Origin: Microcystis aeruginosa Ma_MB_S_20031200_S102
Lineage (GTDB): Bacteria; Cyanobacteriota; Cyanobacteriia; Cyanobacteriales; Microcystaceae
DNA length: 46,679 bases
Assembly (NCBI GenBank): GCA_007095845.1
Contig: SFBI01000019.1
Coordinates: forward strand, 1-46,679
Direction of reading: 5' to 3'
In this document: piece after piece, positions 1 through 46,679 of the stretch
Numbering within the stretch: position 1 is the first letter of the stretch
How the letters are laid out: each line of letters begins with the position of its first letter
The notes under the pieces: model-generated
The model's input: the letters and a program-made list of their open reading frames with translations, nothing else
Database searches by the model: none
Told to the model about the DNA's origin: nothing
Translations under genes and position numbers: made by a program

Positions 1-116
1 AATCGATCACTTTTTTTCTCAAGTCTAGGCTATAAGACATTTTTCTGTATGGATTGCTCGTTTCTCTTTATTTTACCTTATTTTTCCCTCGTCTCACACT
101 TATTTGAAATGACTAT

Positions 117-3100
117 ATGTCAAAAAACTATAAAAAGGTCAATATTGAACTTGATCAGGAGGCAAGGCTCAGTATTTTTGATGTTACCCAGGGTTCGGGC
201 AGCAATCCTCTCATGCGTGTCAGTTCTACTCTAGTTTTACCTGAGAATCAACGGGAGTCTAGCCGATGGCAAGGAAATTTTCGCGGGTTAGTTCGTCAGG
301 ATTTGAATAATCCTCCTCGTATTGGTGATATTCCAGGACAGATCACAAATTATTCTGAAGAGATACAGCGAAATGCTTGTCAAGAGGCAAGAGTAGAATT
401 TGCAAGTCAGTCAAGACAGTGGCTAGAAGACAATTTACGGACTCTAAAAGAGGAAATTCTGGATAAAACCAGTGACCGAGAGGAAGTTATTATCAACATT
501 TCTACTGATGATCGTAAGTTTATTGAGTTTCCTTGGTCAGAATGGTCGCTCTGGGAAAAACGTCCGCAGGCGTGGTTCGCGCTTAGTCCGACCAGCTATA
601 AATCGCCATCTAGTGCTAAATCTAGGGAGGGCAAGATTCGTCTTTTAGCAATTTTAGGGGGCGATAAAGGGATTGACGTGCAGAAAGATAAAGTATTTTT
701 AAATCAGTTGCCGAATACTGATCCTGAGTTTTTAGTCAAAGAACCTAAATCAAGGTTTAGTGATGCTTTATGGGAGCAGACTTGGGATATTCTATCTTTT
801 TCAGGTCATAGTTCTAGTCAAGGCGATCGCGGCTCCATAGCAATTAATGACCATGAGAATTTAAGTCTGGATGAATTAAGAGATGGTTTAAAGAAAGCGA
901 TTTCTAGAGGCTTAAAGTTAGCTATCTTTAATTCCTGTGACGGTCTAAAGTTAGCAGAGTATTTACAGGATTTGAATATTCCGCAAGTTATTGTTATGCG
1001 AGAGCCTGTACCGAATGGCGTTGCTCAAGACTTTTTTAAGTATTTTCTGGGTGCTTTTTTTCATCAAGGAGAGTCATTTTATTATGCTGTCAGAACAGCA
1101 ACTGAACGTATTAATGAAGACTATAATAATAGTTATCCTGGGATTGGTTGGTTGCCTGTAGTGTTCCAAAATCCTGCAACAGAACCATTGAGTTTAGACA
1201 CCGAGATTCGTTATACTGCTGAAAATATTCCTTGGCAGACAATTTGTAATTACCGCTTACAATTACAGCAAAAACTAACAACAAATCCCTTGACGGCGCG
1301 AAAAGTTGATAGAAAGTATGAGCGAGAAGAAGTCTATGTACCTCTCGGTTTACTGGAACGTAAAGTTATTGAGAAATATCCAGCGTACACGCAATCTCGA
1401 AGAGAAAAAAGTAATTTTAACCCTCTAGGTGATGTCATTCAAGCCATTAATCAAGGGATAAAAAATCTAAATCCTTTCAGTAAAAATAAGAATCAAAATG
1501 AGCCAATCTCAACTGATGAGCCGATCATTTTTAAAGAGGTAACAACTGAAGTTGAGGTTATTAAAACCTATGAAAATCAGGAATTTTTAGAACAGGTATT
1601 AAAACGTTGTCAAAGTCCTAAAAGTCAGGGAAAACGTATCGCAATTATTGGAGAACCAGGGTCGGGAAAAACAACCTTGTTGCAACAGGTTGGCCGTTGG
1701 TTAGGTCAAGAGATGCCCGAAGATATTCCTATTTGGGTGTCTTTAGCAGATTTACAAGGTCAGGATTTAGAGGATTATTTATTTGATACATGGTTAAAGT
1801 CTGTTATTAGGAATATTAACATAGATGCGGATTTTAATCGGATTGAAAGTAGTTTTAAGCAGCGATTAAAAGCAGGCAATATTTGGATATTATTGGATGG
1901 GGTTGATGAAATGTACAACCAGTCTGTTAACATTTTACGAGAGCTTGAGAAACAAATCAATGAGGTTAGTTGGTTTGACAATACTCGAATTATTTTGACT
2001 TGTCGTTTAAATCTTTGGGACAATGATTTTAATGCTTTAATTGAGTTTGATACTTACAAAACGCTTAAATTTTCCTATCCTGAGCAAGTAGAGGAGTTTA
2101 TTACTCGTTGGTTTTCACCCTACGATCAAGCAAATAATCAACAGCAAGGAGCTAAATTAATTAATGAGTTAAAAAATGAGGGGAAACAGCGTGTTCAGGA
2201 TTTAGTTAGGAATCCGCTTTGTTTAACGTTGCTTTGTTGGAATTGGTATCATCAACAGGGTCAAAATCGTTTACCAGAGACGAGAGCGGGTTTATATCGT
2301 CAATTTGTTAATAGTTTATTACATTGGCAAAATGAGGGGAAAAAGTATCGTTTATCGGTGACTTCTAAGCAATTAAAACAGCTAAATCGTCAGATAGGTA
2401 AATTAGCTCAATATTGTTGGGATCATGAATTGACTCGTTTTCGATTTCACGAAGATATTGTCTGTAAGTTTTTGGGTGAACAAGGTAATGATAGTTCCTT
2501 ATTTAATCTAGTTCTCAAGTTAGGTTGGCTCAATAAGGTAGGAGAAGATGTTAACAATAAAAACAAAAATATTTATGCTTTCTTTCATCCTAGCTTTACG
2601 GAATATTTTGCGGCGGTGGGAATTGAGGATAGTCGCTTTTTTTTCAATCACATTTCCTATAATCCTAATCATAGTAGGGCTAGTTACCGTATTTTTGATA
2701 CCCAGTGGCGAGAAGTTTTTTTGCTGTGGTTGGGTAGGGAAGATTTAGCAAAAAGCAAGAAAAATCGTTTAATTAATGCTTTAACAACGTTTAAGGATGG
2801 CTGGGATGGATATTATCAATATCAGGCTTATTTTATGGCGGCATTGGGATTAACGGAATTTGATAATCCGAGAAAGCAGAAAAAGGTTATTAAGCAAATG
2901 TTGCGATGGGCAATTTTTGATGAGGAGTATCTTTTAGATAATAAGGATAAATATTCTTCTTTTAGAACAGTTGAGTTATCTCAATCCAAAGAAGAATTTT
3001 TACGACAATATGGAATTGATCTGGGTACACATGATAGCTTTGATAAGTTTCTGGGTGGTGTTGATAGAAACTATTTTTATGACGTAATTTGTAAAGTCCG

Positions 3101-5966
3101 AGGAAAGCCTGATTTATGGAGAGATAAATTAACAGTAGCCCATGCTGCGGGTAGGGTTTTAACTGAGTTAGGTTTTTCTTTAATTGAGGAAGAACCAATA
3201 GAAACACCAGAGAAAGAGATACCAGTACCCGTCAATAATCAAGCACAATCAGAGTACGATGAGTTACTGAATTTAATTTTTCTTGAGTACAAATATCCTT
3301 CCAATAGTTATAAACAATATACGAAGAACACAATAACAGAGGATAATGAAGAATCTGTTAATAAAATTTTTGAGGTATTACCTTATATTGTAGATTTTCT
3401 CAAGGTAAATCCATTAGGGGTGACTAAAATAAATGATGCGTCTCTGGATTGGAAAAAAGCATTTGAATATTTGATTCAACTTTCTATTGATCATGAATTG
3501 ATTGTCAAGTCTTTGGCTGAAGTTATTTCTGCCTTGATTCCACAGGATGAGAAAAAAGAATATAATGCTAAATTACAAACTGCTTTTGAGTGTATTAAGG
3601 AAATTGCGCCTATTGAGTATAAAGCATCGTTGATCGGTCAATTAATGATTTATTTTGACGATCTAGAAAAGATTCAGGATTTGATTGATGATTTAAAACA
3701 ATCCTTGGAAGAGCTACCATCTTTAAATGAATCTATCAAAGACGCATTAACTGATTCTTTAAAAGAGAAAATTTTTAAATCTCCTAATACCTATACAAAA
3801 TACATAGAGATTTATGCCCAATTGTTAGGAAGACCTGCTCAGATTACACCGATCATTTTATCCTTCACTATCCATGATATTCAGTCAAACAATCAGTATG
3901 ATAAAGATATTCCCACTGTGTTAGATGTCTTAGAGCGAAATTCATCTAATCAATATTTTCTTCACTTAATTGCTTATTTTAAAGAGAGTTTAATTAATCA
4001 CAATTTAGAAAAACGTGGCTACAGTTTTAAACTTCTTTATCACTATGCTGCAGGCATTTCTTATCAAGATTTTTCTAAGGTATTTTTTACCCCTAGTTTT
4101 AAGTCGTCTTTAGTGATTCAGTCACTTTATATGAAAATGAAGCGGGATATTTGGTTAAGAGAATATGATAAATTTTCTCAGTTAGCTGAACATAGAGTGA
4201 TAAAATATTCGCTATATCTTAAACTAGATAATCTCATCAATAAAATCGGAAATTTGATAACATACCAAAATAATTTTGAAAATTATCTTTTAGAATTTTA
4301 TTTATATATTCTTAGCATTGTTGAATATTTATTCTTCCTCATCCGATTAATACACTATGCCATGATTCCCTTTTTATATATTTGTCAAGGTGTAGATTGG
4401 CTCATGTCTTTTATTTTATGGCTGTTTTGTAAGTTTACGATTATACCCATTAAAATATTAATCAATACTTTTAGCTTCTCCCAAAAAATTCAAAGAGAAC
4501 GAGTTTATTTCCGTCAGCTTAAAAATTATTGGCATACTTTTGACGGATGGACTCAAGAAATTTTATTCAATTCAATGAATCGTAATACGAATACTATTGA
4601 TGCCTCTGAAGAGACGGGTGTAAATGCTGGTTTGATAACTTTCTTTTTAGGATTTATTGTTTTAATCATTCCTCCATTGTCTGAGTTATTTGATAAGTTT
4701 ATTGTCACGAATTTAAAATTGGCTATAGAATTAATTGTTTATCATTTCAGTAATTACATTAATCACCCTAACCTTTATCTCGTTTATGTACAATGCTTGG
4801 ATGCTTTGGAAAAATTTCTAGGAATCAATATTAACTGGTGGCAAGCGGATACGATAACTTCTCGATTAACCATTTTACTAACTAAACTTGGAATTCTGCT
4901 AACCATAACTATACTTTTCTTTTGGATTATCAATCCAGACAGGTTATACGGGAAAATTAAAAAAATTAGAAACAGTAATTTCAAGAAATTCTCTGGAATG
5001 CTTGTAGGACGAGAATTAAGTTATGATCGATTTGATTTATTCAACATTACTAAATTTGAGAATTTATGTCTTGATTTAATCAATGATGATCAGATGTGGC
5101 TCTCAATTAATACCAATTTTAAAAATAAAGTTCTTGTTAATATTATTAGTGACGTTAAAGATTATGGTGAATTTTTAGATCGTCTTTTGATGATTTTATC
5201 AACTAACAAAAATTCTCAAAATTCAAAACTATTCAGTCTGTTCAATCATTTGAAGTTTCTTGAGCGATACAATCTCGATCCAACTATTATTTACATATTT
5301 TTGCGAAAAATAGGTATATTTTCTTTTTTTATATTCATTTTTCTACTTACATTTTCTGTTGTTTATGTTTTGACTTCCGATCTATTTTATGATGCTGGCT
5401 GTAACTTTTATTTAAACCATGACTATTCTAATTTAGATATTACTGGATTAAAACAGCGTTGTACTGCATTGATTGCTGACAATTATTACTCAGCTTCTAT
5501 TGTAGATAAAATCTTGTTAAAATCGACTGGATTAATTGATTATTATGGTAGTATTTACCACAAAAATCAGTATCAATTTTCCTTGTCGTCAATGAAAGGT
5601 ATTTTAAATACAATATATCTTATTATTATCTATATTTTGACAATTTTTTCTGGATTCTTTATAATTCTATTTTTTATGGATATGATTCCTACATTATCAT
5701 TTGCTAAACTCTCCAAAAAATTATTTAATAAACTAAACAAGCTACAAAAAATCAGAGTAATAGAGTTACTTACTGATTATTATTTTGTTGATTCAGATAA
5801 AGGAATTGAAGGTAAGATAAAATACATTCATGAAAAGCTGTTTAAAGATTTTGAATACCTAGAAATTGATCAAGACCTGCAAAAACTGTTTTGGCAATAC
5901 TATCTCTCAAAGTATAAAAAAGATCATCCTGAGCTAGTTCAAGAAATTATGGACAGCTTTAATTAA
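117..5966 (+). CDS. CHAT-NACHT giant protein with membrane-rich C-terminal half
   Basis: This 1,949-residue protein looks like a STAND-type signalling ATPase joined to a caspase-like protease. The CHAT region spans about residues 170-360. It shows the expected His in FSGHS (His231) and Cys in FNSCDG (Cys274). A NACHT module follows, with P-loop GEPGSGKT at 512-519 and Walker B LLDGVDE near Asp594, then a winged-helix-like stretch. The second half has no TPR or WD40 repeats that I can see. It has hydrophobic segments near residues 1390-1470, 1511, 1583, 1731 and 1831, suggesting membrane anchoring. Family knowledge: CHAT and NACHT proteins often act in bacterial anti-phage or cell-death responses; that role here is inference. 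No strong Shine-Dalgarno precedes the start; I chose the first ATG in the long open frame. No partner gene is adjacent, and the 3' side is decayed IS DNA. Confidence 0.85.
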   Translation: MSKNYKKVNIELDQEARLSIFDVTQGSGSNPLMRVSSTLVLPENQRESSRWQGNFRGLVRQDLNNPPRIGDIPGQITNYSEEIQRNACQEARVEFASQSRQWLEDNLRTLKEEILDKTSDREEVIINISTDDRKFIEFPWSEWSLWEKRPQAWFALSPTSYKSPSSAKSREGKIRLLAILGGDKGIDVQKDKVFLNQLPNTDPEFLVKEPKSRFSDALWEQTWDILSFSGHSSSQGDRGSIAINDHENLSLDELRDGLKKAISRGLKLAIFNSCDGLKLAEYLQDLNIPQVIVMREPVPNGVAQDFFKYFLGAFFHQGESFYYAVRTATERINEDYNNSYPGIGWLPVVFQNPATEPLSLDTEIRYTAENIPWQTICNYRLQLQQKLTTNPLTARKVDRKYEREEVYVPLGLLERKVIEKYPAYTQSRREKSNFNPLGDVIQAINQGIKNLNPFSKNKNQNEPISTDEPIIFKEVTTEVEVIKTYENQEFLEQVLKRCQSPKSQGKRIAIIGEPGSGKTTLLQQVGRWLGQEMPEDIPIWVSLADLQGQDLEDYLFDTWLKSVIRNINIDADFNRIESSFKQRLKAGNIWILLDGVDEMYNQSVNILRELEKQINEVSWFDNTRIILTCRLNLWDNDFNALIEFDTYKTLKFSYPEQVEEFITRWFSPYDQANNQQQGAKLINELKNEGKQRVQDLVRNPLCLTLLCWNWYHQQGQNRLPETRAGLYRQFVNSLLHWQNEGKKYRLSVTSKQLKQLNRQIGKLAQYCWDHELTRFRFHEDIVCKFLGEQGNDSSLFNLVLKLGWLNKVGEDVNNKNKNIYAFFHPSFTEYFAAVGIEDSRFFFNHISYNPNHSRASYRIFDTQWREVFLLWLGREDLAKSKKNRLINALTTFKDGWDGYYQYQAYFMAALGLTEFDNPRKQKKVIKQMLRWAIFDEEYLLDNKDKYSSFRTVELSQSKEEFLRQYGIDLGTHDSFDKFLGGVDRNYFYDVICKVRGKPDLWRDKLTVAHAAGRVLTELGFSLIEEEPIETPEKEIPVPVNNQAQSEYDELLNLIFLEYKYPSNSYKQYTKNTITEDNEESVNKIFEVLPYIVDFLKVNPLGVTKINDASLDWKKAFEYLIQLSIDHELIVKSLAEVISALIPQDEKKEYNAKLQTAFECIKEIAPIEYKASLIGQLMIYFDDLEKIQDLIDDLKQSLEELPSLNESIKDALTDSLKEKIFKSPNTYTKYIEIYAQLLGRPAQITPIILSFTIHDIQSNNQYDKDIPTVLDVLERNSSNQYFLHLIAYFKESLINHNLEKRGYSFKLLYHYAAGISYQDFSKVFFTPSFKSSLVIQSLYMKMKRDIWLREYDKFSQLAEHRVIKYSLYLKLDNLINKIGNLITYQNNFENYLLEFYLYILSIVEYLFFLIRLIHYAMIPFLYICQGVDWLMSFILWLFCKFTIIPIKILINTFSFSQKIQRERVYFRQLKNYWHTFDGWTQEILFNSMNRNTNTIDASEETGVNAGLITFFLGFIVLIIPPLSELFDKFIVTNLKLAIELIVYHFSNYINHPNLYLVYVQCLDALEKFLGININWWQADTITSRLTILLTKLGILLTITILFFWIINPDRLYGKIKKIRNSNFKKFSGMLVGRELSYDRFDLFNITKFENLCLDLINDDQMWLSINTNFKNKVLVNIISDVKDYGEFLDRLLMILSTNKNSQNSKLFSLFNHLKFLERYNLDPTIIYIFLRKIGIFSFFIFIFLLTFSVVYVLTSDLFYDAGCNFYLNHDYSNLDITGLKQRCTALIADNYYSASIVDKILLKSTGLIDYYGSIYHKNQYQFSLSSMKGILNTIYLIIIYILTIFSGFFIILFFMDMIPTLSFAKLSKKLFNKLNKLQKIRVIELLTDYYFVDSDKGIEGKIKYIHEKLFKDFEYLEIDQDLQKLFWQYYLSKYKKDHPELVQEIMDSFN

Positions 5967-6367
5967 TCATTTGTCTCAATGGCACGTTACCTCCTCTCAA
6001 GTTCTAAACTAACGGGCAAAAGACCATCTGCTCAAAAAAGCTTGGCGAAAATGCAAACTTAGGGCGACCGGTGCGGATAGAGAAGTCATACCAAATTTCA
6101 AAAACTATGGCATACTTAGGGTTTGCTGAAAAAGTACGGGCGAAGCATTCGGATAGAAAATCTACGGTTTCACCGATAGGTTATTGCCCGAATGCTTCGC
6201 CCCTACAGGATGCGGGCCGATGAAGACGCAAGGTTTTGAACGACGATTCTCTAAAAATCTTGCACCTGTTTCGCTAGAAAAGCCACAAAACCCTTACCTT
6301 GCCTAGATTTCACCTTTATTCAGCAAGCCCTACTTATAGAAAAGATGATTAAGTGGATAAATTGGCG
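5967..6367. other. Gene-free stretch holding an IS630 left end and a MITE
   Basis: There is no convincing gene here. Positions 6088-6099 match, inverted, 7169-7180 (ATACCAAATTTC) and are probably the left end of the decayed IS630 copy. A 216-bp MITE-like element occupies 6117-6332. The rest is AT-rich sequence without visible motifs. Confidence 0.6.
6117..6332. repeat. MITE-like element, TAGGGTTTGCTGA ends, copy 1
   Basis: The left end TAGGGTTTGCTGA (6117-6129) and the right end TCAGCAAGCCCTA (6320-6332) are inverted repeats matching at 12 of 13 bases, with TA at both outer edges. The interior carries an inverted pair, GGGCGAAGCATTCGG and CCGAATGCTTCGCCC, that could fold. A second copy lies at 20662-20865 and a lone right end at 10397-10409. 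No protein is encoded. The position between an IS630 end and its transposase start implies a nested insertion. Confidence 0.7.
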
Positions 6368-7169
6368 ATGCCGGTCGTACCCAAAATTGATATTGTTGAG
6401 TCAGTAGAAGATTTGAAAGAATTAATGAAACAACAAAAAAGTAGTTTAGCCTACGCTAAAGTACAGTCCTGATATTTTTTGAAGATGGGCGAGGTAGAGA
6501 CGGTTCGCCATTTAGCAGTATTAATGGGACGAGGGGAAAGAACAATCCATCGCTGGTTAAGTTTCTACAAAAAAACAGCGAACTTATCTAAACAGCTAAA
6601 AGCTCTACTAAACAGGGAAAGCGAGAAAGTAAAGCATTACGAGAAAGTAAGTTTTTGGTGCGAGGATGAAAGTAGATTTGGTTGTCACACTATTGCTCGG
6701 AATAAAATAACTCTTTTCGGAGTTAAGCCCATTGGTAATTTTCAAGATAACTTCCAATGTTTTTGGTTGTACGGGGCTGTAGAGCCTCGACAGGGCAGAA
6801 GCTTCTTCTCTGAATTCTCCCATTTAGATGGGCATTGTTTCAGAGAATATCTATTACAACTATCGCAAGCTTTTCCCGATGAATTACATATTTTACAAGT
6901 AGATAACGCTCCTGCACATATTGCGGGACACTTGGAAATTCTGGACAATATTCTCTTATTTTATCAACCTTCTTGTTGTCCCGAAGTTAACCCCGCAACA
7001 GAGAGTTTGGCTTTACCTGAAAAATTCTCTGGTATGGGAAACTTTTGAATCTCTTGATGCTTTAAGAGATAAACTCGATGCTCTTTTTAATCGTTTATCC
7101 AATGACACTATCGGGTATTTGACGGGATGGTCTTGGATTTTAGAAGCTCTATGTCTTTCAGGAATTTAG
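6368..7169 (+). pseudogene. IS630 transposase, broken in three places
   Basis: Reading from the ATG at 6368 gives a 34-residue N-terminus that stops at TGA 6470-6472. The same frame then resumes with MGEVETVRH and a helix-turn-helix-like stretch ending RTIHRWLSFYK. The middle of the protein, expected between that helix-turn-helix and the catalytic core, appears to be deleted. Catalytic-core motifs remain: CEDESRFG (first Asp) and LQVDNAPAH (second Asp). Just before the third acidic residue a one-base frameshift near 6995-7000 moves the C-terminus (RVWLYLKNSLVWETFESL) into another frame that runs to 7169. The gene therefore has a nonsense codon, an internal deletion and a frameshift. Confidence 0.85.
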
Positions 7170-7188
7170 AAATTTGGTATTAGGTTTT

Positions 7189-7584
7189 TTATCTTGATTG
7201 CGGTTCGGTTTCTCCAAACTGAGCGCAATAATCATCAAGACGGTTTTTCAACAGTGTAATAATAATTAGGGCTACGATCGCTAAGGGGATATTGCTGCCA
7301 AAGGTAATTCCGATTACCCCTTCCACTATATCTGCTGTCGTTCTCGTCGCTCTTCGATGATAAAAATGGCAAAATTTTGCCTTAAAAGTCGGTGATTCAG
7401 TAGCTGTCTCGGCAATTTCTGCCAGTCCTTTCAGTTTTTCTGGTGTATCGTAGGAAGTATATTCATTCTCCAGTTGTCTGCGCTGCTCTTCCAACTGACG
7501 ACGACGCAGACGAGCAGACTCTAAACGGCGCTGAAAAGCTTCCAGTTCTTCTAATTCATTAAAACTGTTCATGGGCGATAACAT
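7189..7584 (-). CDS. Small coiled-coil membrane protein, hypothetical
   Basis: I do not recognise this 131-residue protein. Residues about 8-45 are rich in Glu, Arg, Gln and Leu (RRLESARLRRRQLEEQRR) and should form a charged coiled coil. Residues about 88-112 form one hydrophobic segment (IPLAIVALIIITLLK), probably a membrane helix. It lies between two remnants (the IS630 copy and the acnB fragment), so it may itself be a truncated piece. A second in-frame Met at residue 5 could be the real start. No function is proposed. Confidence 0.45.
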   Translation of the reverse strand: MLSPMNSFNELEELEAFQRRLESARLRRRQLEEQRRQLENEYTSYDTPEKLKGLAEIAETATESPTFKAKFCHFYHRRATRTTADIVEGVIGITFGSNIPLAIVALIIITLLKNRLDDYCAQFGETEPQSR

Positions 7585-7655
7585 TTTTGGGTAAGAGCAG
7601 GGCTTTCGTTGTGTAGCAATTCATTCTTCATATTCTGATTTGACAACACCGGTTT

Positions 7656-7937
7656 CTAACATACCAAAGCATGGAGGGGAATATCGGGCCGGTTAGCAAG
7701 TTTCGGTTTAGCGATAAACCAAGCGCCATTAGCCCAAGCATCGATAACCTGTTTAGCATAGGGATTGGTGTCGGATAATTCCAAAACCTCGTTAAGGGTC
7801 AGCAATTCTCCCTTGAGTTCTTCGGGCGGATTTTTGAGTATTTCGCATAATTCCGCCGTTTGTTGGGCGTTGAGGGGAAGGGGAGGGATACCTAATTTCG
7901 CTCGCTCGGCAACGTGTCGGTGATAGGCTTCTAACAT
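7656..7937 (-). pseudogene. acnB: Internally deleted remnant of acnB (aconitate hydratase B)
   Basis: The 93-residue frame joins separate parts of AcnB, normally about 860 residues. It begins MLEAYHRHVAERAKLGIPPL and continues QTAELCEILKNPP, the family's N-terminus. After about residue 48 it jumps to VLELSDTNPYAKQVIDAWANGAWF, which belongs more than 100 residues further on. After PKLA it jumps again to RPDIPLHAL, skipping the stretch that in the family includes the TNTDDLSPAPD region. It then stops. No active-site or iron-sulfur cysteine region survives. The ends and the order are preserved, so at least two internal deletions plus 3' loss explain it. It cannot be a working aconitase, so a full copy would have to lie elsewhere. 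The motif comparison is from memory. Confidence 0.75.
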
Positions 7938-8388
7938 AGGTCTATTGTCTCCTAGTCTTCACTTGTGACGGTTTCTTCCTAGGTTACTGGATTTTTGCTA
8001 GTCTCGGAATTTCTAGGTTAGTGAGACATGACTTTGCTGTGCGATTTCCATAAAATGAGAAAATAGCGATCGATTGACTATATTAAGGCGTAGATAATGG
8101 CTATCACCGATTCTGATCTAGATTTAGCACAATATATCGACCATGGTTCCCAATAAGCTAACCGCACCCTGGGGGGAGATAACGATCGAACCTATAATGG
8201 AGGGTTCTTCGTTACTTGGTATGGTTCGATAGGGTGGCATAAATCGACTAAATCCTTATCTGGCAAGAGATTTAATTGATTAGTTCGCTCTAGGTCAAAA
8301 ACAATTGACAAAAATCGCCAAATACCTTTCTATATAAGGGTTCCATTCCTTATAACCCCCGTCCATTGCATAACACAAACCGAAGAGC
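7938..8388. other. Gene-poor gap with a possible gene-start remnant
   Basis: No intact gene is visible. A 19-codon frame at 8097-8156 may be a decayed gene start and is listed separately. The remainder is AT-rich with no clear hairpin or repeat. Confidence 0.5.
8097..8156 (+). pseudogene. Possible N-terminal remnant of a deoC-like gene
   Basis: The frame reads MAITDSDLDLAQYIDHGSQ and then stops. The LAxYIDH pattern near the start resembles the N-terminus of deoxyribose-phosphate aldolase, which usually continues YIDHT/SLL. Nothing after the stop continues the match. The call rests on about ten residues and is weak, but the neighbouring acnB remnant makes another truncated housekeeping gene plausible. 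Confidence 0.25.
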
Positions 8389-8670
8389 CTAATAAACTTC
8401 ATCGTGAGTCCCAATTGACTCTAAAAGAATTGCCTGTTTCTGCTCATATTCAACGAATTTAAAGACAATTCTTAAATTATAGCCCAAACTACAAGCGTAA
8501 GAGTCTTTAGGCTCCCCTTTTAATTTGTGGGTTCTTAATCGAGGTTGAAATGGATCTACGGATAATAAAGCTAAAGTTTCTTGGATATTCTGAACTAAAA
8601 AAGCCTGTTTTTTCACAATTTTTCGAGCATTTCTAATAAATATATTCGAGCGTAATAAAACAAAATTCAC
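8389..8670 (-). CDS. RelE/ParE-like toxin of a type II toxin-antitoxin pair
   Basis: This 93-residue basic protein has the RelE/ParE-type layout: a helical N-terminus (RNARKIVKKQAFLVQNIQETL), a P..PRLRTHKLKG segment, then YNLRIVFKF and a C-terminal strand (AILLESIGTHDEVY). In this superfamily such toxins cut mRNA on the ribosome or poison gyrase; which applies here cannot be read from the sequence. Its start overlaps the end of the upstream antitoxin gene by 4 bases, so the two are translationally coupled. Confidence 0.8.
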   Translation of the reverse strand: MNFVLLRSNIFIRNARKIVKKQAFLVQNIQETLALLSVDPFQPRLRTHKLKGEPKDSYACSLGYNLRIVFKFVEYEQKQAILLESIGTHDEVY

Positions 8671-8882
8671 GAAAGGATTTCCTCCATGATTTGTTCAGGT
8701 GTCATGGGTTGACATTGACCTTGTGCAAATTCTTGTTGAGCTTCTTGAACATCTCTAACCAACTCTGTTCTTTTTTGATCTCGAAGACGATTTTGTAAAA
8801 TATGAATGAGATTTTCTTGATCTTCAAGGGGAAGTTGCTCGGCTGCTTCTAGAATCTCTGCAAAGGTTGTTTGTATTGCCAT
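8667..8882 (-). CDS. Antitoxin partner of the RelE/ParE-like toxin
   Basis: This 71-residue acidic protein lies directly upstream of the toxin and overlaps it by 4 bases. Its N-terminal part (FAEILEAAEQLPLEDQENLIHIL) matches the small helical antitoxin proteins common in cyanobacteria. The C-terminal part (GQCQPMTPEQIMEEIL) is the kind of tail that wraps the toxin. No DNA-binding domain is obvious, so operon autorepression is uncertain. The call comes mainly from size, order and overlap. Confidence 0.75.
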   Translation of the reverse strand: MAIQTTFAEILEAAEQLPLEDQENLIHILQNRLRDQKRTELVRDVQEAQQEFAQGQCQPMTPEQIMEEILS

Positions 8883-9180
8883 TTTCTTAAGGGGCGATCA
8901 ATTAAACTATCTAGAATTTACAATCAAGGCTAAAAATAGCGAGAGTTACCGCATAACCATTCATTATATCGACATTTTTTGTCTAGTCAACCCAGAGGAC
9001 AAAAAACAGAAACTTGACCCATATTCACCGGGTAGAGAATGTTATCTAGAAACATTCCCGACATTTCCGAGAATGGCCAAGGGTTGCTGATTTTTTTCCT
9101 AACCACAAAGACAGAAAGGACACAAAGAGAGGGAGTAAGGGATTTTCACTACTCTAAGAGCGCCAAGAGAGCCGAATCAT
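8883..9180. other. Intergenic, no gene seen
   Basis: About 300 bases between the antitoxin start and the downstream gene's 3' end. It contains the phrase CACAAAGACAGAAAGGACACAAAGAG near 9100-9130, a motif that recurs in reverse near 12055-12085 as interspersed repeat debris. I see no promoter or hairpin that I can support. Confidence 0.5.
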
Positions 9181-9855
9181 CTAAGGACTAATATGAATTT
9201 GACTGAGAATATAACGTAAGCGATCATAATCATCTTTAAGTAAAACACTTAACTGTCTGCCCACATTTACTAACCATTGTCGATCGGCTTGACGCAATTG
9301 ATACATCTGACGGATAGAAGCGGCTGCCAAAGCTTCCACGGGAGTATTTTTGACCTGTAATAAAATTCGTAAAAAGTCTAATTGTTCACTAAAATAAACC
9401 ACTTCTAACGACTCACATTGATAAACTGCCTGATGAATTTGTGGGGGCCGGGGAGGAATATATTGATAGATATAACCTCGCCCGGCGCCATTGCCATTAA
9501 ATTGTCCGGGCAGGGTTTCAAAACCGACAATAGTTGCCCGAAATTCCGTTTTTAACATAGCGAAAATCTGCGGCTGTTGTTCCCGCAATTCAGCCAAAGA
9601 TAACCCCAAAGCTCTAGCGCGATGTACCGAATCGATGGGTGCAGTGGTGGCAAAGGTGACAATCCCAAAAATCTTATTACCCGTTTCTTCATCGTAGGCT
9701 TTTACCCAACTACCAAAAGCGGGCATAAAAGGAAAGTTTAACTCCTCTGGTTCCAAACATTGCGCTAAAAACTCGGTCGTCGTCGTCTCGATAACTTCGG
9801 CGATATGATCGGGATGGCGGTTATCCGTAGCCAATTGCGGTAAGGGTGGACGCAT
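9181..9855 (-). CDS. Conserved cyanobacterial HAS-barrel-like protein
   Basis: This 224-residue soluble protein has no signal peptide or membrane segment. The central phrases SWVKAYDEETGNKIFGIVTF and DSVHRARALGLSLAELREQQPQI resemble a conserved cyanobacterial family described as HAS-barrel-like, a beta-barrel fold also found on HerA-type ATPases. A Gly-rich turn (FNGNGAGRGYIYQYIPPRPP) follows near residues 120-140. It starts 2 bases downstream of the ndhS stop on the same strand, so the two are probably cotranscribed. The biochemical role is unknown to me. Confidence 0.65.
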   Translation of the reverse strand: MRPPLPQLATDNRHPDHIAEVIETTTTEFLAQCLEPEELNFPFMPAFGSWVKAYDEETGNKIFGIVTFATTAPIDSVHRARALGLSLAELREQQPQIFAMLKTEFRATIVGFETLPGQFNGNGAGRGYIYQYIPPRPPQIHQAVYQCESLEVVYFSEQLDFLRILLQVKNTPVEALAAASIRQMYQLRQADRQWLVNVGRQLSVLLKDDYDRLRYILSQIHISP

Positions 9856-9857
9856 GG

Positions 9858-10052
9858 TTATTTTTTGCCTTTAGCGGGGGCAATAATTACTTCTTCTAAT
9901 TCCGAGAGATTAAAGGTGACTAACTTATCCCAGTTGCCCCCCTCAAAAAGAACGGCCACTCTCCCATCGCTTAAACGCTGGGCTAAACCTTCAAATTTAT
10001 AGTAGGTATCATCGGGATTGCTGACTCGAACGGTACTACCTGGCAAAATCAT
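9858..10052 (-). CDS. ndhS: NdhS, ferredoxin-binding subunit of photosynthetic NDH-1
   Basis: This 64-residue protein matches cyanobacterial NdhS (Synechocystis Ssl0352 type) in length and sequence: [38 protein letters not shown] and LSELEEV. NdhS is a small SH3-like subunit on the cytoplasmic arm of the thylakoid NDH-1 complex, where it helps ferredoxin dock to feed electrons into cyclic electron flow and respiration. The gene is intact. Two bases separate it from the HAS-barrel-like gene downstream. Confidence 0.88.
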
Positions 10053-10606
10053 AGGATTAACGACGAAATTATAATTACTGTCTCTTAGCTTATCAAAAAT
10101 TAGTTATCAGGGAGTCGGCTGGCAATAAGATGAAATATGACGGGATTTAGTATCATCCCCAGAGGACAGACTACCGTTCCCCACAAATAGCCTTAACAGT
10201 ACCGTCTTTTGACTGTTTGCTGCTCACTGAACAAAGCTCCCCAGTTCTCCAACACTGAATAATAGTAATGATCTCATGCGGCGGTTCGACTGAGCGTTCG
10301 TGTTAGTGAGCTTGTCGAACTACTGAGCTCGTCGAACGTCCGAAGTCTCGCCGAACGTCCGAAATCTCACAAAGCCTACCCCCACGAAAAACTTTTTCAG
10401 CAAACCCTAAATAAAGATGTTTTGACAACCAAATTAAAGCATATCTAAAGAGTTTTGGGTTGAAAGTTAAACTTCATGTTTTCATTTGAAACAAATGTAC
10501 TAATTAATTTTCTGAAGAAAATAAGTTGGCGACCTATCATAGCACATAATTAATTTGCAAGAGTTCTCATTAAATAGTAAAACATTAAGACTATGACCAT
10601 ATTATG
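10053..10606. other. Intergenic with repeat debris
   Basis: There is no gene. Positions 10142-10153 (GGGATTTAGTAT) resemble the right end of the neighbouring IS630 and may be a solo end. Positions 10300-10370 contain several copies of a GTCGAAC/CGAACGTCCGAA motif. Positions 10372-10409 match the right end of the TAGGGTTTGCTGA MITE family (compare 20830-20865), without a visible left end. Confidence 0.55.
10397..10409. repeat. Solo right end of the TAGGGTTTGCTGA MITE family
   Basis: TCAGCAAACCCTA here, and the preceding CCACGAAAAACT stretch, closely match the right end of the full copy at 20662-20865. I found no partner left end upstream, so this is probably a truncated copy. Confidence 0.6.
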
Positions 10607-10639
10607 ATACTAAATCCTGTTTTAAAAAAATCATAACAA

Positions 10640-11799
10640 TCAATCATAAGTTAGCCAATGATAGTTAGTCAAGTTTTTAATTTCATTAGTCATTATTTCG
10701 AGATACTGACAACGAGTTATCAGAATTTCTTCTATTTCTTCAATTGTTTCAAAATACTCATTAACCAGAGGTTCATCTACTAGAGACCACAATCTCTCGG
10801 CTGGCTGTAGTTCTGGCGAATAAGCTGGTAAAAAAGCGAGCATGATTCCATCAGGAACTTCAAGTTTTTCACTTATATGCCACCCAGCATTATCTTGTAC
10901 TAATAGGACAATTTTTTCTGCTGATAACCCGACATCTTTTGCAAAAGATTGATAGACTAAACTTAACCATTGATGATTAACTCTTGGAATTAAATACCAG
11001 AGTGTTTTTCCTGTTTTTGGCTCAACAAACCCGTAAACATATAACCATTCATAACGATGATGCACTAGGGCAGAAGGCCTTTCTCCTATTGGAGCCCAGA
11101 CTTTTCTAATGCTTGGTTTTAAGCCAACTCGATGTTCGTCAAAGAACCAGACTTCTACTTGAGAATTGGGGAATTTATCTCTTAATTCTTGGACTTTTAC
11201 TGGTAAGTACCTAAGCAAAATTAATTACATATATCTAACCCCCCCTTACCTTTTGCCTTTCTTCACTAGGAAATTTATTTTGTACGACTACTTAAATTTT
11301 GCTTGAATTTTTCTTATTCAACTGGGTCTCCCTTTTTATGTTTTGGCTTGGGTTTTTGACAAGAATATCTCGACTTTTTTAGGTAATCCCATCCTCTTTG
11401 ATTCCAAACTTTTTCTCGCCCCGTTTCCTTTTCTATCCATCTGGCTACCTTCGGTCCTGTCCAAATTCCTCCATCCGCAGGACGTTCTTTCAGTTCTTCT
11501 TTTAATTTTTGAAATTGTTCTTCCTTCAATAAAGGTTCTTTTCCTCTCCGATGTTCTGCACTTTTTTTCTTGAGATTTTTAACTCCTTCTTCTCCTAATT
11601 CATTATATTTCTTGAGAATTCTAAAACTATATTGATAATCTAACCCCACAGCTACCGCCGCATTTTTGATTGTCCATCCTAAGGATATTTTCCACAATAA
11701 GTGCCATCTTCTTGTTTCCACTGAGTCTTGACTGCTTCTGTATCTATCTTTCAGTTCCTCTGAACTTAGATGTTCGGCTAAGTAAGCTTTCTTGGGCAT
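10640..11799 (-). pseudogene. IS630 transposase split by a MITE and a stop codon
   Basis: The N-terminal part (11799 to 11314, 161 residues) carries a helix-turn-helix and winged-helix region (WTIKNAAVAVGLDYQYSFRI, ERPADGGIWTGPKVARWIE). It ends at TAA 11314-11316, where a Gln codon CAA is likely ancestral. The frame then continues EKFKQNL to TTA 11293-11295. The C-terminal part resumes with PVKVQELRDKFPN at 11203 and holds all three catalytic acids: WFFDEHRVG, VQDNAGWH and SPELQPAERLW. Removing 89 bases between the two TTA triplets joins both parts in one frame of about 355 codons, the normal IS630 length. Taken separately, the downstream piece could start at TTG 11218. Confidence 0.85.
11204..11295. 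repeat. 89-bp MITE inserted in the IS630 transposase
   Basis: The inserted segment is flanked by TTA on both sides, consistent with a TA or TTA target duplication. Its ends are imperfect inverted repeats: read on the minus strand, TAAGTAGTCGTACAAAATAA at one end pairs with the inverse of the AATTAATTTTGCTTAGGTACTTA region at the other. It encodes nothing. Its 89-base length breaks the reading frame, and excision restores it. Confidence 0.75.
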
Positions 11800-11844
11800 T
11801 TTATTTCCTCGTCTTTACTTGTTTTATTATAACAGGATTTAGTA

Positions 11845-12031
11845 TTATAAAACTATCGTAAAGTATCCTTTGCGCTTTGTCATCCATAAAGTAAATAAAG
11901 ACTTGAGCATCTGCTAAATCTCCCTCCCATTTCTCAATCACATTAAGTGCAATTAAAGCGTTCTCATTGTCGGCGAATTCAATACCGTACTGAGCAATTT
12001 TGGCTCTTTTAGGTTCTGTGTGATAAGTTTA
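11845..12031 (-). pseudogene. ORF remnant cut by the IS630 insertion, unrecognised
   Basis: Read on the minus strand from about 12031, an open stretch of about 60 codons contains EPKRAKIAQYGIEFADNENA, then ALIALNVIEKWEGDLADAQV and FIYFMDDKAQRILYDSF. It runs straight into the IS630 end at 11845. The amino-acid usage looks protein-like, but there is a stop just upstream and no start. I do not recognise the family, and I could not find its continuation beyond the other IS end. Confidence 0.4.
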
Positions 12032-12567
12032 ACTTACAATATGATCGCTCAATCTTTGTGTCCTTTGTGTCTTTGTGGTTCCTTTCACTCGCTCGCCAGC
12101 AGGACTGTATCTTAGAATACATTTTGCCCACCAAACCTAAGAGAGCCCAATTTTTTCTGGTGTTAAACGAGTTGCACCTGAGATAATATCATCCTTAAAG
12201 CCAAAACCAATTTTTTCCCATTATCTCAGCTTATTAGCTCCTAATCCCACCAAATGCCGTGAGTAAAATTCCTAGCTTTAGCTTGTCTGCGACTTTATAA
12301 TCTTCTCGTCGCTAATGGTTTTGACTTCACCGATGGCAAGTTAATCCGGTCAAGATTAGCTTAGAAAACTAGGAAGAAGCGAATTTTTTGGAGTGAAAAT
12401 TTACTTTTGTCAAAAATTATTACATATTCGCAACAAAATAGACTTTTTTGAGCAAATTAATGTATCATGCTTGCACAAGGCGATCAATTATTTTGAACGC
12501 CGAGATTTTTAATTATTATAAGATTGTTTCCCTAATTGCCAAATTAACAATTACATACCGAAAAACA
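12032..12567. other. Gene-poor region upstream of the DUF1350 gene
   Basis: No intact gene is supported. Minus-strand fragments such as GFGFKDDIISGATRLTPEKIG near 12150-12220 look like old coding debris interrupted by stops. The first 120 codon-sized bases before 12568 are open in the DUF1350 frame but are probably leader. Confidence 0.45.
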
Positions 12568-13497
12568 ATGACATCGAAATTTAAGTTTATTCCCCTGCAA
12601 TTTAACTGGGTTGCTATCAATCCTAAACCGATTGGGGTTGTCTATTTTATTGGTGGTGCTTTCTTCGGCACTTTTCCCAATCTGTTCTATCGTTATTTGC
12701 TTAAACAAGTCTTTGAACGAGGCTACACTATTATTGCTATTCCCTATCGTTTTACTTTTCGTCATTGGAATGTTTCCCTAGAAATGGTCAAAGATTTGAT
12801 TGGATTGAGAAAGACTATTTATGAAGAGGCTAAGTTTTTAGGCTATGAAGATAACCTTAATTTGTATTTAGAGGATCCCACTGCTGGTAATCCTAATTAT
12901 TTTTGGATGGGCCATAGTTTGGGGTGTAAATATATCTCCCTTTTAGAGATTTTAAGTGATGTGGAAAACACAGAACTAGAACAGGTTTTGAGGGGTTGTG
13001 TAGGCAAAAATCAAGCCGAAGATATCCAAAAATCGCTAAATAATACCGATATTCATACCGTATCTTTGAAAAATCAACCCTCACTTTTACTGGCTCCTGT
13101 AATTGCCGGCATAGATAGCGCAATTCCCATAGCTGCCCTAGCTAAATTAGTGCAGAGTTTGGGTTTAGATGTACAGCCAAACGTGCAGGAAACCCGTTGT
13201 TTAATTAGCAAGAGTAAGCTATTTCGACTCTTGGAAATTATCGCCTTTACTAAGGATCTACAGGCTAAAGATACGGTAGCCTGGTTCATTAAACAACTAA
13301 GTCAACAACTCTTAAAACCAGTGTTTCCCTTAGCCAATCGCGGCCATCTAGCACCCCTTGGCTGGCGGAATGGCGACCAAGAATTAGCCGATAATGTGAT
13401 TAAATCAATTCAGGAATTATGCGCTAAACTTATCTCCTGTTATCCCCAAAGTCAGGAAAAAGAGGAAGTCTTAATGAAAATGATTTCTGAACATTAA
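12568..13497 (+). CDS. DUF1350 family alpha/beta-hydrolase-like protein
   Basis: This is a roughly 309-residue protein of the DUF1350 family, common in cyanobacteria and plastids. It starts MTSKFKFIPLQFNWVAINPK and continues with a hydrophobic strand VVYFIGGAFFGTFPN. It has a nucleophile-elbow-like motif WMGHSLGCKY, which puts a Ser in GHSLG. A late His (NRGHLAPLGW) could complete a triad. The substrate is unknown. The frame is open 40 codons further upstream to 12448, but homology begins at 12568, so I prefer that ATG. Its stop codon overlaps the stop of the convergent nucleoside phosphorylase gene. Confidence 0.8.
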   Translation: MTSKFKFIPLQFNWVAINPKPIGVVYFIGGAFFGTFPNLFYRYLLKQVFERGYTIIAIPYRFTFRHWNVSLEMVKDLIGLRKTIYEEAKFLGYEDNLNLYLEDPTAGNPNYFWMGHSLGCKYISLLEILSDVENTELEQVLRGCVGKNQAEDIQKSLNNTDIHTVSLKNQPSLLLAPVIAGIDSAIPIAALAKLVQSLGLDVQPNVQETRCLISKSKLFRLLEIIAFTKDLQAKDTVAWFIKQLSQQLLKPVFPLANRGHLAPLGWRNGDQELADNVIKSIQELCAKLISCYPQSQEKEEVLMKMISEH

Positions 13498-14297
13498 TCA
13501 ATTGAGGATGGGGAGAGGTTGCTAACGGTCAATATTGCCACCTGAATCGCTTTTTCGATGGCTTGTTGCTTGCTTTCTAAACTAATCCCTTCCTCTTTGC
13601 TTCTTTCGGCAATCACAGCACAAATACAAGCGGCAGTAAATCCATAAACCCCCGCCATTTTCAGTAAAGTCCCCGCTTCCATTTCATAATTGAGAATATT
13701 TAAACGTCGATATTCTTCCGTAATTCCCTCTAAATGGCGCTGAAGATAAGGGTTAGCAGAAGACATAATTCTTTCCTGTCCTTCATAAAAACTATCCACA
13801 GAAGCGGTAATACCTAAATGATAATTTACTCCCAAAAATTGAGCCGATTTGACTAGAGCAACTGTCAAAAAAGGATCCGCCACTGCGGGATATTCCGGAG
13901 GAGCAATATCATTAGCCGCACCTTGCCTACATAAAGCCGCTTGGGAGATAATAATATCACCAATTTTTATTCTATTTTGAATTGCGCCACAAGTACCGAT
14001 ACGAATAATAGTTTTAATTCCCACCTGTATTAATTCATTAACCACAATACTCAAAGATGGCGCACCCATACCACTGGTAGCCAGAAGAATTGGGGTAGAA
14101 TTATCCAGGTAGCCAAGATAACTATTTAATCCGCGATAATCCGATAGTAAACGTGCATTTTGTAAATAGGTTTCAGCAATATAGCGCGAGCGTTCTGGTT
14201 CCCCCGATAATAGGGTGATAGTCGGTTTTACTGTGCCTAAATCCTCACTGCTAAAGTTGAGATGATAGGGTTTTTGGTGAGATAAGTTATTGGCCAT
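13494..14297 (-). CDS. Nucleoside phosphorylase, uridine/purine type
   Basis: This 267-residue enzyme belongs to the PNP/UDP phosphorylase family, which cleaves nucleosides with phosphate for salvage. Visible motifs are the phosphate-loop LSGEPERSRYIAE, ATSGMGAPSLSIVVNELI, RIGTCGAIQ and the nucleoside-binding NYEMEAGTLLKMAG. The YEMEAGTL form is closest to uridine phosphorylases, but substrate choice between uridine and purine nucleosides is not certain. It lies downstream of chlN on the same strand, beyond a strong terminator, so it probably has its own promoter. The 3' end overlaps the convergent DUF1350 gene by 4 bases. Confidence 0.88.
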   Translation of the reverse strand: MANNLSHQKPYHLNFSSEDLGTVKPTITLLSGEPERSRYIAETYLQNARLLSDYRGLNSYLGYLDNSTPILLATSGMGAPSLSIVVNELIQVGIKTIIRIGTCGAIQNRIKIGDIIISQAALCRQGAANDIAPPEYPAVADPFLTVALVKSAQFLGVNYHLGITASVDSFYEGQERIMSSANPYLQRHLEGITEEYRRLNILNYEMEAGTLLKMAGVYGFTAACICAVIAERSKEEGISLESKQQAIEKAIQVAILTVSNLSPSSID

Positions 14298-14316
14298 TGA
14301 AGTGAACTAAATGCTG

Positions 14317-14346
14317 AAAAAAGGTAAGGAAAATCAATTCCTTACC
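14317..14346 (-). terminator. Rho-independent terminator of the chlL-chlN operon
   Basis: On the minus strand a perfect 9-bp stem (GGTAAGGAA / TTCCTTACC, loop of 6) is followed by TTTTTT. It lies just after the chlN stop at 14375 and upstream of the nucleoside phosphorylase start. Confidence 0.88.
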
Positions 14347-14374
14347 TAAGAATTGTACACTTTTGACAACAAAT

Positions 14375-15790
<1,416 letters not shown>

Positions 15791-16174
15791 TTAATTGCGG
15801 AATTGGTTTAGGTATTCAGTATGTGGATTGGTTTCAGGCAGTAAAGGAATGGCTTCAGCTTCTTGGATTTTTGCTCTTTCTTCTTCTCGTTTTTCGAGTT
15901 CTATCTCAGGGCCAAAATTTAAACCTAAAGCATCGACAAGTTTATGACTGTCGTTGCTGAGAACACAAAAAGGACTCATCCACATAAATAATTGTGTTTC
16001 TAAAGCAGTAGCTACTCCCAGAATTAGATGAGAAGAAGGACGTTTTCCCCCATCAGGAGTGCTTATCCAAGAATTAGTAGCAGTCGTAAAAATCTTAATC
16101 CAAGCTTGATTAATTTGGTAGTAATCCAACCATTTATCTTTAAGTGCTGCTTTTAATTCATCAAAGTTGCTCAT
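15791..16174 (-). CDS. DUF5331 protein of the chlL-chlN operon
   Basis: This 127-residue protein sits between chlL and chlN, the usual place of the DUF5331 family in cyanobacteria. It begins MSNFDELKAALKDKWLDYYQ, continues with GGKRPSSHLILGVATALE and ends in a charged tail (EKREEERAKIQEAEAIPLL). There is no membrane segment or signal peptide. Its position suggests a role linked to dark chlorophyll synthesis, perhaps assembly or regulation, but no function is established that I know of. Confidence 0.85.
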   Translation of the reverse strand: MSNFDELKAALKDKWLDYYQINQAWIKIFTTATNSWISTPDGGKRPSSHLILGVATALETQLFMWMSPFCVLSNDSHKLVDALGLNFGPEIELEKREEERAKIQEAEAIPLLPETNPHTEYLNQFRN

Positions 16175-16272
16175 TTTGTCCCCCTTGGCTGAATCATGAT
16201 GTTTTCCCTATTAGAATTCCCAATGAGAGGAAAAAATGATCATTGTCAAGTCCTCGATAAAATTCGTGGGTA

Positions 16273-16383
16273 GGGTGGGTTAGGCGACGATAAGTTAGGC
16301 TATTAACTAATAAGCGCCGTAACCCACCCAGAAAAAGAGTTTATTGGTGGTTATTAGTGGGTTACGCTGTCCCTAACCCACCC
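16273..16383. repeat. 111-bp MITE-like element inside the chl operon
   Basis: The perfect 12-bp inverted ends are GGGTGGGTTAGG (16273-16284) and CCTAACCCACCC (16372-16383). Two internal motifs, GTAACCCACCC and GTGGGTTACG, add further pairing. It lies between the chlL stop and the DUF5331 start, inside an operon, so it would be transcribed into the intercistronic mRNA and fold there. Confidence 0.75.
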
Positions 16384-16394
16384 GACAAAATAAT

Positions 16395-17264
16395 CTAAAC
16401 CATCATTAGATCTAATTCCGCCTCGGCGTTAACTTTGGGTTTATCGGCATTAAGATAGAAATCCGATAATAAAGTGAATAACTCCCGGTCGGCAGATTCT
16501 TTGGGAATAACTCCTTCTGGTTTGGCTAAAATCTGATCGGCAATGTTGAGATAATAGTCACAAACGTAACTTAACATCGGATCCTTGTCGGCCATTTCAA
16601 AGAGAGTTTGACCTTTAACTCTGGAGACGCGAATATCTTCAATTAAGGGTAAAACTTCTAACACTGGCATGGGAACATGATCCACATATTTATTAATTAA
16701 ATCGCGTTTTGAGGTGCGATTACCAATTAATCCAGCCAGTCGCAGGGGATGGGTGCGCGCTTTTTCCCGGACGGAAGCGGCGATGCGATTGGCGGCAAAA
16801 AGAGCATCAAAGCCGTTATCTGTGACAATTATGCAGTAATCGGCGTAATTTAAGGGTGCGGCAAATCCTCCACAGACCACATCCCCCAAAACATCGAACA
16901 AAATCACGTCAAATTCATCAAAAGCGTTCAATTCTTTTAATAATTTCACCGTTTCTCCGACGACGTAACCGCCACAACCGGCACCGGCTGGGGGCCCCCC
17001 CGCTTCCACGCATTTTACACCACCGTAACCTTCATAGATAACGTCTTCGGGCCAGATGTCTTCGTAGTGAAAATCTTTTTCTTGCAGGGTATCAATGATT
17101 GTGGGAATAAGAAAGCCTGTCAGGGTGAAAGTGCTATCATGCTTGGGGTCACAGCCTATTTGTAGGACTTTTTTGCCTCTTTTGGCTAAAGCAGCCGAAA
17201 TATTACAGCTTGTTGTCGATTTACCGATGCCACCTTTTCCATAGACTGCGAGTGTTAAAGGCAT
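16395..17264 (-). CDS. chlL: ChlL, iron protein of dark protochlorophyllide reductase
   Basis: This 289-residue NifH-like ATPase passes electrons from ferredoxin to ChlN-ChlB in an ATP-dependent way. The P-loop GKGGIGKST is at residues 9-17. Cys97 (GAGCGGY) and Cys131 (DVVCGGF), which bind the 4Fe-4S cluster between two subunits, are both present. [13 protein letters not shown] and IGNRTSKRD are family motifs. AGGAGA lies 8 bases before the ATG. It is the first gene of the operon chlL-DUF5331-chlN, and the 220-base gap to the next gene holds a MITE. Confidence 0.98.
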
Positions 17265-17721
17265 GGAAGTTCTCCTAAATGTGCGCTTGAATGGTGAGTT
17301 TGTTTATCAGTGCTTTGATTGCCATTATTGACCATCTCCCCACCCTTTGGGAAGAGGCTCAATTTTTATCTGCTATAGCTAGAGTGAGATTAAAAGCGTA
17401 AAAATTAGAAAAATAATTCTTTAGAGCTTAGATAGTTTCTGAAGTTCGTAAAAATTTATAAAAACAGCTTTGTTTATACATTTACTTTAAATAAAAACAA
17501 TAAACAAAAAACGCCAAAGCTCTACAAAAACTCGATAAACAGGGTTTTACCGTGCCAAATCGCGACAAAAAAGGTCAAGATAGAGCCAGTCTAGAGACCG
17601 ATGTAAGATTTTCGTGAATAATCATTACAATTTTCCCAGTCAGCAGATTAAATAAATCAATCCTGATAAGGATACCGAAAGGCTGTAGTAGAATTAGAAC
17701 AAAGTACCTGTAGGGTTTCCT
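17265..17721. other. Divergent intergenic region, chlL to membrane protein
   Basis: This 457-base region must hold the chlL promoter and that of the rightward membrane protein gene, but I cannot name clear -35/-10 boxes. A 37-codon protein-like stretch without a start (KALQKLDKQGFTVPNRDKKG, about 17500-17615, plus strand) may be an old gene fragment. Confidence 0.4.
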
Positions 17722-18567
17722 ATGCTAGTTAAGCAAAAAACGCTGACTACACTCTTATTAGAGAATAAAGCTCCTAAATATCGTCCTTTTCTGGCTTTTT
17801 TGCTCGCTGGGTTTCCCTTGCTCTTTTTAGCATATTTGGTTTATTTCCAGCGCGCTTATCTCGACTGCATGAGGTTAGGCACAAAAAGAATAGATTGTCA
17901 ATATGTCCAAGAATATAATTTTCCTGTTTCTAGTCGGGAAAATTTTTCTTTAACTCATATTAAAGCTACGGCTGTTTATCAAGAAGTTTTTATCAGTGTT
18001 GAGCAGAAAAAAACTGTTAATAACGCAGTTTTATTAGTCGGAAGAAATAACTATCTCTACATCGAGAATTTTCGGGATGTGCAGTCAGCTAGTGATTTTA
18101 AAACTCGATTTGAGACTTTTGTGAATAGATATCAAGCTCAGGAAATCATTGCCAAAAGCCCCTTAGATACCTTATCAACACTGCTAGAACACCATCATAA
18201 TTATCGCTATTATCTCTGGGGTATGTTATGCTTATTCTCTGGTCTATTGTTACTTTATGATGCCAGTTATTGGGAGAGTTATTTCTTTAATCAAGGCAAC
18301 GCTACCCTAACCCGTAGGCGACAAAATTTAATTTTTAGAAGTGAAAGCGATTATCTTCTAGAGAGAATTGTTGAGGCAAAAGTAGAAGATTACAAAGGTT
18401 TTTTGTGGTCTAACTACCGACGGATTATTTTAACCCTATCCAACGGGGAAAAAATTATTCTCAATAGCCGTTTACTGGAATCTATCAGTAACGGAAAAAG
18501 GGAAGAAAAAACTCTAGCAATGATTGCCGAAAAGTTAAACTTCAGTCAAAAGGAACTGTTAATTTAA
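17722..18567 (+). CDS. Two-helix membrane protein, hypothetical
   Basis: I do not recognise this 281-residue protein. It has a membrane helix at about residues 22-42 (PFLAFLLAGFPLLFLAYLVY) and another at about 160-182 (YLWGMLCLFSGLLLLYDASY). Between them is an extracytoplasmic or lumenal domain of roughly 115 residues. After the second helix is a domain of alternating strands (RRIILTLSNGEKIILNSRLL) that could be PH-like. A 61-residue membrane protein follows 4 bases downstream, probably in the same operon. Confidence 0.7.
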   Translation: MLVKQKTLTTLLLENKAPKYRPFLAFLLAGFPLLFLAYLVYFQRAYLDCMRLGTKRIDCQYVQEYNFPVSSRENFSLTHIKATAVYQEVFISVEQKKTVNNAVLLVGRNNYLYIENFRDVQSASDFKTRFETFVNRYQAQEIIAKSPLDTLSTLLEHHHNYRYYLWGMLCLFSGLLLLYDASYWESYFFNQGNATLTRRRQNLIFRSESDYLLERIVEAKVEDYKGFLWSNYRRIILTLSNGEKIILNSRLLESISNGKREEKTLAMIAEKLNFSQKELLI

Positions 18568-18571
18568 GTCA

Positions 18572-18757
18572 ATGCGCTCAAATTCTAGTTATTTAAAGTC
18601 TCTTTTTTTCGGTTTTCTATTGGTGACTGTGTTAGTTTATATACTGCGGGGTATAGGAATACTATCTTTTTTACCCGGAGGATTAATTTTGTTATTAATT
18701 CTGTCCTCCGTGATAACGGGAATTCTCTACGGAATCGATAAGACCCGCCGTTTTTAG
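18572..18757 (+). CDS. Small two-helix membrane protein, hypothetical
   Basis: This 61-residue hydrophobic protein has two predicted membrane helices, about residues 8-27 (LFFGFLLVTVLVYILRG) and 32-52 (FLPGGLILLLILSSVITGIL), and ends in basic residues (DKTRRF). It begins 4 bases after the larger membrane protein, which suggests translational coupling. Function unknown. Confidence 0.6.
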   Translation: MRSNSSYLKSLFFGFLLVTVLVYILRGIGILSFLPGGLILLLILSSVITGILYGIDKTRRF

Positions 18758-18781
18758 TCAAACTTTGTTGATGATAATTAT

Positions 18782-20461
18782 TTACTTGTCTGTCATTTTG
18801 TCTAATTTTTCCTGAATCAATAAAGCAAGAGAAGAACGCAGAAAAAATAAACCAAATAACCCAGCTATACTGAAGGGAATAATAGCTAGTTTGCTATAGT
18901 TAGTGTCTAATAAAAATATGGCTGCGATAATGCTAAATCCCAATAAACAGACATTAATTAATACTTTAACTCCCAGATAAATTCTTTTCAGAATTCGTTC
19001 ATTTTCCCGTGACTTAACTTGAAAAACTAGACTTCCTTGCTCAATCTTTTCCTCTAATTGACGGAGCATTCTCTCGTTTTTATTACCTTTTTGCCATTGT
19101 TGTTTAAGAAAAGTGCGCGCTTGATTAGCTAGGGTAAGCATTGTGTTGGTGGTTCCTCCTGATACTGCTAGACTTTTCACAAAAGGTTGACTAGCTGCTA
19201 ATAAATTATACTGGGGATCTAAAGAGCGGGCAATGCCATCCAAAGTGGTGACAGATTTAATAATAAAAGTCATTTGGGGAGGTAAGCGAAAAGGTTGCTG
19301 TTTAAACATTAAATACACTTGATCGCTAATTTGTTCAAAGGCCTTCACATCCACCGGTTTATCGCGAAATTCATCCAAAATAAATTGCAGGATATTTCGC
19401 ACAGGTTGCAGCTCTATAACCGGTTCAATTAACCCCATATACACCAAAGTTTTTAACACTGTTTCCGTATCCTTTCTCAAGACAGCAAAAAAGGTTTCAA
19501 TCATTTGATCTTTAGCGACGGATTTTACCTCAAACATCGTGCCAAAATCGTAGAAAATTAACTCCCCTTCCTGACTAACTGCCATATTACCAGGATGAGG
19601 GTCTGATTGAAAAAAACCATCCTGTAATAGTTGTTTAAGATAGGAACAGATACCCAGTTGAATAATTCCGTCGACGTTAATTCCATTAGCTAATAAAGTT
19701 TCTCGATCATCGACTTTAATCCCCGGCACATACTCCAAAGTTAACACCTTGCGGGTGGTATATTGCCAGTAAACTAAAGGAACTTTTACCTGAGGATAAT
19801 TTCTAAAATTTTCCCGAAAACGATCGGCATTTTTGCCCTCATGGATATAATCGATTTCCTGAAAAAGTAGTTCAAAGAATTCTTGATAGATAGCTTCTAA
19901 ATTATATTTTTTCACCGCAGGGAAAATATTTAACCAACGGGTGAAACGATGCAACACTTCAAAATCGAGATTAAATAGTCCTTCTAGATTCGGTCTTTGT
20001 ACCTTAATAACGACTTCTTCCCCACTCAATAACCGCGCTCGATGCACTTGTCCTAAACTAGCACAAGCAAGGGGAGAAACCGTAAAACTCTCAAACAAAT
20101 TATCTAGAGTTTGCCCTAATTCTGTTTCAATAACTCGAATAGCTTCTTGACTATTAAATTCGGGAACTCGATCCTGTAATTGGGTTAATTGTTCGATATA
20201 TTCGAGCGGAATTAAATCTGCTCGCGTCGATAAAGACTGCCCAATTTTAATAAAAGTTGGTCCTAAATTAATTAGGCGATTGACTAACCATTGCGCTCTC
20301 CTTTGCCGTTTTTTGCCCCTATTAGCCGCCGTTAAACGATCCCAGAGCAAAAAAGTCAAAAACTGCGTTGTAAAGCTAAATATCTCCAATTGACGAACTA
20401 TCGGCGATCGTAAGCTTTGCTGCCAATGTAAAGATTTCGAGGAATCAAAGGGAATAAACAT
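18782..20461 (-). CDS. UbiB/AarF (ABC1) atypical kinase family protein
   Basis: This 559-residue member of the ABC1/UbiB family carries the family hallmarks in order: the KxGQ motif (FIKIGQSLSTRADLIP), the Ala-rich loop ASLGQVHRA, the VVIKVQRP lysine strand, QEIDYIHEGKNADRF, the catalytic SDPHPGNM and the metal-binding IFYDFGTM. Two hydrophobic helices close the protein (about 500-545), consistent with membrane association. Family knowledge: plastid and cyanobacterial members support prenylquinone and tocopherol metabolism and membrane homeostasis. The exact role of this paralogue is not evident. Confidence 0.92.
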   Translation of the reverse strand: MFIPFDSSKSLHWQQSLRSPIVRQLEIFSFTTQFLTFLLWDRLTAANRGKKRQRRAQWLVNRLINLGPTFIKIGQSLSTRADLIPLEYIEQLTQLQDRVPEFNSQEAIRVIETELGQTLDNLFESFTVSPLACASLGQVHRARLLSGEEVVIKVQRPNLEGLFNLDFEVLHRFTRWLNIFPAVKKYNLEAIYQEFFELLFQEIDYIHEGKNADRFRENFRNYPQVKVPLVYWQYTTRKVLTLEYVPGIKVDDRETLLANGINVDGIIQLGICSYLKQLLQDGFFQSDPHPGNMAVSQEGELIFYDFGTMFEVKSVAKDQMIETFFAVLRKDTETVLKTLVYMGLIEPVIELQPVRNILQFILDEFRDKPVDVKAFEQISDQVYLMFKQQPFRLPPQMTFIIKSVTTLDGIARSLDPQYNLLAASQPFVKSLAVSGGTTNTMLTLANQARTFLKQQWQKGNKNERMLRQLEEKIEQGSLVFQVKSRENERILKRIYLGVKVLINVCLLGFSIIAAIFLLDTNYSKLAIIPFSIAGLFGLFFLRSSLALLIQEKLDKMTDK

Positions 20462-21037
20462 CAGTTATCGATTCAACGAATCGCACTTTTATCATCTAAA
20501 ACAAACATTTTACACCTGACGTGCTTAGACAAGATTAGGGGATACTTCAAGCTAGGCAGATAAACACCGCAACGGGGACATTTATCCATCGAGCGCTCAA
20601 TTTCCTGAAAATGAGGGTTTAAGCATGGTATGTAGCATTAAGGACGGGAATTTCCCCTAAATAGGGTTTGCTGAATAAATCTAAAAACCTTGTTGGGTAA
20701 GATTTTTAGACTTTTTTTTCCTCAAAAAGCGCCAACCCTTGGAGTGATCGGGGGGAAAATTCAGGTACTTTTTACCCAAATTTTAGGTAATTGACCCTCT
20801 CAAAATCGGTAAAACCCTACATCCTACAACCCTACACCCACGAAAAACTCTTTCAGCAGACCCTAAATAATCATGATTTTCTCACCACCTCCCCTCGATC
20901 GTTGTGCGTGAGAAAACGGATAATTAACTTAGTGATTAGACAAAAGGGGGTTAGGTATGGGGTTTTTTCCTTTGTCCCCGAAATACCTCCCCATCCTAAC
21001 AGTCCATAATCCCTATATGTAAGGAGAATAATTAACG
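20462..21037. other. Intergenic with a full MITE copy upstream of dapB
   Basis: There is no gene. A 204-bp MITE occupies 20662-20865. The divergent promoters for the UbiB-type gene and dapB must be here. AAGGAGAA lies 9 bases before the dapB ATG as its ribosome binding site. Confidence 0.6.
20662..20865. repeat. MITE-like element, TAGGGTTTGCTGA ends, copy 2
   Basis: The ends TAGGGTTTGCTGA (20662-20674) and TCAGCAGACCCTA (20853-20865) are inverted and match at 12 of 13 bases. The same ends bound 6117-6332, but the interiors differ, so the ends rather than the core define the family. It is non-coding. Confidence 0.75.
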
Positions 21038-21868
21038 ATGACCGAAAATAGAAACCCGATTCCTGTAGTTGTCAACGGTGCAGCCGGCAAAATGGGACGG
21101 GAAGTCATTAAAGCCGTTGCTCGTGCCGACGATATGATCTTAGTGGGGGCAGTGGATCGAAATCCAGCTTTTCGAGGTCAAGATGTGGGGGAAGTTGCCG
21201 GTTGTGAACCCCTAGAAGTGCCGATTCTTGACGATTTGCAGAGTGTTTTAGTCTTGGCAACCCAAGAAAAAGTGCAAGGGGTGATGGTGGATTTTACCCA
21301 TCCCGACGGTGTTTATGACAATACCCGCAGCGCGATCGCCTACGGAGTGCGTCCCGTGGTAGGAACTACGGGATTATCGGCGGCACAACTGCAAGATTTA
21401 GCCGAATTTGCTGAAAAAGCCAGCACTGGCTGTTTAGTTATCCCTAATTTTTCCATTGGCATGGTTTTACTACAACAGGCTGCCATGCAAGCATCCCGCT
21501 ACTTTGATCATGTAGAAATTATCGAACTGCATCACAATCAAAAAGCAGACGCACCCAGTGGCACTGCCATCAAAACCGCCGAATTACTGGCAGAATCAGG
21601 CAAAACCTTTAATCCTGCCCAAGTTTCCGAAAAAGAAACCCTCCCCAGTGCTAGAGGCGGTTTAACTGCTGAGAACATCCGTATTCATAGCGTGCGTTTA
21701 CCCGGTTTAATTGCCCACCAAGAAGTCATTTTCGGTTCCCCCGGGGAAATCTATACCCTTCGTCATGATACCAGCGATCGCTCATGTTATATGCCGGGGG
21801 TTCTCCTCTCTATCCGCAAAGTTACTCAACTGCAATCCCTCGTTTACGGTTTAGAAAAAATCCTCTAA
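21038..21868 (+). CDS. dapB: DapB, 4-hydroxy-tetrahydrodipicolinate reductase
   Basis: This 276-residue enzyme reduces the product of DapA with NAD(P)H in the diaminopimelate route to lysine and peptidoglycan. The Rossmann start [17 protein letters not shown] is at residues 9-25. VDFTHPDGV and VGTTGL form the nucleotide-side motifs. The catalytic motif [13 protein letters not shown] and the late [13 protein letters not shown] are present. A ribosome binding site precedes the ATG, and the length is normal. Confidence 0.96.
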
Positions 21869-21879
21869 ATCTAGATACA

Positions 21880-22141
21880 CCACAGGAAGGAGAAAAAAAG
21901 GGCAAAGAGGAAAAATCTCGACAAATTGCCCTGAAAATCCGATCCGCTGCCTTTTCTATTCCCGAAATCGCCCGATTTACCGATTTATCTCCCGACGCAA
22001 TCGAGGAACCACAATCGAGAGACGATTAAAAATATCCCTCGGAGTGACATTATGAGAGAATCCGTCATCTATCCAGATATTTTAGAGGAGGGCAGAGAGG
22101 AAATAGCATTAACCGCTAAATTAAACTCTATTCCCCATTGA
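21880..22141 (+). pseudogene. Remnants of an Rpn-type nuclease/transposase C-terminus
   Basis: Two pieces are visible. The first, to TAA 22027-22029, reads EGEKKGKEEKSRQIALKIR and then FSIPEIARFTDLSPDAIE. That combination is typical of the C-termini of Rpn (PDDEXK recombination-promoting) proteins, where charged repeats are followed by a helix-turn-helix-like IPEIAxxTxLS. The second (22052-22141) starts MRESVIYPDILEEGREE, which matches the segment just before the charged repeats, and ends after 29 codons. Order and frame are scrambled, so this is debris of one or two copies. The nuclease domain is missing. Confidence 0.45.
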
Positions 22142-22332
22142 TCAGCCTGAGAATTAAGTCAGAAGTTTTGAATGATAGCTTCATCAAGCAAAACAGCGAC
22201 TAAAACATGATATTTCAGTTACATTTAACTTACTATTATCATGATGCTGAACTCTTTTGCAGGAATTCTCAAGACAATCTTAAAAAGACTATCCTAATTC
22301 ATAATTCCTACTTCCCCAACCTCCAACTTGCA

Positions 22333-23460
22333 ATGTATCTCGAACACCTGCACCTTCACAGTTTTAGAAATTATGCCGAACAGTTGCTAAAATTCGAGTC
22401 CAAAAAAACAATATTATTGGGCAATAATGCTCAGGGAAAATCTAATTTACTAGAAGCGATCGAACTTTTAGCCACTCTCAAGAGCCATCGAGTCAGCAAG
22501 GATCGGGATCTGGTGCTAGAATCGGACTCAGAGGCGCGAATTTTTGCTAGGGTTAATCGTCTTTATGGTGCATCAGAATTAAGTTTAATTCTCCGTTCTT
22601 CTGGTCGTCGCACCGTGATCCGAGATCGTCAACCCCTGCGCCGTCATCTCGATTTTTTGGGCGTGATTAATGCGGTACAATTTTCTAGTCTCGATCTGGA
22701 TTTAGTGCGCGGTGGTCCAGAAGCTCGCCGAGATTGGTTAGATACTTTATTAATTCAATTAGAACCCCTATACGTTCATATTTTACAGCAATATAATCAG
22801 GTTTTACGACAAAGAAATGCTCTTTTAAAAGAGATTCGTAAACAGGAATTAGAGGGAAAAGTTTACGCAGATTTATCCCAACTAAAACTCTGGGATTTAC
22901 AACTAGCAGAAACAGGTTCAAGAGTAACAAGAAGAAGGGCGCGAGTCCTGCAAAGATTAATTCCTTTAGCCCAAAAATGGCACGAAAGTATTAGCGGAAA
23001 AACCGAATTTTTAGAACTACAATATATCCCTAATGTGCCTTGGGTAGAAGATGATGTCAATGGGGTACAAAGGGCTTTTTTAGATAAGATTGAAACCCGT
23101 CGTCTGGCAGAGAAACAACTAGGGACATCGGTAGTCGGCCCGCACCGGGATGAAGTGGATTTTTTAATTAACCAAAACCCCGCTAAATCCTATGGTTCCC
23201 AAGGACAACAAAGAACCTTAGTTTTAGCCTTAAAATTAGCGGAATTAGAGTTACTAGAGGAGATTATCGGGGAACCTCCCCTACTACTCCTCGATGATGT
23301 TTTAGCCGAATTAGATATCGAACGACAAAATCAATTATTAGATGCGATCGAAGACCGTTTTCAAACCTTAATTACCACCACTCATCTCAGTTCTTTTGAG
23401 TCTCGCTGGTTGCAATCTTCCCAGATATTTTCTGTCAAAAAGGGACATATTTTTTATTAG
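22333..23460 (+). CDS. recF: RecF, DNA gap-repair ATPase
   Basis: RecF binds gapped DNA and helps RecO/RecR load RecA. From the ATG at 22333 the 375-residue protein begins MYLEHLHLHSFRNY, the family's standard start. The frame is open 42 codons further upstream, but that extension has no RecF character. Walker A GNNAQGKSN is at residues 30-38. The ABC signature-like SYGSQGQQRTLVLALKLAE and Walker B LLLLDDVLAELD are near the C-terminus. A perfect hairpin lies 50 bases downstream. Confidence 0.95.
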   Translation: MYLEHLHLHSFRNYAEQLLKFESKKTILLGNNAQGKSNLLEAIELLATLKSHRVSKDRDLVLESDSEARIFARVNRLYGASELSLILRSSGRRTVIRDRQPLRRHLDFLGVINAVQFSSLDLDLVRGGPEARRDWLDTLLIQLEPLYVHILQQYNQVLRQRNALLKEIRKQELEGKVYADLSQLKLWDLQLAETGSRVTRRRARVLQRLIPLAQKWHESISGKTEFLELQYIPNVPWVEDDVNGVQRAFLDKIETRRLAEKQLGTSVVGPHRDEVDFLINQNPAKSYGSQGQQRTLVLALKLAELELLEEIIGEPPLLLLDDVLAELDIERQNQLLDAIEDRFQTLITTTHLSSFESRWLQSSQIFSVKKGHIFY

Positions 23461-23510
23461 TCTATAGCCTCTCTTTGTTTGTCTCTTTGCCTGTATATAC
23501 CCATAATTCT

Positions 23511-23533
23511 ATCCCCCCTTAATAAGGGGGGTA
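23511..23533. terminator. Hairpin between recF and rpiA
   Basis: ATCCCCCCTT and AAGGGGGGTAT form a near-perfect stem around AAT. On the plus strand only a short delayed T run (GTTTTT at 23541-23546) follows. It may terminate recF or be a dispersed palindromic repeat. Confidence 0.55.
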
Positions 23534-23565
23534 TCTGACAGTTTTTAACACCTAACTATTTAATA

Positions 23566-23586
23566 AAACAGGCTGTAGGCCTGTTT
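23566..23586 (-). terminator. Probable rpiA terminator hairpin
   Basis: An 8-bp perfect stem, AAACAGGC / GCCTGTTT with a 5-base loop, lies 27 bases beyond the rpiA stop. Read on the minus strand it is followed by TATTAAATAG, so the T run is weak. Confidence 0.55.
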
Positions 23587-23612
23587 CACTATTAGATTAA
23601 GAATAATTAAGC

Positions 23613-24323
23613 CTACTTAATCTTGCGCACTACTGGCTTACCATCGATAATTTCACCGACGAGAATCAGATCAGCAACCCCGACAAATAAACCATTTTCT
23701 AAAACCCCCGGCATATTATTAATAGTTCTTTCCAAATCAGCCGGATCATCGATACTATCAAATTTAACATCGATAACTAAATTGCCTTGATCTGTCACCA
23801 CGGGGCCGGCTTTTTTCACTCCCATGCGCAGGGAAGGTTTACCACCGAGGGCCTCTAATTTCCGCATCACCGGAGTCATGGCCATGGGTAACACTTCCAC
23901 CGGCAAAAGAAAAGTCGATCCCAACTTATCCACCAGTTTATTGCCATCCACTACCACGACAAAAATATCGGCGAGACTATCGACAATTTTCTCCTGAGTA
24001 TGGGCAGCACCGCCACCTTTAATCAGGTTTTTCTGCGGATCCACCTCATCGGCCCCATCGATAGCGATATCCATCTTTGCGATAACATCGAGGGTAGTGA
24101 GGGGAATTCCGTACTTCCTCGCCAAAACTTGCGCTTGAAAAGAAGTAGGAACCCCGACAATATTGCTGATTTCCCCGCTTTGCAGTCTAGCACCCAGATA
24201 TTCGATCGCATATGCCGTCGTTGAACCAGTTCCCAATCCCACAACCGAATTGGATTGAACTAGATTAGCGGCGGCCTTACCGACCTCCTGTTTCATAAGA
24301 ATGACCGGATCGATTGCTGTCAT
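23613..24323 (-). CDS. rpiA: RpiA, ribose-5-phosphate isomerase A
   Basis: RpiA interconverts ribulose-5-phosphate and ribose-5-phosphate in the Calvin and pentose phosphate cycles. Motifs in order are [17 protein letters not shown], the active-site [19 protein letters not shown] (acidic pair and Lys), and [16 protein letters not shown] start at the ATG 24321-24323 (MTAIDPV). The frame also opens at GTG 24332, three codons earlier, which is less likely. The length of 236 residues is normal. Confidence 0.95.
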
Positions 24324-24395
24324 GATGCACACTCCTAAAAGCGATGTTTTGAACCTCTTAGTTATCGGCTATCCCTTGCCCTCTTGTCAATGGAA

Positions 24396-24923
24396 TTAGG
24401 GATTAGTGGCCTGAGCTGCTAACATTTCCTTGAGTTTAGCCAATTCATTGGCCCAACGGGGATCTGGCTGTAAAGCGTCACCATCACCGGTAACTTTCGG
24501 GGTACTGCTGCCACCCCGTTCAGCTTTGCGTTTTTTGCCGCCGCCACCACCACTACTGGATTTGCGCGGTGCTGCCGTCGTCGGTTTCGGAGTCGGTCTT
24601 TCGACTTTTTCCGGGGTTTCTACGCTGGCCTCCGGTCCTTCTGCTTCTTCTCCTTCTTCTTTACCTCCCTTGCTGCGGGGGAGAGCTTTCTCGATTTTGA
24701 TCGGGTTTTCCATGAAGGATTGACCGTTGTATTTTTCGATAAACTGGTCAGCTAGTTCATCGCTAGGGACGGTAACGAAGGCAAAACCGCGACATTTGCC
24801 AGTTTTGCGGTCTTTGATGACTTTAGTGGTGATCGTATCCCCTTCATCGGCAAAAAGCGCCTGTAATTTTTCGCGCTCGACGGATTCTTTGGGCAAATTA
24901 CCAACGTATAGACGAACGGACAT
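24396..24923 (-). CDS. RRM-type RNA-binding protein with long Gly/Ser tail
   Basis: Cyanobacterial RRM proteins bind RNA and are often induced by cold or help target thylakoid mRNAs. The single RRM has RNP2 LYVGNL at residues 5-10 and RNP1 KCRGFAFV at 43-50. The tail of about 90 residues is acidic (KGGKEEGEEAEGPEA), then Gly/Ser/Lys-rich (SSSGGGGGKKRK), then ends in DPRWANELAKLKEML, a helical motif. The start is the ATG 24921-24923, set by GGAGGA 7 bases upstream. An in-frame upstream ATG at 24938 lacks such a site. The tail is longer than in the shortest cyanobacterial RRM proteins. Confidence 0.93.
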   Translation of the reverse strand: MSVRLYVGNLPKESVEREKLQALFADEGDTITTKVIKDRKTGKCRGFAFVTVPSDELADQFIEKYNGQSFMENPIKIEKALPRSKGGKEEGEEAEGPEASVETPEKVERPTPKPTTAAPRKSSSGGGGGKKRKAERGGSSTPKVTGDGDALQPDPRWANELAKLKEMLAAQATNP

Positions 24924-24938
24924 GATGGATTCCTCCAA

Positions 24939-25488
24939 GTATAGGGTGATGTAAAAACTTGTGCGACATTCCGTGCCTGTATGCTGATTTTTTTAAGGCA
25001 AACAGAGCTAAGGAAGATGTTTCCCAGCGATAAGCTTGTAGTTTCTGCACGATAGCGGCTGTGGCCGTCAATTTTGACTATCCTTAACGATTTCAACGAG
25101 AGGGACGGAATCTAGGGGTTACGTTTTTAGCTTTTAACAGGCCTAACCATTCAACCTACCCGATTTATGTCGCTCTTTTCGATTATTACAGAATGTTTAC
25201 ACAATTTGTCAAATATTTTCTCTCGCCCTGGGCTGCCTAAGTATAACTACTTAAGTATTTGTTCACAGTAAGCAAAATTTTCTGAAAACTCTTGCTAAAT
25301 GTATCATTATATGCTTCTTTCCTTTCGGCGGCGGGGTATCCTAGCTAACGGGAGGGAAAAAGCAAAACCCTCTTTACAGATACATTGACACTTTGTCAAG
25401 TATTTGTTACATTAGTTAAAGAAAAGAGGTGATACCAATCACCCATCTCGCTTGTGATCAACCACTGTCTTCATTGAGGAGGAACACC
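24939..25488. other. Divergent intergenic region between RRM gene and nblA
   Basis: About 550 bases without a gene. It contains the nblA promoter near 25385-25413 and must contain the leader of the leftward RRM gene, whose 5' untranslated region appears long, as is usual for cold-responsive rbp genes. TTAAGTATTTGTTCACAG near 25249-25268 resembles the TCAAGTATTTGTTACA of the nblA promoter and could be a related regulatory repeat. Confidence 0.5.
25385..25413 (+). promoter_or_regulatory. nblA promoter with palindrome on the -35 box
   Basis: TTGACA (25385-25390) and TACATT (25408-25413) are separated by 17 bases, a good sigma-70-type spacing. The -35 box is half of a perfect palindrome, TTGACA-CTT-TGTCAA (25385-25399), a plausible operator. 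The promoter lies about 75 bases before the nblA ATG. The regulator cannot be named from sequence. Confidence 0.65.
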
Positions 25489-25689
25489 ATGTCTCAACCG
25501 ATCGAACTTTCCTTAGAACAACAGTTCAACATTCGTTCTTTTCAGACTCAGGTAGAAAAAATGAGTCAGGAGCAAGCGCAGGACTTCCTGATCAAGCTCT
25601 ACGAACAAATGATGGTCAGGGAAAATATGTACAAAGCTTTTCTCAAACACCAGTGGGGTCTAGATTCTAATCCCTGGGCCTCCCAGTAA
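25489..25689 (+). CDS. nblA: NblA, phycobilisome degradation adaptor
   Basis: NblA is a small protein induced by nitrogen or sulfur starvation that targets phycobilisomes to Clp-type proteolysis. The 66-residue sequence begins MSQPIELSLEQQFNIRSFQT, continues EQAQDFLIKLYEQMMVRENM and ends FLKHQWGL, all NblA hallmarks. The start ATG at 25489 follows GAGGAGG (25476-25482) at good spacing. The longer open frame from 25429 is leader. A universal stress protein gene follows 133 bases downstream. Confidence 0.96.
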   Translation: MSQPIELSLEQQFNIRSFQTQVEKMSQEQAQDFLIKLYEQMMVRENMYKAFLKHQWGLDSNPWASQ

Positions 25690-25822
25690 CTCATTTCACC
25701 CCTGCGGGCGACCTCTTTCTCCAGCTGGGTTTCTCCGGAAACGAGCTAGGGATGCGGGGCGCATTTCTTCACCTTTTTAGCTATTCTTAGGGAAGAATAA
25801 CCGAATTGCTAGGGGTTAATTT

Positions 25823-26704
25823 ATGTTCGAGCGCGCTTTGATCTGTACAGATCTTTTCGATGGTCTCCATCGTTTTGTCCATTGTGTGCCACACTTAGCC
25901 CTGAGCGGCTTAAAACAAGTTATCTTCCTCCACAGTATTCCGGTTTGGGAACAACCCACCCTAGCTGCCGTAGATCAAGCAAAAATTGATGCGGCTAAAG
26001 AAAAATTATCTCCAGCTTTAGCAAATATTCCCGACGGTATGACAGTTATTGTCGAAATCTCTAACCGTCGTCCCGTGGATGCCGTGCGGGAAATCCTCGC
26101 TAATCACTCTATCGACGTGATTTTGATGGGAAATCCCATGCGCGGTGCTGTCCAAGAAAAATTATTCGGTAGTACCAGTTTAGCGATCGCAGGTATTACC
26201 GATATTCCGCTGCTGATTTTCCGACCGCAATTATTATCAGTTTATACTCGCGATGAATTGGCCCTGCGCTGTCAGCATCTCTGGAAACATTTATTAATTC
26301 CCTACGATGGCAGTTCCGACGCGATTTATCTAATTGAACAGATAGAAAAATACGCTCAAACCCGCGCCCCTGGCTCTTTTGAGCAATGTCTTCTCCTCCG
26401 GGTAGTGGAAAACATCAGTCGCGATCCCAGTGTGACTGAATACCGTTTAAATGATGCCCGTCAACAATTAGAATCGGTGCAAGCGCGACTAGAAAAACTC
26501 GGTTTGCAAGTACAGAGCGAAGTGCGATCAGGAACACCTGTATTAGAAGTTTTGACGGCAGCAGAAGAAAATGATATCAGTGCGATCGCAGTAGCCACCT
26601 GCCATCGTTCTAATATGTTGGAATGGTTAGCAGTGCGTCGGATTAATGAAGATATTCTTCATCAACTGTGGTTCCCCTTATTATTTTTCTCCCCCAAGGG
26701 ATAA
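25823..26704 (+). CDS. Tandem universal stress protein (two Usp domains)
   Basis: This 293-residue protein has two UspA domains. Domain 1 covers about residues 1-135 and has the nucleotide-binding pattern at 100-118 (ILMGNPMRGAVQEKLFGSTS). Domain 2 covers about 155-290 and starts KHLLIPYDGSSDAIYLIEQ. Its corresponding segment (VATCHRSNMLEWLAVRRIN) lacks the Gly-rich loop, so probably only domain 1 can bind ATP. Such proteins support survival in stasis. The position after nblA fits a stress context, but cotranscription is not shown. Confidence 0.88.
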   Translation: MFERALICTDLFDGLHRFVHCVPHLALSGLKQVIFLHSIPVWEQPTLAAVDQAKIDAAKEKLSPALANIPDGMTVIVEISNRRPVDAVREILANHSIDVILMGNPMRGAVQEKLFGSTSLAIAGITDIPLLIFRPQLLSVYTRDELALRCQHLWKHLLIPYDGSSDAIYLIEQIEKYAQTRAPGSFEQCLLLRVVENISRDPSVTEYRLNDARQQLESVQARLEKLGLQVQSEVRSGTPVLEVLTAAEENDISAIAVATCHRSNMLEWLAVRRINEDILHQLWFPLLFFSPKG

Positions 26705-26839
26705 GCTAGAAAAAAGGCTCTCTTGGTTTAGCTGGGTTGGATAAACCACAGAGACACAAAGAACACAGAGAGGAAGACAGATTTGATCGCTAAAATCTAT
26801 CACAAAAAAGACAAGAGATCCGCAAAAATTTGGGAGAAA

Positions 26840-27235
26840 TTAACTTAACTGCTCGATTAATCCGATAACTTTAGCCTTAATTTCATCGCGAACTCGGCGA
26901 AAAGTTTCGATAGGTTGACCATCGGGATCATCAATTAACCAATCCTCGAAAATTTCCTGTAAAACCCATCCTTCCGGCAGATTGACACCGCAACCACATA
27001 GGGAGATAACGGCATCGTAATCTTCGGGATTAAAATCCCTAATTGATTTAGAAGTTTGGTCAGTAATATTGATACCAATTTCCCCCATAACTTCGATTGC
27101 TCTGGGGTGAACTTTGGCCGCTTCTAATCCGGAACTGGTGACAGCAATTTTGCCCGCACCTAAAGTTTTAGCAAAACCTTCGGCGATTTGGGAACGACAG
27201 GAATTTTTTCTACAGGCAAACATGACTTTTTTCAT
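26840..27235 (-). CDS. arsC: ArsC arsenate reductase, LMW-phosphatase type
   Basis: This 131-residue enzyme reduces arsenate to arsenite. The phosphatase loop FACRKNSCRSQ carries Cys8, and the LCGCG motif provides Cys80 and Cys82. This is the three-cysteine layout of Synechocystis ArsC, which uses glutathione and glutaredoxin. The length also equals that enzyme. It is the last gene of the leftward arsR-aquaporin-arsH-arsC cluster, 23 bases after arsH. Confidence 0.95.
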   Translation of the reverse strand: MKKVMFACRKNSCRSQIAEGFAKTLGAGKIAVTSSGLEAAKVHPRAIEVMGEIGINITDQTSKSIRDFNPEDYDAVISLCGCGVNLPEGWVLQEIFEDWLIDDPDGQPIETFRRVRDEIKAKVIGLIEQLS

Positions 27236-27258
27236 GATTTTAACTCCTAGGAATTGAT

Positions 27259-27906
27259 TTAATTAATAGCTTTATGGGCAATTGTGGCTATTTCTTGGGC
27301 GGCTTTTTCCTTCCTTTCACTATAGCGATCGGTCAGATAATCTACCTGATCTCGCAGGAGAATGGTAAACTTATAAAGTTCCTCCATTACATCAATAACT
27401 CGATCTCGATAGGGGGAATCTTTCATCGTGCCATCCTCATTAAACTCCTGATAAGCTTTAGCCACCGAAGATTGATTAGGAATAGTAAACATTCGCATCC
27501 AACGACCAAGAATTCGCAGGGTATTAACCGCGTTAAAAGATTGGGAACCTCCGCTTACTTGCATGACTGCTAAGGTGCGGCCTTGAGTTGGCCGAATCGC
27601 ACCAATACTTAAGGGAATCCAATCAATTTGGTTTTTGATAATGCCGCTAATATTGCCGTGTAGTTCAGGAGATGACCAGACTTGACCCTCAGACCATTGA
27701 CTTAATTCTCGTAATTCCTGTACTTTGGCATGAGTATCGGGAACACTGCCATAAATCGGCAATTCACGAGGATCAAAAAAGCGCACTTCTGCCCCATATT
27801 CAGTGATAATTCTGGCCGCTTCTTCTGCTAATAAACGACTGTAGGAACGTGGCCGTAAAGAACCATACAGAAAAAGAATTCTTGGTTTGTGAGTCGATTG
27901 GATCAT
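27259..27906 (-). CDS. arsH: ArsH, NADPH-dependent FMN flavoprotein
   Basis: This flavodoxin-like reductase of the arsenic cluster is 215 residues from the ATG at 27906, with the start [20 protein letters not shown]. The FMN-phosphate loop is [30 protein letters not shown] and [13 protein letters not shown] are family motifs. ArsH proteins reduce quinones or metals, and some oxidise trivalent organoarsenicals. A longer frame from 27948 overlaps the aquaporin gene's end and is less likely. The gap to the aquaporin stop is 19 bases. Confidence 0.93.
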
Positions 27907-27925
27907 GATTACCAATAAGCAGAAT

Positions 27926-28657
27926 TTATTTAAAGTCTCGGAAACCATCGGATAGTAAACCGTAAATAATTACAGCTAATTGAGCGCCTAAAATCGGTGC
28001 TATCCAGTAAACCCAATGGTGTTGCCAAATTGCTGCCACGAAAGCAGGCCCCAGAGAACGCGCTGGATTCATACTGGCACCGGTAATCGGCCCCATAAAA
28101 GTTGCTTCTAGAGCTACAGTTAAACCGATAGCGATGCCAGCAAAACCAATAGGTGCGCGACGGTCTAAACCAGAGCCTAAAATAACCAGCATGAGAATAA
28201 AGGTGATAATGGTTTCAATACAGAAAGCTTGTCCCCAATTTCCCTGTAAAGGCAGAGTTGCGCCCAAATTTCCCACTCGACCCAGACAAAGCACAAGGGT
28301 AGCAGAGGCGAGAATCGCACCGAGACACTGGGCGATAATATAGGGAATTACCCACGATTTTGGGAAAAAGCCACTTGTCCAAAAGGCCAGGGTCACGGCG
28401 GGGTTAAAATGAGCCTTACTGATATGACCAAGAGCATAAATCAGGGCCGCTACCACCCCACCGAAAACCATACTGATACCGAGATGGGTAATTGCACCAT
28501 CGCTGATTTGATTGACCATTATCGCCCCTGTTCCTGCGAAAATCAGGATGAAAGTCCCCAAACATTCCGCTAGACATTCCCGCACACCTGACCGTTTTAA
28601 GAGACGAAAAGATGAGCGAGTTTGACTTAAAAGCGCGATCGAGAAGGGTTTCGGCAT
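27926..28657 (-). CDS. Aquaglyceroporin-like channel (AqpS-type) of ars cluster
   Basis: This major intrinsic protein has about 243 residues and six membrane helices. The two channel motifs are NPAVT (about residue 93) and NPARS (about residue 203), with the pore-lining [13 protein letters not shown]. In Sinorhizobium a similar channel, AqpS, replaces an arsenite pump: ArsC makes arsenite and it leaks out through AqpS. The same gene set here suggests the same route. There is no ArsB or Acr3 in the window. Two starts are possible, ATG 28657 and the ORF start 28666. It is preceded by a good ArsR-type operator. Confidence 0.9.
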
Positions 28658-28685
28658 AACAGACAATCGATCGAATAACCCGATA

Positions 28686-28709
28686 ATATATCAATAAAAG
28701 TTGATGTGT
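28686..28709 (-). promoter_or_regulatory. Putative ArsR operator upstream of the aquaporin gene
   Basis: ATATATCAA-N6-TTGATGTGT is an interrupted palindrome, 7 of 9 pairs, containing the ATCAA-N6-TTGAT core described for ArsR/SmtB-family sites. It lies about 30 bases before the aquaporin start, between arsR and the structural genes. Confidence 0.6.
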
Positions 28710-28761
28710 CAAGGGTAAAAGCTAGTTATAAAGCTTTAATATTTCTAAAAATCTTGATTGG

Positions 28762-29100
28762 TTACTTATTTTCCTCGCAGGAACGAGCGGGGACGAGGGC
28801 AGCAAAACGACGATATTCGGATAGATATTCTTCTAGGAGAAGAAATTGAGATAAATTTAGGCTGTAGTAGATCCAACGACCTTCTTGACGACTGCGGACT
28901 AAATTGGCTTCTTTTAGCGTTTTTAGGTGAAAAGATAATTTAGATTGGGCGATATCCAGATGCTCGCACAATTCACAGACGCATAATTCCTGATGTCGCA
29001 ACAGTTGCAGAATTTGCAGCCGTAGGGGATCCGAGAGTGCCTGAAAACCAGTGTAAATCTGGGTTAACGAGTCGGGAGATGTGGCCAGAGAGTTGAACAT
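28762..29100 (-). CDS. arsR: ArsR/SmtB-family metalloid-responsive repressor
   Basis: This 112-residue winged helix-turn-helix repressor should release its operator when arsenite or antimonite binds. The metal-binding ELCVCELCE motif gives Cys40, Cys42 and Cys45. The recognition helix is DIAQSKLSFHLKTLKEANLV, and the wing is EGRWIYYSLN. It heads the leftward cluster. A 100-base gap with an operator separates it from the aquaporin gene, so it may be transcribed separately. Confidence 0.92.
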   Translation of the reverse strand: MFNSLATSPDSLTQIYTGFQALSDPLRLQILQLLRHQELCVCELCEHLDIAQSKLSFHLKTLKEANLVRSRQEGRWIYYSLNLSQFLLLEEYLSEYRRFAALVPARSCEENK

Positions 29101-29217
29101 TGAGAGGGTCCCTCGGTGGGAAGGAAATGGGAAAGCGGGAAAATTCAGAATTGCAACAAAACTTTATGTATTTTTGTATCGAATCAGGAAAACCAGCGAA
29201 TCATCCCCTGTATGATA

Positions 29218-29255
29218 GACAATGGTTTTGACCAGAGACAATGGTTTTGACCAGA
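29218..29255. repeat. Tandem duplication of 19 bp upstream of psb30
   Basis: The unit GACAATGGTTTTGACCAGA occurs twice back to back, 40 bases before the psb30 ATG. It may be a recent slippage duplication and it lengthens the leader. Confidence 0.75.
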
Positions 29256-29294
29256 TTAGCCTTTTAAATCATTGTAAACAGGTTAGGAGACATC

Positions 29295-29414
29295 ATGGAA
29301 TTATTTGCGGCTCTCAATTTAGAACCCATTTTTCAACTCACCTTCGTGGCGCTAATTATGTTAGCTGGCCCCTTTGTCATTTTCCTACTAGCTTTTCGTG
29401 GTGGCGACCTATAA
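29295..29414 (+). CDS. psb30: Psb30 (Ycf12), small photosystem II subunit
   Basis: This 39-residue one-helix protein ends [13 protein letters not shown], the signature of Psb30/Ycf12, and starts [20 protein letters not shown]. Psb30 sits at the edge of the photosystem II core near cytochrome b559 and stabilises the complex. The membrane helix is about residues 12-34. AGGAGA lies 4 bases before the ATG. It was identified by direct reading because it is too short for usual ORF cut-offs. A terminator follows. Confidence 0.93.
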
Positions 29415-29453
29415 AAACCGCCTCCTCCCATTGTTATTCGTGCTTTTTTGACT

Positions 29454-29480
29454 TCTCTCCTCTTTAGGGAGAGATTTTTT
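29454..29480 (+). terminator. Rho-independent terminator of psb30
   Basis: The stem TCTCTCC / GGAGAGA (7 pairs, 7-base loop) is followed by TTTTTT. It lies 40 bases after the psb30 stop. Confidence 0.8.
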
Positions 29481-29649
29481 GTCTAAAAGTCAGGAGTCGG
29501 GAGTCAGTTATCAGTTATCAGATGTGAGTTTTCAGTTATCATACTGAATCTGGTTATTAAAAACTGGTTATTTATTCCCCCTCTTGCATGAGTGCCTCTC
29601 CTGATATGTAGCCTATACTGTATGAATCAGTGTTATATTGGTAGCTAGG

Positions 29650-32001
29650 ATGCGGGAAAAAGGCAAAGAAACGGTAAAGAGAATGAAGTTTATTCACTGG
29701 AAAAAGCAGCATTTATTGATGATTTTTGTACTAGCGCTGGCAATTTCAGTCGCGTGGGGGACAATTTTGCCTGTTTTTACTCAAAAGCCTCCTGCACCTA
29801 ATCCTTGTAACCAACTTAGGGGAGATATTCAAAATCGGGCAAAAAAAGATGCAGAAGCTGACCGGTTGAATTTTTTTCCTTTCAATACTGATAAGAAAAA
29901 AAAGACGACTGGTGATATTTTAAATTTGTATAAAGAGGCAAGTTCTCAAGCTTCTTGTTTTCCACAGGCTCAATTACGGGCTCAATTATGGGATATCTAT
30001 GAACAACAATATGATATTAATAAATATCCTGCCTGGATACCTTTGCCTTTTATTGTTGTTTCTTTTATTCTTGTTGTTTTGGTGGCTTTTATTGGTGATA
30101 CCTTAAAAAAATGGCTCAATCAGTCTTTAGATGCGATTGGTAAATGGATTTATAAAACCTTTGCTGGAACACCCTTATTTGAAAATATTGCTCTTAAAAA
30201 GTATCGACAAGCATTAATTGATAAATATCAAAAACTTAATATACCTTTTCGTCCTCATCGTCCCCTAGAAATGCGGGAGATTTATGTTTCTTTAAAAGCT
30301 TTTAAAGCGAGCGATCGCTCTTTAATTGAAGTAGAAAATGCGGTGCAAAAATACCGCCGCTTAGTGGTTAAAGGTGCGCCTGGTTCGGGAAAGTCGATGT
30401 TATTAAAATATCTAGCACTTTCCTATTCAGAAGGACGATTCAAAAATTTATCGGGTCGTCCCGTGCCAATTTTACTAGAATTGAACCGCCTCAATGAGGC
30501 TAATTTGACAGTAGAAAAGTTAGAACAACAGTTAGTAGAAGTTTGCGATCGCCATAATTTTCCCAAAGCTAATCGTTTCATCTCTCAAGGTTTAAAAGAC
30601 GGACGTTTGCTGCTGCTTTTAGATGGGTTAGATGAGGTTAGTAGTGGCGTTCGCTCTTCTGTTGTTCGGTGTCTTAAGGACTTTTTAGAATTAGAAAAGT
30701 ATAAAAAATGTCGAGTAATTATTACCTGTCGGACGGCTGTTTATCATAATGAGTTTGTCGATGTTACAGAGCAAACTTTAGAAATTGTCGAATTTAGTGA
30801 CCAGCAAATGCGCCGCTTTTTGCAAGCTTGGAAGTCGCAAATGCCGCCAGAGAAATCAGTAGAACAATTGATTCAAAACTTGCGAGCTAAACCGAAAATT
30901 ATGGCACTGGCGCGGAATCCCCTACTGTTAACAATCATCGCCTATCTTTATACTGATACTCCCTTCGTTTTACCTCATTCGCGGGCCGAATTTTACACTA
31001 AAGCTACTGATGTTTTATTAGAATTGCGCGATGAAGAAAGAAATATCCCTAATCAATATAGTGGTGTCAACAAGCGGCGAGTTCTGCAACATTTAGCACT
31101 CTATGCTCAGAATAGCACTAATCGACAACAGCAAGATCGCCGCAGTCTTCTTGATTCTGAAGTATGGGAACAAGTTAAACAAGTCTTACCTTCATTAAAT
31201 CTAGAGGCTAAAGATGCTAATTCTATCGTTGATGAAATCGTCAAACGCAGTGGATTATTGCTTCGCATTGATGGCGGACAGCGTTATTATTTTCCTCATC
31301 TCACTCTACAAGAATATTTCGTAGCAGCAGCTTTAACAGACAAACAAGATGAATTAATTCAAAAATGGCAAAACGCTCCTAGCGACTGGCTAGAAATTGT
31401 CAAGTTATGGTGTGGATTGCCGAACAATAGTACGGATTTAATTACGGCGGTATATCAACAAGATACACTGACAGCATTTGAATGTTTAGCAGATGCTCAA
31501 GAAGTAACACCAGAAGTTGCTCAGGAGATTATAGATTATTTTAAAACACAATTGAGAACCGATGAATCAATTTGTAGTGCTTTTGGCTCAGTCGCAGCTG
31601 ATTTTCGTCCTAGAGGGAAAGCATTATTTGATTTTTTAGTTGCTAGTTTAGATAATTCAGCCAGCCAAAAAGCAGCGGCTCAAGCCTTATCCGCCACTAA
31701 TTTGCCTCAAGCAGTAGAAAAATTAGTTATTTACTATGATCCGAATCAACCTCATTTTATAGAAGTGCGAGAAGCCTTAATCAGAATGGGAGGTTTAGCA
31801 GTCAATCAACTAGAATCTTTAGCTCGAAAAGGCTCTATAGAAGCAATGGATGATCTAGTTAAAATTGCCATACCAGAAGCGGCTGAGGCACTTGCAAGAT
31901 TGCAGGAAGATCCGAACTTAAGCGGAAAAGTAAGTTTTCGACTTGCAGCACTGTTGAACGAGTTAGAAGATAGTCAAGCTGAACGCAATCGCACTTTATA
32001 A
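29650..32001 (+). CDS. Membrane-anchored NACHT ATPase with HEAT-like C-terminus
   Basis: This is a 783-residue STAND-type NTPase from the ATG at 29650 (TTG 29638 is open upstream). Membrane helices lie at about residues 24-44 (LMIFVLALAISVAWG) and 128-152 (WIPLPFIVVSFILVVLVAF), with a roughly 80-residue outside loop containing conserved-looking cysteines. The NACHT follows: P-loop GAPGSGKS at 242-249, Walker B LLLLDGLDEVSSG with Asp325, and a sensor-like CRVIITCRT. About residue 560 onwards is a helical, HEAT-like region (KAAAQALSATNLPQAVEKL). NACHT proteins are known in bacterial antiviral defence; that role is inferred. The next gene begins 13 bases downstream. Confidence 0.85.
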   Translation: MREKGKETVKRMKFIHWKKQHLLMIFVLALAISVAWGTILPVFTQKPPAPNPCNQLRGDIQNRAKKDAEADRLNFFPFNTDKKKKTTGDILNLYKEASSQASCFPQAQLRAQLWDIYEQQYDINKYPAWIPLPFIVVSFILVVLVAFIGDTLKKWLNQSLDAIGKWIYKTFAGTPLFENIALKKYRQALIDKYQKLNIPFRPHRPLEMREIYVSLKAFKASDRSLIEVENAVQKYRRLVVKGAPGSGKSMLLKYLALSYSEGRFKNLSGRPVPILLELNRLNEANLTVEKLEQQLVEVCDRHNFPKANRFISQGLKDGRLLLLLDGLDEVSSGVRSSVVRCLKDFLELEKYKKCRVIITCRTAVYHNEFVDVTEQTLEIVEFSDQQMRRFLQAWKSQMPPEKSVEQLIQNLRAKPKIMALARNPLLLTIIAYLYTDTPFVLPHSRAEFYTKATDVLLELRDEERNIPNQYSGVNKRRVLQHLALYAQNSTNRQQQDRRSLLDSEVWEQVKQVLPSLNLEAKDANSIVDEIVKRSGLLLRIDGGQRYYFPHLTLQEYFVAAALTDKQDELIQKWQNAPSDWLEIVKLWCGLPNNSTDLITAVYQQDTLTAFECLADAQEVTPEVAQEIIDYFKTQLRTDESICSAFGSVAADFRPRGKALFDFLVASLDNSASQKAAAQALSATNLPQAVEKLVIYYDPNQPHFIEVREALIRMGGLAVNQLESLARKGSIEAMDDLVKIAIPEAAEALARLQEDPNLSGKVSFRLAALLNELEDSQAERNRTL

Positions 32002-32014
32002 TGAAGGAAAACTA

Positions 32015-33325
32015 ATGCTATTCAGATTCATTCGCCGACTAAAAAATCGAGCCGTTAAACAAAAGCGCCAGCCACAAGAGGTAATCGAAACGGACTTAAA
32101 TTGGATTTGGCAACCTTTTGAAAATTCAAGCAATTTTCAGTTCTCTGCTACTGTCAAGAAAATTGCTGCTGCAATTATTGGAAGCTCTGCTGATGATATT
32201 CCTAAAATCACTTTTGAACTCGATCCTCGGTTAGTCATTCCTTTATGTGCGATTCAGTTACAAGATGAAATTAATCTAACTCAATTAAGTTCTTTTGAAA
32301 ATAAAATTGAATCACTTAATTTACTTGACTTCAATTTAGCTACTAAAATAGAGTTTGTTGATCGAGTTTTAAGTGAAATTACTCCAAAGCAGCGTTGGTT
32401 ATATTTATTTAATAGTCTGACACCTGAATTACAATTTGCCTTACTGTCTCGCTTAATCAACTGCCGCCGCCCCACAAGAAACGACTGGCGCAATCTTTTT
32501 AAGAAGATAGAATATCAGTTTAAAAAAAGCCGAGAATATCTAATTGTTTTAACTATTGTCTTCTTGCTTTCTCTTGGATCTTTAATTGAAATATTCGCTA
32601 TCATGTACAGTCAGCCAGAAAGTTGGGTTAATTACTGGATGGCAATCACAATTGTTGTTGTGCTGTCTTTTTTGAGAGTTTTATTGATAGAAATAACCGA
32701 AGAAGATAAATCAGAGCCAACTTTATTGATGCAATTGGGCTTACTCGGATCCTGGACGTTTTGCCAAGAATGGTATCGACTACTCAGAAAAAACCTAGTT
32801 TGGGAAGGGGTGACAGCTTTGTTTGAGGATGGGGTTGTGGTTGCGGCTGGGGCTGCGGCTGTGGCTGTGGCTGTGGCTGTGGCTGCGGCTGTGGCTGTGG
32901 CTGGGGCTGGGGCTGGGGCTGGGGCTGGGGCTGTGGCTGTGGCTGGGGCTGTGGCTGTGGCTGGGGCTGGGGCTGTGGCTGGGGCTGTGGCTGCGGCTGT
33001 GGCTGGGGCTGGGGCTTGGGCTGTGCTTTGGTATGGGGTTGGGGCTATTGGCTTTGGTTTGGGAATTTGGTATCGGGCTAAAACAGAAAAAGATTTAGGA
33101 TGGGTGCGATTCTTGTCGATATTGGCTTTTCCCTGGTTTTGTTGGTTTCCCATTGTATTTGGGTTTACCTCTTTTGCTCTGTATCATCGCCTATCTTGGG
33201 AATGGCAATCAATATCCCTATTTTGGCTAGTTATCTTCGGATTTTGTACTGTCCTTTGGGTGCGAGGTAAAAAATTAGAAGAAAAAGCCCGCAACCCTCT
33301 CAGAGGCATTTTAGATGGGCAGTGA
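32015..33325 (+). CDS. Multi-helix membrane partner with Ala/Val/Gly repeat tract
   Basis: I do not recognise this 436-residue protein. The first 165 residues are soluble, helical and charged, and contain TPKQRWLYLFNSLTPELQFALL. Membrane helices follow at about 170-192, 206-224 and several after 345. Residues about 270-337 consist almost only of Ala, Val and Gly, encoded by a GCTGTG/GGGGCT hexanucleotide-type repeat (32831-33025). The tract may extend a membrane helix or form a flexible or amyloid-like stretch. The 13-base gap to the NACHT gene suggests an operon and a physical partnership, which is inference. Confidence 0.7.
   Translation: MLFRFIRRLKNRAVKQKRQPQEVIETDLNWIWQPFENSSNFQFSATVKKIAAAIIGSSADDIPKITFELDPRLVIPLCAIQLQDEINLTQLSSFENKIESLNLLDFNLATKIEFVDRVLSEITPKQRWLYLFNSLTPELQFALLSRLINCRRPTRNDWRNLFKKIEYQFKKSREYLIVLTIVFLLSLGSLIEIFAIMYSQPESWVNYWMAITIVVVLSFLRVLLIEITEEDKSEPTLLMQLGLLGSWTFCQEWYRLLRKNLVWEGVTALFEDGVVVAAGAAAVAVAVAVAAAVAVAGAGAGAGAGAVAVAGAVAVAGAGAVAGAVAAAVAGAGAWAVLWYGVGAIGFGLGIWYRAKTEKDLGWVRFLSILAFPWFCWFPIVFGFTSFALYHRLSWEWQSISLFWLVIFGFCTVLWVRGKKLEEKARNPLRGILDGQ
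32831..33025 (+). repeat. GC-rich in-frame hexanucleotide repeat (GCTGTG/GGGGCT)
   Basis: About 195 bases of imperfect GCTGTGGCTGGG-type repeats within the membrane-protein gene. The unit is a multiple of 3, so gains or losses keep the frame. Five GGGG runs separated by CT (32903-32930) meet a G-quadruplex pattern on the coding strand. Confidence 0.85.
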
Positions 33326-33959
33326 TAGTCGCCCAAACAGTAGTAAACTTGACGATGTTATAGAAATTCTTCTACTGTTGAGATACAGTGAACAGTAAGC
33401 AATGAAATGACAACTGATAAGGGACTTGCGCTTTGATAATGTACCTTTTGGGCGAACGCAGTTCGCCCCTACATTGTGGACAAAATCCGTTACTGTAGGG
33501 GCGCAAAGCTTGCGCCCTCCGATCGATTGGGATATAATTGCTTGTTGAGACGAGGCAAAAGGCAAGAGGCTTCGGCCGTGAGCTCAGCCGAACGGCAAAA
33601 GGCAACAGTAAAGGGATTGGGGGAGGTTCAGCTAATCTAAGAATAAGCGGTTTAAATGCGTCTTAGCTTAACTGTTTACTGTTTACTGAAAAGCCCCCAT
33701 TGCCACTTCCCCACTTCCCCACTTCCCCACTTCCCCACTTCCCAATTCATAATTTATAATTCATAATTCACAATTCCCACTTCCCCACTTCCCCACTTCC
33801 CCACTTCCCCACTTCCCCACTTCCCCACTTCCCCACTTCCCAATTCATAATTCATAATTCATAATTCATAATTCCCACTCCCCCTCTCCTAACAATCGAC
33901 TGCTAAGATCGAACAGAGCGATCGATCTCTCGCTCCCACGATACCTGATAAAACTATCT
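33326..33959. repeat. Intergenic array of simple and palindromic repeats
   Basis: There is no gene. It holds two palindromes, GGGCGAACGCAGTTCGCCC (near 33450) and GGGCGCAAAGCTTGCGCCC (near 33505), then GGCAAAAGGCAAGAGGC debris near 33555-33605. Many CCCCACTT octamer copies (33700-33740 and 33775-33840) are interleaved with TTCATAATTC-type copies. The octamer run is the kind of heptamer/octamer repeat common in cyanobacteria. The purpose is unknown. Confidence 0.85.
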
Positions 33960-35516
33960 ATGATCATTAAAAATAACCCCCATTATCGGGCTGTAATCGG
34001 CTTTTGGGTCGCTTTCGTTGTGTTTTGGGGTTTTGGGAGTTTCTCCCCCCTTCTTGCCCAAGCGAAAGAGCAACCAGCCGATGTACAATCGATTACCCCC
34101 TACCTTAAGCAATTTCAACAAAAAATTACCGAATTTCGCCTCGACAACGGACTAAAATTCATTATCCTAGAAAATCGCGATGCTCCGGTTATTTCCTTTG
34201 TCACCTACGCGGATGTGGGGGGTGCCGATGAACCGGACGGTAAAACAGGAGTTGCCCACTTTTTGGAACATTTAGCCTTTAAAGGCACAAAAACCATCGG
34301 TACTACCGATTATCTTAGCGAGAAAAAAGTCCTCGATCGCCTTGAAGCTATAGACAAAGAACTGCAAGCAGCCAAAAAAGCGGGTAAAAGCGCAGAAGTC
34401 GCTAAATTAACGGAAGAATTTCAACAAGCGAAGGCAGAGTCCGAGAAATTCGTCCAACGCAACGAATACGGGCAAATCGTCGAAACGCAGGGAGGAGTCG
34501 GTTTAAATGCCACCACTTCCAGCGATGCAACTAGCTATTTTTACAGCTTCCCGTCGAATAAATTGGAATTATGGATGTCTTTGGAATCGGAAAGATTTTT
34601 AGAACCGGTGTTCCAACGGGAATTTTACAAAGAAAAAGACGTAATTCTGGAAGAAAGACGGATGCGGACGGATAATAGCCCCTTGGGTCTATTAATCGAA
34701 GCTTTTCTCGATCAAGCTTATACTGTCCATCCCTACAAACGTCCCGTTATCGGCTACGATCGAGATATTCGCAATCTGGAACCCTCAGATATCCAAAACT
34801 TTTTCGATAAATTTTATCCTGCCAGTAATTTGACCATAGCTATCGCCGGAGATGTGGACCCAGAACAGGTCAAACAGTTAGCTAAGGTTTATTTTGGTCG
34901 TTTTCCCGCTAAACCGAAACCCCCACAGGTGAAGGTAGTGGAACCAAACCAAACCAAAACAAAGGAAATTACCCTAAAATTAGCCTCGCAGCCTTGGTAT
35001 TTAGAAGGATACCATCGTCCCGCCCTCAATCATCCCGATCATGCGGTTTACGAGGTTATTGCCACTTTAATGAGTGAAGGAAGAACTTCGCGACTGTATA
35101 AAGCTTTAGTGGAGGACAAACAACTGGCCCTCGCTGCCCAGGGATTTAACGGCTTTCCGGGGGATAAATACCCAAATTTGCTGTTATTCTATGCTCTCAG
35201 CGCTCCTAATGTCAGCCTGGAGCAAGTAGCGCAGGGTTTGAATTTGGAATTGGAAAGATTGAAAAATGAACCGGTTTCGGAACAGGAATTAGAACGGGTT
35301 AAAAATCAACTACGGGCAGCCCTATTAAGAGGTCTTGATTCTAACATGGGCATGGCGCGATCCTTGATTGAATACGAGGTAAAAACCGGCGATTGGCGTA
35401 ATTTATTCGCCCAATTAGATGCTTATAATGCTGTCACGGCTGCCGATATTCAACGGGTGGCTAAAGAGACTTTTACCCCCGAAAATCGCACTATTGGCCG
35501 AATTTTACCAAAATAG
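33960..35516 (+). CDS. M16-family zinc metallopeptidase, exported
   Basis: This 518-residue insulinase-family peptidase has a signal-like N-terminus (FWVAFVVFWGFGSFSPLLAQA, cleavage near residue 35). The inverted zinc motif HFLEH is at residues 100-104 in GVAHFLEHLAFKGTK. A Lys/Glu/Ala-rich helical insert (DRLEAIDKELQAAKKAGKSA) follows it. LEERRMRTDNSP is a further family motif. It should act in the periplasm or lumen on small unfolded peptides. The next gene is its likely non-catalytic partner. Confidence 0.9.
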   Translation: MIIKNNPHYRAVIGFWVAFVVFWGFGSFSPLLAQAKEQPADVQSITPYLKQFQQKITEFRLDNGLKFIILENRDAPVISFVTYADVGGADEPDGKTGVAHFLEHLAFKGTKTIGTTDYLSEKKVLDRLEAIDKELQAAKKAGKSAEVAKLTEEFQQAKAESEKFVQRNEYGQIVETQGGVGLNATTSSDATSYFYSFPSNKLELWMSLESERFLEPVFQREFYKEKDVILEERRMRTDNSPLGLLIEAFLDQAYTVHPYKRPVIGYDRDIRNLEPSDIQNFFDKFYPASNLTIAIAGDVDPEQVKQLAKVYFGRFPAKPKPPQVKVVEPNQTKTKEITLKLASQPWYLEGYHRPALNHPDHAVYEVIATLMSEGRTSRLYKALVEDKQLALAAQGFNGFPGDKYPNLLLFYALSAPNVSLEQVAQGLNLELERLKNEPVSEQELERVKNQLRAALLRGLDSNMGMARSLIEYEVKTGDWRNLFAQLDAYNAVTAADIQRVAKETFTPENRTIGRILPK

Positions 35517-35753
35517 ATAGATGGGGAAATGGGGGAAGTGGGGGAAGTGGGGAAGTGGGGAAGTGGGGAAATTTTAGGTAAAACCCCAACACCCCCCGCA
35601 ACGCGCACGCAGTGACCACCCCAACACCCTAAAACCCTAACACCCTAACACCCTAACACCCCAACACCCCAACACCCCAACACCCTAAAACCCTAACACC
35701 CTAACACCCTAACACCTAACACCTAAAACCGAAAACCTAAAATAAATATAATC
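35517..35753. repeat. Low-complexity spacer between the two M16 genes
   Basis: GGGGAAGT copies (35535-35570) are followed by about 20 imperfect ACACCCTA/ACACCCCA units (35590-35720). This resembles the array at 33.7-33.9 kb, in the complementary orientation for the first part. There is no gene. The second M16 gene has no clear ribosome binding site (AAATAAATATAATC). Confidence 0.8.
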
Positions 35754-37202
35754 ATGAAAAAACGCTTACAATGGCTAGGTTTAATCCTGCTCACCCTGAT
35801 AGGTGTCCTAGCTTTTCGTTCCCCGGCAATTGCCCAAACCCCGCGACATTTTACCGATTTAACTTTTCCTCCCCTTCCTGAAGTTACAGTTCCCCAATAC
35901 GAGCGCTATCAACTAGATAATGGTATGGTGGTTTATTTAGTGGAGGATCGCAGCTTACCTTTAGTAAGTGGTACGGCGATGATTCGGACGGGAGGAAGAT
36001 TAGAATCCGGGGAAAAAGTCGGATTAGCCGATATTACTGGAACCGTGCTGCGTAGTGGTGGCACAGAAAACCATCCTTCTGCTGTCTTAAATCAGTTATT
36101 AGAACAAAGAGCAGCCCTAGTAGAAACCTCGATCGATCTTAACGCTGGAACTGCTAGTTTTAGCGCTCTTAGTGAAGATTTAGAAACCGTTTTTAATCTC
36201 TTTGCTGAGGTTTTGCGTTCCCCAGCTTTTGAAAATCAGAGAGTGGAATTAGCCAAAGTTCAGGAAAAAGGAGCAATTGCTCGACGTAATGATGATCCCG
36301 ATGATATTGCTAGTCGAGAGTTTAAAAAGCTAGTCTATGGTGATAATAGCCCCTACGCTCGTACTGTAGAATATAGCACTTTAGCTAATATTGACCGTCA
36401 GGATTTAATTGATTTTTATCGCACCTATGTCCGTCCCGACCAAATAATTTTAGGAATTGTCGGTGATTTTGATTCTCCGTCGATGAAAGCATTAATCAAT
36501 AAGACTTTTGGCGATTGGAAAAATCCCGCCACTACCCCTAAAATTGTCACCCCTTCGGCAACCCAAAAAAATCTTCAAGGTGTCTTTGTTGTCAATCAAC
36601 CCCAATTAACCCAGAGTACGGTTTTATTAGGGCATCTTGGGGGTCGTTTGGATAGTCCCGACTATCCCGCTTTAACGGTATTAAATGAGATTTTAAGCGG
36701 TTTTGGTGGCCGTTTATTTAATGAAGTGCGCTCCCGTCAAGGATTAGCTTATTCTGTCTATGGTGTCTGGAATAGTCGTTATGATTATCCCGGTTTATTT
36801 ATTGCTGGAGGTCAAACTCGCACCGATGCTACCGTACCTTTTATTAAGGCAATTTTAGGCGAAATCGAGCGACTTCGCAATCAACCCGTTACTGCCAAAG
36901 AATTAGCAGACGCTAAAAATGCTATTCTCAATTCTTTTGTTTTTAAGTTTGAGAAACCTGGTCAAAATTTATCGCGATTGATGACCTATGAATACTATGG
37001 TTATCCCCAAGATTTTATCTTCCGTTATCAACAAGCGGTAAAAGGGGTGACAATTGCCGATATTCAACGAGTGGCCAAACAATATCTACAACCGAATCAA
37101 ATTGTGACTCTTGTGGTGGGTAATGAACAGGAAATTCAACCTCCCTTATCCAGTTTGGGAACTACGGTTAAAACTGTTGATGTTACCATCACACAAATAT
37201 AA
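35754..37202 (+). CDS. M16-family peptidase-like protein, non-catalytic partner
   Basis: This 482-residue protein has a signal-like N-terminus (LQWLGLILLTLIGVLAFRSP, ending AIAQT near residue 29). It has the M16 fold, but where HxxEH is expected it reads GLADITGTVLRSGGT, with no zinc ligands. It keeps the substrate-side motif GGRLFNEVRSRQGLAYSVYG near residue 320 (Arg/Tyr). Paired catalytic and non-catalytic M16 subunits form heterodimers in mitochondria and some bacteria, so a heterodimer with the upstream protein is plausible. Confidence 0.88.
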   Translation: MKKRLQWLGLILLTLIGVLAFRSPAIAQTPRHFTDLTFPPLPEVTVPQYERYQLDNGMVVYLVEDRSLPLVSGTAMIRTGGRLESGEKVGLADITGTVLRSGGTENHPSAVLNQLLEQRAALVETSIDLNAGTASFSALSEDLETVFNLFAEVLRSPAFENQRVELAKVQEKGAIARRNDDPDDIASREFKKLVYGDNSPYARTVEYSTLANIDRQDLIDFYRTYVRPDQIILGIVGDFDSPSMKALINKTFGDWKNPATTPKIVTPSATQKNLQGVFVVNQPQLTQSTVLLGHLGGRLDSPDYPALTVLNEILSGFGGRLFNEVRSRQGLAYSVYGVWNSRYDYPGLFIAGGQTRTDATVPFIKAILGEIERLRNQPVTAKELADAKNAILNSFVFKFEKPGQNLSRLMTYEYYGYPQDFIFRYQQAVKGVTIADIQRVAKQYLQPNQIVTLVVGNEQEIQPPLSSLGTTVKTVDVTITQI

Positions 37203-37220
37203 ATAACTGTAGAGATGTCG

Positions 37221-37246
37221 GGTGTGTTACATGACGCTAACACACC
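37221..37246. repeat. Palindromic hairpin after the M16 pair
   Basis: GGTGTGTTA and TAACACACC form a perfect 9-bp stem with an 8-base loop. No T run follows, so it may be a dispersed palindrome rather than a terminator. Confidence 0.6.
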
Positions 37247-37338
37247 TGAGAAAAATTTCCTTTTAAATGTTGACAAATTGCCTATCATAAAAGCATAGTC
37301 TTCATCAATTCCCCAGAGACTTTTAGGGTTAGTATGTA

Positions 37339-38595
37339 ATGCTCATCGAATTTAGTGTCGGTAATTATCGGTCTTTTAAGGATGTAGTTACTCTCAGTAT
37401 GGTGGCTGCAGATGAAGCAGCAGATAATGATGAGCTTGATAAAAATAATGTTTTTAAGGTTAATCAGAATTTTAGTTTACTAAAAAGTGCTGCTATTTAT
37501 GGAGCAAATGCTAGTGGTAAGAGTAATTTGATTCTGGCCTTATATTTTATGCAAAGTTTTGTTATTAATTCCTCGAAATTACAAATTACAGATAAGATAG
37601 ATTTAGAAAAATTTCGATTAAGTTCTGAAACCGAAGATAAACCTTCTTTTTTTAAGATAGTTTTTCATCTAGATAATAAGACCTATGAATATAGCTTTGA
37701 AGTCACTCAAGAGCGAGTAATTTCAGAGGGGTTATCTTGCACTCCCAAAACTCGTAAAACTAATATATTTAGTCGGGAAAAAGATAAAATTAAATATAGT
37801 AAAAGTCTGATGAAGGGCAAAGATGTCAAAGATTTAACTAAAAAAAACACCTTATTTCTATCGATTGCTGCTCAGTTTAATGATCCGTTAGCAGGTAAGA
37901 TTTTACTCTGGTTTAGTAGGTTAAAGATTATATCGGGTTCGCAACTTGAAAATTTAAGACAGCTATCTATTGACTATCTTTATAGAGAGCAAAATCTTAA
38001 AAATGAAATCGTTTCCTTAATTAAAAAATTAGATTTGAGTATTAAGGATATGAGTATAGAAGTGGGACGGAAACCCCTAGATAATTTTCATAAGGATATT
38101 CCAGATACAGTTTACAACTCCATTGAAACCTATCATGAAAAGTATGATTTAGAGGGAAAAGTAATCGGTTTAGAAAGCTTTCAACTGAATAAACATGAGT
38201 CGCGTGGCACTCAGAAATTATTTGCTTTATTAGCACCTATTTTATCGGTTTTAAAAGCAAGTGAGGTATTGATAATTGATGAACTGGATTCCCTACTGCA
38301 TCCCTTAATGGCAATAGCAATTATTGGATTATTTAACTCTCAACACACAAACCCTAAAAATGCTCAACTTATTTTTGCTACTCATGATGTTAATTTACTT
38401 AGTAATCAACTGTTTAGAAGAGATCAAATCTGGTTTACCGAAAAAAATCGCCAAGAAGCAACGGATTTATATTCTCTGGTCGAATTTGATATTGATAATA
38501 ATGCTTCCTTTGAACAAGATTATATTCAAGGTCGCTATGGTGCCATACCTTTTATTGGTGATTTAAGCAAAGTTATCGGTGATTATTGTGGCTAA
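37339..38595 (+). CDS. RloA-like AAA ATPase (AbiLi-type)
   Basis: This 418-residue ATPase of the OLD/SMC-like class begins MLIEFSVGNYRSFKDVVTLS. The P-loop GANASGKSN is at 55-63. Walker B IIDELDSLLHP has Asp314-Glu315, and the signature-like ESRGTQKLFALLAPIL comes just before it. IFATHDVNLLS forms the His switch. Such ATPases pair with RloB and are known as AbiL or RloAB in phage-resistance contexts. The next gene overlaps by 17 bases and encodes an RloB-like protein, which supports the call. Confidence 0.88.
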   Translation: MLIEFSVGNYRSFKDVVTLSMVAADEAADNDELDKNNVFKVNQNFSLLKSAAIYGANASGKSNLILALYFMQSFVINSSKLQITDKIDLEKFRLSSETEDKPSFFKIVFHLDNKTYEYSFEVTQERVISEGLSCTPKTRKTNIFSREKDKIKYSKSLMKGKDVKDLTKKNTLFLSIAAQFNDPLAGKILLWFSRLKIISGSQLENLRQLSIDYLYREQNLKNEIVSLIKKLDLSIKDMSIEVGRKPLDNFHKDIPDTVYNSIETYHEKYDLEGKVIGLESFQLNKHESRGTQKLFALLAPILSVLKASEVLIIDELDSLLHPLMAIAIIGLFNSQHTNPKNAQLIFATHDVNLLSNQLFRRDQIWFTEKNRQEATDLYSLVEFDIDNNASFEQDYIQGRYGAIPFIGDLSKVIGDYCG

Positions 38596-39238
38596 AAAAG
38601 ATGGTAATTATAGTTATTTAAAACGTCAAGCTAACAAGAGACAGCCAAGGGAAACATTTTTGATTGTTTGTGAAGGAGAAAAAACTGAATACTATTACTT
38701 TACTTGTTTGAGGGAAGATTTAAAATCTAATAACATTAAAATAAAAGTTAAGGGAGAAGGTCAAAATACCTTGAGTTTAGTCAAGAAAGCAATTAATATT
38801 AAAAACAATGAAAAATCAGCATCTTACGATCAAGTTTGGTGTGTTTTTGATAAAGATAATTATACCAAAGAGCAATTTAATCAAGCTGAGGGACTTGCCC
38901 AAAAAGAAAATATCAAGATTGCCTATTCTAATGAAGCCTTTGAAATTTGGTATATTTTGCACTTTCAATATCTTGATACTGCTACACCTAGAGATAGATA
39001 CGGGAGTATTTTAACTAATCAAATGAGAAAACTTGGATTAGTTGGCGAGAAAGAAAAATATGAAAAAAACCGAGAGAATATCTATGAAAAATTAAAGCCT
39101 TATCAGCCGACAGCGATTATCAACGCCGAAAAACTTATTAAACGGCGAGATGAATTAAAACAACATCCTTTTGATCCCCATCCTTCCACTACCGTACATG
39201 AATTAGTGAGGGAACTCAATAAAAATAGTCGATCTTAA
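38579..39238 (+). CDS. RloB-like protein (AbiLii-type)
   Basis: This roughly 219-residue protein of the RloB family (PF13707-like) is basic at its N-terminus. Its TOPRIM-like elements are FLIVCEGEKTEYYYF (Glu near residue 32) and VWCVFDKDNYTKEQF (acidic DKD near residue 90), followed by NEAFEIWYILHFQY, a hallmark of the family. The start is GTG 38579 or GTG 38588; both overlap the ATPase gene, which implies coupled translation. It may be the effector nuclease of the pair, by analogy with TOPRIM partners of OLD ATPases. Inference only. Confidence 0.87.
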   Translation: MIIVAKKDGNYSYLKRQANKRQPRETFLIVCEGEKTEYYYFTCLREDLKSNNIKIKVKGEGQNTLSLVKKAINIKNNEKSASYDQVWCVFDKDNYTKEQFNQAEGLAQKENIKIAYSNEAFEIWYILHFQYLDTATPRDRYGSILTNQMRKLGLVGEKEKYEKNRENIYEKLKPYQPTAIINAEKLIKRRDELKQHPFDPHPSTTVHELVRELNKNSRS

Positions 39239-39471
39239 ACTTAACTATTTTGAGATAACTAAGGCTATCATTCAGGAAAGTTACTGTTGAGACTCCTGAT
39301 TAGTTTGTTAATTTTTGTGTCAAGTACCTAGACAATTAAACCCTTTAGAGATAGGGTGAGCGTGGCTGAGTTGGCTATTATAGAGTTTTGTAAATAAATA
39401 TCAAACTCAAGGATTTTTGAAGATGGTATGTCGCTAAACTGAAAGTATAGAGTACAGAGGTAAAAATACTT

Positions 39472-41913
39472 ATGATGCTACTACAAGATGTTGCGAGAAC
39501 CTCTAGAGAACAAGCATTAATTCTGTGGTTTGAAGAAGTGGACAGCAAAGATGTAGGATTAGTCGGCGGCAAAAACTCCTCCTTAGGCGAAATGATCCAA
39601 CAATTAACCCCGAAAGGGATTAATGTCCCCACGGGATTCGCCACCACCGCTTACGCTTACCGTCACTTTGTCGAAAAAGCCGGACTAGACGCACAATTAA
39701 GACAAATTTTCCAAGATTTAGACGAAAACGATGTGCAGAACTTGCAGGAAAAAGGTAAACAAGCACGCACATTAATCCTCAATACACCCTTCCCCGATGA
39801 TTTAAGTCATGCGATCGCTATTGCCTATCGCCGACTCTGTGAACGTTATGGCGATGATCTCTATCATTCCATCGATGTGGCCGTTCGATCGAGCGCCACT
39901 GCCGAAGACTTACCCGAAGCGAGTTTTGCCGGACAACAGGAAACCTACCTCAACGTGCAGGGAGTGAGGGGAGTTTTAGAAGCTTGTCATAAATGTTTTG
40001 CCTCTTTATTCACCGATCGCGCTATTTCCTACCGTCATCATAACGGTTTCGATCACTTTTCCGTCGCCCTTTCCGTCGGTGTCCAAAAAATGGTGCGTTC
40101 AGATCTAGCCACCTCCGGGGTGATGTTTTCCATCGATACGGAAACAGGGTTCAAAAATGCCGCTTTAATCACGGCAGCCTACGGTTTAGGGGAAAATGTC
40201 GTGCAGGGTGCTGTTAACCCCGACGAATATCTAGTTTTTAAACCGACTCTTAAAAACGGTTACAAACCCATCCTCGAAAAACGCCTCGGCAGTAAAGCGA
40301 TCAAAATGATCTACGATGATGGAGGATCGCGTCTAACCAAGAATATCCGAGTTAACAAGCTAGAACAGGATCAATTCTGCATTAATGACCAAGAAATCCT
40401 CACTTTAGCCCGTTGGACGACCCAAATCGAGGAACATTACTCGCAAGTGCGCGGAACCTACACCCCCATGGACATCGAATGGGCAAAAGATGGGATCACG
40501 GGAGAACTGTTTATCGTTCAGGCCCGTCCAGAAACCGTACAATCGCAAAAAGCCGCTAATATCCTTAAATCCTACGAGATTAAGCAAAGAAGTCAAGTTT
40601 TAGCGGTGGGACGGAGTGTAGGTGCGGCAATCGGTCAAGGAAAAGCCAGAGTCATCCTCAGTGTAGATAAAATCAACAACTTTAAACCGGGAGAAGTTCT
40701 CGTCACCAATCGCACGGATCCCGACTGGGAACCGATTATGAAACAAGCAAGCGCGATCGTGACTAATCAAGGTGGTCGTACTTGCCATGCCGCTATTATC
40801 GCACGAGAAATGGGCATTCCGGCGATCGTGGGTTGCAATAATGCCACGGAAACGATTAAAACGGGACAGGAAATCACCGTTTGCTGTGCGGAAGGGGATG
40901 AAGGGAAAGTTTACCTCGGATTGCTACCCTTTGAAATTCTTGAAACTCCCCTGGATAATTTGCCGCAAACTCGGACAAAAATCCTCATGAATATCGGTAA
41001 TCCTGAAAAAGCCTTCGCTTTTGCCGATATTCCTGCTCAAGGTGTCGGTTTAGCGCGTCTAGAGTTTATTATCGCTAACCATATTCAGGCCCACCCCAGC
41101 GCTTTGCTGAAATTCCACGAACTGGAAGAAGGGGACGTAAAAGACCAAATCGCCGAATTAACCAAACACTACGAGGATAAACCCCAATTTTTCGTCGATA
41201 AATTGGCCCGGGGAATTGCCATGATTGCAGCCGCATTCTACCCCAAAGATGTAATTGTGCGGATGTCCGATTTTAAATCCAATGAATACGCTAATTTATT
41301 GGGTGGCAAACCCTTTGAACCCAAGGAAGAAAACCCGATGATCGGTTGGCGCGGCGCTTCCCGTTATACTGATCCTAATTATCGCGAGGCTTTTGCTTTG
41401 GAATGTCGGGCGCTGAAAATGGTCCGGGAAGAAATGGGATTAACTAATGTGATTCCGATGATTCCTTTCTGTCGTACTCCCGAAGAAGGGATGAGAGTCC
41501 TCGAAGAAATGGCGAAAAATGGTCTCGAACGCGGGGTTAATGGTTTGCAAGTTTATGTGATGTGTGAGTTACCAAGTAATGTAATTCTTGCCGACCAATT
41601 TGCTCAGGTGTTTGACGGATTTTCGATCGGTTCTAATGATTTGACCCAATTAACCCTAGGATTAGATCGGGATTCTGCCCTAGTTGCCCATCTTTTTGAT
41701 GAACGGAATGAGGGAGTTAAACGCATGGTGAAAATGGCCATTGAAACCGCTAAAGCCCATAATCGCAAAATCGGTATCTGTGGTCAAGCCCCCAGTGATT
41801 ACCCCGAATTTGCTCAATTTTTAGTGGAATTAGGCATCGATTCTATCAGTCTTAATCCTGATTCTGTCCTTAAAACTTTATTGATGGTGGCAGCAGTGGA
41901 GAAAGGACAATAG
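39472..41913 (+). CDS. ppsA: PpsA, phosphoenolpyruvate synthase
   Basis: This 813-residue enzyme makes phosphoenolpyruvate from pyruvate and ATP (gluconeogenic direction). The N-terminal ATP-grasp part has VGGKNSSLGEM and VRSSATAEDLPEASFAGQQET. The phosphohistidine motif GGRTCHAAIIARE is near residue 437. The C-terminal PEP-utilising barrel ends with the Cys-containing GICGQAPSDYPEF. The start is ATG 39472, and a second ATG in the next codon but none further in is favoured. Order and length match the family. A strong terminator follows. Confidence 0.96.
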   Translation: MMLLQDVARTSREQALILWFEEVDSKDVGLVGGKNSSLGEMIQQLTPKGINVPTGFATTAYAYRHFVEKAGLDAQLRQIFQDLDENDVQNLQEKGKQARTLILNTPFPDDLSHAIAIAYRRLCERYGDDLYHSIDVAVRSSATAEDLPEASFAGQQETYLNVQGVRGVLEACHKCFASLFTDRAISYRHHNGFDHFSVALSVGVQKMVRSDLATSGVMFSIDTETGFKNAALITAAYGLGENVVQGAVNPDEYLVFKPTLKNGYKPILEKRLGSKAIKMIYDDGGSRLTKNIRVNKLEQDQFCINDQEILTLARWTTQIEEHYSQVRGTYTPMDIEWAKDGITGELFIVQARPETVQSQKAANILKSYEIKQRSQVLAVGRSVGAAIGQGKARVILSVDKINNFKPGEVLVTNRTDPDWEPIMKQASAIVTNQGGRTCHAAIIAREMGIPAIVGCNNATETIKTGQEITVCCAEGDEGKVYLGLLPFEILETPLDNLPQTRTKILMNIGNPEKAFAFADIPAQGVGLARLEFIIANHIQAHPSALLKFHELEEGDVKDQIAELTKHYEDKPQFFVDKLARGIAMIAAAFYPKDVIVRMSDFKSNEYANLLGGKPFEPKEENPMIGWRGASRYTDPNYREAFALECRALKMVREEMGLTNVIPMIPFCRTPEEGMRVLEEMAKNGLERGVNGLQVYVMCELPSNVILADQFAQVFDGFSIGSNDLTQLTLGLDRDSALVAHLFDERNEGVKRMVKMAIETAKAHNRKIGICGQAPSDYPEFAQFLVELGIDSISLNPDSVLKTLLMVAAVEKGQ

Positions 41914-41922
41914 TTTAGTGAT

Positions 41923-41949
41923 AAAGGTGGGCAAGTCCCACCTTTTTTT
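41923..41949 (+). terminator. Rho-independent terminator of ppsA
   Basis: A perfect 9-bp stem, AAAGGTGGG / CCCACCTTT with a CAAGT loop, is followed by a run of T. It starts 10 bases after the ppsA stop. Confidence 0.92.
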
Positions 41950-42377
41950 ATACTGGTATGTTGACAATATTAATCGATTCTATTTAATTGCTAATTATTA
42001 TATAGCGTTTCCTGTTCGCAAGAGGTACATTGTCGATGGTGAAAAGCTTAATTAGCAAAGGTTTAACTGTGCCACACAGGTGTGAGAAACGCTATATATA
42101 GCGCTTCCTGTTCGCAAGAGGTACATGATCGGCTAGAGTACGAGAAAGAGTCCGCGAAAGAACAAGCGAGGACAAGCAAAATTCATGAGAGAGAGAGAAT
42201 GTGTTACCAACTCCTAAGAGATAGGAATTGGTAACAGGGTTATGAAACGGTTGACGAGTATGAAGAAAACAAAAGAAGGTTTGATTATTGTGAGTCGGAA
42301 TGGGGTAAATAAAAGTAACACCACGTAAATAATCCAGTTAATCCTAAAATCCCGTTAATCTTGGTTTAGACTTCTTT
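41950..42377. other. Gene-free stretch with MITE and direct repeats
   Basis: There is no gene. It holds one 96-bp MITE (42001-42096) and a partial second copy (42097-42126), followed by AG-rich sequence with GTGTTACC and GGTAACA pairs around 42200-42240. Confidence 0.6.
42001..42126. repeat. MITE of 96 bp plus truncated second copy
   Basis: The first element has ends TATAGCGTTTC (42001-42011) and GAAACGCTATA (42086-42096), an 11-bp perfect inverted repeat. A 30-bp stretch from its left end (TATAGCGTTTCCTGTTCGCA and ten more bases) recurs at 42097-42126 with one mismatch, so a second copy is joined head to tail and truncated. The same end GAAACGCTATA also occurs alone at 45287-45297. Confidence 0.8.
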
Positions 42378-42572
42378 GTGAGGATACAGAAGGATTATAG
42401 GGTGATGCAGAAGAGTTGTAGGGCAATACAGAAAGATTGTAGGACGATGCAGGACTTAAACGCTTTAATGGAGCGTAGTTGCGATTGGGTGCGGGTTTAT
42501 TTGGAGAATCCTAATTCTGGTGTTAAGGGGGAAGATAGGCATTTGTGTGATGGGATTGGTACAAAGAATTAG
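42378..42572 (+). CDS. Short ORF with three 21-bp repeats, doubtful gene
   Basis: This is a possible 64-residue product starting at GTG. Its N-terminal third is built from three and a half 21-bp units (42384-42446), read as heptads of the form IQKDYRV, MQKSCRA, IQKDCRT. The tail (WVRVYLENPNSGVKGEDRH) looks random. There is no ribosome binding site. It may be a minisatellite that happens to be open. Confidence 0.2.
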   Translation: MRIQKDYRVMQKSCRAIQKDCRTMQDLNALMERSCDWVRVYLENPNSGVKGEDRHLCDGIGTKN

Positions 42573-42756
42573 CCCACCAATTTAATAATCAAGTTGGTGC
42601 GTAGGGCGCGGATTATTAACTTGTTTTTTTGTCAGAATTAGTAACCGCAAACACACACCCTGCCAGATCTATACTCAACGAATTGAGTATAATAGGTTCC
42701 AATCCCAGTTATCTGTGTTACCATTCGGGGTAAATTCAAGCGATCTCCAGACACCT

Positions 42757-43254
42757 ATGAGCAAGGTTCTCGTGTTGAATGCTTCCTACGAACCGCTAAA
42801 TATTACCAGTTGGCGGCGCGCGATCGTTTTATTGTTGAAAGGAAAAGCTGAATCCCTAGAACATAACGGAAAAGTGGTTTGTCGTGACTTACCCCTACCT
42901 TCCGTTATCCGTCTTAGGCAATATGTCCGTGTTCCCTACAAGGAAATTCCTTTAACCCGTCGTAATATTCTCGAACGAGATCATCACACCTGTCAATACT
43001 GTCTCTACCGAGGTGAACAATTAACCATCGATCATGTGATTCCCCGTTCTCGCGGAGGGGGTGATACCTGGGAAAATTTAGTGGCGGCTTGTGTGCGTTG
43101 TAATGTGCATAAGGGCAATCGTACACCAAAAGAGGCCAATATGTCCCTACGCGCCCAGCCGCGTCGTCCCTACAGCAGTCTCCACTTTGAGCTATTAAAG
43201 CATACGAGGGGGAATCACAATCACGAATGGCGTAAATATGTCATCGGGATTTAG
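42757..43254 (+). CDS. HNH endonuclease family protein
   Basis: This 165-residue protein is conserved in cyanobacteria. It begins MSKVLVLNASYEPLNITSWR, the usual start of this subfamily. The HNH/beta-beta-alpha metal site is complete: Cys79-x2-Cys82, Asp92-His93 (TIDHVIPRSRGG), Asn107 (ENLVAAC), Cys112, Cys115 and His118. Members cut or nick DNA, but the cellular role is not established. I prefer ATG 42757 over the upstream start at 42715, whose extra 14 residues are not family-like. The 3' end overlaps the convergent secreted-protein gene by 4 bases. Confidence 0.9.
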   Translation: MSKVLVLNASYEPLNITSWRRAIVLLLKGKAESLEHNGKVVCRDLPLPSVIRLRQYVRVPYKEIPLTRRNILERDHHTCQYCLYRGEQLTIDHVIPRSRGGGDTWENLVAACVRCNVHKGNRTPKEANMSLRAQPRRPYSSLHFELLKHTRGNHNHEWRKYVIGI

Positions 43255-43604
43255 GGTGAAAAAGGCATGGTGAAACCAAGACCAAAATTGATTCCCATGC
43301 CATTATTATTAGTCTGGGTGCGAGGATTGGCAACTCCCGTGCCTAGATAAACCGCACAACCGCGACAGGGGGTATTGACTCGGTAGCGCACCGCCATGGG
43401 ATCATTAGGATCAGTGATAGTTACTCCCTGATGATTTAAATCTTTAATTAGATTGGTGACGGGTTTGAAAAAATCGGCGCTGGGGGGTTGACTTGGTTGC
43501 AGTTCTAGGGTTTGTTCTTGGGAAGCAAGAACGATTTCTGAAGCGATAACTAGTAGTAGAGAGGTGGTTAAGCCAAATAAACCGAGATTATTTTTAATTT
43601 TCAT
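43251..43604 (-). CDS. Small secreted protein, hypothetical
   Basis: This 117-residue protein has a signal peptide: basic start MKIKNN, hydrophobic LFGLTTSLLLVIASEIVL, cleavage near AS-QE at residue 28. The mature part has a two-Cys motif PCRGCAVYLG and a Gly/Asn-rich end (NNNGMGINFGLGFTMP). I do not recognise the family. It lies downstream of hypD by 86 bases on the same strand, which need not mean the same pathway. Confidence 0.7.
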   Translation of the reverse strand: MKIKNNLGLFGLTTSLLLVIASEIVLASQEQTLELQPSQPPSADFFKPVTNLIKDLNHQGVTITDPNDPMAVRYRVNTPCRGCAVYLGTGVANPRTQTNNNGMGINFGLGFTMPFSP

Positions 43605-43690
43605 CTTTTTTATTACCGAGAGATTGTTAATTTTTTCTCTGAAAATTCTAGCGTTTCCTCGCAGGAAAGTAAACTAATCAGTAAAAAAAT

Positions 43691-44803
43691 TTACTGATGT
43701 CTGCCATACTTATAATAAGCAGCACAAGCACCTTCACTAGAAACCATACAAGTACCGATGGGATGTTCGGGAGTACAAGCAGTACCAAATACTTTACATT
43801 CCCAGGGTTTTAAAACACCCTTAAGAATTTCGCCACACTGACAAGCTTTGTGATCTTTAACACGCTGATTGGGTAGGGTAAATTTTTTCTCCGCATCAAA
43901 ATTACTGTATTCATCCCGCAGTTTTAACCCTCCTTGTGCAATTTCTCCTAAACCTCGCCATTCAAACTGATCCCGCAGTTCAAAAACTTGCTTGATTGCC
44001 GATAAAGCGACTCTATTTCCTTGATTTTGTACCACTCGATCGTACTGATTTTCGATCTCACATCTCTGCTCATCTAATTGTTTTAATACCATCCAAATTG
44101 ATTGGAGAATATCCAAGGGTTCAAACCCAGAAACTACCACAGGTTTATGATATTCTTGGGCAATAACTTGATAGGGTCCTGTGCCAATTACCATGCTAAC
44201 ATGACCAGGACCAACAAAACCATCTAACTGTAAATCTGGGTTATCTAACAAAGCTTTCAGAGCAGGAATAATCACCACATGATTAGAAAATAAACTAAAA
44301 TTAGTGATACCATCTCTTTGGGCTTCTAAAACAGTTAAAGCGGTGCTAGGAACGGTGGTTTCAAAACCTAATGCTAGAAATATTACTTCTTTATCGAGAT
44401 TTTCTCTGGCAATTTTTAAGGCATCGCGAGGAGAATAAACCATGCGAATATCATCACCTTTTGCACGTGCTTGTAGCAGACTCAAATGGGAACCGGGGAC
44501 ACGCATAGTATCGCCAAAAGTTGTCAGAATTACGTTCGGTTTTTGTGCGAGAAAAATGGCATCATCTAAACGACCTCGCGGCATCACACAAACGGGACAT
44601 CCAGGACCATGAATTAATTCGATAGTTTCCGGAAGTATTGCCTCGATACCGTATCTAAAAATTGAGTGGGTATGACCTCCACAAACCTCCATAATTTTAG
44701 TAACTTTTTGCCGTTTTTCAGAGATTCTTATCGATAATTGTTCAATTTGTTGAATTAATCCTGCCGCTTTAACTGGATCACGAAATTCGTCAACGTATTT
44801 CAT
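43691..44803 (-). CDS. hypD: HypD, hydrogenase maturation protein
   Basis: HypD works with HypC and HypE/HypF to build the Fe(CN)2CO group of NiFe hydrogenase. The 370-residue protein shows Cys41 (CGGHTHS), Cys69 and Cys72 (HGPGCPVCV), the same numbering as E. coli HypD, and GFETTVPSTA. The C-terminal iron-sulfur region is FGTACTPEHPIGTCMVSSEGACAAYY. It follows hypC by 116 bases on the same strand. A hydrogenase is therefore expected elsewhere in the genome. Confidence 0.97.
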   Translation of the reverse strand: MKYVDEFRDPVKAAGLIQQIEQLSIRISEKRQKVTKIMEVCGGHTHSIFRYGIEAILPETIELIHGPGCPVCVMPRGRLDDAIFLAQKPNVILTTFGDTMRVPGSHLSLLQARAKGDDIRMVYSPRDALKIARENLDKEVIFLALGFETTVPSTALTVLEAQRDGITNFSLFSNHVVIIPALKALLDNPDLQLDGFVGPGHVSMVIGTGPYQVIAQEYHKPVVVSGFEPLDILQSIWMVLKQLDEQRCEIENQYDRVVQNQGNRVALSAIKQVFELRDQFEWRGLGEIAQGGLKLRDEYSNFDAEKKFTLPNQRVKDHKACQCGEILKGVLKPWECKVFGTACTPEHPIGTCMVSSEGACAAYYKYGRHQ

Positions 44804-44919
44804 AGTTTATCTCCTTTAATTATAATTTTTAGCTGTCGTTCGTCATTAATAATTGCCGTAATTTACATTTCTTAGAGATAGACAACAGCATTAATTTATG
44901 GGTGACTATTTTAAGAACA

Positions 44920-45183
44920 TTAATTATGATTAAATTCTGCCTCTAATTCCGCTAATTGTGTTAATAAATTTAAGGTTTCTTGCGCCTCATCTTCATCGAT
45001 TCGATTCATAGCAAAACCCACATGAACTAATACCCAATCCCCTACACAAGTATTAGCGGGATGGTCTTCATCAACAATGCAAGTAATATTTACTTCTCTT
45101 TTTACACCCCCCACATCGACGAGAGCGAGATGATGGTTTTCATCAATGATTGCTGTAATTTGTCCCGGTATGCCTAAACACAT
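44920..45183 (-). CDS. hypC: HypC, hydrogenase maturation chaperone
   Basis: This 87-residue chaperone begins MCLGIPGQI, whose Cys2 binds the iron group, followed by VKREVNITCIVDE and GDWVLVHVGFAMNRIDEDEA. It hands the Fe(CN)2CO unit to the hydrogenase large subunit. It lies upstream of hypD. A leader of about 100 bases separates them, a little longer than in many hyp operons. Confidence 0.96.
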   Translation of the reverse strand: MCLGIPGQITAIIDENHHLALVDVGGVKREVNITCIVDEDHPANTCVGDWVLVHVGFAMNRIDEDEAQETLNLLTQLAELEAEFNHN

Positions 45184-45453
45184 AGTTTTTACCTTAAAAA
45201 ATCTAGTTTTTCCTAATTATGCGCTGATTTTTTGCCTAGAGATTGATAAGAGCAACGGAGAATCAGGTCATACTTCATCCCTCTGAGAAACGCTATACAG
45301 TCAAAGGTTATCCTTTTAACTTAGTCCTACCTGCCATTCTGGACTATTGCCCTCAAGAACAGCTTTTTTTCCCGTATCTTTTTTAAGATTTCCCCCGTCC
45401 CGAACCGTGAACGATATCCCAGCAGGGGTAAAACTTTTGTATTAGGGACTACA
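45184..45453. other. Intergenic with a solo MITE end and ORF debris
   Basis: GAAACGCTATA at 45287-45297 is a lone end of the MITE family at 42001. Right after it an open stretch reads TVKGYPFNLVLPAILDYCPQ and ends at a stop near 45386, perhaps debris. No gene is supported. Confidence 0.5.
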
Positions 45454-46020
45454 TCACTTTAATAAATTCCGTGTCAAAAGTTGATAAAGTAGCCTGGTCT
45501 CGTAAAAAAGTAAGCGACATAGCCCATCTTTACCCAATGCTTTAAAACTTGGTAACTCTTGGATGACTTCGATTTTTTCCCCGGTTTGTTCGTTGCGAGT
45601 ACAATAGGTGTGTTTCCTCAGATTTAGCCAAGAGTTCTTAAGTTTAGTCATAATCTCGGTTTTAGCGGGTTTATTCGGGCAAATAGTCACCATTGCATGA
45701 GCATATAAATGAGAGCGTATTAAGTCGGAACCCTTCCACGACTTTTTAACCTTGTCCTGTTTTGCGGATGTGTCTCCTGAAATTTGATAGCAATACCCTA
45801 AACCTAGATAAGCTTGAAACTTTCTTAGGCTGATATCGTGATCACCTCTAAAGTAGGGTTTCCCGTTGACCAAGAATCTTTCTATAGGATAGCAGTGCAA
45901 AATTAGATGGACATGATGGTATCTGGAATTTATTTCGTGAGATAGGAGAGAAACAGGAAAAAATTGAAATATTGGATTGGTATCATTTAATCGAAAACCT
46001 CTATAAAGTTGGCGGGTCAT
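45454..46020 (-). CDS. Unrecognised 188-residue protein, possibly truncated
   Basis: This basic protein starts MTRQLYRGFRLNDTNPIFQF. It is His- and Cys-rich in the middle (HHVHLILHCYPIERFLVNGK), followed by PYFRGDHDISLRKFQAYLGL and SHLYAHAMVTICPNKPAK. There is no membrane segment. I do not recognise the family and see no ribosome binding site, so the N-terminus may be lost. It sits in a stretch of IS and DUF29 debris and could be mobile-element cargo. Confidence 0.45.
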   Translation of the reverse strand: MTRQLYRGFRLNDTNPIFQFFPVSLLSHEINSRYHHVHLILHCYPIERFLVNGKPYFRGDHDISLRKFQAYLGLGYCYQISGDTSAKQDKVKKSWKGSDLIRSHLYAHAMVTICPNKPAKTEIMTKLKNSWLNLRKHTYCTRNEQTGEKIEVIQELPSFKALGKDGLCRLLFYETRLLYQLLTRNLLK

Positions 46021-46125
46021 TCCAGCGAATTGAGGAGGTAAAATGTTTTCTCTGTAAGGGGGAAGTGGCGGCGGCTATCTCTTGTGCGCGAAGGATGGTG
46101 AGAGCCGCAAGTTGAGAATTTTATT

Positions 46126-46329
46126 ATTTATTTGAATAAGCATAAACATCGAATTGTCAATTATGGTTATTTGCAGGCAGAGGGTATTTCCATTGGCTCT
46201 GGCTCCGGGTCATCAAAAATTAAACAAATTGCTCATCGTCTTAAAATTACTGGTGCAAGTTGGGAATCTGGTAATGTACCGCAAGTCCTTCGTCATCGCT
46301 GTGCCTATCTAAATGGTTGCCTTTTTTAA
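46126..46329 (+). pseudogene. C-terminal fragment of an ISKra4-type transposase
   Basis: The reading frame shows YGYLQAEGISIGSGSG followed by KIKQIAHRLKITGASW and VPQVLRHRCAYLNGCLF. The phrase IGSGxxxSKIKQIAxRLKxxGASW is the C-terminal signature of ISKra4-like transposases. The catalytic Glu site reads GSGSGSS rather than GSGAVES. No ATG is present (TTG opens the frame), and the rest of the transposase is absent. Confidence 0.65.
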
Positions 46330-46360
46330 CTTTTTTATTGATCTCATTAAGCATTTCTAC

Positions 46361-46580
46361 TTATTGCAAAGGTGAGATGCTCCCCGCATCTTGATACATA
46401 AAGTTTAATTCTTCTTCTAAATAATTGCGGAGATTAACGGAAGTTATAGATTTATTCTTGCTAATTAATTATATTATATTATATTCTGCTTCTTTTGTCC
46501 AGCATTGCAGTAATAATAAATGGCGGATAACCTGTTCTAAAAAACTGGCTACCGCATTTTTCTGGCTCTTCGGTAACTGT
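46361..46580 (-). pseudogene. DUF29 family remnant
   Basis: Read on the minus strand, LPKSQKNAVASFLEQVIRHL and LLLQCWTKEAEYN, then after an in-frame stop VNLRNYLEEELNFMYQDA, match the C-terminal half of DUF29 proteins, which are abundant in cyanobacteria. The N-terminal part is absent, upstream of a stop, and the middle is deleted. Confidence 0.5.
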
Positions 46581-46679
46581 TATGCAAATAATTAACTTAA
46601 AATAAAATTCGATGAGAGAGCCTACACCCAAAAATAGCTGAAACCCATACAGGAAAAGGTTTAAGGCACAAACTGGTTA
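46581..46679. other. Window end, nothing identified
   Basis: No feature can be supported in the last 99 bases. Confidence 0.5.

Follow-up and report, generated by a model that had tools for sequence, protein, structure and literature searches.

A Microcystis aeruginosa CHAT-NACHT protein with a predicted multi-segment membrane tail, filed as a variant of the EACC2-caspase class of predicted conflict systems

The stretch of DNA analysed here (the window) is the entire contig C101 of a Microcystis aeruginosa genome, 46,679 bases long; the genome comprises 4.57 Mb in 219 contigs. Near its start lies a long gene on the forward strand, whose open frame begins three codons ahead of the ATG and which is preceded by 116 bases and then the contig end. 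Its nearest downstream neighbour is a transposase gene (6479-7169), and most named genes among the contig's other genes scanned are housekeeping genes. Transposase genes were noted at 6479-7169 and 10640-11799, with a DDE_3 match for 6479-7048 and the second pair judged by eye. No curated model of Avs or of named antiphage NACHT systems was matched above its cut-off by the long gene's product in PADLOC or among the best 25 of 40 NCBIfam families; PADLOC gave only marginal P-loop matches (mad3/mad8, E 0.0025 and 0.0075), and the NCBIfam scores stayed far below their cut-offs (EruA 31.7 bits against 1000, HyoA 15.9 against 1200). The whole protein found no match in the viral contigs scanned; with the whole protein as query, 103 plasmid records match partially, none of them covering 80% of the protein. 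The features of the gene are the following (KD, Kyte-Doolittle; TM, transmembrane):

117-5966, + strand: whole gene, ATG-started open reading frame of 1949 codons plus stop
117-743, + strand: N-terminal part of the constant protease module, EACC2-like (name from PMC8195603), residues 1-209, by alignment with the L213 protein
744-1127, + strand: CHAT domain, residues 210-337 (Pfam PF12770)
807-809 and 936-938, + strand: CHAT catalytic codons for H231 and C274, by conservation
1533-2921, + strand: NACHT NTPase and winged-helix module, residues 473-935 (Pfam PF05729, conservation, AlphaFold2/Foldseek)
2922-4019, + strand: helical region, residues 936-1301, where relatives carry HEAT repeats (AlphaFold2 model, 34 sequences)
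4020-4073, + strand: degenerate NCC-H element, residues 1302-1319 (sub-threshold HMM matches)
4284-4376, + strand: hydrophobic segment 1390-1420, TM or interfacial (KD peak 1.96)
4404-4469, + strand: hydrophobic segment 1430-1451, TM or interfacial (KD peak 1.97)
4623-4688, + strand: predicted TM segment 1503-1524 (KD peak 2.22)
4866-4934, + strand: predicted TM segment 1584-1606 (KD peak 2.29)
5304-5378, + strand: predicted TM segment 1730-1754 (KD peak 2.67)
5379-5594, + strand: predicted extracytoplasmic loop 1755-1826 with the cysteine pair C1762/C1782 (5 K+R in 72 residues; positive-inside rule)
5595-5690, + strand: predicted TM segment 1827-1858 (KD peak 2.83)

A first-pass annotation of this DNA had proposed the order CHAT, NACHT and membrane part, which was borne out: both Pfam families exceed their cut-offs (CHAT at 211-337 with E 2.4e-7 and 30.9 bits against 24; NACHT at 507-667 with E 1.3e-9 and 38.6 bits against 26.7), and six hydrophobic peaks are present. 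H231 and C274, which it had named as the CHAT catalytic pair, indeed stand at these positions and are invariant in 45/45 CHAT homologue alignments (42 distinct sequences). In front of the CHAT domain, Pfam detected no family in residues 1-191. Residues 1-380 form a widespread module, with matches at E <= 1e-30 in 321 genomes out of a sample of 388 from the order, and residues 42-372 are 43% identical to the CHAT-CHASE2 protein of L213, a sigma-DUF1822 locus. Seven CHAT proteins were scanned for domains, which gave CHAT-CHASE2 four times and CHAT-kinase-CHASE2, CHAT-nSTAND1-WD40 and CHAT-periplasmic-binding-protein once each, the last one from the window genome. The fetched CHAT relatives include 37 whose 3' end is complete, and in 30 of them a KD peak of at least 1.9 follows the CHAT domain; the 37 are mainly the best-scoring and longest matches from the order sample, plus one protein of the window genome. 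Judged by sequence, the CHAT module is related to the CHATs of membrane receptors and is mostly coupled to membranes. The earlier idea of a caspase-like protease positioned at the membrane is supported.

Moreover, some CHAT relatives share a gene neighbourhood. Among 20 named CHAT loci (L208-L227), eight agree by similarity in a pair of upstream genes and a single downstream gene; by Pfam, the L213 locus encodes sigma-70 region 4, DUF1822, CHAT-CHASE2 and DUF928 proteins, with which single genes in L209, L210 and L219 agree. The window genome itself contains such a locus on contig C83, in the order HTH/sigma-70-region-4 protein, DUF1822 and CHAT-Peripla_BP_6. Elsewhere in this genome, DUF1822 has three matches, one of them within the complete C83 locus and two near contig starts. 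The latter are frames with partial profile matches in the first 1.3 kb of contigs C138 and C211 (L260 and L261), which end 144 and 103 bases from the contig start and point off the contig. Either of them could sit upstream of the window gene; no overlap was found between these contig ends and the start of the window.

This setting resembles the EACC2-caspase systems, which according to the accessible text of PMC8195603 combine a constant N-terminal module, a caspase-fold protease and a highly variable C-terminus; the latter includes STAND NTPases, CHASE2 with TM helices and multi-TM domains, and the neighbours are sigma factor and DUF1822 genes where TRADD-N is absent. The likeness is that the window protease module aligns with sigma-DUF1822-CHAT loci and that NACHT plus a multi-TM tail takes the place of the C-terminus. 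However, STAND and multi-TM C-termini are separate variants in the sections of that paper available, whereas the window protein joins NACHT, helical region and multi-TM tail in one chain. The N-terminal module thus fits the EACC2 type, an equation based on matching architecture and neighbours and not on an EACC2 model or reference sequence. We file the protein as a variant of the EACC2-caspase class of predicted conflict systems with a NACHT core. The first-pass annotation had allowed that homologues might already be described as a named system, which is partly the case, given that the protease module fits this class as far as the accessible text of PMC8195603 describes it and that relatives share the layout.

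In the NACHT module, the residues K518, T519, D594, D597, E598, R630 and H824 are invariant in 78/78 homologue alignments (63 distinct). We take residues 512-519 to be Walker A and 592-598 to be Walker B, and the conserved residues would presumably serve in these two motifs, as sensor Arg and as winged-helix His. An AlphaFold2 model of residues 481-1330 reached a moderate mean pLDDT of 66.9 and was used solely for the presence of helices and for likeness to NLRs. Foldseek placed two mouse cytoplasmic lattice chains on top of its matches, then NOD2 (E 3.1e-7), and also matched NLRP9 and NLRP3; the TM-scores by query length were low, with 0.26 as the best among the 50 matches listed. By its modelled anatomy, the window protein is NLR-like.

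Behind the NACHT module, the protein resembles cyanobacterial NACHT-HEAT-NCC-H proteins (PF05729, PF13646, PF22730), to which its NACHT is approximately 32-52% identical and with which it shares a similar helical length and a variable tail; it differs in its degenerate NCC-H, in the HEAT repeats undetected by Pfam and in its membrane tail of 630 aa. The N-termini differ across these NACHT relatives as well (CHAT, but a caspase in L098 and EAD10 in L097). Pfam HEAT repeats occur in 8 of 10 relatives scanned whole (exceptions are L102 and L196); in the window protein Pfam gave no HEAT match and nothing convincing behind NACHT. Nevertheless, the model built from 34 sequences shows regular helices from approximately residue 1080, with block pLDDT values mostly of 55-75 and below 50 at 994-1077. 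At the site of the NCC-H element, an HMM built without the query scored 3.3 bits, a value reached by 3 of 1000 shuffles, and Pfam PF22730 scored 14.1-14.2 bits (E 0.04), which is under the 27-bit cut-off; Y1316 and F1319 coincide with invariant columns in the 34-sequence alignment. A PF22730 search of the own genome found nothing at E <= 0.001, and likewise nothing for the controls. Using the model made without the window protein, NCC-H was found in 93 of the 105 distinct relatives whose 3' end is complete and not in the other 12. The distance from NACHT to NCC-H amounts to 367 residues in the window protein and to 157-924 among the 93 members. The membrane module had earlier been thought to take the place of the sensor, a reading that found no support, since a helical region of a length within the family range and a degenerate NCC-H precede the membrane part. 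Hence, the usual sensor slot is probably filled by the helical region, and the membrane module would be the tail behind it.

Hydrophobic helices had been expected over the approximately 900 C-terminal residues; they are present, but confined to about 1390-1858 and not spread over 1000-1949. Six non-overlapping Kyte-Doolittle peaks of at least 1.9 lie between residues 1391 and 1853 of the 630-residue tail. Shuffled tails had 1.6 such peaks on average, six were reached by 0 of 2000 shuffles, and a single peak of at least 2.83 by 48 of 2000. The segments at 1504, 1586, 1734 and 1835 are convincing as predicted TMs, and the pair at 1391 and 1431 could represent two TMs or an interfacial hairpin. 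After the last TM segment (1827-1858) follows a K/R-rich stretch of 91 residues with 16 K+R, which is predicted to be cytoplasmic. The predicted inside loops contain 51 K+R in 335 residues and the outside ones 9 in 131; the corresponding Fisher p of 0.014 is optimistic, because the segment borders were set by hand and the better of two orientations was taken. The predicted topology consists of hairpins with two longer loops of 59 and 72 residues outside and is drawn from hydropathy and charge only, because no homologue of the tail was detected. An AlphaFold2 model of the tail as a single sequence (pLDDT 42.8) and a PDB search, which had no match at E <= 0.001, were both left unused.

Considering all these features, we see about an even chance that the gene encodes a single-chain, membrane-anchored, NLR-like conflict protein, in which NACHT would switch a CHAT protease that brings about cell death or a stress response. 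The cytoplasmic N-terminus would consist of the EACC2-type constant module and the caspase-fold CHAT protease with intact catalytic residues, switching would fall to the NACHT ATPase, and the helical region that follows would act as a sensor or autoinhibitory arm, while the C-terminal hairpins would anchor the protein in either the plasma membrane or the thylakoid membrane. The helical arm or the extracytoplasmic loops might recognise a cue from phage or stress, upon which NACHT would oligomerise in the plane of the membrane and bring the CHAT domains together. Proteolysis by CHAT would then be released on a membrane-near substrate or on the own chain, and the outcome would be cell death or a transcriptional stress response. 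Protease activity, oligomerisation, activation, substrate and defence role are inferred in this scheme.

The loops also invite a different reading, that the membrane part is the true sensor for events in the envelope or lumen, with the 59- and 72-residue loops and the cysteine pair as its sensing face. Close CHAT relatives carry CHASE2 or a periplasmic binding protein as a fused extracytoplasmic sensor domain, and the loops are predicted outside, one of them with two cysteines. But the loops are short, had no domain match in Pfam, and the usual sensor position is already taken by the helical region, so that we regard this reading as unlikely.

The tail found no homologue in any search made, all of them single-sequence searches that fast-changing TM regions can escape. 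These covered overlapping sets of 50 genomes of the family, 386 of the phylum, 388 of the order and 61 further genomes. Against plasmids and phages, tblastn with the tail gave nothing at E <= 1, PHROGs gave nothing either, and an exact-peptide scan of the genome contigs produced 26 pattern matches with no relative among them. Residues 1001-1949 had no match in 11/11 other genomes of the genus searched. Weak tail matches at E <= 10 appeared in 20 further genomes, the best of them (E 0.0021, G287) lying in a frame interrupted by stops; a second search returned G287 once more and G010 at E 0.0056. They were dropped, since the open reading frames at 6 of 21 places look unrelated by eye and the remaining ones were aligned by blastp; the frames at these six places resemble, by eye, a valyl-tRNA synthetase, a topoisomerase, an aminopeptidase and histidine kinases, with one protein left unplaced.

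Could the tail then be a degenerate or chance C-terminal fusion, fast-decaying or recently acquired, for which at most an anchoring role is selected? Apart from the missing homologues in the searches made, including the 11 other genomes of the genus, the GC content drops from 40% in CHAT to 27% in the tail, and the NCC-H in front is degenerate. We nevertheless hold a chance fusion to be very unlikely, with a stop-free frame of 630 codons at 27% GC, six hydrophobic segments, a charge pattern fitting the topology, and membrane tails at the end of other CHAT-NACHT proteins too.

The comparison of these relatives started from 123 family open reading frames, of which 115 were distinct and 105 remained after removal of 10 whose 3' end was open or whose part behind NACHT was short; they had been fetched for length or similarity and not at random. 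Generally, tails behind NCC-H vary in this family. They are shorter than 60 residues in 43 of 93 and at least 60 residues long in 50 of 93 relatives; 91 of them measure 0-37 or 83-191 aa, and the two others 294 and 323. Some tails carry recognisable domains such as NCAB1 (PF22724) in L102 and L103 or an Rce1-like membrane protease in L113. In the latter protein (L113:254-4345, - strand), which is of the NACHT-HEAT-NCC-H type, the C-terminal end is an Rce1-like CAAX prenyl endopeptidase (PF02517, E 6e-7), so that a NACHT switch is combined with an intramembrane protease.

Membrane tails, defined as KD of at least 1.9 at more than 100 residues behind NACHT, were found in 4 of 11 CHAT-fused relatives (L099, L196, L241, L242) and in 1 of 94 without CHAT (L113; 2 of the 94 are cut at the 5' side), with the window protein excluded (Fisher p 0.0003). 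The cut-off of 1.9 was picked after the window peaks were known; at 1.6, at least one peak occurs in 4/11 against 11/94 and at least two peaks in 3/11 against 4/94. Furthermore, L196 was counted as CHAT despite an in-frame stop (the automatic count is 3/10 against 2/95), and without L196 p becomes 0.0025. In this LEGE 13415 sequence, the CHAT part (about 130-900) is broken by the one stop, so that the gene may be broken or misread. When L241, L242 and L196 are collapsed to one origin, Fisher p is roughly 0.02. The relatives are not independent of one another, and an independent-pairs test of the link between CHAT and membrane tail was not significant; the 3 and 6 pairs available on starred branches are too few for it. 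The architecture, regarded as unusual in the first-pass annotation, is thus not unique, but no homologue of the window tail itself was found in the searches made. The four relatives, L099/L167 (UBA11372), L241, L242 and L196, share the CHAT-NACHT-NCC-H-membrane tail plan, with HEAT in L099, L241 and L242; they differ in their tails of 123-294 aa and in NACHT domains that do not form one clade with that of the window protein. Their tails gave no match with the window tail below E 0.06, while those of L241 and L242 match one another (E 7e-4). Seven of the 11 CHAT-NACHT relatives have no membrane tail.

These tails bear on the question whether the multi-TM tail might be the killing part. In a CHAT-activated gasdermin system, the gasdermin gene lies beside the protease. 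For the window protein, a NACHT-activated CHAT would cut the own chain and thereby free or open a membrane pore. The accessible text of PMC8195603 proposes both that EACC2 systems are activated by autopeptidase action and that their multi-TM C-termini form membrane pores, the Rce1-like protease in the L113 tail indicates that the slot can hold effectors, and the tail is long (630 aa) with hydrophobic hairpins. However, two of the four membrane tails among the CHAT-NACHT relatives (L099 and L241) have one peak of at least 1.9 each and look more anchor-like, and the structure model of the window tail is useless at its low pLDDT. We give such a pore only a low probability and prefer the tail as anchor of a NACHT-switched CHAT protease.

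Regarding the history of this combination, a careful NACHT tree was calculated with 43 of 106 domains, made up of the full set of 12 CHAT-fused ones and a selection of 31 others. The window NACHT pairs with L097 (support 96/84), an EAD10-NACHT-HEAT protein in which NCC-H was not detected, inside a set of 13 (99/97); the pair has a support of 87 in a quick tree of 106 rows. It stands apart from L241/L242/L196 (100/100) and from L099. A single clade of all twelve CHAT-fused proteins was rejected (AU p 2e-5), as was, for the NACHT domain, one of the five CHAT-membrane proteins (AU p 0.002), a group that was named after inspection of the tree and in which the window protein and L196 have long branches. 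Since the NACHT tree sets the window protein elsewhere, the CHAT-NACHT-membrane combination was probably assembled repeatedly, as the polyphyly of the NACHT domains suggests; a tree of NACHT only also allows later NACHT replacement. Repeated assembly would predict the membrane as the site of action of this CHAT lineage.

A literature search, which missed most subscription papers, yielded no description that we recognised as a CHAT-NACHT-membrane protein, yet several described classes share parts of its plan. In the two-gene EACC1-caspase systems, as described in the accessible part of PMC7159879, the caspase is N-terminal, the C-terminus is highly variable (including STAND NTPases, repeats and periplasmic-binding-protein domains), and the systems are membrane-associated, with TM helices in at least 33% of the caspase proteins. 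The window protein is similar in its N-terminal protease, variable C-terminus and membrane link; in contrast, the EACC1 systems have an own EACC1 partner gene with a single-TM domain and are prevalent in actinobacteria (PMC7159879). The bacterial NLR-related bNACHT proteins share the tripartite plan of effector, NACHT and sensor, but as far as the accessible part of PMC12169576 goes, they carry nuclease or undiscerned effectors and SNaCT or NCH1 C-termini, and the word "transmembrane" is absent from the main text. In cyanobacterial metacaspases, too, a caspase fold is combined either with NACHT plus repeats or with TM helices, and NACHT, AAA or CHASE2 occur as partners; they are Peptidase C14 and not CHAT, and NACHT plus a multi-TM tail in one metacaspase was not seen in the accessible text of the two sources (PMC3501461, PMC2853523).

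With its single chain, the window protein connects the EACC2-caspase conflict systems to the modular NACHT proteins of cyanobacteria. If the preferred reading of a membrane-anchored, NACHT-switched CHAT protease is true, bacteria would have in it a membrane-bound parallel to the NLR-caspase signalling of animals. A bolder version, which we consider quite improbable, would make it the counterpart of inflammasome and executioner in one protein: the membrane-assembled NACHT would activate its own CHAT, which would unlock a previously unknown built-in multi-TM pore, and the pairing of CHAT-NACHT with membrane tails would have evolved repeatedly in cyanobacteria because the CHAT lineage acts at membranes.

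Two further observations concern neighbouring and related proteins. Nine of the ten long CHAT frames L086-L095 have a hydrophobic peak at 818-892; the domain scan covered L088 (L088:6099-11399, + strand), a CHAT-nSTAND1-WD40 protein with the peak (about 818) between NTPase and propeller. Moreover, the contig encodes a second NACHT protein of 787 aa (29638-32001, + strand; Pfam NACHT E 2.9e-17, PADLOC PDC-S60 E 1.4e-10), which weakly resembles EruA and DS8 and has two strong hydrophobic peaks near the N-terminus, one around residue 30 and one around residue 138 of the open frame.
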